Shown: in pieces, positions 1 to 64,000 of the stretch
Position numbering within the stretch: position 1 is the stretch's first letter
Layout: every line of letters begins with the position of its first letter
Assembly (NCBI GenBank): GCA_003194525.1
Contig: NBIV01000131.1
Location: 62,001-126,000 of the forward strand
Direction of reading: 5' to 3'
Length of the DNA: 64,000 nucleotides
Origin: Gracilariopsis chorda
Lineage: Eukaryota; Rhodophyta; Florideophyceae; Gracilariales; Gracilariaceae
Notes under the pieces: model-generated
What the model was told of the DNA's origin: nothing
Databases searched by the model: none
Seen by the model: only the letters and a program-made list of their open reading frames with translations
Made by a program: the position numbers and the translations under genes

Positions 1-141
1 ATGATCGCTCATACGGACTATTAAGGTTATAGAGGGCAGCAAACTACATTCAGGACTCTTAAGCAGCACTAATTCTGGAACACCCTTGCAGATGACGTAC
101 AGGCATTTATAAAATCCTACATAAATTAAATCTCTAAATTA

Positions 142-1312
142 GGTGGCGAAAAGGTTCCCAGGCCTTTTGGTCCCGCGCTGCACGGAACAAAGCCAAACGA
201 TCTCCTCCAATTCGACTATATCGACATAGAACGAAGCCATGGGGGTGCGAAGTATATTCTAATGTTGCGCGACGACCATTCAGACTACAAATGGTTCCTC
301 GCAACGACAGGGACAACTGCCGAAAATGCCGCAATGGCAATCATTGACTGGGCGACAGCTTTTGGGGTTCCTCATGGCCTCATTTCCGACGGGCCTAGAC
401 ACTTTAGAAACGGAACCCTCCGTCGGGTATGCAAAGGGCTTCGCGTACCGCCTCATTTTACGCTCCCGTACATCCTTTCCAGTACCAGGGCTGTTGACAG
501 ACTTGGCAAAGAAGTTGGTCGTACATTCTGAGCGCTCGTGTCTCAAATTCAAACGGAATTCAAGAAATGGCCTGATCTTCTACTGATCTTCCAGAGCATT
601 TTAAACAACGCCCCCTCTCCCAACCGTCGCAACATCGCTCCGCTGACCGTATTCACAGGCATGGAGCCGTCTCCAACAATTGAGAACCAGTACTCTGGCA
701 CCCGTTAAGATCAATGACGCACAGTTGGAGCGTTCCTTCAACGTCAAGAGTCTGAAAGAAAGAGTTGCTGAACTACATCCGCTGGTGCAAAAAAGCCGTC
801 GCAAACAATTGTGCTTTGTCTCGTGCTCGAGCTTCGAAAGGGTAGCTCCCTAATTTCTCACGCGGTGATTTTGTTCTAGTTGCAGGAAACGAATTCCACT
901 CGGGTGAAAAGCTAGCTCTTTGCCGGCGGAGACCACGAAGGATTACCAAAGCCCTCTCAGATTATGTTTGTCAGGTAAAAGACCTTCAAAATGGTTTACT
1001 AGATGAAATTCATTACAGCCGACTGAATGTCTACTACTACCGGTCTCTCGACCAGGAAACAATTATTAGTCATGTTCATACTTCCGAAACCAGGATGCCA
1101 CTGTCACGTCTTTTAAAACTGGATGATACTGAGAAGGGAATGCATGTTTCAGTACGATGGAAAGGCTTAGATAATAGTGAAGCCTCCCTGGAACCTTTGG
1201 TGCAAATCTACTCTGATTATCCAGAGATGTTGCTACGGCTGCTTGACAGAAATTCTACTTCTACTTCACTCGCGAAAAGGGCAAAGAAAGAGCTCTCTCG
1301 TTGAAGAAGGGG
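142..1312 (+). mobile_element. Decayed Ty3/gypsy retrotransposon, integrase to chromodomain
   Basis: Conceptual translation in broken frames shows a retroviral-type integrase core. An Asp-containing stretch (DYIDIE) lies near 215 and a second Asp motif (LISDGPRHF) near 390. The region expected to hold the third acidic residue is eroded (near 480-510). Further down, 1100-1240 reads as a chromodomain-like tail (VRWKGL...SLEPL), typical of chromovirus integrases. In-frame stops occur near 529 and 706, and frames shift repeatedly, so this is a dead copy. Reverse transcriptase and gag would lie beyond the left edge or are lost. A polypurine tract at 1303-1314 and a likely LTR follow directly. The Ty3 assignment is good; the clade is a guess. 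Confidence 0.75.
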
Positions 1313-1314
1313 AG

Positions 1315-1560
1315 TGTAGTGGGTGGCAAGCATACTAAGGGTAGCTACGCCACCCAACGGTTCAATTGTGAACTAACCTTGCCACACATCGTTGGACATG
1401 CAAGCCAACTCACGTCCGCTTAGAGATTGTTTACAAATAGGGAAACACTTGGGTAGTAAATAAATTAGAGATACACCACCACCAAGTAAAACAGAGGCAT
1501 CGAACTATGAAACCTCGACTTCACGCACAACCCCGCACCTTTTTACCGTGAAAGCGCACA
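1315..1560 (+). repeat. Probable 3' LTR of the Ty3/gypsy remnant
   Basis: The purine run at 1303-1314 (GAAGAAGGGGAG) is placed as a polypurine tract and is followed at once by TGTAGTGGGTGG, a standard LTR start. I set the end at ...GCGCACA because it finishes in CA, but there is no second LTR in the window to confirm it. No target duplication can be checked. Confidence 0.45.
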
Positions 1561-3073
1561 ATTGCGATGTGTCGCAGAGCCTAACCGTCTAGTGTTCATG
1601 CAGTAGCCGTAGCACAGGTTGGGTGGATCGCCAGCGGTGGGGCAGTCAAAACCCGAGCCCAAAGCGATAGATTTGAGCTGCCCGGCGTGCGTGAGTCTCA
1701 AAGCTCGGACAGTATCAAAATGCGGCGTGCTTGAGCAGCGTTGTCAGTGAGCCTCATCTGCCTTGAAGACCATCAGCCGCCAGCCATCAAACTATCTACT
1801 TTCATTAATAGAAACCACTGAAAATCATTTTGTTTTCATGGAGCCAGCCAAATCCGCATGTAAAATTTTGTGTTTTTCGTAGCTTTCGAACATTTCTGCA
1901 AACATTTTGCATGAGCAGTAAAACGTCTTGAACAATCAAGCCGTTTGATAAACACCTCTGTAAGAGCACAATTTATTTTGCACTGGCGTATCAACGCAGA
2001 GCCGGCGCCATCCAACGGCTTAAACCAATCGCGTACTCTGTATCGTGTGATACTGCACCTTTGTAAAGCTTCTAGTTTGGCATTTCAGCTCAACCACTCT
2101 TTCCTGCAGGCAAGGATCAGACTTCACAAGTGCAGGAAAGAGTGGTGAGGCCAAAGGAAATAGGGACCTTTGTTGTACTGTAAGATTTGTTCTTAAATTC
2201 TCGCTATGCAAGTATGTTTCTCTTTTAGTATTTTGACATTTACTGCATTATACCGAGATGTGGGAATCAAAAGCCATACAAATAGAAAATTGTTTCAAAA
2301 ATCAACGGAGGGAGTGGTACGACCTTGAAGCGCGTACTCCAGAACAAAACGGCCCATAGCCTTGATCAAGGAACCGATGAACAACCCAAGGCCACGTTGA
2401 TGAAGTTGTGAACACCATGTGGAGCAGTCGTTGAGAAAAATATGCGTTGGAAGTTGTAGGTATGGTACGGAGTGATTGTATAGTTGTACACAAGTTGTAG
2501 TTAGTGGCTGCATCTTTGAGCGTGTGAGTAGAATGATGGCACACACAGCTCACTTTGCGTTTGGATGGACGGCGGACCAGTGAAATTTGTTAACGACAGC
2601 TATTGTTGTTGTCGACGGTGAGATGGTACAAATATCTGCAGCTGTCTTTCCTCTACAATGACTGTACCGCGGGGTACTCATTCAACTTGGGAACCGTTTT
2701 TAATTGTGAGAGGAAGTGAATCGTCTCAGGTAGAAGAGGGCCAAGAGTATTGAAGAAAACTTGTATCCCAGGTTTGATGGATCACTCCGTGTACGCTTAG
2801 ATTCGTAGCATCACACAACGATTGTTGGTTGGCAGGGACTGTCGCCTTGACCAACAGCACACAGAGACATTTCTTTGCAATTAGTCACGTAAAGTTGTCA
2901 CGAAGTAAGTTATGTTCGGCATAAGCTTCAACGTACGCTGCTGTGAATACGAATATCGAATGCGCAGTGATAGACAGTGTACAGAGACAATTCAATCTTA
3001 CATGTGTCGAGAAAAAGAGCTTTCAAAAGGACATGGGTACATGGGCGAAGTTGAAAAGGCGCGACAGATCATA
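1561..3073. other. Intergenic, no gene recognised
   Basis: Only short open frames under 85 codons on both strands, with no recognisable domain. Composition is unremarkable and AT-leaning around 1800-1930. Confidence 0.5.
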
Positions 3074-3148
3074 ACAATGAGAGAGAGCCCTATGTGATAT
3101 CACCTACAAACTTTGTAGGTGATATCACATAGGGCTCTCTCTCATTGT
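3074..3148. repeat. Perfect palindrome, 37-bp arms, 1-nt centre
   Basis: The left arm 3074-3110 and the right arm 3112-3148 are exact reverse complements around a single C at 3111. The arms begin ACAATGAGAGAG. It lies about 210 bp upstream of the Tudor-like gene. It would form a near-continuous hairpin or cruciform. It could be a foldback transposon relic, a structured promoter element or an assembly-sensitive site. Confidence 0.9.
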
Positions 3149-3359
3149 AGTACAAAGGTGAATGGGGTAGAGGGCTACACGTAGCCTCAATTTGGTTCTT
3201 CTCCCCAGATTGGGAAGAAAGGTGCGATTAATTTAAAGCAGATCCGTTTTTTGAAAAGAGGCGCCACTCGGAAGCCCGGCGGACGGAAAGATTTCAGTTG
3301 GAAGGAGATCGCTGATCGCGCCTGTCCGCCACCCTCAAGCTTTCGCAAAGCGCACCGCG

Positions 3360-5558
3360 ATGGCGCCCATCCGTGTGCCCGAAGTGAACACGCGCATCGA
3401 CGTATACTGGCCCCTCGACCGTCGCTTCTACAGTGGCGTGGTTAGTGCCCATCTCTCCGACAACCGCGTTCGCATCTCCTACGACGACGGCGACACAGAG
3501 ATACTCGACCTGTCCAAGGAACGATGGAAACTTGCCTCTCGCAAACGCACCCGTTCCGTTTCACGTACGCGATCACCTGGCCCCTCACGCCCCCCCTCTT
3601 CCTCCGCAGAACGGCAAAAGCCGCAGCCGCAGCCGCAGCCGCAGCCGCAGCCGCAGCCGCAGCCGCAGCCGCAGCCGCAGCCGCAGCCGCAGCCGCAGCC
3701 ACAGCCGCAGCCGCAGCCGCAGCCGAAGCCGCAGCCGCAGCCGCAGCCGAAGCCGCAGCAACGGCAGCATCAACAACAACAACAAGTACTACCCGAGCCC
3801 CCCATACAACCAACCAGTGAGGGGAACAACTCTGGCGTCGTAGAGAAGCCTCGCCTTACTCCCTCGACGCACCAATCCAACGCCGCCGCAACTCCCGCTA
3901 CCTCCGGCTCGCAATCCTCCCCGCCGAAGCGGAAGCGTCGCGCCGTGGCGAGGAAATGCGTCTCCAATCCCGCCCGCTCGACGAAGACCACAAAAACCAC
4001 AAAGACGGCGCGACAGACGAGTAATCGCCGCCCCGCCTCCTCTCGCAAGTCATCCGCCATCAGCCCTTCCCCGTCCACACCGCAGCAAGCCCAGCCCTCT
4101 TCACAGCCATCGCAGCTGGCGTCCCAATCGCAGCCGCAGCCGCTCCCGTCGACGTCCCTGTCGACATCGAAACCGTCTTCTTCTTTGCAGCCGAAACCGC
4201 CGAAGCCTTCGTCTTCTCTGCAACCGACACCGCCGAAGCCTTCGTCTTCTCTACAGCCGCCGCCATCGAAATCTTCGTCTTCTCTGCACCCGCCGCCATC
4301 GAAACCTTTGTCTTCTTTGCACCCGCCGTCAAAACCTTTGTCTTCTCTGCAGCCGCCGCCATCGAAAGCTTCGTCATCTTTACAGCCGCCGCCATCGAAA
4401 GCTTCGTCATCTTTACAGCCGCCGCCATCGAAAGCTCCATCTTCTTTAGAGCCGCCGCCGTCGAAGCCTTCGTCTTCTTTGCAACAACCGTTGTTGCCGC
4501 AGTCATCATCCAAAGAGCGGCACCCGTCGCTGCAAGCACTGCCATCAAAGCAACTTCAGAAATCGTTACAGGCGACTCCTCCTGTACACCAACAGCAGTC
4601 GTTATCTCGGCTTCCGCCATCAAATCACCAGCAGCCGTCCTTGAAGCCATCGCCGTTCAAGCAGCAGAAGCCTTTGTTCAAACCGACACCGCCCAGGCAA
4701 CAACAGCCGCTGTCGACGCCGCAAAATTCCAACCAGCAGACTACAACTTTGGGGCCGTCACCGTCGTTCAAGCCACAATCGCAGTCTTTGCCATCGAAGC
4801 AGCAGCCACCGCAGCCGCAGCAGCCCTCTCCGCGTCCGTCAAAACCGCAAAAACAGAAACCGAAGCCCGTTTTGTCGAACCGGCCCCAACTGCAGTTATC
4901 CCAAAAGCGCAGGCAGCAACCGCAGCCTTCACAGCAAGTACCACAGCCCCCAGTCGCTGTCGGGCAGCCCGTACGTGGAAACAGGCTTCTCTCCACCCCC
5001 GCTCCTACCTCGAGAGTTGACACACATGACATCTCCCTAGCCACAGCTCAACAGGCCGTCAACATGCCCCCAATTAATCCATCTCCATCGGCACCGACGT
5101 CCCACGCCCTCTCCCCGCAGTCCCAACTCCTCGTCAATCAAATCCGTCAAGCCGTCGTTCAGCACCTTACAACAGAACACAACAACTTATCGCGCTCGTT
5201 CTTTAATCAATTGGACAAATACATCAACGAAGCCAAGTCCGATTTCACTACCGTAACGGCCATGGTATCTCACCTGCAAGATAGAATGCTTCGCACCGAA
5301 CGCCGATTGGAGTCTATTTCGGAAAAAGCGAAGACAGTCACAGAAGAAACGAAGGATATATCCCCGCGTTTTGAAAGCCTACTTAATCAAGCTTCCGATA
5401 GAGTCCGTAGACAACTTTCGGCGAGAACGGCAACTACTTTGCATGAAGTGAAGCAACTCGGTAATGTTCTTCATCAGAACGCTGCTCAGCTCGTTTCGAG
5501 ACTTGAATCATTACAACCTCCAACTAATACCATGCATCCGCAACAACGCCGTTCATGA
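3360..5558 (+). CDS. Tudor-like N-terminus, Pro/Gln-rich, coiled-coil C-terminus protein
   Basis: 732 aa from an ATG at 3360. Residues about 5-60 (RIDVYWPLDRRFYSG then YDDGD...LDL..ERW) match the Tudor/PWWP-like pattern, which reads methylated Lys/Arg or DNA in chromatin proteins. A (PQ)n tract of about 30 dipeptides (residues about 87-130) follows. After it come basic KRKRR-type stretches that look like nuclear localisation signals, and then a Ser/Pro minisatellite (about 270-390). The last 170 residues are helical with heptad-like spacing (near 605-720) and could oligomerise. I infer a nuclear chromatin-associated scaffold. No catalytic motif is seen. The low-complexity middle makes most of the length and should vary between strains. 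Confidence 0.7.
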   Translation: MAPIRVPEVNTRIDVYWPLDRRFYSGVVSAHLSDNRVRISYDDGDTEILDLSKERWKLASRKRTRSVSRTRSPGPSRPPSSSAERQKPQPQPQPQPQPQPQPQPQPQPQPQPQPQPQPQPQPKPQPQPQPKPQQRQHQQQQQVLPEPPIQPTSEGNNSGVVEKPRLTPSTHQSNAAATPATSGSQSSPPKRKRRAVARKCVSNPARSTKTTKTTKTARQTSNRRPASSRKSSAISPSPSTPQQAQPSSQPSQLASQSQPQPLPSTSLSTSKPSSSLQPKPPKPSSSLQPTPPKPSSSLQPPPSKSSSSLHPPPSKPLSSLHPPSKPLSSLQPPPSKASSSLQPPPSKASSSLQPPPSKAPSSLEPPPSKPSSSLQQPLLPQSSSKERHPSLQALPSKQLQKSLQATPPVHQQQSLSRLPPSNHQQPSLKPSPFKQQKPLFKPTPPRQQQPLSTPQNSNQQTTTLGPSPSFKPQSQSLPSKQQPPQPQQPSPRPSKPQKQKPKPVLSNRPQLQLSQKRRQQPQPSQQVPQPPVAVGQPVRGNRLLSTPAPTSRVDTHDISLATAQQAVNMPPINPSPSAPTSHALSPQSQLLVNQIRQAVVQHLTTEHNNLSRSFFNQLDKYINEAKSDFTTVTAMVSHLQDRMLRTERRLESISEKAKTVTEETKDISPRFESLLNQASDRVRRQLSARTATTLHEVKQLGNVLHQNAAQLVSRLESLQPPTNTMHPQQRRS
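3619..3765 (+). repeat. (CCGCAG)n hexanucleotide microsatellite coding Pro-Gln
   Basis: About two dozen copies of CCGCAG with a few ACA and AAG variants, in frame inside the Tudor-like gene. The other five frames are also open through it, giving spurious poly-Ala, poly-Arg-Ser and poly-Leu-Arg frames. Confidence 0.9.
4165..4485 (+). repeat. In-frame Ser/Pro minisatellite (about 36-39 bp units)
   Basis: Imperfect tandem units encode PPPSKxSSSLQ-type peptides, about nine copies. It is part of the Tudor-like protein's disordered middle. Confidence 0.8.
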
Positions 5559-7535
5559 CTCATCCATCACATCTTCTACGCAAGTGTAAGGACTCCACGA
5601 TAACGATCGCATACGAACTGTGGTTTTGTGCTTCGAGTCAGCACTTCCCCTCTTCATCTCCAAATCTCTCACCACACTTTTGCTCCACTCCATCCTGCCG
5701 AACAAGTATTCCAGATTTATCTATACTTTGTTCATTACTTGTTTGCTTCCGATATCCACCTAACTACAGGACAAAGGGTTACCTCCTCTCTAAGCCCATG
5801 GTATTCTGTGGCCAATTCATCTGCGTTCCATTCATCTGCGTCCTATTCATCTGCGTCCCATTGACAGCATATCAAGTAATCAAACACTCATGCAGTTTCA
5901 ACTAGAAGTATAAGATTACTAGTAAATCCACAGACGCCCGAACACCGATTCTGACGCTCGGGCACATCTTTTATTTCCGAGGCATGAATAAACCGAAGCT
6001 CCTTTGCGTTCACAAAGAGGGCTAGCAAGTAAATCGTCAATACGACCTCTTATGAAGGTCGGATCTCGATCCTCCATCACAATGAATTCCTTCGATTCTA
6101 CCGTGTATGGTAACTTTCGAGCTCTATCCACGTACACATTAGAAACGCCACTCATGAAACTAGTGCCAACACCAACCATGCTCCTGGAACAAAGACAGAA
6201 TCCTAAAAGCCCATTACGAACACAAACTGTTGATCTTTTTGTGATGAGGGTGTAAAAAGGGTTCCAAGTCTCGGCGAGATGTCTTTCCGTCTGCAAGGGA
6301 AAGACAAGGACAAGGCGTTACAGCAGTAGTGAAGAAATGACCGAATAGGGTGTTGGGATTGTTGAGGACAGATAAGTTCTTTGAAAAGAACTCCTACCAT
6401 GGCTCCAGAATTAGTGCCGTGCGGCCGTAGACATACATCCATACATAAACACAGAACAGTAGCCCTGCCTGTCTCACCTTGTTGTGCTAAGTATGCCTAA
6501 TAATTTCCCTACACTGTCGAAATGATAAAAAAGACCCTGAAACCAGAGTTTCTGCAACTTGTTTCATCTTCAAAGAACTGGTTAGAACTTCTACGGAGCT
6601 TCTGTCTTGTTGTAGTAAGGGATTGCATCGAAACAAACCAGTTACCACCCGTTTTGTAGAGAAATGGAACAAGGAGCCGTTCCTACTGAATGGAATAATG
6701 CATTCTTCCTTAGGTCATAGTACGCCGGCCTTCGTTCCTGCTAAGGCGATAGACTAAATTCGCGAGTTAAGTACCGAAGGGTAATACAACTTCGACAGCA
6801 AACTTCCAAAAAGGCCAACAACGGTTGTTCGTAGCTCTACTTTTTATTGTTCTTGAAGTGTGGGAGGAGGTCAATTGAGGGCAGCCATATGTTCGTCGCG
6901 CAGCTCAAAAAATAATGAGCTGTTGAGACCAATAACGTTTGGTGTGGATAAGTGCACCGTATTGGCCCCATACCTCACAGTGCCTGCCCCAGGAAGTTAT
7001 ATTCTGAACCATACAAAGAAGCGTTCTCTTGTCAAACGGACTAAAGAGAGTCTCCGAATAAAAACCAACTACTCTTCTGCATGATAACCACGAACAGCTT
7101 GGTTACTGCTTCATCAAGAGACACACTCTTCTTCCAGTAACACCAATCTAAGTCTCTGTCACCTAGATATAGCCAATGACCACTGCTCACGCTCACCTTG
7201 CAGCGGCAGTTTTACGCTAAATATCTTAGCAAATACCTTATAACGTAGCACATCAGCGTTAAACTTTTGCAGGAAAAGCGGATTGAGTGTCGCTTTCGTT
7301 CCTTCTCTCTCTCTCTCACGGCTGCAATAGTTTAATTTCTTCATAGCGCAGAGCGCTTCAAACAAAAATAGCGCTCTCTCGGGAGGAAAACCAGCACTCC
7401 TGCAGGCCATTTTCGCGTGATATCATTAACTTTAAGTCCGCGTCGTTCGCGCATACGCGGCTAGCATATTCTGCGAGATCCACCCCTCAAAGGGCATCGG
7501 AGAACAGAATGGTCAACGTAATTCAATACGTCAGG
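5559..7535. other. Intergenic with transposon debris, no host gene recognised
   Basis: Short frames only. 6370-6460 resembles the 3' tail of the non-LTR element seen at 10050-10140 (CTACCATGG-like core, GAATT, then an ACA-rich tail). 7139-7235 matches a second copy at 8109-8205. Nothing else is recognised. Confidence 0.5.
7139..7235. repeat. Dispersed repeat copy A
   Basis: Shares ACCAATCT, TAGCC.ATGAC and CTCACCTTGCAGC blocks in the same order with 8109-8205. The copies are diverged, so the duplication is old. The element type is unknown. Confidence 0.55.
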
Positions 7536-7930
7536 TCAACATCTGCAAACTAGTCTTCGCTTCGATAAGTATGATCCCAAAGGATGTAGACATTGCGTAT
7601 GTCCAACAGCCAGTTTTGGTAGACCAACTTCTGCTTCTCTCAGCGAAATGACCTTTTCCAGCCCATCAGGGATACATTGAATTATACGCAAACATCGCTG
7701 GTTCTTTGTAACTCGTCTCTTAACATCTGCGTAATCCATTCTAATAGCGATCTGATTTTCAAACGGTAAATCTAAAGCTTCTCTGGCCAAGTTGTCTACC
7801 AGATCGTTTCGATGTAACCCAAAATGCCTTGCGACCCAAATCAGATCTACATCATAAACTTTACTAATCTCGTAGAACAGCTTGGAAACCTGCGGCACAA
7901 AAATGACTGATTACGCAGAGCCCTTCTCAC
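7536..7930 (-). pseudogene. Non-LTR retrotransposon RNase H / C-terminal remnant
   Basis: The minus-strand frame reads IWVARHFGLHRNDLVDNLA, the usual end of a retroelement RNase H domain (normally WVPGHxGxxxNExAD). It continues with a conserved tail (L..GHTQCLHPLGSYL) found after RNase H in non-LTR elements. The key His is retained and the acidic position is Asp. Upstream reverse transcriptase is absent, so this is a fragment. It is a different, more diverged copy than 9276-10074. Confidence 0.6.
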
Positions 7931-8108
7931 ATTCTCTATTACGCTTTGTGAGTCAGATACAAGTCTTCCTTTTTTTTTTTATGGGCACACATTACCTGAT
8001 TACGGCATTGTGGTAGAATCTAACTCTACAAGGGAGCTTTTCTTCGTCTAGCATGCTAAACTCTATGTACATAAAGCTCCTCGGAAAGAAAGATTTTCTC
8101 TGTCCCGT

Positions 8109-8205
8109 AGTACCAATCTCTATTCATGTCCCCGGAATGTAGCCGATGACTGCTGCTTGCTCTCACCTTGCAGCAGCCGTGTTGCGCTCACTAGCTACTA
8201 TCTCG
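8109..8205. repeat. Dispersed repeat copy B
   Basis: Partner of 7139-7235, about 970 bp away in the same orientation. Shared blocks include CTCACCTTGCAGC. Confidence 0.55.
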
Positions 8206-8299
8206 GAACATGGAAAGATTAGTACCAAGCTTCTACGGGAAGGCCCGAGATTGGATCCATTTCGTTCTGACGCGACTCGCCTTTTCCATTCTTTTCTCT

Positions 8300-9240
8300 G
8301 CTATTCCTTCCCTTTCCACCAGAGGACGTCAGCTAAGGGGCACACCACGACAAGGCGGATTCCAATGTGCCTCGTTTTCGTCGTCTAGAAGCACTAATGA
8401 CGTTCTATCCACCCTTTCCTCTTTACCCTTGGCGATTTCGGGTAGTTGAACCGACCTAACACACGTGCTTTTCTTCAATCCTGGCGCAAGTTCCATAAAA
8501 ACCCTGTAAAACCATTCAGATCCTTGTACGGGCGGGCCTGTTTTCTTCCATTATCCACGCGATGCTGAGATGCTGCGTGAGGTAAGACTGCCGCCTCAGT
8601 TTCCGTAGGAAACTCCTGACCCTTCCGGGAAAACTCAGGGAAAGGCTGGCAAGATCTTCCGGGAAGCGCGTGCGTCGTGCCTACTGTTTCGCACAGCTTA
8701 GCGGGGGCCTTTTCTGGACAGTGCCACCCAGGTCGCTTGGGGCCGTCGGTCTGCCGACTGCCTGGTCGCTTTTAGAGACATCCCAGGTCGACGAAGGCGA
8801 CCAGTCCGCCGATCGCCTGGGCGAGTTTAAGGACATCCCGGGTCATACAAGTCTTATGAAACGTCTCATTTGTTTACGCGGTTCTCCGTTACTTCCTTCT
8901 CCACATCGAGAGGACGCCAGTTAAGATGCACATCAACGCAGAACGGATTGCATGTACCTCGTTTCTGTCGGCGTAGTGTCTGCAAAAAAACCCTGTTAAA
9001 ACAACGTGAGGGTATGTACGGCCAGACCAGATGCCGCTTCCATTTTCATGGCATCATTTTGCAATTGCCTGGAAGCCCTGTGCGTCAAGCACCATTTTAG
9101 TTCCAAAAGAAGGATGAGCGGTGCGGGAAAAGTCAGGGAAAAGGTGGCGGGACCTGCAGGGAGGCTTGTCGCGTTTATTTGTTACTTCATAGAGCATAGC
9201 GGGGCGAGCGTAACGACATCCCGGGTCTCCGGGAACTTAA
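8300..9240. repeat. Diverged tandem duplication, units of about 570 bp
   Basis: Segments at about 8310-8400 and 8890-8980 share GAGGACG.CAG..AAG and the GGATT..ATGT.CCTCGTTT blocks. Segments at 8500-8660 and 8990-9150 share ACCCTGT.AAAAC, GTACGG and GGGAAAA.TCAGGGAAA blocks. Both halves end in GACATCCCGGGTC. Order and spacing agree, so this looks like an old tandem duplication of non-coding sequence. No gene is seen. Confidence 0.55.
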
Positions 9241-9275
9241 CATTCGGATCAGAGAGGTCTCTTTTGTAGACTAAC

Positions 9276-10140
9276 TTGGGCGTCGTCTTCTTTTATTCGG
9301 GTCCTATATGCCGTATGGAAAGGAAGAATCGAACCACAAACAGGAATAGTCCCAGCTGGGATAGGGGTCTGCTCGTACACTGCAGAGCTAGCAGCGTTCC
9401 GGCGAGCCCTACCCGAAGTTGCTGTGAAAGTTTGCTGTGGCTGGAGAGGGCCAATCAGATTTGCTACGGACTCGAAAAGCCTCGTTCAAGGCTTGCAACG
9501 TCCCAACGACGCCAAACACGCCAGCTACAGGACATCTCTGAATGCATGACATTGATAACAAACTATTGCCAATGTCAAATTGTCTGGATACCCGGACACT
9601 GCGGGTTACCACAAAAACGAAGCCGCCGGCGAACTTGCAAAGAAGAGCCTTGGCCTCCCCTTAGCGCAGCAGCTCCGGAAAGAGATCGACTTCCTGGAAG
9701 TGAAACAGAGAACCCGCGTCCGTCTTACTAGCACAGAGCCAGTAAGCGAAGTCCCAGAGACACTATCAAAGGTATTGACTCTAAGGAGGGCGCATACAGC
9801 CCTGTCGCAAATATTTACAGGTCATGTTCCGACGCTACATCCAGTCTCCACTTTTCTCAACAACAGGAAATGTTTCTGCCCGCTCGGATGTAGGCTCAAC
9901 ATACTTAATAGTGTAGACCGTTTCGTTCTTAGGTGCCGCCGAAGAGCGGCATCCCGGCGTCGAGAGCTCCCGCCTCTCCGAGAGAGGCAAGGCTCTGACG
10001 CCGAATCAATAGTAAGGACATGGCCAGAAAAGCTGTTGGTATATCTAGAGAGAGAGGGGTTCTTCTCAATGTAACCCCTACCGTAGTCTTGTAATTAGAG
10101 AACCGAGCTCATATAAACACACATACACACATATGCCTTA
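9276..10140 (+). pseudogene. Non-LTR retrotransposon RNase H remnant with 3' tail
   Basis: With frame changes, 9370-9540 encodes RNase H motifs (YTAELAAF with Glu, then FATDSKSLVQGL with Asp). 9575-9640 gives the VWIPGHCGLP..NEAAGELAKK end, and about 9700-9960 the post-RNase H tail with a Cys-containing segment. The frame closes with LLVYLEREGFF just before a stop near 10074. The tail to about 10140 ends in an ACACA-rich stretch. Reverse transcriptase and endonuclease are missing. The same C-terminus and tail reappear at 31030-31190. Confidence 0.7.
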
Positions 10141-10917
10141 TGACCACAAACGGTTTCAGAACAGGTCTAAGCACAGAAGTTCTCTCTCCTTACTCAATCT
10201 AACAACTTCAATGGCACATGCTTGTCTTTCTGTTCTCATCTGAACCTTTTTAGGGTCCTTTTTCTTAAATTAGTATCCATTGCTGAACCATCTGTCCTAG
10301 ACGTCTTTCTCTGACAGCGGTGGAAGCACAGATCTTCGATAGGGGTGCGTTAACAAGTAATGTTTTATGTCGTTTTCAAATGAAGTTCTGCACCTGCACA
10401 GACTTTCTTCACGGTTAAGATAGTCCTTCATTCGGTGTATCTGGCTGGTATGCAACAGAACCATGTGTTAAAGTTATATCAACGTAGCGCAAAGAAATCT
10501 AAGTCTCCAAACTGTTCAGCACTTCTTGCACAATAGCGTTTGTTCCTTTTTGCTTCGAATGGGCAGTTTAGCCTCTTCGTAACCTATAGGGAGCCGCTCT
10601 CCAGCAGTCCGATTCAGCCACAGTATTGCTAGCAGACCTAACGTTTTCTTTTTGTGCGAGCCCGCAGTTATTCTGTTTGAGTTTTGTTATACAGTCCATT
10701 AAGGTATTGAATGAGAAGCAGGCTGCGCTGCATACGCAAAGCACAAGAACCCCAGTCAACGAGTTTTGGAGGGCCCACTTCTGCACTTCTGTGGTATCCC
10801 GTTCAAAATTTTGGAATTGTTTGTGCAGGGACGCATCCGAATTCTTGACGTGTGCTTCTGCGAATGTCTCCTTTGAAGCTATCAGAACATGGTTCCCAAA
10901 GTGACCTAGATCATAAG
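10141..10917. other. Intergenic, no gene recognised
   Basis: Short frames only. The last 5 bp (ATGTG, 10918-10922) form one half of the copia target duplication. Confidence 0.5.
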
Positions 10918-10922
10918 ATGTG

Positions 10923-11116
10923 TGTGACGACGAACCGATACCCCAGGAACAGCGACGCCGGTGACGAGTGTTCCTGGGTGCTTTATATAGAGCGCTCCCT
11001 AGCTACGTGGCAGTGGTGGACGTGTGTGCGCGTCACCATGAGGGTGGCTGGCAGCCACTGGCTGCGTAACAGCACGCGGTGAGAGTGGAGTCGTACCGTC
11101 TTTGCGCGTCACCACA
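10923..11116 (-). repeat. Copia 3' LTR, full length 194 bp
   Basis: Starts TGTGACGACG and ends CGTCACCACA on the plus strand. It contains a 9-bp inverted repeat CCCAGGAAC/GTTCCTGGG and, read on the minus strand, a TATATAAAG box. The gag-pol stop codon (10999) lies inside it, so the last ~39 residues of the polyprotein are LTR-encoded. Confidence 0.9.
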
Positions 11117-14100
11117 GGCCCCCCCACCGCGTGCGATGGAGGTTGGGCTCGAACATAAGCTGTGAGATCTCGAAAGCGCTGAGGTTTCAGTGGTTTCGTG
11201 AGCGGGTCAGCAAGCATCGTGCTTGACAGTATGTGATGAACGCAGACATCTTTGCGCCGTACTGCATCCAAGACGAAGTGATAGCGAATATCGATGTACT
11301 TTCGCCGCTTTGTGGGCGCTGTGGAGTTTGAAATCAATACAGCAGCTTGATTATCGATCTTGAGCGGAGTAGCGGCCTCACAGTGTTGACGGAGTTCGGT
11401 TAAAAAGTTGCGTGTCCATACAACTTCTTGTACGGCTTGAGACGCGGCGATAAATTCGGCCTCACACGTTGACAGACTGACCGTCCCTTGTAGGGAACTA
11501 CGCCATGAGATTGGTGTGCCGTTCAAGAGGATCAGGATGCCGGTGACAGAGCGGCGGTTTGTGGTGTTGTTGGCATAATCCGCGTCAACATAGCATTCCA
11601 GCGATTGCGTGTGACCAGAACGAAAGTGCAGGCCGGCATCGCGAGTGCAGTAGAGGTAGCGGACTAGTCGCTTGAGCATTAGCCAATCATGATGTGTTGG
11701 ATTCCGTTGAGAACGAGCAAGGGCGCTGGTCAGAAAGGCAATGTCGGGGCGGGTTGAATCGGCGATGTAGCGGATGGTTCCAAGGGTTTCGCGGTAAAGT
11801 TTGTGGATTACGTTGGAGATGGGCTGGGATGGGAGCGGTATCTGTGGATTGAGGCCGTCTGTATATGGTGTGCTGACCGGATTGCCATGGCGCAGTCGAA
11901 GTTTCTCCGCTATTTCGTGGATGAGGTGGTTCTGGTGTACGCGAAAACCTGAAGCAGTGTATTCAAAGTTCCAACCAATGTACTTTGTGGGCTTACCAAG
12001 CCGTTTCACGGTGTATTTCGCCTGCAGAGCAGTGTGCAGTTCATCAAGTGAGCGGCGGTCGGATGCTGCTGCAAGAAAGTCGTCGGTGGTGATTCCGACG
12101 ATAGTCAGGCCGTGACGTGTTGGTTTGAGAAAAACATTTGGATCGGATTTGAGAGCTTGGTAACCATGAGCAGTGAGGTGAGCATAGAGACCTTTGGTGT
12201 ATAGGAATGCAGCAGGTGGCGTGCCATAGAGGTTGCCAATGAGTCTTCCAACTGCATGTGGGTGTTTGAGGCTGCCGTCAAAGCGCGGTGGCTGTCGAAT
12301 GTACACTGTGTGATTGGGATCGTACTTTTCATGGAGATACGCTCCTTTGATGTCAAAGTGTTCGAGACAGAGTTGATGCTCTGCCGCAAGTGAGAGTATG
12401 ATGCGAGTTGTGGTTTTGTCGACGTTGTAAGATGCTGTGCAAGCAGGGTTGAAGTGTTGATGTGGAATCATTAGGTCTCCTCGCACTGCACAGCGAGCTT
12501 TGCGGGCTGTGATGGTGTTGTCAGGAGAGGTCTTATAGCGGTACTGCATTGTGGTCGAAATCGGGTGGATGTTGTGAGGGACATCGGAGGTCCAATGTAT
12601 GGCACCCATTTCATCTAGTTGGTCGAGTTCCTGGTTGTGAGCAGCTGCCCACTTGAAAGAGTCGGGATATTTCGCCGCTTGATGCTGCGATGTAGGGGGT
12701 GGCGTACTGGGTGTGATGATGGACGGAATTCCGCGAAAGGCCCGAGCAAAGACGGTGCATGGATCAGCGTTGGGGTTATAGATTTGGAAATCGATGGTAC
12801 GGCAGATCTGCTCGCGGTTGAGGAGGATGTTCCATACCTTAATGTGTGTAGGGCTCGTAGGGTGAAGGTAACGAACCGGATCAGCACGTCTGTGAAGTTT
12901 CTTTTTGTGGGGCTGTAGCCGTGGAATTGTGCCAAGTTGTCCAAAAGTGAAGAGGCGAGAGAGGCGGGGAGGTTGACCATACCAGAGCGTATATGGGATA
13001 TTTTTGACAGCCGAGTGGAATATGAGATTGTACTTGAAGGCAGCATCGGTGGCGGCATCTTGCCAGTACGAATTGGGAAGGCGACTGTGAACGAGAGAGG
13101 CACGGGTAGTGTTGAGGAGTGAGCCGTTGACGCGTTCGGCTATCGAATTTTCTTGTGGGGAGTATGGGACTGTGGGGTGGAAACGAATGCCACGCATGGT
13201 GAGAGCCTTTTGAAAGGATTGGGATGTCAGTTCTTTAGCGTTGTCACTAACGAGATGGAGTGGGTGGCGATTGTGAGTGGCGTAGATGAGGGTGAGAATG
13301 TCGAGAAGTTGGGTCAGAGCTTCGGAGCGGGTTTTGAGGAATCTTATATGAAGGAAGCGGGATGCTATGTCGATGGCAACAAGTATGTGGCTGTGCCCTT
13401 GTCTAGAGGGAGGTTGAAGCGGGCCACAGGTGTCGATGGCGATGTATACGCCAGGGGAGGTATGGTGCGTTGTGCGGCGATGAGGTTGGGGTTTCGATTT
13501 GCCTTCGCGGCATCCGCGACAGTGTAGCTGCGGTGGAGTGTGTTGGAGACTGCGAGGGAGATTTGGGAGGAGATTGTGTTTGGCCATTACCTGAAGGGTG
13601 CGGGGGTGGATGTGACCTAGCTTGAGGTGCCACACCATGAAGTCATGCTTGATTTTCGAGGTAGGAGGGGGAAGTGACGGAGGTTGGTGGCGAGTGAGCC
13701 AAGGTTGTTGCGATTCTAGGGATGGGGTAGGGAATGTGTTGAGATTGGGGATGCGGGATTGTAGCGGGGGGGAAGATGTTGGGGTTGGCGGGGGTATAGA
13801 TGTTTGTGGGTTGATAGGCTTGAGTAAGGGGTTTGTGCGTTGGGTTATCGTTCGAGTTCCAAAGGCGTGGGAGGGAGTATCGAGAGCATATTGGTTGTTT
13901 ATCAAGGAAGCACAGGCAATGATTTCGGAACTAAGGGGTGGTCGGCGTGGACGAATGACTGCAGCCTTGGAGGGGGTGAAGACGACGAGTCCATACTTGT
14001 GCGCAAGTGAGGTGACGGAAAGGAGATTCTGCCGTATGTTTGGAGCATGGACCGCATTGGAGATGACGAGTGGCTTATGCGTCGTTGGAATTGTTATTGA

Positions 14101-15318
14101 CCCCTGTTTCGTGATGCGGGAAGTGTGGCCATTGGCGGACAGGGTGTAAGTTGGTCCTGAGGGGGAATTCATGGTGGGGTGTGGAGTGGAGACGTGTGTA
14201 GGATAAGCGCCAGAATCGAGAATGAACTTACCATCGGGCGGTGCGGAATGGTCAGCGTCCACATTGTGTTCTAATGCAGACATGCGGAGCAGAAGCTCCT
14301 CGAGAAGGTTTTTCGAGGACGACTCCGGTTCAGCCACGAACGCCCGAGCTTGCATTTTTGCCTTGTTCTGTAGTGTGCACTCATCATCGCTATGGGTAAC
14401 ACATCCATGTACGCGACACCACTTTCCAGTGTAGCCCTGGGGACGAGGATGATTTGAGAACGGTTTGTTGCGTACACGACGAGGACGAGAACGGGAGGCC
14501 TCGGGTGCGGTGGGTGCTGGCGTGAAGGATGTGTAAGGTGAAGTGGATGAGGTTGGTGTGATAGCTTTCTGCAGTAATGTGGCTTGCTGGAGGCGGTTCG
14601 TAAATTCTCTAATAGTTGGCGGTGGGGATCCTGCCATGACGATGGCCAATTGATAGAGGTCAGGGTTGAACTTCAAACCATAGACAAGGTACTTGACAGT
14701 AGTTTTCTCGTCAGATATATTGGGGAATTCAGCGTTGAGCATTTTGGTTCGGATCTTGAGATGTTGAGATATATAGTCCTTGATTTCCATGCCTGTAGTA
14801 AATAAAAGAGCTCGTGCTTCTGCATCGAGTGTATCGTGATCTTCCATGTTTCTTTGTTGTACGTGTGAGGAAATAATTTTAGTTATGCGGTAGGGACTTT
14901 CAGCTAGGATGTTTGTCGGGAGTTGTTCAATGATGTGTTCCGGAATGCTTTGCATAATGAGTGACTTCACTTTGTTGGATTTTCTTGTATGAACCGACAG
15001 TAAAGCTGGATCCTGAGGTACAGGTAGATCATTTTCAAGTAGCGCATCTGCGTCTAATAAGGCGGCATTTATAGACAGAGCGTCTTTCCAGAAGGTGAAA
15101 TTTGTATAAGACAGTTTTGGTTGAGAAAGAGATTTCATGATGGAGAGATGTTGTGTAGAAGATGTTTCAGTGACTGAGAGGCTGAGGGAGGATTTTTCTT
15201 GTTGAAGAGTGTAACAGTTTTGAAGAAGGCTTTGTATATAGTAGTCGTCTTCCGATCTGTCCTGTCGTCTTAAGAATCTTGAAAGTCTTGAAGAGATTTC
15301 AGACGTCTCTGGGCCCAT
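10999..15318 (-). CDS. Copia gag-pol polyprotein, intact
   Basis: 1439 aa in one frame. Gag occupies about 1-360 and carries a Cys/His knuckle-like WCRVHGC..H....C near 320. Protease has the LDSGA active site near 365. Integrase has its His2-Cys2 finger near 572-605 and the D-D-E core at about 629 (AIDTCGP), 694 (SDNAKE) and 730 (SIAERVNG). Reverse transcriptase has FDIKGAYL near 991 and GITTDDFLAA near 1078. The usual YVDD is TTDD here, keeping both Asp. RNase H has YVDADYA near 1243, CEAEF near 1288 and KIDNQAA near 1323. All catalytic acids are present and there are no stops, so the element may be autonomous. It starts inside the primer site and stops inside the 3' LTR. Confidence 0.95.
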   Translation of the reverse strand: MGPETSEISSRLSRFLRRQDRSEDDYYIQSLLQNCYTLQQEKSSLSLSVTETSSTQHLSIMKSLSQPKLSYTNFTFWKDALSINAALLDADALLENDLPVPQDPALLSVHTRKSNKVKSLIMQSIPEHIIEQLPTNILAESPYRITKIISSHVQQRNMEDHDTLDAEARALLFTTGMEIKDYISQHLKIRTKMLNAEFPNISDEKTTVKYLVYGLKFNPDLYQLAIVMAGSPPPTIREFTNRLQQATLLQKAITPTSSTSPYTSFTPAPTAPEASRSRPRRVRNKPFSNHPRPQGYTGKWCRVHGCVTHSDDECTLQNKAKMQARAFVAEPESSSKNLLEELLLRMSALEHNVDADHSAPPDGKFILDSGAYPTHVSTPHPTMNSPSGPTYTLSANGHTSRITKQGSITIPTTHKPLVISNAVHAPNIRQNLLSVTSLAHKYGLVVFTPSKAAVIRPRRPPLSSEIIACASLINNQYALDTPSHAFGTRTITQRTNPLLKPINPQTSIPPPTPTSSPPLQSRIPNLNTFPTPSLESQQPWLTRHQPPSLPPPTSKIKHDFMVWHLKLGHIHPRTLQVMAKHNLLPNLPRSLQHTPPQLHCRGCREGKSKPQPHRRTTHHTSPGVYIAIDTCGPLQPPSRQGHSHILVAIDIASRFLHIRFLKTRSEALTQLLDILTLIYATHNRHPLHLVSDNAKELTSQSFQKALTMRGIRFHPTVPYSPQENSIAERVNGSLLNTTRASLVHSRLPNSYWQDAATDAAFKYNLIFHSAVKNIPYTLWYGQPPRLSRLFTFGQLGTIPRLQPHKKKLHRRADPVRYLHPTSPTHIKVWNILLNREQICRTIDFQIYNPNADPCTVFARAFRGIPSIITPSTPPPTSQHQAAKYPDSFKWAAAHNQELDQLDEMGAIHWTSDVPHNIHPISTTMQYRYKTSPDNTITARKARCAVRGDLMIPHQHFNPACTASYNVDKTTTRIILSLAAEHQLCLEHFDIKGAYLHEKYDPNHTVYIRQPPRFDGSLKHPHAVGRLIGNLYGTPPAAFLYTKGLYAHLTAHGYQALKSDPNVFLKPTRHGLTIVGITTDDFLAAASDRRSLDELHTALQAKYTVKRLGKPTKYIGWNFEYTASGFRVHQNHLIHEIAEKLRLRHGNPVSTPYTDGLNPQIPLPSQPISNVIHKLYRETLGTIRYIADSTRPDIAFLTSALARSQRNPTHHDWLMLKRLVRYLYCTRDAGLHFRSGHTQSLECYVDADYANNTTNRRSVTGILILLNGTPISWRSSLQGTVSLSTCEAEFIAASQAVQEVVWTRNFLTELRQHCEAATPLKIDNQAAVLISNSTAPTKRRKYIDIRYHFVLDAVRRKDVCVHHILSSTMLADPLTKPLKPQRFRDLTAYVRAQPPSHAVGGPVVTRKDGTTPLSPRAVTQPVAASHPHGDAHTRPPLPRS

Positions 15319-15322
15319 AACC
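15309..15322 (-). promoter_or_regulatory. Copia primer-binding site, initiator tRNA-Met anticodon arm
   Basis: The minus strand reads GGTTATGGGCCCAG directly after the 5' LTR. This complements the anticodon stem-loop of eukaryotic initiator tRNA-Met (CTGGGCCCATAACC), not the tRNA 3' end. Drosophila copia uses the same half-tRNA primer. The gag-pol ATG (15318) lies inside this site. Confidence 0.9.
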
Positions 15323-15440
15323 TGTGACGACGAACCGATACCCCAGGAACAGCGACGCCGGTGACGAGTGTTCCTGGGTGCTTTATATAGAGCGCTCCCT
15401 AGCTACGTGGCAGTGGTGGACGTGTGTGCGCGTCACCACA
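15323..15440 (-). repeat. Copia 5' LTR, shortened to 118 bp
   Basis: Identical to the 3' LTR except for a clean 76-bp deletion corresponding to 11039-11114. The deletion lies between two copies of the 12-mer TGCGCGTCACCA in the full LTR, so slippage or recombination is the likely cause. A TATA box (minus strand TATATAAAG, 15381-15390) is retained. Confidence 0.9.
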
Positions 15441-15445
15441 ATGTG

Positions 15446-16178
15446 CCGTACGAGCCGTCTTGAGAAACCTGCCAATCCATTTATTTGTTGGGTCAGATAT
15501 GAAGGGTAGAAATAATCACTCCTTCTTGTGATCAGCAGAACAGAAACACAAACACCAGCGTCCTAGCTAGCTAGAAGGACGAGGTGCCCAGGGAAGTCCA
15601 AGACTGGGAGGGTGGGGAAACAAAACGCAGACTTCGCAGCGGAGCTGAGCGTTTTGGGAAGCGGGTGCCGATGCTTCCGCGGCCAGCAACTGGTAGCGCT
15701 GCGACAACGTAAGCACCGCCAGCCGTGGTTGGATCCACTCCCCCTGCTCATTTCGCTGCCAAATAAATTTTCTTCTGCGTTCCTGGAAAGGCCATTTTCT
15801 GCAGATCGAGTTAGATCGATACCAATAATTCCCAACTATGCCTTCTTGTTAGCGTGGTGCCTCCTCTTGCGTGCAAGGGAAAGCAGATTGAGCCATTGCA
15901 TATATATATGGATCTACAAAAGATGTTAGGAACTTATAAGATTCGAACGCGCAACAGTCACAGAATGCATTGGATCCCTTCTTCATCTTCGTATATGTTT
16001 TTAGTATCAAGGTTCCTTTGCACTCTAAAGCTTAAAAATTATATGTTTTGAGTATAACAGGGTGTTTGTAGGAAAACGGAGAAGAAAACAGTCTGCTCAA
16101 CCCTTGGGGATTATTTGTATGAAATGGGAGCGAGCACAGAATCAGCAGGTCGACGTCAAGAGAAAAAAGGCAAACCTG
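15446..16178. other. Intergenic, no gene recognised
   Basis: Contains a short (AT) run near 15900 and only small frames. It holds the 3' side of the gene at 16179-17960. Confidence 0.5.
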
Positions 16179-17960
16179 TCAGTTGAACTTCTTCCCAAAA
16201 AAAGCGGCACCACTCTTTACCAACTCACACCGCGCAGAATGGTACTTATTATCATTTGCGTCACCTTTTCTTGTCAACCACTTGTAGTATGCAGTTCCAT
16301 GTTTCAGCTTCCCGTTCCTGGAAAACACTTGAAACGCCGTTGGCATATCAATACATTGCTTCCTGGTATACAGCTTTATCCGAATCATGTCGGACAGTAA
16401 ATCCTTAGCATGGTAAGAAATCGCTGCCTGGATAAGCGATACGGTTGCCCGCGACACAGTTCCATTAATCTCATGGTAGCTCCAGGATCTCTGTAAACGA
16501 TTGTGAAGCAAAGACATATTGACACAGTCTTGCTCCAGAGTGAACACCTCCGTTTCATTGTTTCCCGTATCCTTCTTTTCGTCCTTCGGATGTACCTCTT
16601 CTTGTAGATGAACCATGTCTGGTATCAAGTCAATCATTCCTCTTGATTCGTCAACCAAATGCTTGTCGCTCCCTTGACTGTGAAGCCCATGGCTGAGGTC
16701 TTTTTGCCTCTTTTTGGGACGTTGCAACTGGTGTTCTCTCTCTTTCAAAGCTTGTTTGGTTTTTCTTAATTGTTCATTCTCCTTCTTGTTTTCCTCTTTC
16801 ATCCATGCTGAGATGAGATAGTACCTAAACAGCACGTCCAACTCCAGATTGCCCCAGTCTCGTACCAGACTGCAAATGGCCGACTTCGCTTTCTTCTCGT
16901 TTACTGCATTCTTATCTCCTTGACGAAGGATCTGTTTGATCTCTTCCACACAAATGTTTCCAATACTTCCGTTTCTATCTGGTCTTAAATGGGTTAGCGT
17001 ACGAACGAATCGAACGGCAAACCTTCCTAAATCCTCCAAGCTGTACGTTTGTTTCTTCATTAACTCCAAGAAATTTTGTAAGAACAGTGAGTCGTCGAAT
17101 TCTTTCTTATCGATGTTCCCCCCCAACTCTCTTGAATTCATTTGTTTTTCTGTTTGTGCTATCTCCCTTTGTATGTCTGGTACGACGTCTTTATTCTTTA
17201 TCTTTTCATACTGCTCCACTTGTATAAGACTGCGTTCTCCAAGAAGGTGGGCGTGCTCCTCTTCATGCGCGCCTCGTTGAGAATCACTTTCTGCGTTACT
17301 TCTCGGATTTGTCTTTGCGCCTTTGTGATGGCGTATAAAGCACTTGTAGATACAAAATCCTTGCAGCGATCTACTTAGGGTACCGACGGACTTGTTAATT
17401 TCCCTTAAACATTCGTCCCAGGATAGAACTTTTCTGTTCCACTGGTTTAAGATATCTGTAATATCATTTCGGATTACCAAAACTTTCTTCTCGACTCGAG
17501 AGCCATTGCGCACTAGTGCATTATTCAACCATTCGTACAGATATCCAAAAAAATCCCGCAGCTGTTCAGAGTTTGGAATGAGTTCGTTTTCGCTTGGTAG
17601 GCGGAGCTGAACAAAATCAAGCGTTGTGGCATTCAAAGCTCTGGTCCTTGGCGGGGATTCATCTAAAGGTAAACTATCCAGGAAAGCTTTATACACATGT
17701 ATAGGTCCCCCGTTCTGATAACCTAAGACTTGATTGACAACATTGCTCACTCTCGTAACAAAGCCTTCAAAAGCAATGCTTTCGGAAAGGAACACCCTAT
17801 AAAGTTCATCTATATCAGCCAGAGAAGCAGTGATTAAGCTATTTTGAATCATTTTTCTGTCGACACGAGCATCATTTGCTTGAAGGTGAGATTTGACAAA
17901 GCGAACAAAGCTCAATGCTTGAGTGAGAACTTTTTGACAGCGAAGCGGGGCAGAACTCAT
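16179..17960 (-). CDS. Unknown protein, possible ADA1/TADA1-like SAGA subunit
   Basis: 593 aa from the first ATG (17960). The frame opens slightly upstream at a GTG, which is not a likely start. It is largely helical and charged, with a coiled-coil-like Lys/Glu/Gln stretch at about 405-435 and a basic KKRQK patch that could be a nuclear signal. Residues near 480-530 (MSLLHNRLQRSWSYHEINGT then VSLIQAAISYHAKDLLSDMI) resemble the histone-fold end of SAGA-Tad1 proteins, in which a degenerate R..R...A...GL.GVS pattern precedes a helix ending LK.LI. That match was made by eye and is weak. It is divergently arranged with the gene at 18578. If the match is wrong, this is simply a conserved-looking hypothetical nuclear protein. 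Confidence 0.55.
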   Translation of the reverse strand: MSSAPLRCQKVLTQALSFVRFVKSHLQANDARVDRKMIQNSLITASLADIDELYRVFLSESIAFEGFVTRVSNVVNQVLGYQNGGPIHVYKAFLDSLPLDESPPRTRALNATTLDFVQLRLPSENELIPNSEQLRDFFGYLYEWLNNALVRNGSRVEKKVLVIRNDITDILNQWNRKVLSWDECLREINKSVGTLSRSLQGFCIYKCFIRHHKGAKTNPRSNAESDSQRGAHEEEHAHLLGERSLIQVEQYEKIKNKDVVPDIQREIAQTEKQMNSRELGGNIDKKEFDDSLFLQNFLELMKKQTYSLEDLGRFAVRFVRTLTHLRPDRNGSIGNICVEEIKQILRQGDKNAVNEKKAKSAICSLVRDWGNLELDVLFRYYLISAWMKEENKKENEQLRKTKQALKEREHQLQRPKKRQKDLSHGLHSQGSDKHLVDESRGMIDLIPDMVHLQEEVHPKDEKKDTGNNETEVFTLEQDCVNMSLLHNRLQRSWSYHEINGTVSRATVSLIQAAISYHAKDLLSDMIRIKLYTRKQCIDMPTAFQVFSRNGKLKHGTAYYKWLTRKGDANDNKYHSARCELVKSGAAFFGKKFN

Positions 17961-18577
17961 CCAGCAAGCTTTGCAGGGTATGTGCCGATCCACTCAGAAG
18001 CTGTGGAAGCTGTTTTTCACAGAGCAAGAAAGCGTTCTATGGATTCTGGATGTGGAATTTCCCAGTTTGTATACTTTACACGCTGTGAACGTTGGATCCA
18101 ATCTCGAATTGCTTCTGCCCGTGACAGTATGAAACAGCTTAAATCATTTCAAAAACTTTCAAAACTTAAAACTAAACAAAACACTCAAGATTTTGAAAAA
18201 TCTTACCACACCACTCTAGTGACGTATTTGAAATCAAAAAGTCGAACTTGACGCTGACTGAGTGTATGATATCGCAGTGATTTCAAGAAGATGGGCCTTC
18301 GTTGCTGGGATTTTTCTCTCTCGTGCTTTGCTCTCTCGTTTTTTTTCTCGTATCCATGTGTGTCCTCGTCGCCGTTCTCATTTCGACATAGTTTCTCTCG
18401 AGACTAAGTTCGAAAGCTGTGATCAGCGACGAACATAAGCACCGCGGAGTACAGCCGTGCTTTGAGGAAGTCTCTCAGTGTTGGTACTGTTAATGTTAAT
18501 GCAGGTTTCTTCTACGAAGACTCTCAACGGCTATCTACCTCATACGCTAAGAAAACATACTTATAAAGCTAGTAACT
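17961..18577. other. Shared divergent promoter region
   Basis: 617 bp between the start codons of two genes facing away from each other. No clear TATA box is seen next to either ATG. A T-rich stretch with TTTTTTCTCG lies near 18340. Co-regulation is possible but not shown. Confidence 0.4.
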
Positions 18578-20035
18578 ATGAGCGATCACGGTAGCACTCA
18601 AAAAAACGGAGGTAAAAAATCGAAATCGTCTAACGCCAGAAACACCAATGTTCAGATTGGAGACTGGTTACTACTCAAGAACGGGACTTTAACAGCTTCG
18701 AAACTTCTGAGGGAGACATGGCGAAATTACAACGAATCGAGCGATGATCGGCAAATTACAATCGCGTGCAAGCTCACTGGTACTGAGCATCAACGTGAAA
18801 TTGTGGTATCGTCAAACATTCTCAAGATGTTGGCGCCGCAGTTAATACCCCCGGAAACAGCGGGGAACACGACTATATTACAGACACGCTCGGGTATGAT
18901 TGATGTGATCGACAATTTTATCCATGCGCGGGATGTCGACATAAGCAGATTTCCGCCCCGTTTTCTGGTGTACAGCGCGGAATACAACTTGAGGATATTG
19001 TACTACGCGCATCTGGAGTATATCGTGAACAAGGCGTGTGATCGTAACACGGATCTTCCTGCATTTCTTAACGAGTACACAGAAGTTTTGCAAGTGCTGG
19101 GTGAGTATCTACCACTGCCTTTCTTGGCGCATGTTGGTCGTCGAATTATCACTGATTTCGACGAACGAACATGCTCGAAAGAGAACGTTCCTTTATTGTG
19201 GAGCAAGGGAAAGTTTAGATCGAGAAGCGGTGGTAATGCGAGATATCACAGAAGTTTATGGCGTCTGTTGGACGCTGTAGGTGTTGTGGAACTGATGTTT
19301 CATTATGCGTCAGGACTGCACTTGAATACTTTGGGCCCACTTTTGAACTTCATGATAGTGTACTGTGTGAATGAACGATCTCTAGAAAGTGAGAATGAAC
19401 ATGAGACGGAATTGAACTGTCCGTACTTGCGTATGTTCCAATCGATTGACTGGTCTAGACAGAGGCAAGCTGTACCGGCAGTGTTGAGGTATTCTGTTGA
19501 GTGGCCCACATCGCTACGAACGGCGTTGAGAGAATCGATCAACCAGGCACAGGCGGAGCTGAGAAGGACGGATGTGCAATATGAGGATGTAAAGATGTGG
19601 ATCCAAATACCGAGTAAACGGCGTGCGAGAAAGACGTTGTCGATCGCAACTTACGAGATGTTTGACGGCTTTGTTGGACGGGTAGAAATCGGGGTGGAGA
19701 ACGAATGCCTTTTTTTGGAACTGAGCATGTGGCCGGCGGATGTTGCGAATCAGAGATTGTGGATGGGATGGAGCTTGGAGGTATCGGTGAGTGTGTTCGG
19801 GGTGGAAGCGTTTTGTACTTGTGATTCATCATCTACTGCGCGGAACTATAAGCGGTATAATTGGCCGGTGATATCTCCACGTGCTGCTAGCGACGCGGAA
19901 GATCAAGTGCAGTTTACGGAGGATAGGAAGAGATTCCGCAAGCCATTGTTGGAGGCGCTGGAGGACCAGTGGTTTGACGTGCACTCGATGGACTGCTGGC
20001 TGATTGGAAACGTGAGGATCAGCAAACGGTCTTGA
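18578..20035 (+). CDS. Hypothetical protein, possible BTB/POZ-like N-terminal domain
   Basis: 485 aa from an ATG at 18578. The first 25 residues are Lys/Ser/Asn-rich. Residues about 50-165 have the order of a BTB fold: strands (ITIACKL...REIVVSSNIL), a loop, then L..R...I..F and helices ending with YY.HLEYIV. BTB domains pair proteins, often as cullin-3 adaptors. The match is by pattern only. The C-terminal 150 residues are Trp-rich (eleven Trp near 345-475) and probably form a separate beta-rich domain that I do not recognise. No signal peptide or membrane span. It ends 33 bp before an (AG)n run that lies in its 3' flank. Confidence 0.6.
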   Translation: MSDHGSTQKNGGKKSKSSNARNTNVQIGDWLLLKNGTLTASKLLRETWRNYNESSDDRQITIACKLTGTEHQREIVVSSNILKMLAPQLIPPETAGNTTILQTRSGMIDVIDNFIHARDVDISRFPPRFLVYSAEYNLRILYYAHLEYIVNKACDRNTDLPAFLNEYTEVLQVLGEYLPLPFLAHVGRRIITDFDERTCSKENVPLLWSKGKFRSRSGGNARYHRSLWRLLDAVGVVELMFHYASGLHLNTLGPLLNFMIVYCVNERSLESENEHETELNCPYLRMFQSIDWSRQRQAVPAVLRYSVEWPTSLRTALRESINQAQAELRRTDVQYEDVKMWIQIPSKRRARKTLSIATYEMFDGFVGRVEIGVENECLFLELSMWPADVANQRLWMGWSLEVSVSVFGVEAFCTCDSSSTARNYKRYNWPVISPRAASDAEDQVQFTEDRKRFRKPLLEALEDQWFDVHSMDCWLIGNVRISKRS

Positions 20036-20064
20036 AGACAGATACGTAGCATATAAACGAAGAA

Positions 20065-20068
<4 letters not shown>

Positions 20069-20102
<34 letters not shown>
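20069..20102 (+). repeat. (AG)n microsatellite
   Basis: Seventeen uninterrupted AG units in the 3' flank of the preceding gene. Confidence 0.95.
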
Positions 20103-20104
<2 letters not shown>

Positions 20105-21532
20105 GAGGAGAAGAAGGTTAAAAAGCATTGAAATAAATGAGGGTGGTATCGCGCTACAGTATAAAGAAGAAGTTTTAAAAGCTTGCGGATCGCGTCTTGT
20201 GTGCTTGCAGATATGATATTGATGGCGAGGTTGCATGCGATTCGGGACATGTCATACGGTTGGTAAAGTTACATAAAGTGGGAACAAATAAGCTTGTCGC
20301 CAGTGCATTTGAGTGGTGACGATGTTGATGACAACACAGCAAAAGGGCACGGCAGGCTACTTGTGCACCTACGCTGGTAGCCTTGGAACGCGTTTCAGGG
20401 CTATCCGCACAACGGTTGAAGTTGCAAGTGTCGGATTATGTTCGGAGTGGGCGGCAGGTATCCGAGATAATAATAGCGGAAAGGCGTTACCAAAGAGGCC
20501 AACGTAGTGCAGCAACAGTGGATGAGCACACAAATCGGCTCAATTCAGGCACAGCCAATGGCGAAACAGATCAACGCGTGCGGCACAGACGCAATCGCTG
20601 TCACGCGAGCAAACAGGCGCACATGTTTGGCGGCGGCGATTAATTACGTCACAGCGGCGCGCGCGCATCGCCCAATGCGATCGAACGTCGTGAGAGCGAC
20701 ACGTAATGGACGTGCTCATTGTCGAGCGCAGGCCACGCTTCGACGTACGTTGTTTCGACTGCCGCTAGCGGTGGGGGTTCATCCCCAACTCAACCTTCCT
20801 CCAGTTTCAAGTCTCATCTGGCTGCGTTAGGCAAGCACGATGAACAGTAACCTGATCACTTGAATTTTTCTCAGCTTGTGTGAATAACGGCGCGGACGAG
20901 CGCTGCTGTAGGAAGATGCCGTGCTTGTTTAGGGCTGCGGATGTTTGGTCACGCCGCGAGCAGTTTTGCTTTCGTCCCTGTGTGGCGGCTATGTGCCTTC
21001 GCTACCGTCGTACCGAAGATACGGTGTCGGCCATTATTATATATATATATAACGCTTTGTCCCTGCATGTAGACTACGCACAATGGACTACAGTTCCATA
21101 TCCTGCTACTTTCAGCGTCGCACAGTTTGTGTGTCAAGTGTTTATTGCTTTTGCATTGCAAGCAGTTTGTCTTGTACGTGCTCTTTTTCTGTGAGTTTGT
21201 CTTACAGGCTCTAAGCTGTGGTGAGCGGCAAGCAAAAGTGTGAACAAACAAGTAAAAATCTTATTCCCCTGTGGGTTTACGAAATGAGTGGTTGTGTATT
21301 TCGAGGGCTGGCGATACCTATTGATCTTGTCTAAGAGTGTTATTCACAGCGTGTTTCTACGGACACGCGCCGAAAGGCATGAGGGCGGGGGGGGTCACGG
21401 ATCAAAAGGCAAACCGGGTAAGGGGGGGTGGAACGAAGGGTGGTTTCAGCTGTCGTCGCGTCACTATGTACACGTTATCACACACAACACCACAAACGAC
21501 AGCAAAGACTGAGACCGAGTTACCAACGTTCT
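20103..21532. other. Intergenic, no gene recognised
   Basis: Contains an (AT)n run at 21037-21051 and a G-rich stretch near 21385-21430. Open frames here lack recognisable domains and good starts. Confidence 0.5.
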
Positions 21533-22678
21533 CTAACACGATCCGTCATCAAACATGGTACTGACAGATATCGTTTTCCAAGCTTCGCTACCATCCTCGG
21601 CCTTGACGCGGCATCCGACCGAGAAGTGCGTATCGGTGTAGTCAAACTTGAGGCGATCAAACTTGCCATTGCGGTACTCAGAATCCTCCATGTCATACGG
21701 AGCTTCGTTATCGTATTCGTATTTCCAGCCGTTGTGGAAGAACTGCACAGTGTCCACCTCGCCAGAACCCTCAACTTCGCAAGTGATAGCCGGACTAATT
21801 CCCTTGAGACAGACATGAGCTTCACTAATACCCTCACTGTAGTCATCACTCCAGTACACCACATTGGAAGGATCATTAGCGTCGCGGATAGCAATGGCTC
21901 GCACGATAACGGACGGCGTCTTACGTTCGTGAGGCTTGAGTCCGGATTGGTAGATCGGAGACGGTGTCCTTCCGTCAAACTGGGCGGGCACTTGCTGTCT
22001 GAGTTTGATGGGACCTCCGCGCTTGCACTTCTTGAAGGTACAAACTCCGATGTTGTTGGAAGTGGTTTCACACTTGCCGTCCTCACCGGTTTCCGAGTTG
22101 GATGAGTCGAAAGTGGGCGTGTAGCTGGAAGTAAGAGGTTGTCCACCACGGATTTCAATGTAGGTGCAGTCGAAGAAGTCTTCAAACAAAGCACCGTACC
22201 AGGCCCAGCCAAGCACATAAACACCGTCCGGAGCGTGGGTAGGAGCGTTGACCACCTGATTTAAATAGTGACCCGAACGATCGAAATAGCAATCTCGACG
22301 CTCGTTGGCGTAGGTGCAGGGGGTCTTGTTACCATCACCGCACAAGTAGTGGAAGGCACCGTCATCATGTTTGTCCCAAGAGTACATGTCGTCCACGGAG
22401 ACGAGTGAGAAGCGGGCGAAGCCGTACTTGTGGTTGTTGCGGTTGATGCGGAGGGAGAAGGGCTGGCCTCTGCCGACGATGATGCCGGGGTTGTCCGGGT
22501 TGACGTCGGATCGGAAGTAGGAGGAGGGGCAGAACTGTTTGCAGCTCCTCTTGGTTGTACACTTGGAGTACTTGGAGACTGGGAACGGGAAGGCGATGGT
22601 TTGATGGGCTGCGGAGGGGGAGAGGTGCAGCGCACACAGCAGGAGCAGCGAGGCGGCGAAGAGGTGGTTGAACGCCAT
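21533..22678 (-). CDS. Secreted LPMO-like protein with N-terminal histidine
   Basis: 381 aa. A signal peptide (1-24, ending SPSAA) is predicted to be cut just before His25, leaving histidine as the mature N-terminus. This is the hallmark of copper lytic polysaccharide monooxygenases. Residues 74-92 (FSLRINRNNHKYGFARFSL) place a second His (H83) where the histidine brace needs it. Residues 151-177 (DGVYVLGWAWYG then FFDCTYIEIRGG) resemble the LPMO core strand with its axial aromatic before a Cys-x-x-[IV] segment. About 14 cysteines suggest disulfides. A second half (about 200-381) looks like another beta domain, possibly carbohydrate-binding. If correct, it oxidises wall polysaccharide outside the cell. 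It could instead be a copper-binding LPMO-like protein without oxidase activity. No close family is named. Confidence 0.6.
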   Translation of the reverse strand: MAFNHLFAASLLLLCALHLSPSAAHQTIAFPFPVSKYSKCTTKRSCKQFCPSSYFRSDVNPDNPGIIVGRGQPFSLRINRNNHKYGFARFSLVSVDDMYSWDKHDDGAFHYLCGDGNKTPCTYANERRDCYFDRSGHYLNQVVNAPTHAPDGVYVLGWAWYGALFEDFFDCTYIEIRGGQPLTSSYTPTFDSSNSETGEDGKCETTSNNIGVCTFKKCKRGGPIKLRQQVPAQFDGRTPSPIYQSGLKPHERKTPSVIVRAIAIRDANDPSNVVYWSDDYSEGISEAHVCLKGISPAITCEVEGSGEVDTVQFFHNGWKYEYDNEAPYDMEDSEYRNGKFDRLKFDYTDTHFSVGCRVKAEDGSEAWKTISVSTMFDDGSC

Positions 22679-22682
22679 TGCG

Positions 22683-22810
22683 GATGTGGGGGCGGGGGGG
22701 AAGGTGCGGCAGAGTTATGGGGGCGTGGAGAAAAGCCGGGGATGCGGGGATGGGGGGATGGGGGCGGTAGGAGAGCTGGATACGTGAGACGGACGGCGGG
22801 TTTTATATAA
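22683..22810 (-). promoter_or_regulatory. C-rich leader and TATA box of the LPMO-like gene
   Basis: On the minus strand a TTATATAAAA box (22801-22810) lies about 125 bp before the ATG. Between them is a strongly C-rich leader (G runs on the plus strand at 22686-22701 and 22740-22766). Similar C-rich leaders precede 53875 and 59549. Confidence 0.55.
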
Positions 22811-22829
22811 GACAGACGGAGGGCAGATT

Positions 22830-24110
22830 GGGCGGGTGGGAGACGGAATGTGACGGAGTGGGACGGCGAAGCGACGAGCTTAGGCGAGGTGTAACGCCGT
22901 TTGGCGATGCGCTCGCGCGCGGCGCATCGGAGCGGCGTGACGACAGCGCAATGTGGCAGCAACCGGAGCGGAGTACGTGTTGCACGCGCCTGCACTCGCT
23001 TGGCGGCGCGCCAACCAAACTCGAAAAGCTACACGCCTCCGCGCTGTATGTTGTGAAACACGCACACGTTGCACTGCCCGCTAATTTTACTGCGCCCGCT
23101 CCGCCCTCGTCCATCTTCGTCTCGCTTCGCCACGCTTCGCCACGCTTCGCCGGCCATCGCAACCCGCTCGCAACCTCCGCCACGCTAAACGTTCCCCCCC
23201 CTCAAAACGTGTCCTCGTCATCCCGGCCCCCCCAAACAAAAACACCTCTTCAAACTGTCATTTGTTGTAAGCCTAAATTACCACCCAGATACTGTACTGC
23301 AACTCAAACCGTCATTCAGATCCATTTCATTGCCGTCTGCTTTTCGCGCTCATACACGTTGTCCCCCCGCCCTTCCAGTCCTCTACAACCCTCCGTTTTT
23401 TTAATGCTGTTTGGGAATGCTGTATATCTGGTGCGCCAGCCATCGCAGACTAGCAACTGCACGCCTCACCTCATCCCCAACAGTTCACCTTGCGTAAACT
23501 TCCCCCCCCCCCCCATCCAATTGCAGCCGCCTTAACCTTACTCGGTCACAACACACTCACTTCGCTAATCGTCCGTAATTCTAACGTCAGCTCCCGCAAT
23601 GCCACCTCCTTATGTCATTGTCCATCAGCTTCACCGTTAGCTTCATCCCATCGTACACCTGTCCGCCGCGCCCCCGACAATCTAACACGTTACTCACGCA
23701 TCTCAGCCAACTCATCGCACAGCTCCACTTCCCGTATCTACTAACTTCCTCCCACTCAGCACTCGTCGCGTGCTCATGCCTGTCACCGCATCCAACCCAA
23801 TTCACTCAGCCACCGTCAACGTGCTCTTCCATAAAACCATACACATCGTCCTACGCTTCCTTTCCACGTTGCCCATCTGTGCTCAACCTCCACCCAAAAC
23901 CTTTACCCAACCTCCTACACCTCACCGCACCCATTTGTGGATGTATTGCCCTGCCCCGCGTATCATACGCACATCCACACAGCTTATCACGCACGGACTC
24001 CTCTTTCCGCCTCCGCGCGACCAAACTTCACGTTTCTTCGCATGCACACAGAACCGCTCAATCTGCTTCCTGAGGGAGAACGCTAAAAGCGTATCCTGTA
24101 TACTCCCCCC

Positions 24111-24146
<36 letters not shown>

Positions 24147-25554
24147 CCGCTGTATATGTTACAACCACAACACTACAATCAATCAAACACGGAAACCCTG
24201 ATTAAGTTAGCTACAGTCGCACATTGCATACCGCCAAGTTATCATACGCTTTCAAACTCTCGTTCACGTTTTTCCCACCTCCATAGCTTGGTTACAGTTC
24301 CATAACTTCTTCACATGCACCATGTGAGCACATTCTTCTCCCAGTCCAACACACAACCCATCCACCTCCTTTGCTCATCACGCACTCTCATCTATAAACA
24401 CTTTGCATTTATACTTCTCGCTCTGCTGCCATCCGTGTACATTTTGAGAAGAGCATCCAAAACAAGTTGTCATTGGTGTTTGGTGCTTCAAACCCCCCTC
24501 CCGCAACCAGTGCACCCTTCAATGCCGACCGCAGCTTCCTTTGACAATTCATTAAACTCGTAAACGGATATCAAAACCCCCGACAGCTTCTCTCTTTGCG
24601 CAGTATGAACCACTTCTGTCTGTTTTCTCCCAAAAAAAAGCCTCCAGAGACTTAACAAAACGCTTCTATTCAAGTCGTAGATCTATGTCTGCTGTCCTTA
24701 AAAGAACTGCTCTTTTGTCGCTCTTCCAACAAGCCAAGTATATTGCAGAAACGATTTTTTTGCACTATATCGCGTTCCCATGCTGTACGGATCGACAAGC
24801 AAAACCGGCCTTACAATATGACAAACAGCTATACGAACCATCACAACGTCTCTTTCAGATTTTGAGTCGCATTTCAATCTCCTTTGCCCATTTATTGGTA
24901 CAACTTTGTTCACTGCTTCCGGGAGTGTTTCAATAATCGCTTACACAATGCAAACCCCACCCAAAAGCTCGTTTGTAACACTGAAACTGGAGAGGCGGCA
25001 CGATGGAAGGTCTGGCTGGTTCCGAGGAGAGAACGCCAGACTTAATCTCCTTTAATAGAGTCTCATGGCTACGATCGATACATCTAGAAGGTCCTGACAC
25101 TACACTACGTGACAAACACGTCGGAGACAGTGCTTGTAGTCTGTCTTCGACTGAGCTCGGTGGCCTTACAGGTACGTCTGTGTTACATCGCTTCAACGTT
25201 GTTTGCAAGATTCCAATTGTTTTTTGTTATTCTGTTTGTACTCGGCAGCATCAGAGCGAGCGCAACCTAGCCTAGAGACTCAACGTTTTCTGCGGCTGGC
25301 ATAACAGAATTTTGATCTTGTTTTAATGGTTGATCTAAAGATGGATTCTCATTCCAACACATCGAGTTGATGCATACGCCGTCACCTTTCTAACGATGGT
25401 TTTCCTCATACAGATTACATGAAGCTATTACTTGTGCGTCATGCAAGACATTCGACTTAATTCGCATGTTAACAGTAAAAGCCAGTCTTTGTCTCTCTAC
25501 CATGCTTTTTGTTTCATTGTGTTTGTGACTATTCGAGACATTCAATAAGTGAGT
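22830..25554. other. Pyrimidine-rich intergenic region with poly(C) runs
   Basis: Long C/T-rich stretch on the plus strand from about 23080 to 24560, with several C homopolymers and a short tandem GCTTCGCCAC (near 23126-23150). Frames are open by composition only, with no domain or convincing start. No RNA gene is recognised. Confidence 0.5.
24112..24142 (+). repeat. Poly(C) run, 31 nt
   Basis: Uninterrupted C homopolymer after CTCCCCCCT. It could form i-motif or G-quadruplex structures on the two strands. Length may be affected by sequencing. Confidence 0.9.
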
Positions 25555-25586
25555 GTTCACATCGTCGTATAAACGACGATGTGAAC
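25555..25586. repeat. Perfect 14-bp-arm hairpin
   Basis: GTTCACATCGTCGT / ATAA / ACGACGATGTGAAC. It lies in a region with no confirmed gene. Confidence 0.85.
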
Positions 25587-27792
25587 AAGAGTCAAGATTA
25601 AGATCTAGTTTGTTGTCGTAAAGCCTTTTAATGTCTACAAAATATGTCGGAGATAGCAACCGACGAGCAATATGCAGTCTTCGTTGCTGAGAGAAGAAGG
25701 CCTTTGCCACAATTCCTGTAATGTCGACGTCGTCATTCGTAAGCTTTCTGCACTGGAAGCAACGGGAGAACTGTTGGTCAGTCGCACGTTTGCGGTCGCT
25801 TCGCGCTTCGTGGAAGGGCAATGCACACGATTGGGCACCAAGGAAAGTCCCGCGCTGATGGCGGATGCCCCCAGACCTCCAGTGGAGAGTCTGGAATTCT
25901 TTATTATGTATTGTTTCGTCCTTGCCACCTACGACTCGTGGGTGGAAGGTAGTCCCAAAATGTACTCTGACAGTTTAGGTCGCAATGTGCTTAATTCTGC
26001 ACTTGCGTGGCTGGCAGTGCTCCTTCTTCGGGAGGCCACTGCTGGTCAGGATCACCTTGCTGCTAAGGTCTATCAACAAGAACCTAGAGCATCATCTGTA
26101 GAAGCAAGAAAACTACATCTAATCTCTTTACACCCAGCTTCTCCTACAACTCTTTTCCAGCATCCAGTATACGTTTTACCCCTATCTTGAATATCGCACG
26201 ATCGCTAAAATTACCAGAAGTAAGCAATTCGTACAATTATACAATGTTTTCCGTTCCATTCCCTATTCCAATTTCACATCTAGCACGTGCAGCATAGAAC
26301 TTGTGCAAATATTATTTAGTCAACGGAATGGATTCCACATTCCCAAAGGCAACACCATCGACGCTTCTATTGCAAACACTTGATTTTGAACCTACAAACC
26401 GCTCACTCTTTTCCAACCAGTTTGAAACTAATAGTCTGGTAGTTCACTTCATTTTAAAACCCATCATCGACCAGTTTGGTTAATCTGATGTTTCGTGCTT
26501 TCTGTATGTTTAATCGTCGGCACGAAATGTCTCTGTTCAGTAGCCAGGTGGTGGAATCCGCAGTGGGGCTCCAGAACGTGCAGCGATTCTTGATCGCGAA
26601 CAAAGCCAAAGCTCTGCACAAAGAGTCAGCGGTGTTAGATATCTACACCGCACAAGGACTTAAAGCGACACGCGAATTATAACCCGTTAAACGGAAACTG
26701 CAATCAACATTATATTCAATCTTTCTTCTGTTTTATTGGTCGACGGAGTTGGGACTGTAGCTGTCTTTCGTGGTAGACCATATCATCATAAATTAATGTA
26801 CGCGAGTATTTAGTATGTCGAGTATTTGGCATAAATTCTGCTACGATTAAGAGTAAAACAGAAAATTTCATGACTTCCATTTATAATAAATAATATTTAT
26901 AATACAAAGGACTGTTTTGGCCTCAACAAAACGCCTAATATTCACAAATAGGCGTGTACTTGACGATTTACGGAAGATTTTCATTAGAAACAGGGAGTTG
27001 TTCTTGGGCTGTCATCTCCGAGTCAATCGTTGCCACGGGAATGGTTTTTGTAAACATTACTGTACTTTTGGTACTTTTGGATATCTCAAGCGCAATTAAT
27101 TAAATACTCAGAGCAGGTTTATTGCTGTAGATATCGTTTTCATTTAGCGTTATCCCTTATGAGATAATGGAAACGCTTCTATTAACGATCAATGACGTGT
27201 TTGAGAAATAAAAATGGCAACCATTTTATTAACAGGAATCTTTATTAACTCCATAGAGCTTGTGGGAAGAGAAGGCGGGAGAGAGTCTCGTAATCAATCT
27301 GAAGAGCGAGTCGCGAGCCTGCCCAGGGAGCAGAATGTGTTGTCAAGCGCCAGGGGTATGTGCTTTTCTCTTCGCCATGCCGAGTGTGTCAAAGGCCCGG
27401 GCGAGAGAGCTTTGACATGTCGCGCATCCCACGAATGGGGATAAGTCTTGCGGTCGAGGCGAGAGTTGGCGCCCGCCTTGGCACGTATCACTACCATCAA
27501 ACTCTTGCGCGGTGCTGTAGGCCTCAAAATAAGCAATCTCGCAGCTTGTGGTGGCGCGTCGCCGGTACCAAAAGGTACCCTTGCTATCAAACATTCACCC
27601 ACTGCTTCTGCGTTTCCGCCCTCAAGTTCACAGGGCGTTTGGAGAAGTATGGCACGGAGCTCAACCGTCCGTCACCGGCGCATTCTCGGTGCCCCGTGCA
27701 CAGCCTAGCAACTCTCTTCGAGAACGTCATCACTCGTTCCTCCAGACTCGCAAGCCACACGTCTTCGCTCCGTATCGACCTTCACGCCCGCC
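25587..27792. other. Intergenic, small unconfirmed frames
   Basis: A 172-codon plus frame at 25672-26190 and an overlapping minus frame have no recognisable domain and could be transposon debris. 26690-27200 is AT-rich. 27430-27600 is open on both strands with low-complexity Ala/Arg/Pro composition. I support no gene here. Confidence 0.4.
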
Positions 27793-28371
27793 ATGCAGCA
27801 ACCGGAACAAAGTCGCTCATACTACGTGAAGCTCGGTACTCCACTAAATTCCAAACCGCTCGTCCCCGCGCATCTTATAAGCGACTATGACGCCGAACAA
27901 GGAAACGACCAGCAAGACAATCGTTCCACTTCCTCATCCGCTCGTCTGGAACGTCGCAACTCCCGCAACGCCAGACGCGCCGTAAGAGCGTTTGCAAAGG
28001 CCACATCGTCGCATCGACCCGCCGACTTCTCCAGTTCGCAGACAACCGCGCAATGGGTTAATGATCATGCCCAAGACGACTCCTCCACCCCTCTGAACTG
28101 GACGCTACATTCATCTCAACATGAAAGCCACTCTGAAGTACGTCGCTCGGGCAGTGTGCGCCGCGTCGCTCGTCGACTCACTAGCTTCCGTTCCGCCGCC
28201 AGCACGCCGCGTACATCGGAGCCAAAACGCCAACAACGTCAACGTGCCGCCCGCGCTGGAAAGCGTGTGCTAGCACTTGTAGCAGATGGACTTGTTCGGT
28301 GTGGAGAGGCGTGGACTGTTTGGGGAATGGCTGTAGCTCCCACTCCGCGAACCCCGAAGTACACAGCATGA
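27793..28371 (+). CDS. Small basic hypothetical protein
   Basis: 192 aa from an ATG with a good context (CGCCATGC). Rich in Arg, Ser and Gln, with basic clusters (RLERRNSRNARRAVRAF; KRQQRQRAARAGKR). Near the C-terminus there is a short non-charged stretch. No known domain. GC and codon use look like neighbouring host genes. It ends about 410 bp before the WWE-UDG-ART gene on the same strand. It may be a nuclear or nucleic-acid-binding protein, or a chance frame. Confidence 0.4.
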   Translation: MQQPEQSRSYYVKLGTPLNSKPLVPAHLISDYDAEQGNDQQDNRSTSSSARLERRNSRNARRAVRAFAKATSSHRPADFSSSQTTAQWVNDHAQDDSSTPLNWTLHSSQHESHSEVRRSGSVRRVARRLTSFRSAASTPRTSEPKRQQRQRAARAGKRVLALVADGLVRCGEAWTVWGMAVAPTPRTPKYTA

Positions 28372-28785
28372 GCCCCTTCTCACCGGTTCTTCTGTAGATA
28401 GCTGTAGCTTTTTTTGGACTGTTTGACTGCGCACGTCTTCTTCGTCGTCATGTTCGTCACCATTAGCGTACCTCTACAGCACTATACCCTTAGTAAGCCC
28501 TAAACTGGTAGCATTTGCAATACTTGCCTTGAGCTTCTTCCTGCATAGGTTGTGGCTTCCGCAGCATTCCATGCTTCCCGGCTTCTCTTCACATCACGTT
28601 CGTGAGCTCTTTTTCATGTCCACATCAGTGCGATACTGATTCCGTTCATCGGCATCCGCTGCGACCTTCAATGCTTTCCATCCCAACTCCAAGCTTTCCA
28701 GAAGCACATGAACTCAGTTGCACCTCTGCGACTCGCATCTCCCTCAATATGCGCAGCCAACTCTCTTCTCACTCAGCCTCTCGCC

Positions 28786-30699
28786 ATGGTCTGGCAGTAC
28801 CTCCTAATCACTTCGGTCGACGGAAAGTCACCTAGATGGCATCCCTATACCCCACAAGCCTCGTCCAAATTGGATTCCCTTTTCGCACATGCTCACGCCA
28901 CACGTTCCAAACGTACAACCTTTCACGTGCAGTCCGGCACCTACCAATATGAAGTCAATATGCTCACGATGACCCAACGCAACATCACCACTGGAAAGCT
29001 CCGCCCTATTCGACGATGCCTTCAATCCGTAATCAGCTCAGATGCGTCTGAACCTAAGAAAAAGAAACCTAAACTCTCATCCTCACTCCAGCTCAGTCAT
29101 CTCTTTGCAGGTCTTCACGGCCACGTTTGGGAACCTGTTCTCCTTCCGCTAATCGAAACCCTCCCAGATGCTGCTGATTACCTTGCACCTTATCGCCATT
29201 CCGCCATCTTACCACTTCGTCAGCTCACATTTCAAGCCCTCAAACCCAATCTCCCTGTTGACTGGAAGGTTATAGTATTCGGTCAGAACCCAGTACATAC
29301 TTCAATTCCCTCATTCTGTCATCTACTTTCGTACGAAACGCCCCATCGTTATGAAGACGTACTCACGACCATTGTGCATCCGCAGTATCCGCGTGTTGAA
29401 TCAGCCACAGGTATAGCGCTCTTCGATGCTCAGCTTGATGACTGGAATCACGCCAAGTTCGGCACTATACTATCCATGCGCAACCTCATCAAATCTGCAG
29501 CCATGACCAAGTATAACACTTCCAACGCCACCAAAGTGGCTCAACTTCGTCATATCCTCGCCCAGAACAAGGTAATCACGCCCTCACAATGGTTTCAAGC
29601 TATCCTCGCCCAAGGTGTCTTACTCTTAAACGCCTCACTCACCATAGGCGGGGGAAAAAAAGCCTCCCAACATACCACCTTCTGGCGCCCTGTAATAAAG
29701 AAGATAGTTGAACACATTCTTCTTCAAAAACAAGCTTTGCCGCCAAGCGATGGTCGCCGAGGTCTTCTGTTCCTGTGGTGGGGTCGTCAAGCACTTGCAA
29801 CTAAGAGAAGGCTATCGACCGTTCTAAGCAGGTACCTTCATCTTCCTGTCAGACACTTGGAATGGTGGAACCCTGCCTCACAGAGAAATGAGTTCTGTTC
29901 AAGTACTCATCTGTCAGATGTCAACCAGCAGCTTAACCAAATGGGGATGCCACAGATAAACTGGCTTCCGGACGAGCAATGGCTCAAAGAAAATAATGAT
30001 TCGATCAGCGTGTTCACAAATTTCGTCACGGATACCAAGAAGCTCCATGCGATGTACCTGGAGAGGTTGCAAACTGGATTAGAGTTGCAGGCAAACAATA
30101 CCCCCATCACTGGCATCAAGGGTCTTGTAGTCCAAGGGCTCGTAGAGGCCGTAGCCCCTTTTGGTGTAGAAGGGGCAGCGGAAAATATACTGGGTATTGT
30201 CCGAGGGAAACATTGCGGAAATCTGTCCGACTCGGAAAAGGGCGCGATATACATGTATACCACTGGATGTTTGTATCACCGACTCAACATGGCACTTAGG
30301 ACGTCAACCAGGGAGGGGTTAGTATGCTTCCTTCAATATCTAAAGCTGTTTCTGCTTGCGCATGACAAGCTGGATGAAACAGATTGGGTAGATTTATACA
30401 GAGGAGCAAATGCTGACTTGAGTGACCAATATGAAGTTGGGAGCATTGTGACGTGGTGGAGTATCTCCAGTTGCTCTTGCAACCCGGAGATTGCGCACTC
30501 TTTTTCTGGACGAAATGGCACGCTGTTTCACGTGAAAGCGAAGAGAGCGACCAGCATAGCGTTGTTAAGCGCATATCAAGGAGAAGAGGAATTTGTTCTT
30601 GCGCCTGGAACGCAACTTAAGGCGTTGAAACGCGAGAAAGGTAAGGGTGTGAATGAGGTGTACTTGGAGGAGGTCATCGCCTCAAGACTTGTTTGCTGA
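28786..30699 (+). CDS. WWE / UDG-like / ADP-ribosyltransferase fusion protein
   Basis: 637 aa from an ATG in strong context (GCCATGG). An in-frame ATG 78 bp upstream has a weaker one. Residues 1-77 form a WWE domain (W3, RWHPY at 17-21, YEV..LTMTQRN, then RPIRR), which binds ADP-ribose units in eukaryotes. A KKKKPK nuclear-type signal follows (91-96). Residues 104-395 align in order with uracil-DNA glycosylase: the water-activating loop as GQNPVH (166-171, normally GQDPYH), QGVLLLNASLT, LLFLWWG, then NPASQR (362-367, normally HPSPLS) and INW. Both catalytic residues are changed (Asp to Asn, His to Asn), so base excision is unlikely. Residues 455-637 form an R-S-E ADP-ribosyltransferase: Arg539 in LYRGA, Ser559-Ile-Ser561, and the E-x-E motif at Glu600/Glu602 before FVLAPG. 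The transferase looks active. I infer a nuclear protein that reads ADP-ribose and nucleic acid and modifies a target by mono-ADP-ribosylation. Confidence 0.8.
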   Translation: MVWQYLLITSVDGKSPRWHPYTPQASSKLDSLFAHAHATRSKRTTFHVQSGTYQYEVNMLTMTQRNITTGKLRPIRRCLQSVISSDASEPKKKKPKLSSSLQLSHLFAGLHGHVWEPVLLPLIETLPDAADYLAPYRHSAILPLRQLTFQALKPNLPVDWKVIVFGQNPVHTSIPSFCHLLSYETPHRYEDVLTTIVHPQYPRVESATGIALFDAQLDDWNHAKFGTILSMRNLIKSAAMTKYNTSNATKVAQLRHILAQNKVITPSQWFQAILAQGVLLLNASLTIGGGKKASQHTTFWRPVIKKIVEHILLQKQALPPSDGRRGLLFLWWGRQALATKRRLSTVLSRYLHLPVRHLEWWNPASQRNEFCSSTHLSDVNQQLNQMGMPQINWLPDEQWLKENNDSISVFTNFVTDTKKLHAMYLERLQTGLELQANNTPITGIKGLVVQGLVEAVAPFGVEGAAENILGIVRGKHCGNLSDSEKGAIYMYTTGCLYHRLNMALRTSTREGLVCFLQYLKLFLLAHDKLDETDWVDLYRGANADLSDQYEVGSIVTWWSISSCSCNPEIAHSFSGRNGTLFHVKAKRATSIALLSAYQGEEEFVLAPGTQLKALKREKGKGVNEVYLEEVIASRLVC

Positions 30700-30702
30700 G
30701 GT

Positions 30703-31029
30703 AGAGCGTTTAACAGACAGCTTGTGAACACTCATGAAAACTGCTGAAGGGTGGACCGGCAATAGCGTAAAACAGAGATACTAGGGTAGAGAGTTAGCAA
30801 TCTAATAATCCAGACTGTGTTTGCTGCACGGTCATAGCTTTATATCTTTCTCTCTGTGTCGTACCCTTGTTGTGATCTCAGCTGGAAAGCGGAGCCAAAA
30901 TACTGTGTGCAACTCCGACTACCCAAACTGAAAAACGGTTTGGTGGCGTACTATACATAAAATTCTCCCGTTGTGCTCACATCATGTAACTTTCTAACGG
31001 GTGCAAGCCGATCTGCAACTTTTCGGTCA
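30703..31029. other. Short intergenic gap
   Basis: 3' flank of the fusion gene, with nothing recognised. Confidence 0.5.
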
Positions 31030-31190
31030 TCAAAAGATATCATCAGTACGGAAATGGCCAGAGAACCTACTGGTTTATCTGGAGAGAGAGGGGTTCTTCT
31101 CAGATTAGCAGCTACCATGGTCTCGGAATTTGGGACACGAGCCCATATTAACACAAACACACAACATTGTAACCCTTCATGATGAAGGTT
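31030..31190 (+). repeat. Non-LTR retrotransposon 3' end, truncated copy
   Basis: Encodes the same C-terminal peptide as the 10074 copy (KWPENLLVYLEREGFF then stop). A matching tail follows (CTACCATGGTCTCGGAATTT, then CACGAGCCCATATT and AACACAAACACAC). It is a 5'-truncated insertion, as is usual for non-LTR elements. Confidence 0.75.
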
Positions 31191-32439
31191 AGAAGGCTAT
31201 ATCACCGAGCGAGGAGATGCTCATGCGAGGAGGTGCGCCGCCACAAGGCCGTGAGTAGAAGAAGAAGAAGAAAAGGAACCTTAGCTGAGATAGCAGTTGG
31301 GGCTGTGGGAGGCCGCGCTGCTATCCCCACTAAAGTTTATGGTGCACCCTTTTCGGTAGTACCGTCCCGAGTTTGCTGACAGAAATGTTTTACACCTCGC
31401 GGGGGCCTTTCGCACGCCGCCTCCAAACAAACACCAGTTTGAGAACTTTCGTACCCTTGGTATACCAAATGTCAGCACGACAACCATCAAATCTCAAAGT
31501 TACAGGCATGAGAGGATAGACAGAATCACGCGCACTTCTGCGCATCGGCTCGTATCTGAGAGATAATGTCTAATCCCCCGGATCTCCCATGCTGCGTATC
31601 TTTCCACCAATCTTTACATGATGCTTCTTCTGCGGTATAGGTTGACCTTTTAGCCAATAGCAAAATGGGTAAAGGGTTTTTTATTGTGTCCCCACTTTCC
31701 AGTGGCCAGAACATTCAAACTGTCGTTTGAATCTTTCGGGTCACTCATTGCTGGCAGAGGTGCCAGCAATCCACAAAGAGTGTGTGTATGTGTATGTGTA
31801 TGTGTGAAGAGTATTCACAAGGAAACCCTTGACTGAAGAGTTACAATGACCCAACCCAAAGCTGCATATCAATGATAGCGTAAAGTTCTGTAGCACGAAG
31901 TAGTGCAAACATAAGAGAACCAGTTAGAATAAACTGCAGTTTGTTGCTTCACAGTTGCAGAAATTTTCAGCTTCATGATCCAAAAACGACCGTTTGTTAG
32001 ATAGTTTCTTAGAGATGAAAGTGAATTTCACCTTCTAAGGATAGCAATAATTTCGGCGCTCTGTCCAGGAACGTAATCATGAAGCACTCGCCCTATACGA
32101 GCAGAGTGCGTAGTACTTCTGAAGTTTTCAAGACCAAAGCCTTGATATGCATGCTGAATATGCTTATGATAGGTTTGGTACGAAATGTTGGACACTCTTT
32201 GTTTCTAGCAAGAGTGCTTACATACGCTTAGCTTAAATGCCACCAATGAAACACTTGCCTCTATCTTCGTGAGAAGCAAAAATTGAAAAGAACCTGTTTT
32301 GTGTCTTTGATGCAGACTCCAGCGGTGCCAATAGGGTACAAAGATAAACGAAGATCTCCAGGAAGGGCTACCAGGTCCCATGTTAAACGCAACAATTCAA
32401 TCGCCCTCAAATATTCGGCCTAAGCTACCATCAACGCGC
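31191..32439. other. Intergenic, no gene recognised
   Basis: Includes a (GTGTAT)n run at 31780-31806 and only small frames. 32060-32085 shows a short match to 36880-36906 that might be a terminal repeat of the neighbouring retroelement. Confidence 0.45.
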
Positions 32440-32479
32440 AGGCGGTTTGCATTCTTTTTGCTGCAGCAGGTACCCAAAA

Positions 32480-33015
32480 ATTGTAAATTTGAACTATTTT
32501 GTTAGTGGGGTTGCGGATTTTGAAGGGTCGATTATGTCCCAGCCTCTCAAGGCTCTTTGCAAAAGTCCAAGTTGCTTCCTGCATGGATGGATTAGAATTT
32601 GTATAGTGCAGAGTACATTGAGCATTTTCTTTCTCATGCCTCGAGCGTCTGAACTACAGTAGCATTCTTCGATGAATTATAGGAGCAGTGCGTCCAGCTC
32701 TTCAATGGTGTTGGGTAGGGATTGGAGGTATTCTTGGAAGCAGTGTAGCGCCTCTTCGTACCGCTTTGCTGTAGCACGTTTGATGGAATTATTGAGGAGT
32801 AGATGCTTGTCCAAGAATACGTAGAGTGGAACTTCAAGATCTTCCAGGCACTTGGGAGTGTGCCGGTTGCCTGCAGTATGAAAATTTGGGAAAGGTCTCG
32901 AGAGTTCTGTCTGACGCGGTTTGCTTGGCGTATTGTACTTTGCTGTAGGATTCCCGGCTGTGAGACTGACTTTTGGAGATGCGCTTTTCAAAAATCTGCT
33001 CCCCCCCGTTCGCAA
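32480..33015 (-). pseudogene. Tyrosine recombinase N-terminal fragment
   Basis: TAKRYEEALHCFQEYL and ELDALLL match the SAM-like N-terminal helices of phage-type integrases. After a stop near 32677 the same frame continues with FIEECYCSSDARG and LQRALRGWDIIDPSKSATPL, typical of this family. The catalytic R..H.R..Y part is not found. Confidence 0.55.
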
Positions 33016-33106
33016 CGTGGCTCTCCGCGCTCGAAGCCGGAGGTATATCTATGAGGCTTATGGGATCGGAGCAGTCGTGTCTAGGGGATGGGAACAGTTG
33101 GTGGGC

Positions 33107-33600
33107 CTATTTTAAGTAGGATCGGAAGGGTGTGTCTGCGGGGTTCAAGGAGGAGGGTACGTGGAAAAGAACAAAAGTGAGATCGTGTGCGATCGAAATT
33201 GCTGCACACCTGCGGCACGGCAAAGCAAGGTTTGGGCTTGATGATCTTCCTTTCTCTAAAGCCTGTATTGTCACAGGTGAGTCCGAAAAAATCAGGACCT
33301 TTCTTTTCGATTGCCTGCGGGATGCTATCCATTCCAGACTTAGGTAAGCTGTTGTAGCCTCATGGGCGTTAATGTGGGTTTTCCGCCTCCATCGATGAAC
33401 AAAGGCTGCTGTCCAAGTTTTGCTTGTGATAAAATCTTTCACAGCTTCTGCGTACGCTGTGGAATGTCTTGAAGTGGGATCCCTCAGAAGCATTGGGATA
33501 AAAGATTGGTGGGGTTTTGTATACACTAACGCGCCGGCATCCGGGGAGGCATCGAAGCAAAGTACTATTTTGGAAGTTCGTTAGTCCAGGTGGACAACCC
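33107..33600 (-). pseudogene. DIRS-type RNase H
   Basis: Shows CFDASPDAGA (first Asp), HINAHEATTAYLSL (Glu), IFSDSPVTIQALEKGRSSS (second Asp) and VPSSLNPADTPFR. The last two blocks are characteristic of the RNase H that follows reverse transcriptase in DIRS-like elements. A TAA interrupts the frame just upstream. Confidence 0.75.
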
Positions 33601-33769
33601 ATAGCGGCAGAGGGCATAACAGCCTATTTAGCTTCTCTAGTGCGCGAGTTTGGAGTATTTCAGGCGGTTTTCGGGGCTTCTTATAGTTTATAAACGGGTA
33701 AGTGTTCAAAAGCACCGATAGAAGTGGTCTATCTCCGAGGGCTCCCCAAGCAGCCCTTTCTGTAATCTA

Positions 33770-34882
33770 TTAAGCCAGTTCCTGGGTGAGGTGTTGGGGC
33801 TGTCCTATTTGGAATACCTGCTGAGTAGTCTTGATTGTTTTGGCCGGATCGGGGAAGGACAGCCGGTTTGGAAGATCGATGCGCCAGCCAATGAAGGGGA
33901 TGGTGCTTTGCACTAGGGACCTGATCGGGCAAGACGTGCTGTTCTTGACCGGAAGGCCATTGTCCTCGAACTTGTTGTAACAGAGTCTCTTAAATGTGGT
34001 GGCTTCTTGATTGCTCCAGTAGCTGAAGTTGAAATCGATGTCATCAATTATATGGATGCAAACAGCGTCTCCTGGGTTCTGATATAGAACGATAGTGTTC
34101 TTCGTCGGTGGTAGAATTCGCGGTGCGGGTCTGCGACGGTGCAGGTGGTACTGGAATATCCGGAACTTCTGCTCGATTATTTTCTGGGCAGCCATGTGGG
34201 CAATATAAATTGCCCACTTATACCCCATGTTCATCGTTTTCTGGAGGGGGCGGAGTAGAGATTTAGTGGTGATAGGAAGATTTCCGTCCAATTAGAGGAG
34301 TTGGAAGAGTTCTTTGGGGAGAGCTGAAGCCGGTATGGTTTGAAGGGGGAATATAGTGGCCATTTTGGGAGGAAGAGGGATATTGTGGAACATGTTCTCA
34401 ATGTCCAGATAGAAGGATGAAAGTGTTCCACATCCGAGGCTGTACTTGGAAAATAAGTCTGGACATGGGAGGAAGGTGTGCAGAGGGTCCGGAAGCAATT
34501 GGTTCTGGAACTTAGGCCAGCTGATGAGTCTGTCATGCGCCTCGCCTTTGACGAAGGCGAAGGAGTACATGGTAATGTGGTTTGCAATTTTTCGGTACGC
34601 GTTACTCTCGTTGCTGACAACTGACCAAGCCAGCATTCCCGACTTGTGCGCTTGAAGTAAGATCTTGGAGTACTGCTCGTTAGACCCGAGAACATGGCTG
34701 CTTGGAACTGCATTGTTGGGTGTTGCTGCACCTTTGATAAGGTTTTCGAAATCGTTCCAGGAGAAGACTGCCTCAGAAGCTTGTGACAAGAGTTGAGTCC
34801 ATGGGACAGCACGTTTCTTGCCTGTCTGTTTGGGCAAGTCTATACGGTTTGCGTTAAGCGCTGTGAAATCGCCGCCCGTCAT
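33770..34882 (-). pseudogene. DIRS-type reverse transcriptase, one in-frame stop
   Basis: Motif A is FYLDIENMFHNI and motif C is CIHIIDDIDF with both Asp. A GWRIDLPNRL segment follows, as in DIRS and related reverse transcriptases. A single TAA near 34292 splits the domain into two frames in the same register. Further stops follow after the thumb region. Confidence 0.7.
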
Positions 34883-35797
34883 TGTGTGCTTCTCTGTGCC
34901 GGTTATGAACTCGGAAAAATTTGCACTTCATGAAGAGTTGTGGCATTCCTTTCTGGCCAAGCAGGGGTCATTAGGCCGTAGTACGATGTTCACGGGGGAT
35001 TTCCGCTGACCAAGATAGCGCGTTGCAACCATTGGTGTGTCCGGGACTTCATCGAAGTGATTGCTTGATGTGGTTGACGTGATACGAAGCTGGAGATGGC
35101 CTGCGTCGAGGGAGACCATCTGTATTAATGGTTTACGGCTAAAAGAAACTCGGTGGTAACAGATTGGTGATGAGAGATTCGTGAAATGGGAATAGGGAAG
35201 GTGCGGGCCCTGCTTTTTACGGGCGACTTCTTTGGTTTGGATTTGGATGTTGATTCTGGTTTTGTTGCGGGGTTTGAGCCCGTCTGTGCTGCGATAATTG
35301 GGAGTTGTTGCGGGCGATGTTGCGATTTCTGGTCGATCTGAAGGCGTTCATAGTTTTTACCTCCGAAGCAAACTACCGATTTAGGCGGCTTTCCAGTTCT
35401 GGTAACAGGTTCTGTGATGCTGGGTACACCTCTAGTAGTGGTATGGCTACTCTCCATGCTTGTGCACGGGTTGAGTTCTGTAGAGGTATGGAGGACTTCA
35501 CAAATATTAGGGCGTACAGGGGTTGCAGAGCCACTTCCATCCATTCGGAGTTTTCCAGGGCTGATTGCATGGTTTCGTGTTTGAGAAGAGCAAAATATAG
35601 GATTCTCACTAGAGTGCAGGCCTCTTCCTCTGATTTTATCACTTATTCGTTTGCCACGCGTGACTAATCCAATCCTGCGATGGACTGCTCGAGATTTATG
35701 CCTTTACGCACTAGAGATTGAAGAATAGTCCCTCCCAAGAGTTCGTTTACGGTGATAGTTGGGAGGGACAGTCCTTTTTCCGGATACAAACCGAGAT

Positions 35798-36391
35798 TCA
35801 CAGGCCTGTTTTGTGCGTCTTGGCCTTGTTCATCAATGATGGAGACCCCACCGACCGTGATACGCTGCTTTTTCGGTGCTCTTTCTGGACTCGGAGTTGG
35901 ATTGGAAAAAAGGTTTCAGGCGACGGAATATTGTCTAGAGGGTTCGAAGCAGGATGAGCTGCTTGCAAGGTGGCTTGTATCAGTGATGCCGGAGGTGGTG
36001 GGTCGTGCAAAACAGGTTGCAAGTTAGTGAGACTTCCTGACGCATTTTCAGCTGCGTAGAGTTTCAACTGCATGAATTTCAGCACAAGATCTTTGAGATC
36101 TTCTGTGGAATCGAAGTCAAGAAGTGTGGAGTCGTGCTGTTCTCTCTCTTTCATCATAAGAAGAGGTTTTGATGCGTTAGTGGTGACGAGAGTTTGGAAC
36201 TCGTCGAATGTGAGGGCTATTATTGCTGAAAGGCAGTCGTGGCCGTTCATGCCGTGAGTACTTTGCTGCAGCGCGGTTGGGATGGTTTGCACTGCAACAA
36301 GTTTATCACTGTGACCAACAGTGGATCCAATGTCTACTGTTGCAGAGTGTGGGGCATTATCAATCAAAGTTTGGAGTTGCAAATCGCTCAA
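35798..36391 (-). pseudogene. DIRS-type element gag-like frame
   Basis: 197-codon open frame at the element's 5' end, with a helical middle (DLKDLVLKFMQLKLYAAE) and a Pro-rich linker. No zinc knuckle is seen. Assigned to gag by position only. Confidence 0.45.
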
Positions 36392-36399
36392 TTAAAAAA

Positions 36400-37154
36400 T
36401 GGCGCTGAACGTCTGGGTGAGGAGGTTTGCAATAGTAACGCATATATTGCTCACGATACCTCAGATTTTTGATTACAAGAAGCGAGGTTTCTGGTACTTT
36501 TTAAGGCAGAATGTACGAAAAGTTTGCTCGAAGAAGACGCTACCTTATTTGAAAAAGTGCTTATTGTGGTAAACTGCTCCGAGATTTGATATGAAGACAG
36601 AACAGAATGAAAATTGTGATAGTAAGCGTGCAGCTGTGGTAACAATGTATGGCGAGGGTCAAAAATACGCTGCTGGGAGTGTGATACACTTCAAGTTTGA
36701 AAAGCAAAGTACTGCCGTTTTGAAATTCTGGCAAGCAAGCAAAAGTATTGACCAGTGCTGCAGAAGGCTCTCAAAAGGAAGTTAGAGTGGAATCGCGCTT
36801 AAGGAGCTATCTTTTGATGATCTAGGTTTGGGATATACACTTGCTGGGTGTAGATATTTGAAGCAAAAAATTTGGTAGTTTACGGCACTCTGTTCAAGGA
36901 CGTAAGACCGCTCTTTTCAAGGTTTGTGGCTCAGAGAAAATTTGTAGCGTTGAATTAATATTGTAGGAAGAGTGGCAGGCTCTTTTTTGCGACAATGTGA
37001 GAGCAAGGGCTGCAAAGGCTGTATATCTAAAGGAAGACGTTACAAAAAGGCGGTCTCAACGACAACGGCTCAACTGCAATGCAGCGAAGACGACAACGAA
37101 GACACCTGGAGAAGACGTCGCGACTCACGATTTCGAGCGCCCAGGCGTCGTGTT
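36400..37154. other. Intergenic flank between two transposons
   Basis: Possible 5' untranslated end of the DIRS-type element. No gene recognised. Confidence 0.45.
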
Positions 37155-37156
37155 TA

Positions 37157-37380
37157 CACTCACCGAAATTCAAATAAATCCACCAAACTGCCTGCCTTGC
37201 TCGTGAAGAGCAAGGCCGGTGGAGGAGGAATAAGTGCGGTAACATATAGCGACTGTTGTAGTTTGCTTAACAGAACAGCTAAAGCATGCACCTTAAACTA
37301 TACAACACACTTGCACACACTTTTGTATGTGAAATATAAAATAAATCCACGAAATTCAATAAATCCAAAAAGTTCTTTAA
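37157..37380 (+). repeat. Left terminal inverted repeat of the Tc1 element
   Basis: Outer transposase-site candidate at 37164-37182, hairpin at about 37193-37215, inner site at 37350-37367. The region between outer and inner sites matches the right arm less well. Confidence 0.85.
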
Positions 37381-37491
37381 TGTGTTTTGGCGCCTTTTGT
37401 TGTCGTATCTGAACAACGAAAGAGCTACCACAACAACAAAGCCATGCTGAACAGTTCTTGAACAAGAACTTTTAAAAAAGCGTTACAAATA

Positions 37492-38490
37492 ATGCCTCGC
37501 GGTAAAGCGCTAACTGACAGAGAAAAAGGCATCATTATAGCCTTACGACATGAACAACTCAGCGAACGAGAAATTGCTGATGCTGTCGGTCGATCCAGGG
37601 GGGCTGTTCAAAACGTTCTGAACAACTCCAACAAATCCAAACGCAAATATTCAAGAGCTAACAACCGTAAGCTTACCAAAAAAACGGAGCGTCGAATAAT
37701 TCGAAAGGCCCTGACTGGTGAGTTTAGTGCCAATGACATACGTCGGGACATGCAACTACCGTTCACAACCCGTCGCGTTCAGCAAATACTTCACAATGTC
37801 CCTCACCTGAAGTACAAGAAAATGATGAAGGGTCCATACATGAAGGCTTCACACAAAACTCGAAGAATGGAATTTGCCAGGAAGTACCTTCAAGCAGAAG
37901 CTATTGACTGGAAGAATGTTATTTTCACGGATGTAAAAAAGTTTAATTTGGATGGACCTGATGGCAATTGCATGTATTGGCATGATTTACGAACCGAACC
38001 AAGGTGGTTTTTTAAGCGCAACATGGGAGGAGAATCTGTAATGGGTCTGAGAGCTATTTCTTACTACGTTGCTTTGCAGGTAGTGGAACTAAACGGTAAT
38101 CAGAATTCTAATGACTATGTGAAACTACTTGACGAGAACCTTTTACCGTTTGCTGCGGAAACACTGGGAGAAAATTGGACTTTGGTTAATGATGGGGCTT
38201 CTATCCATCTTTCTAAGGTCACCAAAGAGTGGATAGCACGCAAGAAGGTGGATGTTCTACAGTGGCCTGCACATAGTCAGGACCTTAATTTAATCGAAAA
38301 TGTCTGGGGTACTATGGTTCGAGATGTCTACCAGGGTTTCAAGCAGTTTGAAACTGTAGAAGAGCTTGGTGCAAAGATTGAATCAGTTTGGAATAATATC
38401 GAAGAAGCTTTTATAGGGAATCTTTACCGTTCTATCAATAACCGTCTACTGTGTGTGCTGGACGCAAATGGTGGGCCATCAGGCTACTGA
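37492..38490 (+). CDS. Tc1-type DD34E transposase
   Basis: 332 aa, full length for the family. Residues 1-110 hold two helix-turn-helix motifs (LSEREIADAVGRSRGAVQNVL and the second around FTTRRVQQIL) that would bind the terminal repeats. The catalytic triad is Asp143-region (IFTDVKKFNLDGPDG), Asp in TLVNDGASIH and Glu in LNLIENVWG. Thirty-four residues lie between the second Asp and the Glu, so DD34E. The frame is intact. Changes from the usual consensus are VKKF for EKKF and SQDLNLIEN for SPDLNPIEN. Since the ends and frame are complete, it may be active or only recently silent. Confidence 0.95.
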   Translation: MPRGKALTDREKGIIIALRHEQLSEREIADAVGRSRGAVQNVLNNSNKSKRKYSRANNRKLTKKTERRIIRKALTGEFSANDIRRDMQLPFTTRRVQQILHNVPHLKYKKMMKGPYMKASHKTRRMEFARKYLQAEAIDWKNVIFTDVKKFNLDGPDGNCMYWHDLRTEPRWFFKRNMGGESVMGLRAISYYVALQVVELNGNQNSNDYVKLLDENLLPFAAETLGENWTLVNDGASIHLSKVTKEWIARKKVDVLQWPAHSQDLNLIENVWGTMVRDVYQGFKQFETVEELGAKIESVWNNIEEAFIGNLYRSINNRLLCVLDANGGPSGY

Positions 38491-38506
38491 ATGTGTTGTT
38501 TTGGAT

Positions 38507-38730
38507 GAGAAGTTCTTTTTGGACTTATTGAATTTCGTGGATTTATGGTAAGTTTCACATACTAAATCCTAAAGTTGTTGTTGTTTGAGTTTTACTTTGT
38601 TATTTCGGTATTATCACTTTGAATGCTACTCTACTCCACTGTCTATGAGCTACTTCTTCGACTTTGACCTGCCTTGCTCTTCGCGAGCTAGGCCGGCGGT
38701 CTACTGGACTTATTTGAATTTCGCAGAGTG
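38507..38730 (-). repeat. Right terminal inverted repeat of the Tc1 element
   Basis: Mirror of the left arm, with inner site 38520-38537 and outer site 38705-38723. Confidence 0.85.
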
Positions 38731-38967
38731 TATGTCGTCGTCCACCTGCCGTAATTGCCAATAAAAAATACATTCTCGGTCCCTCAATTGCCAAACCCAT
38801 CTCAACACCACCCCGTACTATAATGATTTAAACATGTATGAGGGGGGTGTTGTTGATTGACGGGAGGCGTTGCGCCAGTAAACACGCGCGCACGCCCCCG
38901 TACGCGCGTACAAAAACCTCTCTTGGCACAACGCCTCCCTTCCATTCAAAAACTTCCACACCAGCAT

Positions 38968-38995
38968 CAGCAGCAGCAGCAGCAGCAGCAGCAGC
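38968..38995 (+). repeat. (CAG)n microsatellite
   Basis: About nine uninterrupted CAG units. Confidence 0.9.
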
Positions 38996-39045
38996 AAAGC
39001 TCAGAGCTTATTGGCTGCTGCTGCATGTTGACTGCCGCTGCTGTT

Positions 39046-39109
39046 CAGTGGCTGGCACTACAGTATCAGTGGCTGGCACTACAGTAAATGACTGCAGTGC
39101 CAGCCACTC
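39046..39109. repeat. Direct repeat pair plus inverted copy
   Basis: CAGTGGCTGGCACTACAGTA occurs at 39046-39065 and 39067-39086. An inverted near copy (CTGCAGTGCCAGCCACT) lies at 39092-39108. Confidence 0.8.
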
Positions 39110-39141
39110 AGCAGTACCTGGCTTGCACGACACGTGGCTGC

Positions 39142-39209
39142 CTTTTCGCACTGCGCCAGTGCAGCACAATGCACAGAGCATATATACTGCACTGGCGCAG
39201 TGCAAAAAG
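39142..39209. repeat. Long hairpin, 23-bp arms with one mismatch
   Basis: Arms 39142-39164 and 39187-39209 are reverse complements apart from one base. The 22-nt loop holds CATATATA. With 39046-39109 it could be a small non-autonomous transposon. Confidence 0.8.
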
Positions 39210-39687
39210 CATCTCGCTTGCTGACCCTAACCACTATTTTCACCTCCCATTTCAGGCTGGCCAATAGTGCAGTATCGTAACCTTCTGCTACTTTGGGCAC
39301 TGTTTGCTGGCCTGGGACCTAGGCAAGGCCGAGCTCGTGTGCAGGTCACCACAAGAGTAACCCACTAAGTACCACTGATCTGGGAAAGGTCAGGTGCTCC
39401 TCTGTGGTATACTGGTCATTTGACGGCGATCAGGAAGTCTGAGGGTTTCCCGGACCTAATATCAGCTTGCTGTGCAGGGTCCGGGGCGGCCGCCGTGTCG
39501 TACCTCTTGGGGCCGGAAAGCACACTTTGGTGTGTGAGAAAAGGCAGACCAATCCTTACAACCGAACGCGGGTTAAACATCAAACGGCTTGAAAACCGGC
39601 TGGGCACACTCCGCCCGTCATAATCCAACAGGATTGTGTCGAGAGTCCCTGTGCTGCGCACGACTACATCGGTTAAATATAAGCCTT

Positions 39688-39711
39688 GCAGCAATTTTTC
39701 TTAATTGCTGC
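39688..39711. repeat. Perfect 9-bp hairpin upstream of the Helitron frame
   Basis: GCAGCAATT / TTTCTT / AATTGCTGC. It may belong to the Helitron promoter or 5' end. Confidence 0.75.
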
Positions 39712-39864
39712 ATGCGACTAGGCCCGGTGGGTGCAAAGCAACAAACTGCAACCATTTTTTCACACTCAGCTTTTTGTTATATTGGAAATTATTCTGGAAC
39801 TCTGTCAAATTTTTTACCAGTTTAAAAATATAGAATTGTTTTTTTCTTTTTTTGGAAAATTGAA

Positions 39865-42800
39865 ATGACGCGAGGAGGTCCACGTCCAAACTCTGTTGGG
39901 GCCAGACCGAACTCTGGAGGTGCTCGAAGGAATTCTGGAGGAGCCAGAGCCAATTCTGGAGGTGCACGAGCCGATTCTGGAGGTGCAAGAGCCAATTCTG
40001 GAGGTGCACGAGCCAATTCTGGAGGTGCAAGAGCCAATACCGGGGGTGCTCGAGCCAATGCCGGAGGTGCCAGAGATAATTCTGGAGGTGCCAGAGCCAA
40101 TTCCGGAGGCGCCAGACAGAATGCTGGAGGTGCTCGAGCAAACGCTGGAGGCGCCAGAGCCAATTCAGGAGGGGCCAGAGCCAATTCCGGTGGTGCCAGA
40201 GCCAATTCGGGAGGGGCCAGAGTGAACTCGGGCGGCGCAAGGCCAGGAGCTGGACGACCTCGACGATTACCAATTCCTCCCCCTCCAGATGACATGCCGG
40301 TAAATGAGAGCGGAGCGCACGTGCAAGGACCCATTGTTCCAGCCGTGGAAGAGGACGAAATTACTCCTGCACCTACTTCGGTTGCAACTGCAGATAGCAC
40401 AAGCGGCGCTGGGGCCAGTGGGTCCGTTGCCATAGGTCTACCAACTTCGTGCCCAATTCCTGGGTTTCTGGAGTTTGTGAGAGGGTTTCCAAGTCACATT
40501 CCACCGCCTCCGATGCCTCCCCCTCTCCCACCGATGCCTGCAGAACAGATGCCGGTTGCGATGGAAGTGGAAGAGGATGAGATCATCCCTGCTCCTTCAC
40601 AGCCACCGCTGTCACCACCGCCGCCACAGCAACCTGCTCCGCCACAAGCTGAGCAAGAGGAAGAACAGATGCCAGTCCCGATGGAAGTGGAAGAGGATGA
40701 GATCACCCCGTCTCTCTCACACCAGCCGCCGCAGCCTGCGCTGCCACAAGCTGAACAGGAAGAACAACAGATGCCCATTCCGATGGAGGTGGAAGAGGGT
40801 GAGCTCACACCGTCTCCCTCACACCAGCCGCAGCATCAGCCACAGCAACAGCTTGATACGACGATCATGCAGTGTGCTGGACGTCCGGATCGAGGACTGT
40901 ATCGCGTGTACTATGCGTGGGATATCGCGGCTGATGAAGCTTGGAATGATCCATCCATCCGGGCAAGCGTTCCAGAGTTTGAGACGCTTTCCACTGCGGG
41001 TCAAAGGCGATGCGGAAGATGCGGCGAGCACGCACACACGCTCTCCTCCTGCACGTACCCGGACTGGACATTGAGAATTCATAGCTGCAAGTTCTGCGGA
41101 TGCGTTTTGCTTGGCAAAGAGAGCAATGGAGTGTGCTGTGGAACGAAAAGAATGTCAGGATGGGGCGTCACGTTCCGCAGGAGGCATAGCAGCGAGTTGG
41201 TTTGCAGTCTTTATAGCCTGAGAGCCTTTCACAGCCATTTCCTTAACTTGAATACGCTCTTTGCGACGACGCAAGCGTTCATGGACATGTCGTATGTGAC
41301 GGGAGGCGGTCCCTCCTTTCTCAGACTTGAGGGCAACGCAGCTCTCGCTCTGCCCACGCAGAACCGGAACAACACGCGCTACAGCTTTCTATGGTCTACC
41401 GGTCCGCCTTCCTTGAATCCATCTCACTATACGCGTGCCAATCTGCGTGCGTTCATTCAGGACATCAACGTAAGAGACATCGTACCCAAGTTGTACGATG
41501 TGATCCAGCCGAAGCCAGATGTGGTGCGCGAACGTTACCGATCCTTGCTTAGCACGCAACAGCAACAACAACAACAAAATGCAGAGACTGCCGTGGATAT
41601 CAGCGTGCAAGCAGCGGAACAAGGAGTAGTTGTACGTGGATACGAAGGAATCCGAAGTGCTACAGTCAGTGCTCCTCATGCAGGGGCTGGCCCTCTCCCT
41701 GATGATGTTCCTGGTGGGGGTCCAACCATGATGAGAACGCTCGTGGTTGATCCGACTGGTCTGCACCGAGTGGAGTCCCAGGTACCGCGCTTGGTAGAAG
41801 GAACCGTAACCGAAAAGCACACTGCAGTGAAGAGTGCTGCTGCTGCTGGAGCAGGGGCGACTGGGAATGCCGCAAACAATGCGCAAGTGCGGTACCGACT
41901 TCTTAAACCGGCATCCAAACTTGCAGAGAAGGGAACTTTCCCTCTTCTCTACCCGTACGGTGATCAGCATGAACCGTTTGACATCGGCCTGTTCCTGGAT
42001 GCAAGGAACTCCACACAGCAAAGCTCAGATCTCAGCGTCAACGAGTGGAAGCTACGAAAGCTCACCTGGGCTGAGAACGCGAAGCGACGTCTGTACTCAG
42101 ACAACATCCTCCTAAACAGTGGAGCGTTGATGCAGATGTGGATGCTCCGCACGCACACAAACATTGAGGACATGCGACAACGTTTTCTGGAGAGAGAGCA
42201 ACAGGCACGTATTGTACAAGAGCAAGAGATCCAGCAAACACAACAGCAAACAGGTCATGTGTCACCATCCCAGTTCGCGAAAATGGGACGCATATTTCTG
42301 TCCGATGACGCGGTCAACTCAGCAGCGTACTGGAAGAACAAGCGCATGGATGTACAGGCGATCGTAGCGCGGAGAGGACCGCCTTCTCTTTTCATTACAA
42401 TCACCATGAACATCTGGAGAGAGGACATCCAGCGCCTTGGTATGGATACCAGCAATCGGAGCACATTTACGGCACAGAGTAACCACCCTCGACCGTTTGA
42501 ACGACCCGATCTGATTGCAAGGGTGTAAAACCAGTACGCAAACGACTTCATGAAGGACTTGGAGAAGAACTCGGAGCACATCTTTGGATTGAAGTGCATG
42601 GGGCTTGCATCAAAGCTCGAGTTTCAAGAGCGCAATGTGCCTCACCACCACATGCTCGTGTGGCTCGAAGGAGGCGTGATTGAAGACGTTGATGTGATCG
42701 ACGTTCTGATTCGTGCAGAACTTCCCCTTCCAGGCGAAGACAACGCGTTGCGTGCCCTCATTCGTTCCATGCACAGGCACCGCCACTCCCCCTTTTGCCG

Positions 42801-45374
42801 TAATCGCGCTGGGCGGTGCAAGTTTGGATACGACAGCAACATGATTGTGCCGGAGACGTACATTGAAGAAGGCACGAATCGCGTGATCTACCACAGAAGA
42901 AGGCAACAAGACCTCAAGATAGTGCCGTACAACCCAACTCTGACCAAGAAGTACCGCTCTCATATCAACGTAGAACGCACGCAAGGAGGGGGCGCAGTGG
43001 CTTATCTGATGAAGTATGCGTTCAAGCAGCCCAAAACTCAGGAGGTGGTGCTCAATGTGAGTGGTGCTAATGAGACAGGCACACACAACGAGCAGCAACA
43101 AGAGCTGCAGGTGCAGAACGACATTCGTGCATAAATGCGAGCGCGTGTGGTGGGCGCCGTCAACGCAGCTTGGAGAATTTTCGAGTTTCGACATGTTCAC
43201 ATCGTACCAAAAGTAGAGCGACTGGCCATTCACTTGGAAGGAGAGCGAACGTTTCTGTTCAGAGGTCCAAATCATATCCATTCCGCATCGCCACCGTCTA
43301 CGTTGGAGAGATACTTTGCATGGCCCGAAGCATATGCGAACCTCGACTACCTTTCGTACTTTGAAAAAGTTCGATTGTATCGCACAATTCCAGCCCGAGT
43401 GCTTAACCAATACGACGGAGACAGCACTTCAGTGCCCACAGACGACTGCGATCCGCTTATGTACGTGGTAGAGCGCACGGACGACGAGCAGTGGGTCGCA
43501 AGGATCAGAGGTGTTTCTCTTTCGGACATTGAGCTATTTGCTCAGCGCTTGCTGCTCATGAATCACGGCTCGAGCTCTTATGAAGACCCAAGGACTTTCA
43601 ATGAACAGCAGTATGAAACTTATCGTGAAACCACAATTGCAATCGGATTGCTCGCGGACGGATCCGAGCTTGATATTGCATTTCAAGAAGCCGTGCAGAT
43701 CTACAGCACGCCCTCCGAGCTACTACGTCTGGTTGTCACACTATACCAACAAGGCGCAGACCCAGAAAAAATGGCCGTCGAAAACTGGGAGGCGCTTTGT
43801 AGCGACATACATACAGGAGATGAGCAGCAACGAAAGCAAAAAATGTATCGACGTGTCGTGGAGATCTCAGACCGGAACGGAGGAAGACTGCTTCGCGATC
43901 ACAGCTTCTTCTCCCAACACCTACAGCAGGATCATGCAGCATTGACTGAGGCGAATCGAGCTACAACAACTCGAGACGCGCGAGTGGTGCGAAACTCGTC
44001 AGCTTTGCAGTCAAGGTACGCCACCTTAAAACCTCGCCAAAGACAAGTCATTGACACCGTCATTGCCGCATTGCAACAACGACAGGCGTTGCAGGAGCGA
44101 ACAAGCACTCCTGGAAACGTGTTCTTTGTGCAAGGATCCGCAGGAACCGGAAAGACATACGTGCTCAACCTCCTTCGTGATATCGCTGAGTCGGAAGGAA
44201 TGCTCGCCGAAATGACTGCTACAACAGGCATTGCAGCTTCTTTATACGAAGGTGGCCGCACTTTACATAGCCTGCTCGGACTGGGTGTAGCTGATAGGGA
44301 CAGCACAAGCAGCACGACAGCCACTTTGTCAAAGTATGGTCCCCGATCTCAACGAGCAGAACTGCTGCGCGAAATACAAATGCTCGTCTTGGATGAGGCG
44401 TCCATGCTCTCACGAAAGCTCTTTGAACTCATAGATGCGTTGCTCAAAGATCTTCGCTGCAGTGGAATGGAAAACCCGCCTCCGTTTGGGGGCTTGACCA
44501 TCGTTCTATCCGGCGACTACTCCCAGCTGCTTTCAGTGGTCCCGCAGGTGTACATGGAGGCCGAGCCAAGTGGAAATGTGGGAAGAGTGTACACAAACAT
44601 TCTCAACGAATTGCCGTGGAAGAGTGATCTGTGGACGTTGTGCTCGGTTCAAGTGCTGTATCTCACGGAACAAGTACGCCAAGCCGATGATCCGCATTTG
44701 CGTCGCTGTTACGTTCCATTGCATGCAACACAAGATCCGACAACGCTCCATTACCACTCAGATCTACCGGTGGCATGCAAACCGCTTACCAATTCTTGTG
44801 GAAGTGGCTCACAACACGACGCAAGGAGGATGTGGATCTCAGCAAAATGCTCATTGCGTCCACAAACCAGTTGGTCGACAAACACAATTCGGCAGCGCTG
44901 GATCTGTTTCCTGGTGAATGCTTCACTCTTCCGTCAGCTACGACGGTACAACCTGACGGTGGACAGAACTCAGACCCCGAGGTTACCAGTACTTTTGTTC
45001 CAGAATTTGCATATCAGTATGCGCCTACTGGAATACCGCCTCATAACTTGGACTTGAAGATTGGTTTGCCAGTTACGGTCATTCGGAACGTGCTGCGTCC
45101 CGCTCTGGTCAACGGAAAGCTGTTTGTAGTCGTGCGTGTTGATCAGTTTACGATGCAGGTGGCTCGATTCGACGAGAACGGACAAATGCTGGAACGACAG
45201 CTCTTGCATCGTATGGACTTCGAGTTTTCTTTCGCAGACATTCGCATGATTCGAAGGCAGTTCCCCATTCGTCTTGCGTTTGCAGCTACCGCTCACAAAG
45301 GACAGGAAAAAACCTTGGACGGTTTGGTTGTGGATGTACGATCCAACTTCTTCTTCTGCGCCGGTCAGTTGTAA
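39865..45374 (+). pseudogene. Helitron Rep-helicase, two stops and one frameshift
   Basis: The frame begins with about 18 copies of a GGARANS-type 7-residue repeat (39880-40240), a Pro-rich linker and three copies of an EVEEDEI..P unit (40560-40830). A Cys/His finger follows (CGRCGEHAHTLSSC, then CKFCG, about 41010-41130). The Rep domain holds the HUH motif as NVPHHHMLVW (near 42635-42664) and its Tyr motif as YLMKYAFK (near 43003). The PIF1-type helicase has Walker A GSAGTGKT (44134), Walker B LDEAS (44390) and LSGDYSQLL. A C-terminal part in another frame (44775-45374) ends with AATAHKGQ..TLDGLVVDV. The lesions are TAA at 42526, TAA at 43132 and a +/-1 shift near 44700-44770. The sequence is otherwise clean, so decay is recent. 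Confidence 0.85.
39880..40245 (+). repeat. 21-bp tandem array, GGARANS repeat
   Basis: About eighteen 21-bp units encode a Gly/Ala/Arg/Asn repeat at the N-terminus of the Helitron protein. The minus strand is also open through it. Confidence 0.9.
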
Positions 45375-45638
45375 GTCGCATTGTCGTGTGTTCAAAGGAA
45401 CGACCATGTGCTACTCCTGCATGACCCGCAGCTTACATCCACAAATGCGCAGAAAATTCATCCCATGCCTGTGGCCATCGCCAACTAAGTGGTGCCTGAA
45501 GCCATTCAGTTCTGCATCCCTCCACAACCATAATCATATTTCTTGCGTTCTTCATTCATTGAATTAAACTACTTGCTTTTCTGCTTTTGCTTTCTTCACC
45601 CATTTTGTCTTCCCACCGCTGTTTATGACTCCTCCACC

Positions 45639-45672
45639 GCGGCGCGCAGCGCCGCCCGCGGCCGAAGGCCGC
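45639..45672 (+). terminator. Helitron 3' double hairpin
   Basis: GCGGCGC/GCA/GCGCCGC then GCGGCC/GAA/GGCCGC, both perfect. A 15-nt spacer separates them from CACTAA. This is the type of subterminal stem-loop that ends rolling-circle transposition. Confidence 0.7.
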
Positions 45673-45691
45673 TTCCTCTTGTACCCACTAA

Positions 45692-46455
45692 TAATAATAT
45701 AGTAACAATACAATTTCTAGATAAAAGGGATGTCCAATATATTATAAAATTTCCGGATAAGTCCCCACTTCTTAGTAATTATGCTGTTTGATTATGCCAT
45801 TCTACCAAAAAGCCGGATATTATGTCCTTCTGTTTTAAAAGACCTTAATATTGGGAAGGGTAAACCCTTCACTCCGGGCTTTCTGAGATCAAACAAAAGC
45901 GCAGGCGAAGCCTTCCTGTGGTGGGGCTTGGTTGCACCCTATTCTTCGAGCTCATTTCTATCTCCTTCCCTTCTTTCGGTCATGTCCTCGATCTAGTATC
46001 CATAACACACCCTGCGAAAGAGAAACGGGCTGGGCATCAACAATGATGGTTCTGTCATCAAATTTGGTAGTTGCCTGTTGATGGAAGTGGTTCTCCAGTG
46101 GAATTCCCTACCGCGCTCCATGAATTAACGGCACGAGCCTACAAGATGGTGCCTTTAAACACACACACAGGTCTGCGATTCAGGAGTTACGACACCTGGA
46201 AAGGATTGTAGGCATAGCCTCCGTTCGTTCGTTTTACTCCGCTACCGTTGGTACCGTTGGTACCCTGCGCATCGCTGGTATCCTTTTATTTTGTTCAGGT
46301 GTACAAGGGTAGTGCGATCGTACGGACTCGAAATGATTGCAGGGAAGCCAAGTTTCCGTCACAAACCACGGTCACGTTATCCACTCAACCATTTGGACCA
46401 TCGCAACATACAAGTGCGCTGAATAAGATGATTGCCTCCCACCTTGACGATATGT
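45692..46455. other. Intergenic with a non-LTR tail copy
   Basis: 46070-46180 resembles the shared non-LTR tail (CTACCGCGCTCCATGAATTAA, CACGAGCC, then AAACACACACACAGG). Otherwise nothing recognised. Confidence 0.5.
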
Positions 46456-48099
46456 TTAGCTTGCTACCGCTACTTCGTGTTTTGTAGGCGTTCGTGCAAC
46501 TAGAGAAGTCTTGTTCACGCAAACACCATCTCCAGCACAAAGAAGCCCGTCTGCACAAGCAACGCATTCACTGTCACACTTTGCACCCTCTGGAACCAAT
46601 AGTGCACAAATGTCTTCCCCAAGTCGTCCGGTCTGGCACACTCGTCCACCCCAACACCTTCCTCTTACACATGTGGGGCAACCCAAAGTCCTTCGCTGTT
46701 GACAAACTCCCGAGCGGCACACCAGTGTATGATCACAAACTGAACAGGCATCACCACAGGGGTGCCCCTTCCGGAGGAGTACTCGGCATTGCCGATTTAT
46801 GCATAAGAGTCCCTTTGCACACTCGGAAGATTTCTCGCAAGCCGCACAACGGGCAAGTTTGACCGCACGGCATATCCCTCCCTTACATATCAAACCATTA
46901 TGACAAGCTTCACATTTCCCGCTGCAACTCTTGCCTATTCCATACGGAACTGCGCAATGAGATCTTCTACAAACCAGACCATTACGGCAATCAGAGTGAT
47001 TAGAGCATGAGCCACACTCTTGGTGCAACCTCTTGTTTGCAGTGTGCTGATCGGACTTGCTACCTGGGTATCCCGTTTTGCTATGGTCTTCCTTCTTCTT
47101 GCTCTTTTTCTTGGCCGTGGTCTTCTCCTTGTTCTTGTTCTTGTTCTTGTTCTTGTTCTTGTTCTTGTTCTCGTTCTCGTTCTCGTTCTCGTTCTCGTTC
47201 TCGTTCTCGTTCTCGTTCTCGTTCTCGTTCTCGTTCTCGTTCTCGCTCTTGTTCTCGTTCTCGTTCTTGTTCTTGTTCTTGTTCTTGTTCTTCTTTTTCT
47301 CGAGCATCTTGCTCTTCCTCATAAGTTGGCAGCGGCCATCCCAACACCGCAGTCCAGATTCGCAAAACGTACAATCTTGGTCGCACGCGGATTGCAGGCC
47401 TGCAGATATCCGGCATTTTCCATTTCTGCACGTATACTTGCCATGGCAATCTGAATCCTTGACACAGGTCTCACACGCTCTCACATTTGTCTTTGTGCAG
47501 CGTCGATAGTGACAGGTCATGTACTTGTCACAAACGGTGCAGCGGCCCGTCCCACAAGGATGCCCGTGCTGCACTACTCTTCGACACTCTCCTCTTGTGC
47601 ATATATGTTCTCTAGCACATTGACTTCTCTTCGAGCACCTCGCGCAGTGGTTGCGTTTCTGTCTTCTGTAACACTTGCCCTCGATACAAATGAGTTCTTT
47701 CTTACATCTAGAGCACCAATACCCACATGTTTGTCCAACGGTTACAAGCAGAGTGCAGCGTTTAGCACGACATATTTGTCCTTTCTGACAGTCTTTCTTC
47801 CTCCGACACGTTCCACATTGGCCTTGCTTTCTCAAAGTCAGTGTGAGACCCTCTCTTCGGTTCGGGTGCTGGATCATTCCACTTAAAAACTCGTCATGCA
47901 ATAGAGGCCCCAGAACAGGCCCTACAAGGTTATGGCCACTTCGAATTTGCGCGTGTAAGGCGGATACTGGTTGCAGTTGTGAGTCTCCGCCTGCACCCCA
48001 GGTGGTGGGATCTGCTTGCTTTGAGACATGAGTTGCACTTGGTTGAAACTGCAGCATCAACGTGTGTGCTAAGAGCACTGACGTGGTGAATGCGAGCAT
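46456..48099 (-). CDS. Secreted protein, six 10-Cys modules around a Lys/Asn/Glu repeat
   Basis: 547 aa from an internal ATG (48099) that opens a clean signal peptide (MLAFTTSVLLAHTLMLQF). The longer frame upstream lacks one. Three modules, a charged (KN)n/(EN)n tract of about 60 residues (encoded at 47120-47300), then three more modules. Each module follows C-x2-C-x5-C-x5-C-x4-C-x9-C-x3-C-x2-C-x5-C-x4-C with small deviations. The same spacing is in the next gene (48995-52567), on the same strand. No named family fits with confidence; Cys-rich extracellular modules of the EB or Dickkopf sort look similar. I infer an extracellular, disulfide-rich structural or binding protein. Confidence 0.75.
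   Translation of the reverse strand: MLAFTTSVLLAHTLMLQFQPSATHVSKQADPTTWGAGGDSQLQPVSALHAQIRSGHNLVGPVLGPLLHDEFLSGMIQHPNRREGLTLTLRKQGQCGTCRRKKDCQKGQICRAKRCTLLVTVGQTCGYWCSRCKKELICIEGKCYRRQKRNHCARCSKRSQCAREHICTRGECRRVVQHGHPCGTGRCTVCDKYMTCHYRRCTKTNVRACETCVKDSDCHGKYTCRNGKCRISAGLQSACDQDCTFCESGLRCWDGRCQLMRKSKMLEKKKNKNKNKNKNENENKSENENENENENENENENENENENENENKNKNKNKNKNKNKEKTTAKKKSKKKEDHSKTGYPGSKSDQHTANKRLHQECGSCSNHSDCRNGLVCRRSHCAVPYGIGKSCSGKCEACHNGLICKGGICRAVKLARCAACEKSSECAKGLLCINRQCRVLLRKGHPCGDACSVCDHTLVCRSGVCQQRRTLGCPTCVRGRCWGGRVCQTGRLGEDICALLVPEGAKCDSECVACADGLLCAGDGVCVNKTSLVARTPTKHEVAVAS
47120..47300 (-). repeat. Hexanucleotide array coding (Lys/Glu-Asn)n
   Basis: Tandem TTGTTC / TCGTTC hexamers on the plus strand, coding KN and EN dipeptides on the minus strand. 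It lies between the two halves of the Cys-rich protein. Confidence 0.9.
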
Positions 48100-48994
48100 G
48101 TCTGATGTGCTTAAAACAAAAAGAAGTCGCTGTTGGGAGGCGGCCTTTATTTGTTCTGTGCTTTTTTCGTGAGCTTCTGGAGTAGAATGTGTTGGACGAA
48201 AAGGTAATGAACGAGAATTAAGTCTTAAATGCTCAGTTGCTTTTGCTGGGTGACAAAAAAAGCCAGATTGAGTACCCAGTACCAACAGTCGTGGTGAGCG
48301 CAAACAACACATGAGAGCCAAGCCTAAAGAATCAAGACTGCTGTGCTCCCCCCCAAATTCGAAGTCCGTCTGCACTAAGCATTGGGCTTATGCATAGCAA
48401 ACAGTGCATGCTCACAATCATTGCCTGTCCATCAATTACTTGTTCAACAAATCATCCCTCACAATTCCTTTCATGGAACACAAGCCGAAATAGACACAGA
48501 TACCACTTTCATAGCTGCTAGTCAGGTAGGAATGGTTGAATTGCTTCCATATACTGAGAATGCCACCTCTGTTTGTGTATAGTATTCCTCTAATCACGAC
48601 AGTGAGGTACCATGTAGAGGCTCTTCCACCATGAACCTCCTATAGAATGCGAAGAATTGCCAAGCTAAAACCGAAGCATAGAATGATCAACCAAGGTATC
48701 CCACTACTGCAGTATGTAACCCGTATATCTCTATGAGCTAAAATAGCGCACAACAACAACACAAGCAATAAAACTACCCTGACTACACAAGTGGCAAACA
48801 TTGAGTACCAAGGGTAACAAGAACCTGCAAAAAAGGCTAATGCCAAAGTCAAAGTCGTGCTAAGTTTAAGATCAACACTTCGCCTTGAACGACAGCATGA
48901 AAGCAACAAATTGCTTCAAACAGAGAATGTCAGAAGTTGTCTACAGGTAGTAAGAACTTCTTAATTACGGAAGGTTTGTCACCCAACGGATATT
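48100..48994. other. Intergenic between the two Cys-rich genes
   Basis: Promoter region of the gene at 48099 and 3' flank of the gene at 48995. A minus frame at 48640-48909 (89 codons) has two hydrophobic segments and could be a small membrane protein, but nothing else supports it. Confidence 0.4.
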
Positions 48995-51900
48995 CTAATG
49001 ACGGGTGCAAGTACCGCTGACACATGCAAGACCCTTTGCACATCCCCAACAAGGGTCATCACATCTGCCACCCTCGGACATTGGCATCGCACATTTTCCT
49101 CGGCTAGGATCAGAGTCTAAAGGTCTGCAGACGAGACCTTGAACACAATCAGCATCATGTTCACAATACCCACACTTCTGGTTTCTAGAGACGCATCGAT
49201 AGTACCTGGAACACCTCTGATCTGGAGGGCACATGATACATGCATCTCCATTTCCGCCACCTTCAGGATCGCACCACGAACCTCGAGACAGTAATCTGGC
49301 GCAGCGATTCTTTTGGAGGTGACAGGCAAGGTTTCCGCTACAGTCAGAGGTGCTCTGACACGGTTCACATAGTCTTGACTTCGGTGAAGGCAAGGGATTC
49401 ACTGATGGTTTCGGAGTGCGGCTAGATGACGGCGAGGGCCTCGGACTGTTGCTCGATGACGGTCTAGGAGTGCCACTGGGCGACGGAGAAGGCCTCGGAC
49501 TTTTGCTCGATGACGGTCTAGGAGTACGGCTGGAGGACGGTGAGGGCCTCGGACTGTTGCTCGATGACGGTCTAGGAGTGCCACTGGGTGACGGTGAGGG
49601 CCTCGGACTGTTGCTCGATGACGGTCTAGGAGTGCCACTGGGCGACGGTGAAGGCCTCGGACTGTTGCTCGATGACGGTCTAGGAGTACGGCTGGAGGAC
49701 GGTGAGGGCCTCGGACTGTTGCTAGATGACGGTCTAGGAGTGCCACTGGGTGACGGTGAGGGCCTCGGACTGTTGCTCGATGACGGTCTAGGAGTGCCAC
49801 TGGGTGACGGTGAAGGCCTCGGACTGTTGCTAGATGACGGTCTAGGAGTACGGCTGGAGGACGGTGAGGGCCTCGGACTGTTGCTAGATGACGGTCTAGG
49901 AGTGCCACTGGGTGACGGTGAGGGCCTCGGACTGTTGCTCGATGACGGTCTAGGAGTGCCACTGGGTGACGGTGAAGGCCTCGGACTGTTGCTCGATGAC
50001 GGTCTAGGAGTGCCACTGGGTGACGGTGAAGGCCTCGGACTGTTGCTCGATGACGGTCTAGGAGTGCCACTGGGTGACGGTGAAGGCCTCGGACTGTTGC
50101 TCGGTGACGGTCTAGGAGTACGGCTGGATGACGGTGAAGGCCTCGGACTGTTGCTCGATGACGGTCTAGGAATACGGCTAGATGACGGTGAAGGCCTCGG
50201 ACTGTTGCTCGATGACGGTCTAGGAGTACGGCTAGATGACGGCGAGGGGTCCGGGTGACAGGAGTGGCTGGGAGAAGGAGTACCACTCAAAGAAGGGTGG
50301 ACAACATCACTGTGTGCTGGGGATGAAAAGGGTGTCGGTGGGACACGGAGATCTGGTATATTCTTACAATACCCTCCACGGCAGACCAAGCCCTTAGCAC
50401 ACACCCAACAGGGATCATTACACCTCTTCCCGATACCCACTAGCTTGGAGCAGCGTCCCTGAAGGCACACAGACCCGCGCAAACACTGTGAGTTAGAATA
50501 ACATCGTTTGCATTGACGCGCACGTAATCGCATGCACCTTCCGCGGTTGCAGACAAGACCCTTGGCGCAAAGCGAGCAACGGTTTTTGCAGATCTTTCCT
50601 TCTCCCACGAGCTTGGAGCAGCGTCTACGAGCGCATACAGATCCAGGTTGACATTGTGAGGTCGACGAACACCGTTCGCAATGACCAACACGAGGCTTCA
50701 CACACTTCCCGTTATTACAGGCCAGCCCCTTGGCGCACAACCAACAAGGGTCATTACAACTCTTTCCGACACCCATAAGCTTCGAGCAGCGTCCACGGGC
50801 GCACACAGATCCAGGTTGACATTGTGAGGTCGACGAACACCGTTTGCAGTGTCCAACACGAGGCTTCACACACTTCCCGTTATTACAGGTCAGCCCCTTG
50901 GCGCACAACCAACAAGGGTCATTACAACTCTTTCCGACACCCATGAGCTTCGAGCAGCGTCCACGGGCGCACACAGATCCAGGTTGACATTGGGAGCTCG
51001 ACGAACACCGTTTGCAGTGACCAACACGAGGCTTCACACACTTCCCGTTACTACAGGTCAGCCCCTTGGCGCACAACCAACAAGGGTCGTTACAACTCTT
51101 TCCTACACCCATGAGCTTCGAGCAGCGTCCACGGGCGCATACAGATCCAGGTTGACATTGTGAGGTCGACGAACAACGCTTGCAATGGCCTACGCGAGGG
51201 CGGACACATTTCCCACTGCGGCAAAGTAAGCCAGACTTGCAAGTCCAGCACGGGTCATTACAACGACGGCCTTCTGGCATAGGAACTGCACACTTTCCAC
51301 TCTTGCAACGTAAGTAGGGGGCGCAGTGAGCATGGGAGTGGCAGGGCTCGCATTTACCTCCTTTACGTCGTAAGCACTTCCCAAAGCGACAAACAAGACC
51401 CCTGTTGCAAACGTTACACGGATGTCCACATGAAGCCAATACTGAGACGGGTTGTGAACACCGACGATTGAAGCAAACGAGGCCAGATCTGCAGTCCCGA
51501 GAAGAACTGCAAGGCGCGCATTTGGGGCGATTTGCCTTGACACAGCGACCGCGGATACACGCCAGGCCATGTTTGCAATGACGGCAGCCATAACCACACT
51601 TCGCGTTCGTGGAACCGTGCGCAAAGCAACGCCCGCTAAGACACCTGAGACCGCGAGCACATTCGGATGTTCTACCACACTTGTCACAAGGTCGCTTGTT
51701 AACTGGGGCATGAATGTTGAGAATATATGGCTTCGGCGGGCGTGGGCTCTTATGATCGTAGGGCTTCGAGGGCTGTGGGCGTTTGTGGATGTAGGGCTTC
51801 TTCGGACGAGGAAGTGGACGGTTGTGGATGTAGGGCTTCTTCGGACGAGGAAGTGGACGCTTGTGGATGTGGGGCTTCTTCGGACGAGGAAGTGGGCGTT

Positions 51901-52567
51901 TGTGGATGTAGGGCTTCTTCGGACGAGGAAGTGGACGTTTGTGGATGTAGGGCTTCTTCGGGTGTGCTCGGGGACGTTCGTGAACGTAGGGCTTCCTCGG
52001 GCGTGGTTGGGGACGTTTCTGAACGAAGGGCTTCCTCGGGCGTGGTTGGGGACGTTTCTGAACGTAGGGCTTCCTCGGGCGTGGTTGGGGACGTTTCTGA
52101 ACGTAGGGCTTCCTCGGGCGTGGTTGGGGACGTTTCTGAACGTAGGGCTTTTTCGGGCGCGGTCGCGGACTCTGATGAACGCGGGCCTTCTTTGCTGGAG
52201 GACTATGCTTGTAGCGGTGTTTGTGCGCCGGCTTCTGCTTGGAGTGGTGTTTGTGCGACGGCTTCTGCTTGGAGTGGTGTTTATACGCCTGTTGCTTATG
52301 CTTATAGTGGTGTTTGTGAGCTGGCTTATGCTTTTTAGGGTGCTTACGGGAGTTCCTCTTCTTTGAAGATGTGTTTCTCCTCCGTCGCTTCCTTCTGGAT
52401 TCATGCACAGCGACATCGTTGACGAAGTCCGGGTCAGAAGGCAACGTGGCTGAACGTGCAATTTGAGGCGTGCCTCCCGGAGTGGAAGGGGAAGTGGGTT
52501 GTGATGCGGTGACGACAAGCGCCGCCAGCGCACACAGGAGAACGAAAAACAGGGGTGAGCGCGTCAT
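48995..52567 (-). CDS. Large secreted protein: basic repeats, ten 10-Cys modules, Ser/Pro repeats
   Basis: 1190 aa from the ATG at 52567, which begins a signal peptide (MTRSPLFFVLLCALAALVVTA). Order: a His/Lys-rich stretch (HKHHSKQKP type units), about a dozen units of KRPQPRPRKPYVQ type, eight Cys modules, about fourteen 18-residue units rich in SPRPSPSPSGTPRPSSSN, then two more modules, one expanded. Module spacing is that of the neighbouring gene at 46456. Modules 4-6 are nearly identical in DNA. The Ser/Pro array resembles hydroxyproline-rich wall glycoproteins. The strongly basic repeats could bind sulfated wall polysaccharide. This role is inference. No enzyme motif is present. Confidence 0.8.
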   Translation of the reverse strand: MTRSPLFFVLLCALAALVVTASQPTSPSTPGGTPQIARSATLPSDPDFVNDVAVHESRRKRRRRNTSSKKRNSRKHPKKHKPAHKHHYKHKQQAYKHHSKQKPSHKHHSKQKPAHKHRYKHSPPAKKARVHQSPRPRPKKPYVQKRPQPRPRKPYVQKRPQPRPRKPYVQKRPQPRPRKPFVQKRPQPRPRKPYVHERPRAHPKKPYIHKRPLPRPKKPYIHKRPLPRPKKPHIHKRPLPRPKKPYIHNRPLPRPKKPYIHKRPQPSKPYDHKSPRPPKPYILNIHAPVNKRPCDKCGRTSECARGLRCLSGRCFAHGSTNAKCGYGCRHCKHGLACIRGRCVKANRPKCAPCSSSRDCRSGLVCFNRRCSQPVSVLASCGHPCNVCNRGLVCRFGKCLRRKGGKCEPCHSHAHCAPYLRCKSGKCAVPMPEGRRCNDPCWTCKSGLLCRSGKCVRPRVGHCKRCSSTSQCQPGSVCARGRCSKLMGVGKSCNDPCWLCAKGLTCSNGKCVKPRVGHCKRCSSSSQCQPGSVCARGRCSKLMGVGKSCNDPCWLCAKGLTCNNGKCVKPRVGHCKRCSSTSQCQPGSVCARGRCSKLMGVGKSCNDPCWLCAKGLACNNGKCVKPRVGHCERCSSTSQCQPGSVCARRRCSKLVGEGKICKNRCSLCAKGLVCNRGRCMRLRARQCKRCYSNSQCLRGSVCLQGRCSKLVGIGKRCNDPCWVCAKGLVCRGGYCKNIPDLRVPPTPFSSPAHSDVVHPSLSGTPSPSHSCHPDPSPSSSRTPRPSSSNSPRPSPSSSRIPRPSSSNSPRPSPSSSRTPRPSPSNSPRPSPSPSGTPRPSSSNSPRPSPSPSGTPRPSSSNSPRPSPSPSGTPRPSSSNSPRPSPSPSGTPRPSSSNSPRPSPSSSRTPRPSSSNSPRPSPSPSGTPRPSSSNSPRPSPSPSGTPRPSSSNSPRPSPSSSRTPRPSSSNSPRPSPSPSGTPRPSSSNSPRPSPSPSGTPRPSSSNSPRPSPSSSRTPRPSSSKSPRPSPSPSGTPRPSSSNSPRPSPSSSRTPKPSVNPLPSPKSRLCEPCQSTSDCSGNLACHLQKNRCARLLSRGSWCDPEGGGNGDACIMCPPDQRCSRYYRCVSRNQKCGYCEHDADCVQGLVCRPLDSDPSRGKCAMPMSEGGRCDDPCWGCAKGLACVSGTCTRH
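49415..50262 (-). repeat. 54-bp minisatellite coding Ser/Pro repeat
   Basis: About fifteen highly similar units of 54 bp, each coding an 18-residue Ser/Pro/Arg unit. Unit variants (GTPRP, RTPRP) alternate, suggesting unit conversion. The plus strand is open by chance. Confidence 0.95.
50640..51190 (-). repeat. Near-identical 10-Cys module repeats (about 162 bp)
   Basis: Three to four consecutive modules differ by only a few bases (for example GCCAGCCCC versus GTCAGCCCC), so recent duplication or conversion is likely. Confidence 0.9.
51730..52330 (-). repeat. 39-bp and 30-bp minisatellites coding basic repeats
   Basis: Tandem 39-bp units (51730-52170) code the Lys/Pro/Arg repeat and 30-bp units (about 52190-52330) code the His/Lys repeat of the large Cys-rich protein. 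Confidence 0.9.
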
Positions 52568-53874
52568 GACGGGCGATGAGGACGGACGAGCGAAGACCAG
52601 AAGCATGACGCGAGCTGTGCAGCGGCTGATAAACGCGACGACTGAGACGCGCAACGGACCGCGGGGCTTTGTCAGCCAATGTGGTTACGGCGAGTGGGAG
52701 GTGAAGTGCGTTAAGCATTCCCTCTTTGCAAGGGGCGTGAGCGCCACGACGGGTTGAAGGGGATGCGAGGTTGCACTTCGTTTGAGAATGTTAATATACC
52801 ACGGTTAGGTACGAGTGTTTGGAAAGAATGGGCGACGAAAGCACGGCGAGGAGCTCGCGCCGCTTGACACGCCCGATGCGCCGTTTGAATTGGCGTAGGG
52901 CTGAGATGAAACATTGCTTTTGCGGAGCTAATGGTGATTGCGTTTGCGTTATACGCGCGAGAATGTCGCACCGGTGTTGCTGCCGGAAAGGGCGTGCGCT
53001 TGGCTGAGCGAATCGACCGTTCATCTTGTTTGAGAAATGTGTTTGCCAGCCCTTGGTAGGAGCGGCGCTCTTCTCTATCGCCTGTGCAAAACGTTCACAG
53101 GTTCTTCACGGCCTTGGAGTGGGACTCCGGGAATCCCTGCTCTTTAAAGGGTCTAGCTCCATGCACGACCAATGAGCTTTGTTTGTCTGGTATCTACATC
53201 TGCCAAACACGTTTCCGCCACGTGTACACGCACGCAAATTCCTAAATAGAGATACACATCAGGGCATCCCTCGCTGTCCTAAAACACTCATGCCATTTGT
53301 AGCTTCATGATTGGATGACTAACAAAAACAGCGCTTGCGCCATAAAACTTCACTCCGACATTTCCGAAACAAGCCTTGGGCAGCTAAACGTTCGGACCAT
53401 CTTCGCCGATAACTTTAGCGTTGCGCCATTTCCAATGGGAGAAAAAGTCTGCAATACGAAAAGGGATCGATCCTTTTGCCAAATGTGTCAAGAGAAGTGT
53501 GGCGGGTCACATATTGGAAACGTGCCCTTTCTTGCCTAATTAATCTAAAACACCTGAACAAATTGGCAGCCCTACCCCTGGTACCGTTGGTACTATGTGC
53601 ATGTACCATCTAGTGCATGTACCAATTGGAGGGCTTGAGGAAACATGAGCAGTAAGGTGCCAACGGGGCCGCATTGCATGCAAAACCCAAGTGGTGTTTC
53701 GTCGCTAGGTCACAACTTCGCCACCACGCGTTATCAGCACAGCACAACTTCAGTCGTCCTTCCCCCCCCCCCATGTTGTTCGTGCCGCGGCAGATGCGCT
53801 GCTACGCCGCTTCTTCCCTCACCCTTTCCGTAGCTCCCATTCCCCCATAGCCTACAACTACTTTCTTGGCCACC
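52568..53874. other. Divergent intergenic region with poly(C)
   Basis: Holds promoters of the Cys-rich gene (minus) and the membrane protein gene (plus). A C homopolymer at 53761-53772 lies about 100 bp before the downstream ATG. No gene recognised. Confidence 0.45.
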
Positions 53875-55326
53875 ATGAGGCTCGCACTGGTTCTCTTTCT
53901 CACCTTGTTTCCCAGCTTGCTAGCTGGCAAACGGCCCGAACCTGCCGACCCGCCTACGGCGGAGGAAATTGACGGAAACTTTCTCCCCGAGGCCAGTCAT
54001 ACGTATCTTTATAACCTGCTCCCATCACAAGACGCCGAAGTCGACAATATGCTGCAATCTTTAAAACCCATCTTTCTACAGATGCGTCGTCTGCTCGCCT
54101 ATGTGAATGAGGTTGACGAAATAGTTACCAAATCCACCAACGACACCGCCAGTGCCCCGCTCACAACTTGCAATCACCGCGAAAGCGATTGGAAGAACAT
54201 GGCCAAGAACTTCTTCCATCACCGCCGTTTGGGTAACCCCGACTTATCGTGCATTACCGATGCTTACGACACCTCATTGCAGAATGCGACCAACGATCAG
54301 CAGCGTCACAGCGCTCAAACGGTGTACAACATGGTCACCGACTACAGCGGGCGTCTCGACGACCTTGCCCCACGAATTGCGCTGGGATTCAACAATCCAC
54401 TTTGGTCAAGTGAGAGGCAAGCAGCACGTCAACACCACTTACATTATGAAGACCGCTCACAGATCTGCACCCACGACTTTGTGGGGTTTGCAAAGCTCGA
54501 GGGCAAGTGGTACTTGAACAACCGCATCACAAGCAGGGACCCATTTCTCCCGCTGGAGTCAGGCGACCGGGTCTTTGCAACTGAGCTGGACGGTGGTGAT
54601 CTTGACAGTTTCTCAACATACCAGATGAACCTTGTGAAGCTTAAGTCTAATCGGTCTACAGTTAATAAGAAAATGTGGTCGAACGATTCTTGGGCCATTT
54701 CTACCACTGCATTGGAGTTCAGCGCTGGCGCCGCCTTTGGTTCCGAGTTTGGAAAAGTTTTTCCGGCTGACAATGTCGCTGTCGAACTTGCCCTTGACCG
54801 TGGAAACCATAATGTGGAGCTGGCTTTCGATGCGACCACACCCAGCAACATTGCCATCTTAGCATTACCGCTTGCCATGAATGTAGTCCCAGTTGCACTG
54901 ATTGCAGATGTTAATACGTTTGGAATGCTTGTGTATACATTGCTAACTGATGTTTTGACGGCTGTGCCACTGGCTATAAAGGGGGTGGAAGTACTACTGA
55001 TTGGCAAAAAGGTGAAGTATGCTGCCGTGACACGAATTAGTGGAGGTAATTTATGGGAAAACGATCAGCAGCAACAAGGGAAAGCAGCAGAGATCTGGGT
55101 AGCGGAGTGCGTTGCTGAAGGCAATTTCATAACACAAGGTAGCATCCTGCTCGTCGTAGCGCTACTCTTCATGGTGGGCGGTGTTGTGGCAGAGATTGTA
55201 GCAAAGAGGTGGGTGCAGAAACGGCGGCGGATGGGAATGTCAGATTCCTTCGCGCATTCCGTATTGCCGCCGCAGGCAGCCGCATTGGTAATGGCCACGG
55301 AGAATACAAGAGGTAAACGTGAATGA
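53875..55326 (+). CDS. Hypothetical type I membrane protein
   Basis: 483 aa from the ATG at 53875 (GCCACCATGA). A TTG nine bases upstream is not needed. An N-terminal signal peptide (MRLALVLFLTLFPSLLAG) precedes a large, Asn-rich lumenal or extracellular part with several N-x-S/T sites and few Cys. A weakly hydrophobic stretch lies near 320-385 (ILALPLAMNVVPVALIA). The clear membrane span is near 429-452 (ILLVVALLFMVGGVVAEIVA), followed by a basic stop-transfer (KRWVQKRRR). The short tail is cytosolic. No domain is recognised. Location in the plasma membrane or secretory pathway is inferred. Confidence 0.75.
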   Translation: MRLALVLFLTLFPSLLAGKRPEPADPPTAEEIDGNFLPEASHTYLYNLLPSQDAEVDNMLQSLKPIFLQMRRLLAYVNEVDEIVTKSTNDTASAPLTTCNHRESDWKNMAKNFFHHRRLGNPDLSCITDAYDTSLQNATNDQQRHSAQTVYNMVTDYSGRLDDLAPRIALGFNNPLWSSERQAARQHHLHYEDRSQICTHDFVGFAKLEGKWYLNNRITSRDPFLPLESGDRVFATELDGGDLDSFSTYQMNLVKLKSNRSTVNKKMWSNDSWAISTTALEFSAGAAFGSEFGKVFPADNVAVELALDRGNHNVELAFDATTPSNIAILALPLAMNVVPVALIADVNTFGMLVYTLLTDVLTAVPLAIKGVEVLLIGKKVKYAAVTRISGGNLWENDQQQQGKAAEIWVAECVAEGNFITQGSILLVVALLFMVGGVVAEIVAKRWVQKRRRMGMSDSFAHSVLPPQAAALVMATENTRGKRE

Positions 55327-56506
55327 ATTACCACGGGTGTCCGTAACATATCCGATACACCAGTAGTAATCATGTTGACGCTTTACCTCTCCAGAATGCA
55401 TCCCATCCCATCAAGAGTCACACAAGCCGCACCGTTCACGGTTGAGCAGTTACAGATTCTTCTCCCGCGATGGACTCCTTCGTACAAGTGAAGGTGGAGA
55501 AAGGACTAACCATGTTTTGTGTTGCTCTATGTGCACACTGTCCCGACCTCCGCATTGGCGTTCAGAGCGGTGCTGGACGCTTTGTGCAACTTGCTCATCA
55601 ACTGACAAGACCCGACCAGAAGAACAGTTCCAAGAGTGCGTGACATAGGAGCCTCCTATACTTCGAGCTGGATGCCTCCTATTAGGCGTTAAGAAAGAGA
55701 GAACTACAACTAGCGAGATGTTTTTGAAACCGCTTCGATATCAGGAGTTAAATCACTATTGGCTACAGAACATGTTTCAAGTCTCGGCGTAAGGCCTCTA
55801 GCAATGCATTTGGCGCTCCGAAGACGGCAGTGCGGGAATATGGCATGCTCTGCGTCAAGAGTAGAGGAGCTACCAGGCAAGTACTGCTGCTAATACTGGG
55901 CAGCCGCGCTTCCTCATGTTGACGAGGTCGCGAAGAGTTCAACCACCTGCAAACCTTGGTCCGAGCAAAGGAGTTAAACTTCAGACAAGGTCATCCGTCC
56001 ATTCTATGATATACCGAGCTCCAGGTGATGGGCATGGCAAGAATACCGACGGGACCGCCAAGGAAGGTTACCACTTTGCACACATGTGATTGGGCCAGCA
56101 GCCCGTTTTTGTCTCATGGTAACCGGCAAGTTCTGTCGCAAACCACTGAGGTGAAATGACAACTCTCGCTGCAGGTAGTGTGTGGTGCACTTGAGACCAA
56201 TTGTGTTACAAACTGCTCATGAGTATGTGGTACTCCGCCAAGGTAGACGTGTTGCGCGCTGCATCATTGGCCTTAATAGGCAGTGCACACGTCGGGGCTC
56301 GTAATGGAAATGGTGACGAGCTCGCGTCCCTTCAAGACACGAGAGAATGCAATATGTGGCTTGCTATCTCCTGAGCTCACAGATGCCTTGCAGTCGACAG
56401 AGCAGGCCGTTAAGTGTTAAGATATCTCAAAACCCCTACGAATGTACTTTCATCACCAGCCCAGCTACGCGACTATTCACCGCTTCGTACCGCCGCAAGC
56501 GTCTCA
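55327..56506. other. Intergenic, no gene recognised
   Basis: Only short frames. It contains the promoter of the ankyrin gene. Confidence 0.5.
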
Positions 56507-57370
56507 ATGCAAGACACCCTGGTAGACCTGTGCGCAGCAGGGCGCTGGGAGGAGGTTGATGCCCTAATCGACCAGCTGGTTTCATTCAGTGAAGAAGAAC
56601 TCGCCGCTGCACTTCGAGAGACGCACGGAAAACCGCAATGGTCCAGTTTGCATTATGCCGCTATTGCCAAACCCACTCCACCCACTTTGCGCAAGCTTGT
56701 GAAGGCTGGCGCTGAACTGGAGGCTCGCGGCAGCTCAGGAAGCACTCCACTGCACCTAGCTGCATGGAACGGTAGTGTTGACGCCGCCCGAGAGCTTGTA
56801 TCTTGCGGTGCAAACGTAGAGGCCAGGAGCAATAGCGGTCGTACGCCGCTTATGTTTGCTGCCCGGCAGGGCAGCACGGAAATGATTGGAACGCTTGTGG
56901 AACTCGGTGCCGATGTCAACTCCACCGATGAACGCGGACGGTCCGCTTTGCACTTCGCGGCGCAATCCGGTCATGGTGAAAGCATTCGAAAGCTTGTGAA
57001 GCACGGCGCTAGGAACGACCCGGATGAAGAAGGAACTACACCTGATGAGTTAGCTCATGATGACGCCAAGAATGTTTTCGAGGACGATCTACATTCTGAC
57101 TGGACCGTGGGCAAGACGATTTTGAGGGTAATGAACGTGCAAGCTTGGAGGGAGCGATTGTTTGGTTTAGGTCCTCCTGGAGGTGGGTCACTACCACCCA
57201 GCCCTCCGCCGAGTCCTAATAGTGTGAGCCTTCCAAGCCCGAGGTTTTCATCAGCGGATTGTGAAAAACCTGTTAGACGTCGAGAATTGTACGCTGCGGT
57301 TGGGGCAGGTATCTTGATAAGTATCTTGTTTCCGCTGGCCAGAGGAGGCGGACGCAGTGGACTTCCGTGA
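56507..57370 (+). CDS. Ankyrin-repeat protein with C-terminal hydrophobic anchor
   Basis: 287 aa from the ATG at 56507. The frame is open further upstream but only from a GTG. Residues about 45-180 hold four ankyrin repeats with the usual signatures (SSLHYAAI, TPLHLAAWNGS, TPLMFAARQGS, SALHFAAQSGHG), each followed by LV..GA. The region after is acidic, then Pro-rich (SLPPSPPPSP). The end has RRRELYAAVGAGILISILFPLA, a single hydrophobic span close to the C-terminus, fitting a tail-anchored membrane protein. Ankyrin repeats bind partner proteins; the partner is unknown. Confidence 0.8.
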   Translation: MQDTLVDLCAAGRWEEVDALIDQLVSFSEEELAAALRETHGKPQWSSLHYAAIAKPTPPTLRKLVKAGAELEARGSSGSTPLHLAAWNGSVDAARELVSCGANVEARSNSGRTPLMFAARQGSTEMIGTLVELGADVNSTDERGRSALHFAAQSGHGESIRKLVKHGARNDPDEEGTTPDELAHDDAKNVFEDDLHSDWTVGKTILRVMNVQAWRERLFGLGPPGGGSLPPSPPPSPNSVSLPSPRFSSADCEKPVRRRELYAAVGAGILISILFPLARGGGRSGLP

Positions 57371-58011
57371 AAGGGTCGAATCCATAGCTTAGTAGATTTA
57401 ACAAACCGAAACAATGGCTCCTTTGACTACTAATTAGTGGATATGCTTTTTGCTGCTTGCAAGACTGAAGAAAGTCTGACAATGGAGTCACCTCCTGCGA
57501 AAGACACAGGTCCCCCTTTCCCTGCAGTTTATGATACGCTACACAAACATAAAGTATAGCAAAATACGGCGTCCACTGCCAAGCGAACAAGAAACACGGC
57601 ACAACATTATTAACAAGCATAGATGTAAGCAGCGACAAGACGAATTGCTTGTTTGGCGTAGCGCTTGGTACCAGGGATATGGACATATGCCCCGAGTATC
57701 ATAACAGTGGTGCGCGGCTTTATCGGCAACGTTTGCGTAATATTGATAGCTTAAGTCTTGAAAACAAATAGAAAGAATGTGTGCAGCGGTCGGATATGGA
57801 GAGGGAAACAAGATGATTTCATGGCTACGTTGTAGTGGCTGTTGCACTGCGCGTATTCTCCACGCAGGATAATGGGCATGATATGCGAGCGAAAGAAAGG
57901 GAGGAGGTGAAAACGCTAAGAAGCTTGAGGTCGGATATCATCGATGCGGTGGTTTGTTGATGGGTTTAGCAGTGCGTGTGTGAGCAAACAAAGGACGAGT
58001 ACGAGTAAGCA
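57371..58011. other. Intergenic
   Basis: 3' flank of the ankyrin gene and promoter of the next gene. Minus frames here have no domain. Confidence 0.45.
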
Positions 58012-59271
58012 ATGTGGCGCATGCTGATTCTCGGTACCGTGCTGAGCGTTGTACTGGCTACGCTGTGCAGGGCGGAGCTGGTAAGCGCAGGGGAGAACAC
58101 AGTGGAGAAGGAAGCGTTGATCAATGTTAAGTTCTTCTTGAACAAAGAGAGCTGCAGTCTAAATGATGAAGTGAGGGACATGTTCAGGAGTTGGGATTCA
58201 GTGAGAAATGAAATAGAAGACTACGACGACCTGGAAAGCTACGATGCAGATACTGGGGAGGAGGGGGAAAAAGTTGAAAAGCATGACCCGTTGTGCCCAA
58301 TTCAGTCGGTCAAAAAACGAAGTACATGCTGTGCTGAGCTGTATCGGTTGTATGGTACGAAAACGAGGGAGAAAAAGACGGCAAAGTGTTTGAAGGACGC
58401 GGAACAGTATTTCCAAAACTTGGAGAAAGAAACGTACCATTTAGAAGGGGCTGAGAAGGAGTACGTGGAAGAAACGTTGGAAAAACTGGAAGAGGCGGTG
58501 GCGAACGAGAGGGAGTTGGACTACATACTGGAGGATGAGGATGAGGATGCGGATGAGGATGAGGACGAGGATGAGCATGGTGATGAGGACGGTGATGAGG
58601 ACGGTGACGACGGTGAGGAATACAATGCAAAGCAGATGGGACCAAGAAAGACTAAGCGAATGGAAAGGATAAGACGAAGAAAGATGAAGAAAGCTCTGAA
58701 GAACTACTTGAGGACGATGAAGAAGGCGGAAGTACGGTATGAGCACAAGGGCGAGAAGGGGGTCCCGAAGAAGGTGCGAGCGAAATACATGGCGTTTCGC
58801 AAGAAGCTACGAATGTGGTACTACAAGGAGCTGATGGGGGTGTTCTTCAAGGCAGTGACGCAGAAGTGGATGGCATGCACGATGGTATCGGTGGGCGACG
58901 TAAGTGTGGGATACTGCGCGGACCTGGAGTTGATCGACAAGCAGGCGAAGCAGCTGTCGCGGAAAGCGGTGCTGGGGTACGAAGTGGGACGCGTGAGCCA
59001 GAAGCTGGCGAGCGCGGACGTGGAGCAGGTGGTGCGACGAATTGGGCGACGTCGGCGGTGGAGGGCGAGGCGCCTGACGGCGCTGAGGGCGTCGGTGCGC
59101 GAAGCGGAGGCGGCGAAGAGCACCACGGTGACGTTTGTGGATCTGCTGGGAGACGACGAGAAGAGCTGCCTGTCCGCCGACCTGAGCTACTCGTGCTACG
59201 CCATCTGCTGCGACAGCATGTACTTCGGCAGCTTCTTCTGCCAGTCCACCAGCCACCAGTGCCTGGGCTGA
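58012..59271 (+). CDS. Secreted acidic/basic hypothetical protein
   Basis: 419 aa. A signal peptide (MWRMLILGTVLSVVLATLCRA) precedes a Cys-containing first part. Then comes an acidic block of about 30 Asp/Glu with Gly and His (residues 174-204) and directly after it a strongly basic helical block (KTKRMERIRRRKMKKALK). The C-terminal end is Cys-rich (YSCYAICCDSMYFGSFFC). The 3' third of the gene is far richer in GC than the 5' part. The acidic block could bind calcium or a basic partner. No family recognised. Confidence 0.7.
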   Translation: MWRMLILGTVLSVVLATLCRAELVSAGENTVEKEALINVKFFLNKESCSLNDEVRDMFRSWDSVRNEIEDYDDLESYDADTGEEGEKVEKHDPLCPIQSVKKRSTCCAELYRLYGTKTREKKTAKCLKDAEQYFQNLEKETYHLEGAEKEYVEETLEKLEEAVANERELDYILEDEDEDADEDEDEDEHGDEDGDEDGDDGEEYNAKQMGPRKTKRMERIRRRKMKKALKNYLRTMKKAEVRYEHKGEKGVPKKVRAKYMAFRKKLRMWYYKELMGVFFKAVTQKWMACTMVSVGDVSVGYCADLELIDKQAKQLSRKAVLGYEVGRVSQKLASADVEQVVRRIGRRRRWRARRLTALRASVREAEAAKSTTVTFVDLLGDDEKSCLSADLSYSCYAICCDSMYFGSFFCQSTSHQCLG

Positions 59272-59548
59272 ACTGCACTTCGTGTGTGAGTCGCACACAC
59301 GTCCACCGCGCACACCCACCGCACGTTGTTCATTTTCCCCGTAAACAAGCATGCTTCTCTAGAGCCTTCCAGTGACCGTCGTGTGACGTGTACCTTTGTA
59401 CGCTTACTGCGCTGATCCAGATCCGATCATTACCGCGCGCGCGCCGCCTTAACAGCTGCCATTCGCGCACGTCTCCTCTTCCCCGTCGCTCATCCCGCAG
59501 AGCACCCCCCCATCCCACTTCCCAGTTCTACAACTCCCGCACAACACG
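59272..59548. promoter_or_regulatory. Promoter and C-rich leader of the cyclophilin gene
   Basis: The last 80 bp before the ATG are C-rich (CACCCCCCCATCCC and similar). No clear TATA box. Confidence 0.4.
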
Positions 59549-60176
59549 ATGGCCAAACCCAGAGTGTACTTTGACATGTCAGTCGGCGGCAGCCCCGCCG
59601 GCCGAATCGTTATGGAGCTCAACGCCGACGTCGTGCCCAAGACCGCCGAGAACTTCCGCGCCTTGTGTACCGGAGAGAAGGGCTTCGGCTTCAGGGGTTC
59701 TATCTGTGCGTTATCTCCCCTCCTCTTTGTCCAATCTCGTCCTCCGCTTCTGCCATGTCCATCGCGTCCTCACTGACACGTCCTAACCTTCCTTCCCCCC
59801 CCCCCCCCCCCCCCCACCCCTGCACACTTGCGCAGTCCATCGCGTCATCCCCGGCTTCATGTGCCAGGGAGGTGATTTCACCAACTTCAACGGTACCGGA
59901 GGAAAGTCCATCTATGGCAACAAGTTTGAAGATGAGAACTTCATTCTCAAGCACACCGGTCAAGGCATTCTCTCCATGGCCAACGCCGGCCCCAACACCA
60001 ACGGTTCTCAGTTCTTCATTTGCACCTCCAAGACTACATGGCTCGATGGCAAGCACGTCGTCTTCGGCAAGGTTGTCGAAGGATACAACGTCGTGCAGAA
60101 CATAGAGAAGGTGGGCAGTGGTTCCGGCGCAACCTCGAAGCCCGTCAAGATCACGGATTGCGGTGAACTCAAATGA
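59549..60176 (+). CDS. Cyclophilin A-type peptidyl-prolyl isomerase, one intron
   Basis: Exons 59549-59705 and 59836-60176 join to 165 aa, the usual length of a cytosolic cyclophilin. The join restores S-I-F-H-R-V-I-P-G-F, which contains the catalytic Arg. Further active-site landmarks are [17 protein letters not shown] and the cyclosporin-binding Trp in [10 protein letters not shown]. There is no targeting signal. It catalyses cis-trans isomerisation of prolyl bonds in protein folding. The intron (GT at 59706, AG at 59835, 130 bp) sits after the first base of a codon and carries a long C run as its pyrimidine tract. It is the only intron I can prove in the window. Confidence 0.95.
59706..59835 (+). 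other. Spliceosomal intron of the cyclophilin gene
   Basis: Begins GTGCGT and ends GCGCAG. A C homopolymer of about 19 nt lies at about 59797-59815, some 20 nt before the AG. Phase 1. Confidence 0.9.
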
Positions 60177-61560
60177 CTACTCTCGTGATCCTCTCACACT
60201 TGGAGGCGCCCTTGGCAGATCTTTTGCCGAGGCCCACTGCTCTGCGTGTCTCAGCTATGAGTATGTATCGCTCGGTACTGTTTCAGGTCGCAACAGTAAA
60301 TTCTACCCTTACGTCATACCCTTCGTTTCTTCCAGCTGGCACACAGCTTGGAACTCCTTGAGCCACCTCGTCCATCACCTTTACACTGGCACACTCCCAC
60401 AAGTCTGTGCCGGCTTCCTCATCCCTTGTAACTCTCTCGCCCCTGCCCACGTTGTCGGATATACGCAACAACACAATGGGAGAGGGTGCAGTGCGCGCAG
60501 TCCGCAGCTTTCGACCACTTGCACAAAAGTACGTGTACTTCGTCTATAGAGAGCGTTCACAAGGGACACACCAGCGTTGTACGCAGTGCAATGCTCTCTT
60601 GCCCGTCGTGAGCCTTCAGCAGGGCGCTACTTACGATTGGCAATTGGGAGCACTGGGAGCTTTCATGACGGGATAACAAGTCTAGTAGGTCGAAGCATAT
60701 TATGCTTCGACCTGGAGTTGTCACAGACCAATGTCATACCGTTTGGTACAGCAGTATCTTACAGCTTCTTTCTCGAGTGGGAGTACGGGTGTTAGGGTTT
60801 TCGTTCAAGGTGCGTTGGAAGCTTCCCGCCAAGAACTCAAAGCTCACCCGATATAGATACAAGGGCAGTGCAACCCTCTTTCTTTCCCCATGGATAATAA
60901 ACCTTAGCCAATCAGAAACACGAAAACGTAGCCCCCGTGTGAGAGGTAGAATTAGAGAGAGTTACATTGCAATTCTCTCAATTACAATGCAACTCTCAAT
61001 TAGGCTTACAAATAATTAGAAGATAGAGTCTATAAAGAGGCGGCCGGCGGCGCAGTCTGTGCTTTCTGCCGGCCACACACTTCGTCTCACCCCGTACGTA
61101 GGTTACACAAGACCGAATCTTTGGTTAACTTTAATCATCATCGTGATCATCATCAACATCCATTACCTATTTCAAGAAATAACCAAATCTTACACTTCTG
61201 CCGATGAGTATACCCCCTGCCTGGGGAGAACGGGTAAAGGTTATCAAGCGTAACCTCTTAAGCTGGATAATTCTTATGTCTACCGTGGAAGAGATAAGAA
61301 CTATCCAATCAGAATAAGACGCTTGTGATATTGTGATTGTATCATCTCGGTTTGGATCAAGAAGAACCTGTTACAACGCTTTTTATTGGCTGTTGACGAT
61401 GTAGAATCAAGTGAACGCCAATGAAAACAAGTTTTGCTTAATGCTATAGTACTAAACATGAGACAACCAAGCACATGGCAGGCTTGTAACCAACTGTTCT
61501 GGTCCCCATCCAATCAAGTTCCTAACTTGTCGCTACTCGAACAGAGCTTAGCATTTCGGT
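60177..61560. other. Intergenic, small hairpins
   Basis: Includes a 12-bp-arm hairpin (60687-60713, AGGTCGAAGCAT) and an imperfect foldback around 60955-61010 (GAGTTACATTGCAATT / AATTACAATGCAACTC). No gene recognised. Confidence 0.5.
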
Positions 61561-61603
61561 TCAAAAGGGTTACTGCTAGTCCTAATACCCTTCGGTAACC
61601 CTA

Positions 61604-61695
61604 GCGATATCCAAGTGTTTTACTAGGGCCTAGTACCTAAAGAGGTACACGAGGCCCTTTTTAGGAACGGGCCTAGTACCACACTTGGATATCGC
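61604..61695. repeat. 92-bp foldback with 15-bp perfect ends
   Basis: GCGATATCCAAGTGT at 61604-61618 and its exact reverse complement at 61681-61695. The inside is also self-complementary in parts (GGGCCTAGTAC twice in mirror or direct order, TTTAGG/CCTAAA). It looks like a miniature inverted-repeat element. Confidence 0.8.
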
Positions 61696-61781
61696 GACTG
61701 TGTGTCACTACTGCTCTTGGGAGCATTGTGGATCAGGGGGCGTACACACTTTTTCAAAAACAAGTCCAAAGCCTTCAACAC

Positions 61782-61856
61782 TCGTTTCGTTTCAGTTAAC
61801 AACTCATAGAACGGCCCTAAAGGCCGTTCTATGAGTTGTTAACTGAAACGAAACGA
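61782..61856. repeat. Perfect palindrome, 35-bp arms, 5-nt loop
   Basis: Arms 61782-61816 and 61822-61856 around CTAAA. The arm includes AACTCATAGAACGGCC. A near copy of half the arm occurs at 62207-62226 and a shorter one at 62133. Confidence 0.9.
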
Positions 61857-61917
61857 AACTGGAAAACCATTCTCGAGCAATCAGGCATTTACACGTTGTC
61901 TCCCAACCTTTCAAGAT

Positions 61918-61964
61918 TTCGTTTAATGTAGGAAGCACGATTGTTGCTTCCTACATTAAACGAA
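61918..61964. repeat. Perfect palindrome, 20-bp arms, 7-nt loop
   Basis: TTCGTTTAATGTAGGAAGCA and its reverse complement around CGATTGT, 61 bp after the previous palindrome. A partial copy (GAACGTAGGAAG) follows at 61969. Confidence 0.9.
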
Positions 61965-64000
61965 TGTTGAACGTAGGAAGAATACACTTCAAAACTGCAA
62001 TCAGTACAAAATTAGCTTCCACCCGACAAAACAAAATGACAAATCTTGCAGATTTCGGCCTTATGTGACTTGTTTGGACGTTGGCATGGTGCAAGGGTGG
62101 GCGGGAGGTTATAGGGCTGGCGTTAAGAAAAAAACTCATAGAATGAAGCCTTGGGTGAAAGCTTGAAGTTGACTGCGTAACACGCTTACATCCGTTAAAA
62201 TTTAGAAACTCATAGAACAGCCCTAAGCAGCAAATAGCATGAAGACCAATTTTCTGTCCAAATAACAGGTCACGCTTCCCCATTGTGCAAAACAGTAAGA
62301 AGTACACCCGTGTTGTGGACATTCTCCTCACCTTCTCCCTCGCTGTTGTAGCAGGTTCCCCCAAATTCCTATGACCCGTCTAGCTTCTACCGTCCGCCTG
62401 GAGCCAATGGGTACTGCATCTCTCATCCCCTATCTACAGAGGCCGCGCTAGACTCATAAGCTGGTATACCATGAGAGATTTAAAACCAGAACTGAATCTG
62501 CATATCTTGCCCTCTTTAACGCTCGGCAAGAGGAAGTTGTAGAATCGACTACTAACGCGCGTTTTGTCGTTAGATCTCGGCAGAGTGTCCACAAAACCCT
62601 GTAACTCTCCAAAACCGTACGTCCACACGCGGAGAATGTGAGAAAAGGTGCGAAGAGCTTCGTTAAGAGCAGTGCTCGTTGCCTGCGGTGAACGGATATA
62701 GTTGCGCGGACGCCGTTTCATGACCTTAACGCAAAAGTTCGATAAAGGCTGTCGGCCCGCCGACCGCCATATTGAGTCTTGTCACATCCAGTGTCTATAG
62801 ACGCGATTGGTCCGGCGATCATCTGTACAAGTTTCACGACCTCGAAGAGTCAATAGTACACTTAATAAACTGGGCAAGTTCATCTCAACAAAAATCTTCC
62901 CACTCGCAACCCTGTTCCCTTTTCAATCCCTAATCCGGATTCTTTCCCTTTCTCTTTCGTAAACATATGCGCTTTTCGCATGCCGTATGATTCCGATTCA
63001 ATATCCGCTCATTCCTATGGTGCCGTTGATATTCCCATTTCGCACAAGAACACTCATCCCCTTCGCACAAGCAAAGCACACATACGACCCAGGATGTGGT
63101 TAATCTCGTCCAGGCGAAATGGGTCTAAGTTGAAGCTTTCGTAGCTCATCAATGGAGCCGCGCTGCCAACTCGCTTTTTGCTGGATTAGTAGGGCGCTGA
63201 GGGATCAGGTAGGAACGGCCAGTGGCCCTCGCTTTGGGCACAATGCATTAATCCGCCCGCCGTGGTGTGCCGACCTTCCTGTTGACGCGAACCAGGAGGA
63301 AGCGAAATGGATCCGCAACTGAGTCTGCCTCTAGAACTTGGCCTTCGCGGCAGAGACTAGCTTCTTAGAGAGGTGGTACTGCGAAATCGGAATTGGGCTT
63401 CGTCCGCTCATAACCAAGAACAACAACAACATCAAAACACATTGTGTGAAAAATACCACATACGGATCGGAGTCCCTACTGAAACCACTTCGCCATTTCA
63501 AATCGTTTTGAACCTCTAGGTAAACCTTTACGCATACTGGTCTAGAATTCTCTATGTAGTTGTTGTTTATAGGCCGCGGGCCCCGGTTAAGACCGCACCC
63601 GAGTACCAACCCTCATATCATTCTACAGCGACTATGATTGGATTGTTGTTGATTAATCGACGTCTCTATGGATCCATCCGTTCATACCACGCAATCTGCT
63701 ACAGCACGCTTGGGGACGAGCTGGTGTGTGTCCTCACATTACAAACGTTCTTCGTCTTCTTTTTACATTCTGTGTAGTGGAGCTGCAAGTTATGAACGCT
63801 GTGTAATCTTGGCTCTTCTGGGAATCGTATTCTTGGCAGTTAGAGGAATCTTTGTTCTGCTAGTACATTTGGTATCATACCCATTCTGCTGTTCTTTTCA
63901 ACCTCAACCTGTTTTTCAGAGTACAAACTGAATTTATGCCAAACAATGTGACTCTTATCGATGTCTCAACCGTCTGTCGCATCGGATTTCTTCGTAAATC
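61965..64000. other. Intergenic to window end, no gene recognised
   Basis: Contains the AACTCATAGAA half copies at 62133 and 62207. Minus frames at 61951-62364, 62434-62721 and 63331-63609 and a plus frame at 63668-63931 have no recognisable domain. Transposon debris is likely. Confidence 0.45.

What the first reader, a model, noticed from the sequence alone, without database searches (positions are those of the whole stretch)
28786..30699. WWE + UDG-like + ADP-ribosyltransferase in one protein
Seen: three domain signatures in order in one 637-aa frame. WWE (RWHPY, TMTQRN, RPIRR), a uracil-DNA-glycosylase series (GQNPVH, QGVLLLNASLT, LLFLWWG, NPASQR, INW) and an R-S-E transferase (LYRGA, SIS, E-E-E before FVLAPG). 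Known: WWE binds ADP-ribose units; UDG binds DNA and excises uracil; R-S-E transferases mono-ADP-ribosylate Arg or other targets. WWE usually partners PARP-type (H-Y-E) or ubiquitin domains. Inference: a self-contained reader-sensor-writer that could respond to damaged or foreign DNA, or act in defence. I know of no description of this architecture.
Basis: partly seen in the sequence, partly recalled or inferred. Interest (0 to 1): 0.92.

Follow-up and report, generated by a model that had tools for sequence, protein, structure and literature searches.

The report
Damage-linked UDG–ADP-ribosyltransferase with WWE reader
A red seaweed gene joins a module that probably reads ADP-ribose chains, a DNA-repair-enzyme-like module and an enzyme head that should attach ADP-ribose; its bacterial cousins sit beside a likely eraser gene behind a DNA-damage promoter, which points to an undescribed damage-response system.

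Summary
Spliced, the protein is 606 aa and reads GQNPYPRVESATGIA, as its relatives do. WWE and ART pass Pfam cut-offs; the UDG part matches uracil-DNA glycosylases. The genome is Gracilariopsis chorda, a red alga; it also holds a decayed second copy with an intron at the same site.

The UDG-ART core is a large bacterial family. Six other listed relatives carry WWE, including a diatom's. In 75 of 80 bacterial loci a macro-domain gene (predicted eraser or reader) lies next to it or is fused to it. A published DNA-damage promoter consensus (P1/RecA-NDp) precedes 50 of these 75 pairs; 2 copies occur in the other 1.28 Mb.

Best reading: a DNA-damage-linked ADP-ribosylation writer placed on DNA by a UDG-derived module; in algae, WWE and a nuclear signal would direct it to PARP-marked sites. 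ART catalytic residues are conserved. The UDG catalytic Asp is Asn family-wide and the His is Trp here, so this copy is probably a binder, not a glycosylase.

The parts
28786..29292 (+). Exon 1: WWE, basic linker and first part of the UDG-like domain
   Evidence: open frame; collinear with relatives up to GQNP
29293..29385 (+). Intron, 93 nt, GT-AG, phase 0, in frame and without stop
   Evidence: absent from relatives; 83-nt insertion at the same site in the C376 copy
29386..30699 (+). Exon 2: rest of the UDG-like domain, ART domain, stop
   Evidence: collinear with relatives
28789..29016 (+). WWE domain (residues 2-77)
   Evidence: PF02825 E=3.7e-11; PDB profile match to DTX1 WWE E=5.5e-7
29056..29073 (+). 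Basic stretch KKKKPK, nuclear-signal-like
   Evidence: K[KR]x[KR] upstream of the UDG part in 18 of 21 rows of eukaryotic clades, 6 of 189 other rows
29086..29982 (+). UDG-like domain (about residues 101-368 spliced), interrupted by the intron
   Evidence: conserved columns
29281..29394 (+). UDG motif A, GQNP|YPR, split by the intron
29629..29631 (+). Asn of LLLN (N251 spliced), at the base-recognition position of UDGs
   Evidence: 120 of 120 rows; role by alignment to UDGs and recalled UDG knowledge
29863..29865 (+). Trp (W329 spliced) where 209 of 214 relatives have the motif-B His
30220..30672 (+). ART domain (Pfam match)
   Evidence: PF01129 E=1.4e-7
30400..30402 (+). Catalytic-type Arg of R-S-E (R508 spliced)
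   Evidence: 120 of 120 rows
30469..30471 (+). Ser of R-S-E (S531 spliced)
   Evidence: 120 of 120 rows
30583..30591 (+). E-x-E (E569, E571 spliced)
   Evidence: 120 of 120 rows

Best explanation
The gene encodes a 606-aa ADP-ribosyltransferase of the R-S-ExE type that works in the DNA-damage response. Shown by sequence: WWE, UDG-like and ART domains in one gene; conserved ART catalytic residues; the bacterial UDG-ART core sits beside, or is fused to, a macro-domain gene behind a DNA-damage promoter motif; the alga has a PARP1/2/3-type PARP and its own ordinary UNG. Inferred: in bacteria DNA damage induces the unit, the UDG-derived module settles on DNA (uracil, abasic or single-stranded sites), the ART puts ADP-ribose on DNA or on a bound protein, and the macro protein removes or reads the mark. 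In algae the enzyme gained a nuclear signal and WWE, so that it goes to poly-ADP-ribose laid down by PARP at breaks. In this alga the UDG module is probably a DNA or base binder rather than an efficient glycosylase.
For: Domains. R, S, E, E identical in 120 of 120 rows. Macro gene next to or fused with UDG-ART in 75 of 80 loci: 57 divergent, 7 same-strand upstream, 11 fused. Published P1/RecA-NDp consensus before 50 of 75 pairs (core form 65 of 75); 2 (6) copies elsewhere in 1,284,680 bp, 0.13 (0.53) expected from intergenic density, at most 1 (2) loci in 200 letter shuffles. Basic stretch before the UDG part in 18 of 21 rows of eukaryotic clades against 6 of 189 others. The alga's only two WWE domains found are this gene and its decayed copy; it has a WGR-PARP and a canonical UNG.
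Against: No activity, substrate, transcript or structure was tested. The motif mostly points at the macro gene; in divergent loci an exact copy faces UDG-ART in only 5 of 57, so damage control of UDG-ART itself is shown best in the 18 same-strand or fused loci. 25 of 75 pairs lack the exact motif, 10 of 75 the core. The 4 non-actinobacterial loci lack a macro neighbour. The 80 loci are the nearest to one query and 33 are Streptomyces, so they are not independent. The closest solved WWE is DTX1, which binds iso-ADP-ribose weakly (PMC11269756 passages), so PAR reading is not assured. The window row is on a long branch. No macro or ARH eraser was found in the algal genome.
Confidence: 0.55

Rival explanations
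1. Toxin-antitoxin or anti-virus system: UDG-ART is a DNA- or protein-modifying toxin that recognises foreign or uracil-bearing DNA and the macro protein is its antitoxin, as in DarT-DarG; the alga uses it against viruses or mobile DNA.
For: Writer beside macro domain in 75 of 80 loci is the DarTG layout. SCO6735, another macro protein under the RecA-NDp promoter, can neutralise DarT (PMC9411070 passages), so a damage promoter does not exclude this.
Against: No PADLOC match; none in phage records or viral contigs; only 4 of 72,556 plasmid records, of 0.33 to 11.9 Mb; no shared defence neighbour; in 11 loci writer and macro are one protein, which a free toxin would not be. These do not rule it out.
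Confidence: 0.2
2. DNA-repair enzyme proper: in most members the UDG domain is an active glycosylase (Asn and His as in SMUG1) and the ART marks the repair site or regulates the glycosylase; signalling is secondary.
For: Motif-A Asn in 113 of 120 rows and pocket Asn in 120 of 120; motif-B His in 209 of 214; SMUG1 uses N85 and H239 (PMC13230825 passages).
Against: The window and P0003 have Trp for the His, and the Leu of the UNG wedge motif is Ala (HPSPLS against HxNPAA). Match to UDG models is below equivalog cut-offs.
Confidence: 0.15
3. The gene in this alga is decaying and has no function, like the C376 copy.
For: The second copy has stops and frame breaks; long branch; lost UDG residues.
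Against: This copy is open over both exons; the 79%-identical P0003 keeps the frame and the ART residues; the WWE residues shared by the 7 aligned rows are kept.
Confidence: 0.1

Closest known systems
DarT-DarG (DNA ADP-ribosyltransferase with macro-domain hydrolase)
   Same: An ADP-ribosyltransferase gene linked to a macro-domain gene; link to DNA damage
   Different: ART here is the PF01129 R-S-ExE type with a UDG-like domain; the macro partner matches DarG only at 13.6 bits against a cut-off of 250. DarT itself was not compared by sequence
SCO6735, Streptomyces coelicolor macro hydrolase of DNA and protein ADP-ribosylation
   Same: Macro domain under the RecA-NDp promoter, UV-induced (PMC9411070 passages)
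   Different: Its neighbour SCO6734 is an amino acid permease and its transferase is not known; here the macro gene is paired with UDG-ART. Sequence relation to SCO6735 was not tested
Uracil-DNA glycosylase superfamily; best profile match PDB 5x3g
   Same: GQ-x-PYPR motif A, LLLN, NP motif B with His in most members
   Different: Asp to Asn in motif A; wedge Leu to Ala; fused to ART; below equivalog cut-offs
Arginine-type ARTs (Vis, Tre1, rat ART2)
   Same: R-S-ExE residues and PF01129 match; profile hits to 4xzj 1.8e-9, 6dre 9.2e-8, 1og3 1.9e-6
   Different: Intracellular multi-domain protein with UDG and WWE; no signal peptide was sought
WWE-PARP proteins (PARP11, RCD1 and others)
   Same: WWE reader joined to an ADP-ribosyltransferase
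   Different: PARPs are H-Y-E transferases (PMC4245714 passages); this one is R-S-E with a UDG-like middle

Membership tests
WWE domain (PF02825) | Score above the curated cut-off | tested here: met
   43.7 bits against 21.1
WWE domain (PF02825) | Adenine-binding Gln, with conserved Tyr and Arg | tested here: met
   Q64, Y55, R73 identical in 7 of 7 rows, one row a half domain; Q aligns with the Gln of DTX1, PARP11 and HUWE1; role from PMC11269756 passages. That Y55 and R73 are the binding Tyr and Arg is inferred
WWE domain (PF02825) | Binds PAR or iso-ADP-ribose | not testable with these tools
   needs a binding assay
NAD:arginine ADP-ribosyltransferase (PF01129) | Score above the curated cut-off | tested here: met
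   31.5 bits against 22.3
NAD:arginine ADP-ribosyltransferase (PF01129) | R-S-ExE catalytic residues | tested here: met
   120 of 120 rows
NAD:arginine ADP-ribosyltransferase (PF01129) | Transfers ADP-ribose to arginine | not testable with these tools
   substrate unknown
Family-1 uracil-DNA glycosylase (UNG) | Catalytic Asp of GQDPY | tested here: not met
   Asn here and in 113 of 120 rows; Ser 4, Ala 2, gap 1
Family-1 uracil-DNA glycosylase (UNG) | HPSPLS with catalytic His | tested here: not met
   WWNPAS here; His present in 209 of 214 relatives, none with HPSPLS
Family-1 uracil-DNA glycosylase (UNG) | Score above the equivalog cut-off | tested here: not met
   TIGR00628 48.2 bits against 185.75
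UDG superfamily (fold) | UDG alpha/beta fold | tested here: inconclusive
DarT-DarG toxin-antitoxin | Macro partner scores as DarG | tested here: not met
   NF048014 13.6 bits against 250, one partner tested
Known anti-phage systems | PADLOC model match | tested here: not met
   0 matches in 4 proteins at E up to 1

The most novel reading that the evidence does not exclude
A previously undescribed DNA-damage-response system: in bacteria, a damage-inducible unit of a macro-domain protein and a uracil-glycosylase-guided ADP-ribosyltransferase that marks DNA lesions or the proteins on them. Algae with red-type plastids and red algae took the writer into the nucleus and gave it a poly-ADP-ribose reader, so that a bacterial-type R-S-E transferase was wired into PARP signalling.
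Probability: 0.4. Interest if true: 0.88.

Novelty: new variant of a known kind. Interest (0 to 1): 0.75.

Why it matters
It would give bacteria another ADP-ribosylation writer with a linked macro partner, tied to DNA damage. It would also show a bacterial R-S-E transferase recruited into eukaryotic nuclear PAR signalling, where transferases joined to WWE are otherwise PARPs (H-Y-E) as far as I know. In actinobacteria a damage-regulated macro hydrolase, SCO6735, has no known endogenous transferase (PMC9411070 passages); UDG-ART is a candidate class of writer for that world, though no link to SCO6735 was tested. The claim is directly testable in Streptomyces: promoter, partner and catalytic residues are all named.

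Tried and rejected
The idea that the diatom N-terminal extension (P0122 residues 1-229) is a second, alkyladenine-type glycosylase came from recall of motifs; PDB and Pfam searches at E up to 10 gave no match, so I do not claim it. A first clustering of neighbours hid the macro gene, because antisense frames chained it to the family; tblastn separated it. The paper search for 5X3G gave 5 unrelated papers. BdiUng was found only as one mention in PMC8307549 (passages). PMC11377751 and PMC9266487 were searched for passages only and describe no such fusion there; PMC9503650 holds none of the words UDG, uracil, WWE or glycosylase, PMC7159879 holds neither UDG nor uracil. Bacterial contamination was rejected: the gene has an intron, a WWE domain and a diverged copy elsewhere in the same genome. 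One long frame as a single exon was rejected for the intron.

Full report
WHAT IS THERE. The frame at 28786-30699 (+) is open for 637 codons. Pfam finds WWE (residues 2-77, E=3.7e-11) and ART (479-629, E=1.4e-7), both above cut-off. Between them lies a region related to uracil-DNA glycosylases: NCBIfam E=1e-14 but below the equivalog cut-off, PDB 3tr7 E=2.4e-11. Pfam's own UDG family did not match at E up to 10. With a profile of 25 relatives the best solved structure is a UDG, 5x3g, E=3.8e-17, which reads GQDPYPRPES where this family reads GQNPYPRVES.

AN INTRON IN THE FRAME. The 31 residues after GQNP are missing from the relatives read here. The DNA there is gtacat...ccgcag, 93 nt, phase 0, no stop. 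The second copy of the gene in the same genome (contig 376) has an 83-nt GT-AG insertion of largely different sequence at the same place; 83 is not a multiple of three. There is no RNA evidence. The model of the nearest relative, P0003 (79% identity over 404 columns), starts 31 residues behind this site, which may explain why it shows no WWE.

THE HOST. The genome's ordinary UNG is 100% identical to a protein named Gracilariopsis chorda on a contig of 148,203 bases, the length of the contig it lies on here, so the window is from this red alga. The genome holds that canonical UNG (GQDPYHGPGQ, HPSPLS), one PARP with WGR, regulatory and catalytic domains, two WWE domains (this gene and its decayed copy) and one ART match (this gene). 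No macro or ARH match was found at E up to 0.001; six-frame searches can miss genes split by introns.

THE FAMILY. Two searches gave 754 and 1062 relatives at E up to 1e-3, each among 8000 candidates and with only the best 120 listed. Listed ones are largely UDG-ART proteins of about 500-560 aa, many from named bacteria; others carry vWA or macro domains. Besides the window and its near-identical entry P0002, six listed proteins carry WWE: P0004, P0005, P0007, P0122 (Seminavis robusta), P0123, P0124. P0004 is named as a complete frame of one transcript. In a quick maximum-likelihood tree of 59 rows that I chose out of 216 proteins then held, a 15-row clade (SH-aLRT 98) contains the 7 WWE rows within a 12-row subclade (96). 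The WWE label needs 4 changes there, at least 3 on starred branches, so a single gain with losses or cut gene models is possible but not shown. The window row is on a long branch, 1.12.

RESIDUES. In 120 aligned rows R508, S531, E569 and E571 of the ART (spliced numbering) and the UDG pocket Asn N251 are identical; the motif-A residue is Asn in 113, Ser in 4, Ala in 2, gap in 1. In 214 relatives GQNPYPR occurs in 200 and the motif-B His in 209; P0003, like the window, has Trp. Human SMUG1 uses an Asn and a His as key catalytic residues (PMC13230825 passages), so many members could still be glycosylases; the algal protein, without the His, probably is not an efficient one. A basic K[KR]x[KR] stretch precedes the UDG part in 18 of 21 rows of eukaryotic clades, against 6 of 189 other rows, those six inside the long N-terminal part of larger proteins. 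The grouping follows the tree; among the 8 rows with a named eukaryotic source (window included) it is 6 of 8. The pattern is loose and is no proof of nuclear entry.

WWE. The seven WWE pieces share Q64, Y55 and R73. The Gln aligns with that of DTX1, PARP11 and HUWE1; such a Gln holds the adenine ring in solved WWE structures (PMC11269756 passages). The nearest solved WWE is DTX1 (E=5.5e-7); RNF146 comes only at 0.04. DTX1 binds iso-ADP-ribose weakly, so strong PAR binding should not be assumed.

THE BACTERIAL PARTNER. One scan of genome contigs gave 243 stretches, 211 of them relatives, of which the best 80 loci were kept. In 75 of 80 a macro-domain gene lies within 3 kb: 57 divergent, 7 upstream on the same strand, 11 fused in frame. 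The other five are four non-actinobacterial loci and one with only 70 bp upstream. One macro frame (L007, 225 aa) matches an ADP-ribose-binding macro model at E=1.6e-23, below its equivalog cut-off. The next most shared neighbour cluster was seen in 8 loci. The 75 loci fall under 18 genus labels, 32 of them Streptomyces. No relative was found in phage records or viral contigs; 4 plasmid records of 0.33-11.9 Mb hold one.

A DNA-DAMAGE PROMOTER. Actinobacteria have a LexA-independent damage promoter, consensus tTGTCRgtg-N8-TannnT (PMC5656591 passages). A RecA-NDp-type promoter precedes numerous DNA-damage genes in Actinobacteria (PMC9411070 passages); that the two names mean one motif is from recall. 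TGTCRGTG-N8-TANNNT lies in the promoter region of 50 of 75 pairs (32 of 57 divergent, 18 of 18 same-strand or fused), against 2 copies in the other 1,284,680 bp of the 80 loci. The intergenic density elsewhere predicts 0.13, and 200 letter shuffles gave at most 1 locus. The core TGTCRG-N10-TANNNT is in 65 of 75, under 16 genus labels, against 6 elsewhere; 0.53 expected, at most 2 in shuffles. In divergent loci the exact motif faces the macro gene in 32 and UDG-ART in 5; in same-strand and fused loci it precedes both. Related species are not independent, and 25 of 75 lack the exact form.

READING. The simplest account is an ADP-ribosylation writer with a linked macro partner in the bacterial DNA-damage response, aimed by a UDG-derived module, and a nuclear, PAR-reading version in algae. 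Shown: domains, intron (by comparison), conserved residues, macro linkage, damage-promoter motif. Inferred: what is modified, what the UDG part binds, that WWE reads PAR, that the algal protein is nuclear and working.

LITERATURE. A search for uracil-DNA glycosylase, ADP-ribosyltransferase, WWE and 'domain architecture' found 0 papers; UDG, ADP-ribosyltransferase and WWE as whole words 0; with macro domain and Streptomyces 0; with vWA 1 unrelated paper. Looser sets matched 137, 56 and 9 papers, of which I saw listings of 20, 15 and 9; none listed describes the fusion in title or abstract start. The library holds open-licence papers only.

Noticed in passing
G000:C376:29111-30939 (L005): A decayed WWE-UDG-ART second copy in the same genome, 37% identical over residues 201-636, with several stops and frame breaks and an 83-nt intron at the same site.
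   Followed up: partly
P0122, P0004, P0123, P0124 N-termini: Diatom-type WWE-UDG-ART proteins carry a further conserved N-terminal region of over 200 aa (motif GGWYFHRT...GWKGGTF) with no Pfam or PDB match for the one tested, P0122.
   Followed up: partly
P0129: A SAP domain followed by two UDG-like repeats; the listed sequence shows no ART and may be a cut gene model.
   Followed up: no
vWA-UDG-ART proteins such as P0015, P0018, P0023, P0094: A branch of bacterial-type members about 1040-1055 aa long with an N-terminal vWA domain.
   Followed up: no
window 10999-15318 (-), 37492-38490 (+), 43135-45057 (+): Mobile-element-like genes around the finding: a copia-like polyprotein by eye, a DDE_3 transposase and a PIF1-like helicase by Pfam.
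   Followed up: partly
window 46456-52654 (-): Two long frames with many cysteine-rich repeats and low-complexity KP- and SP-rich stretches.
   Followed up: no
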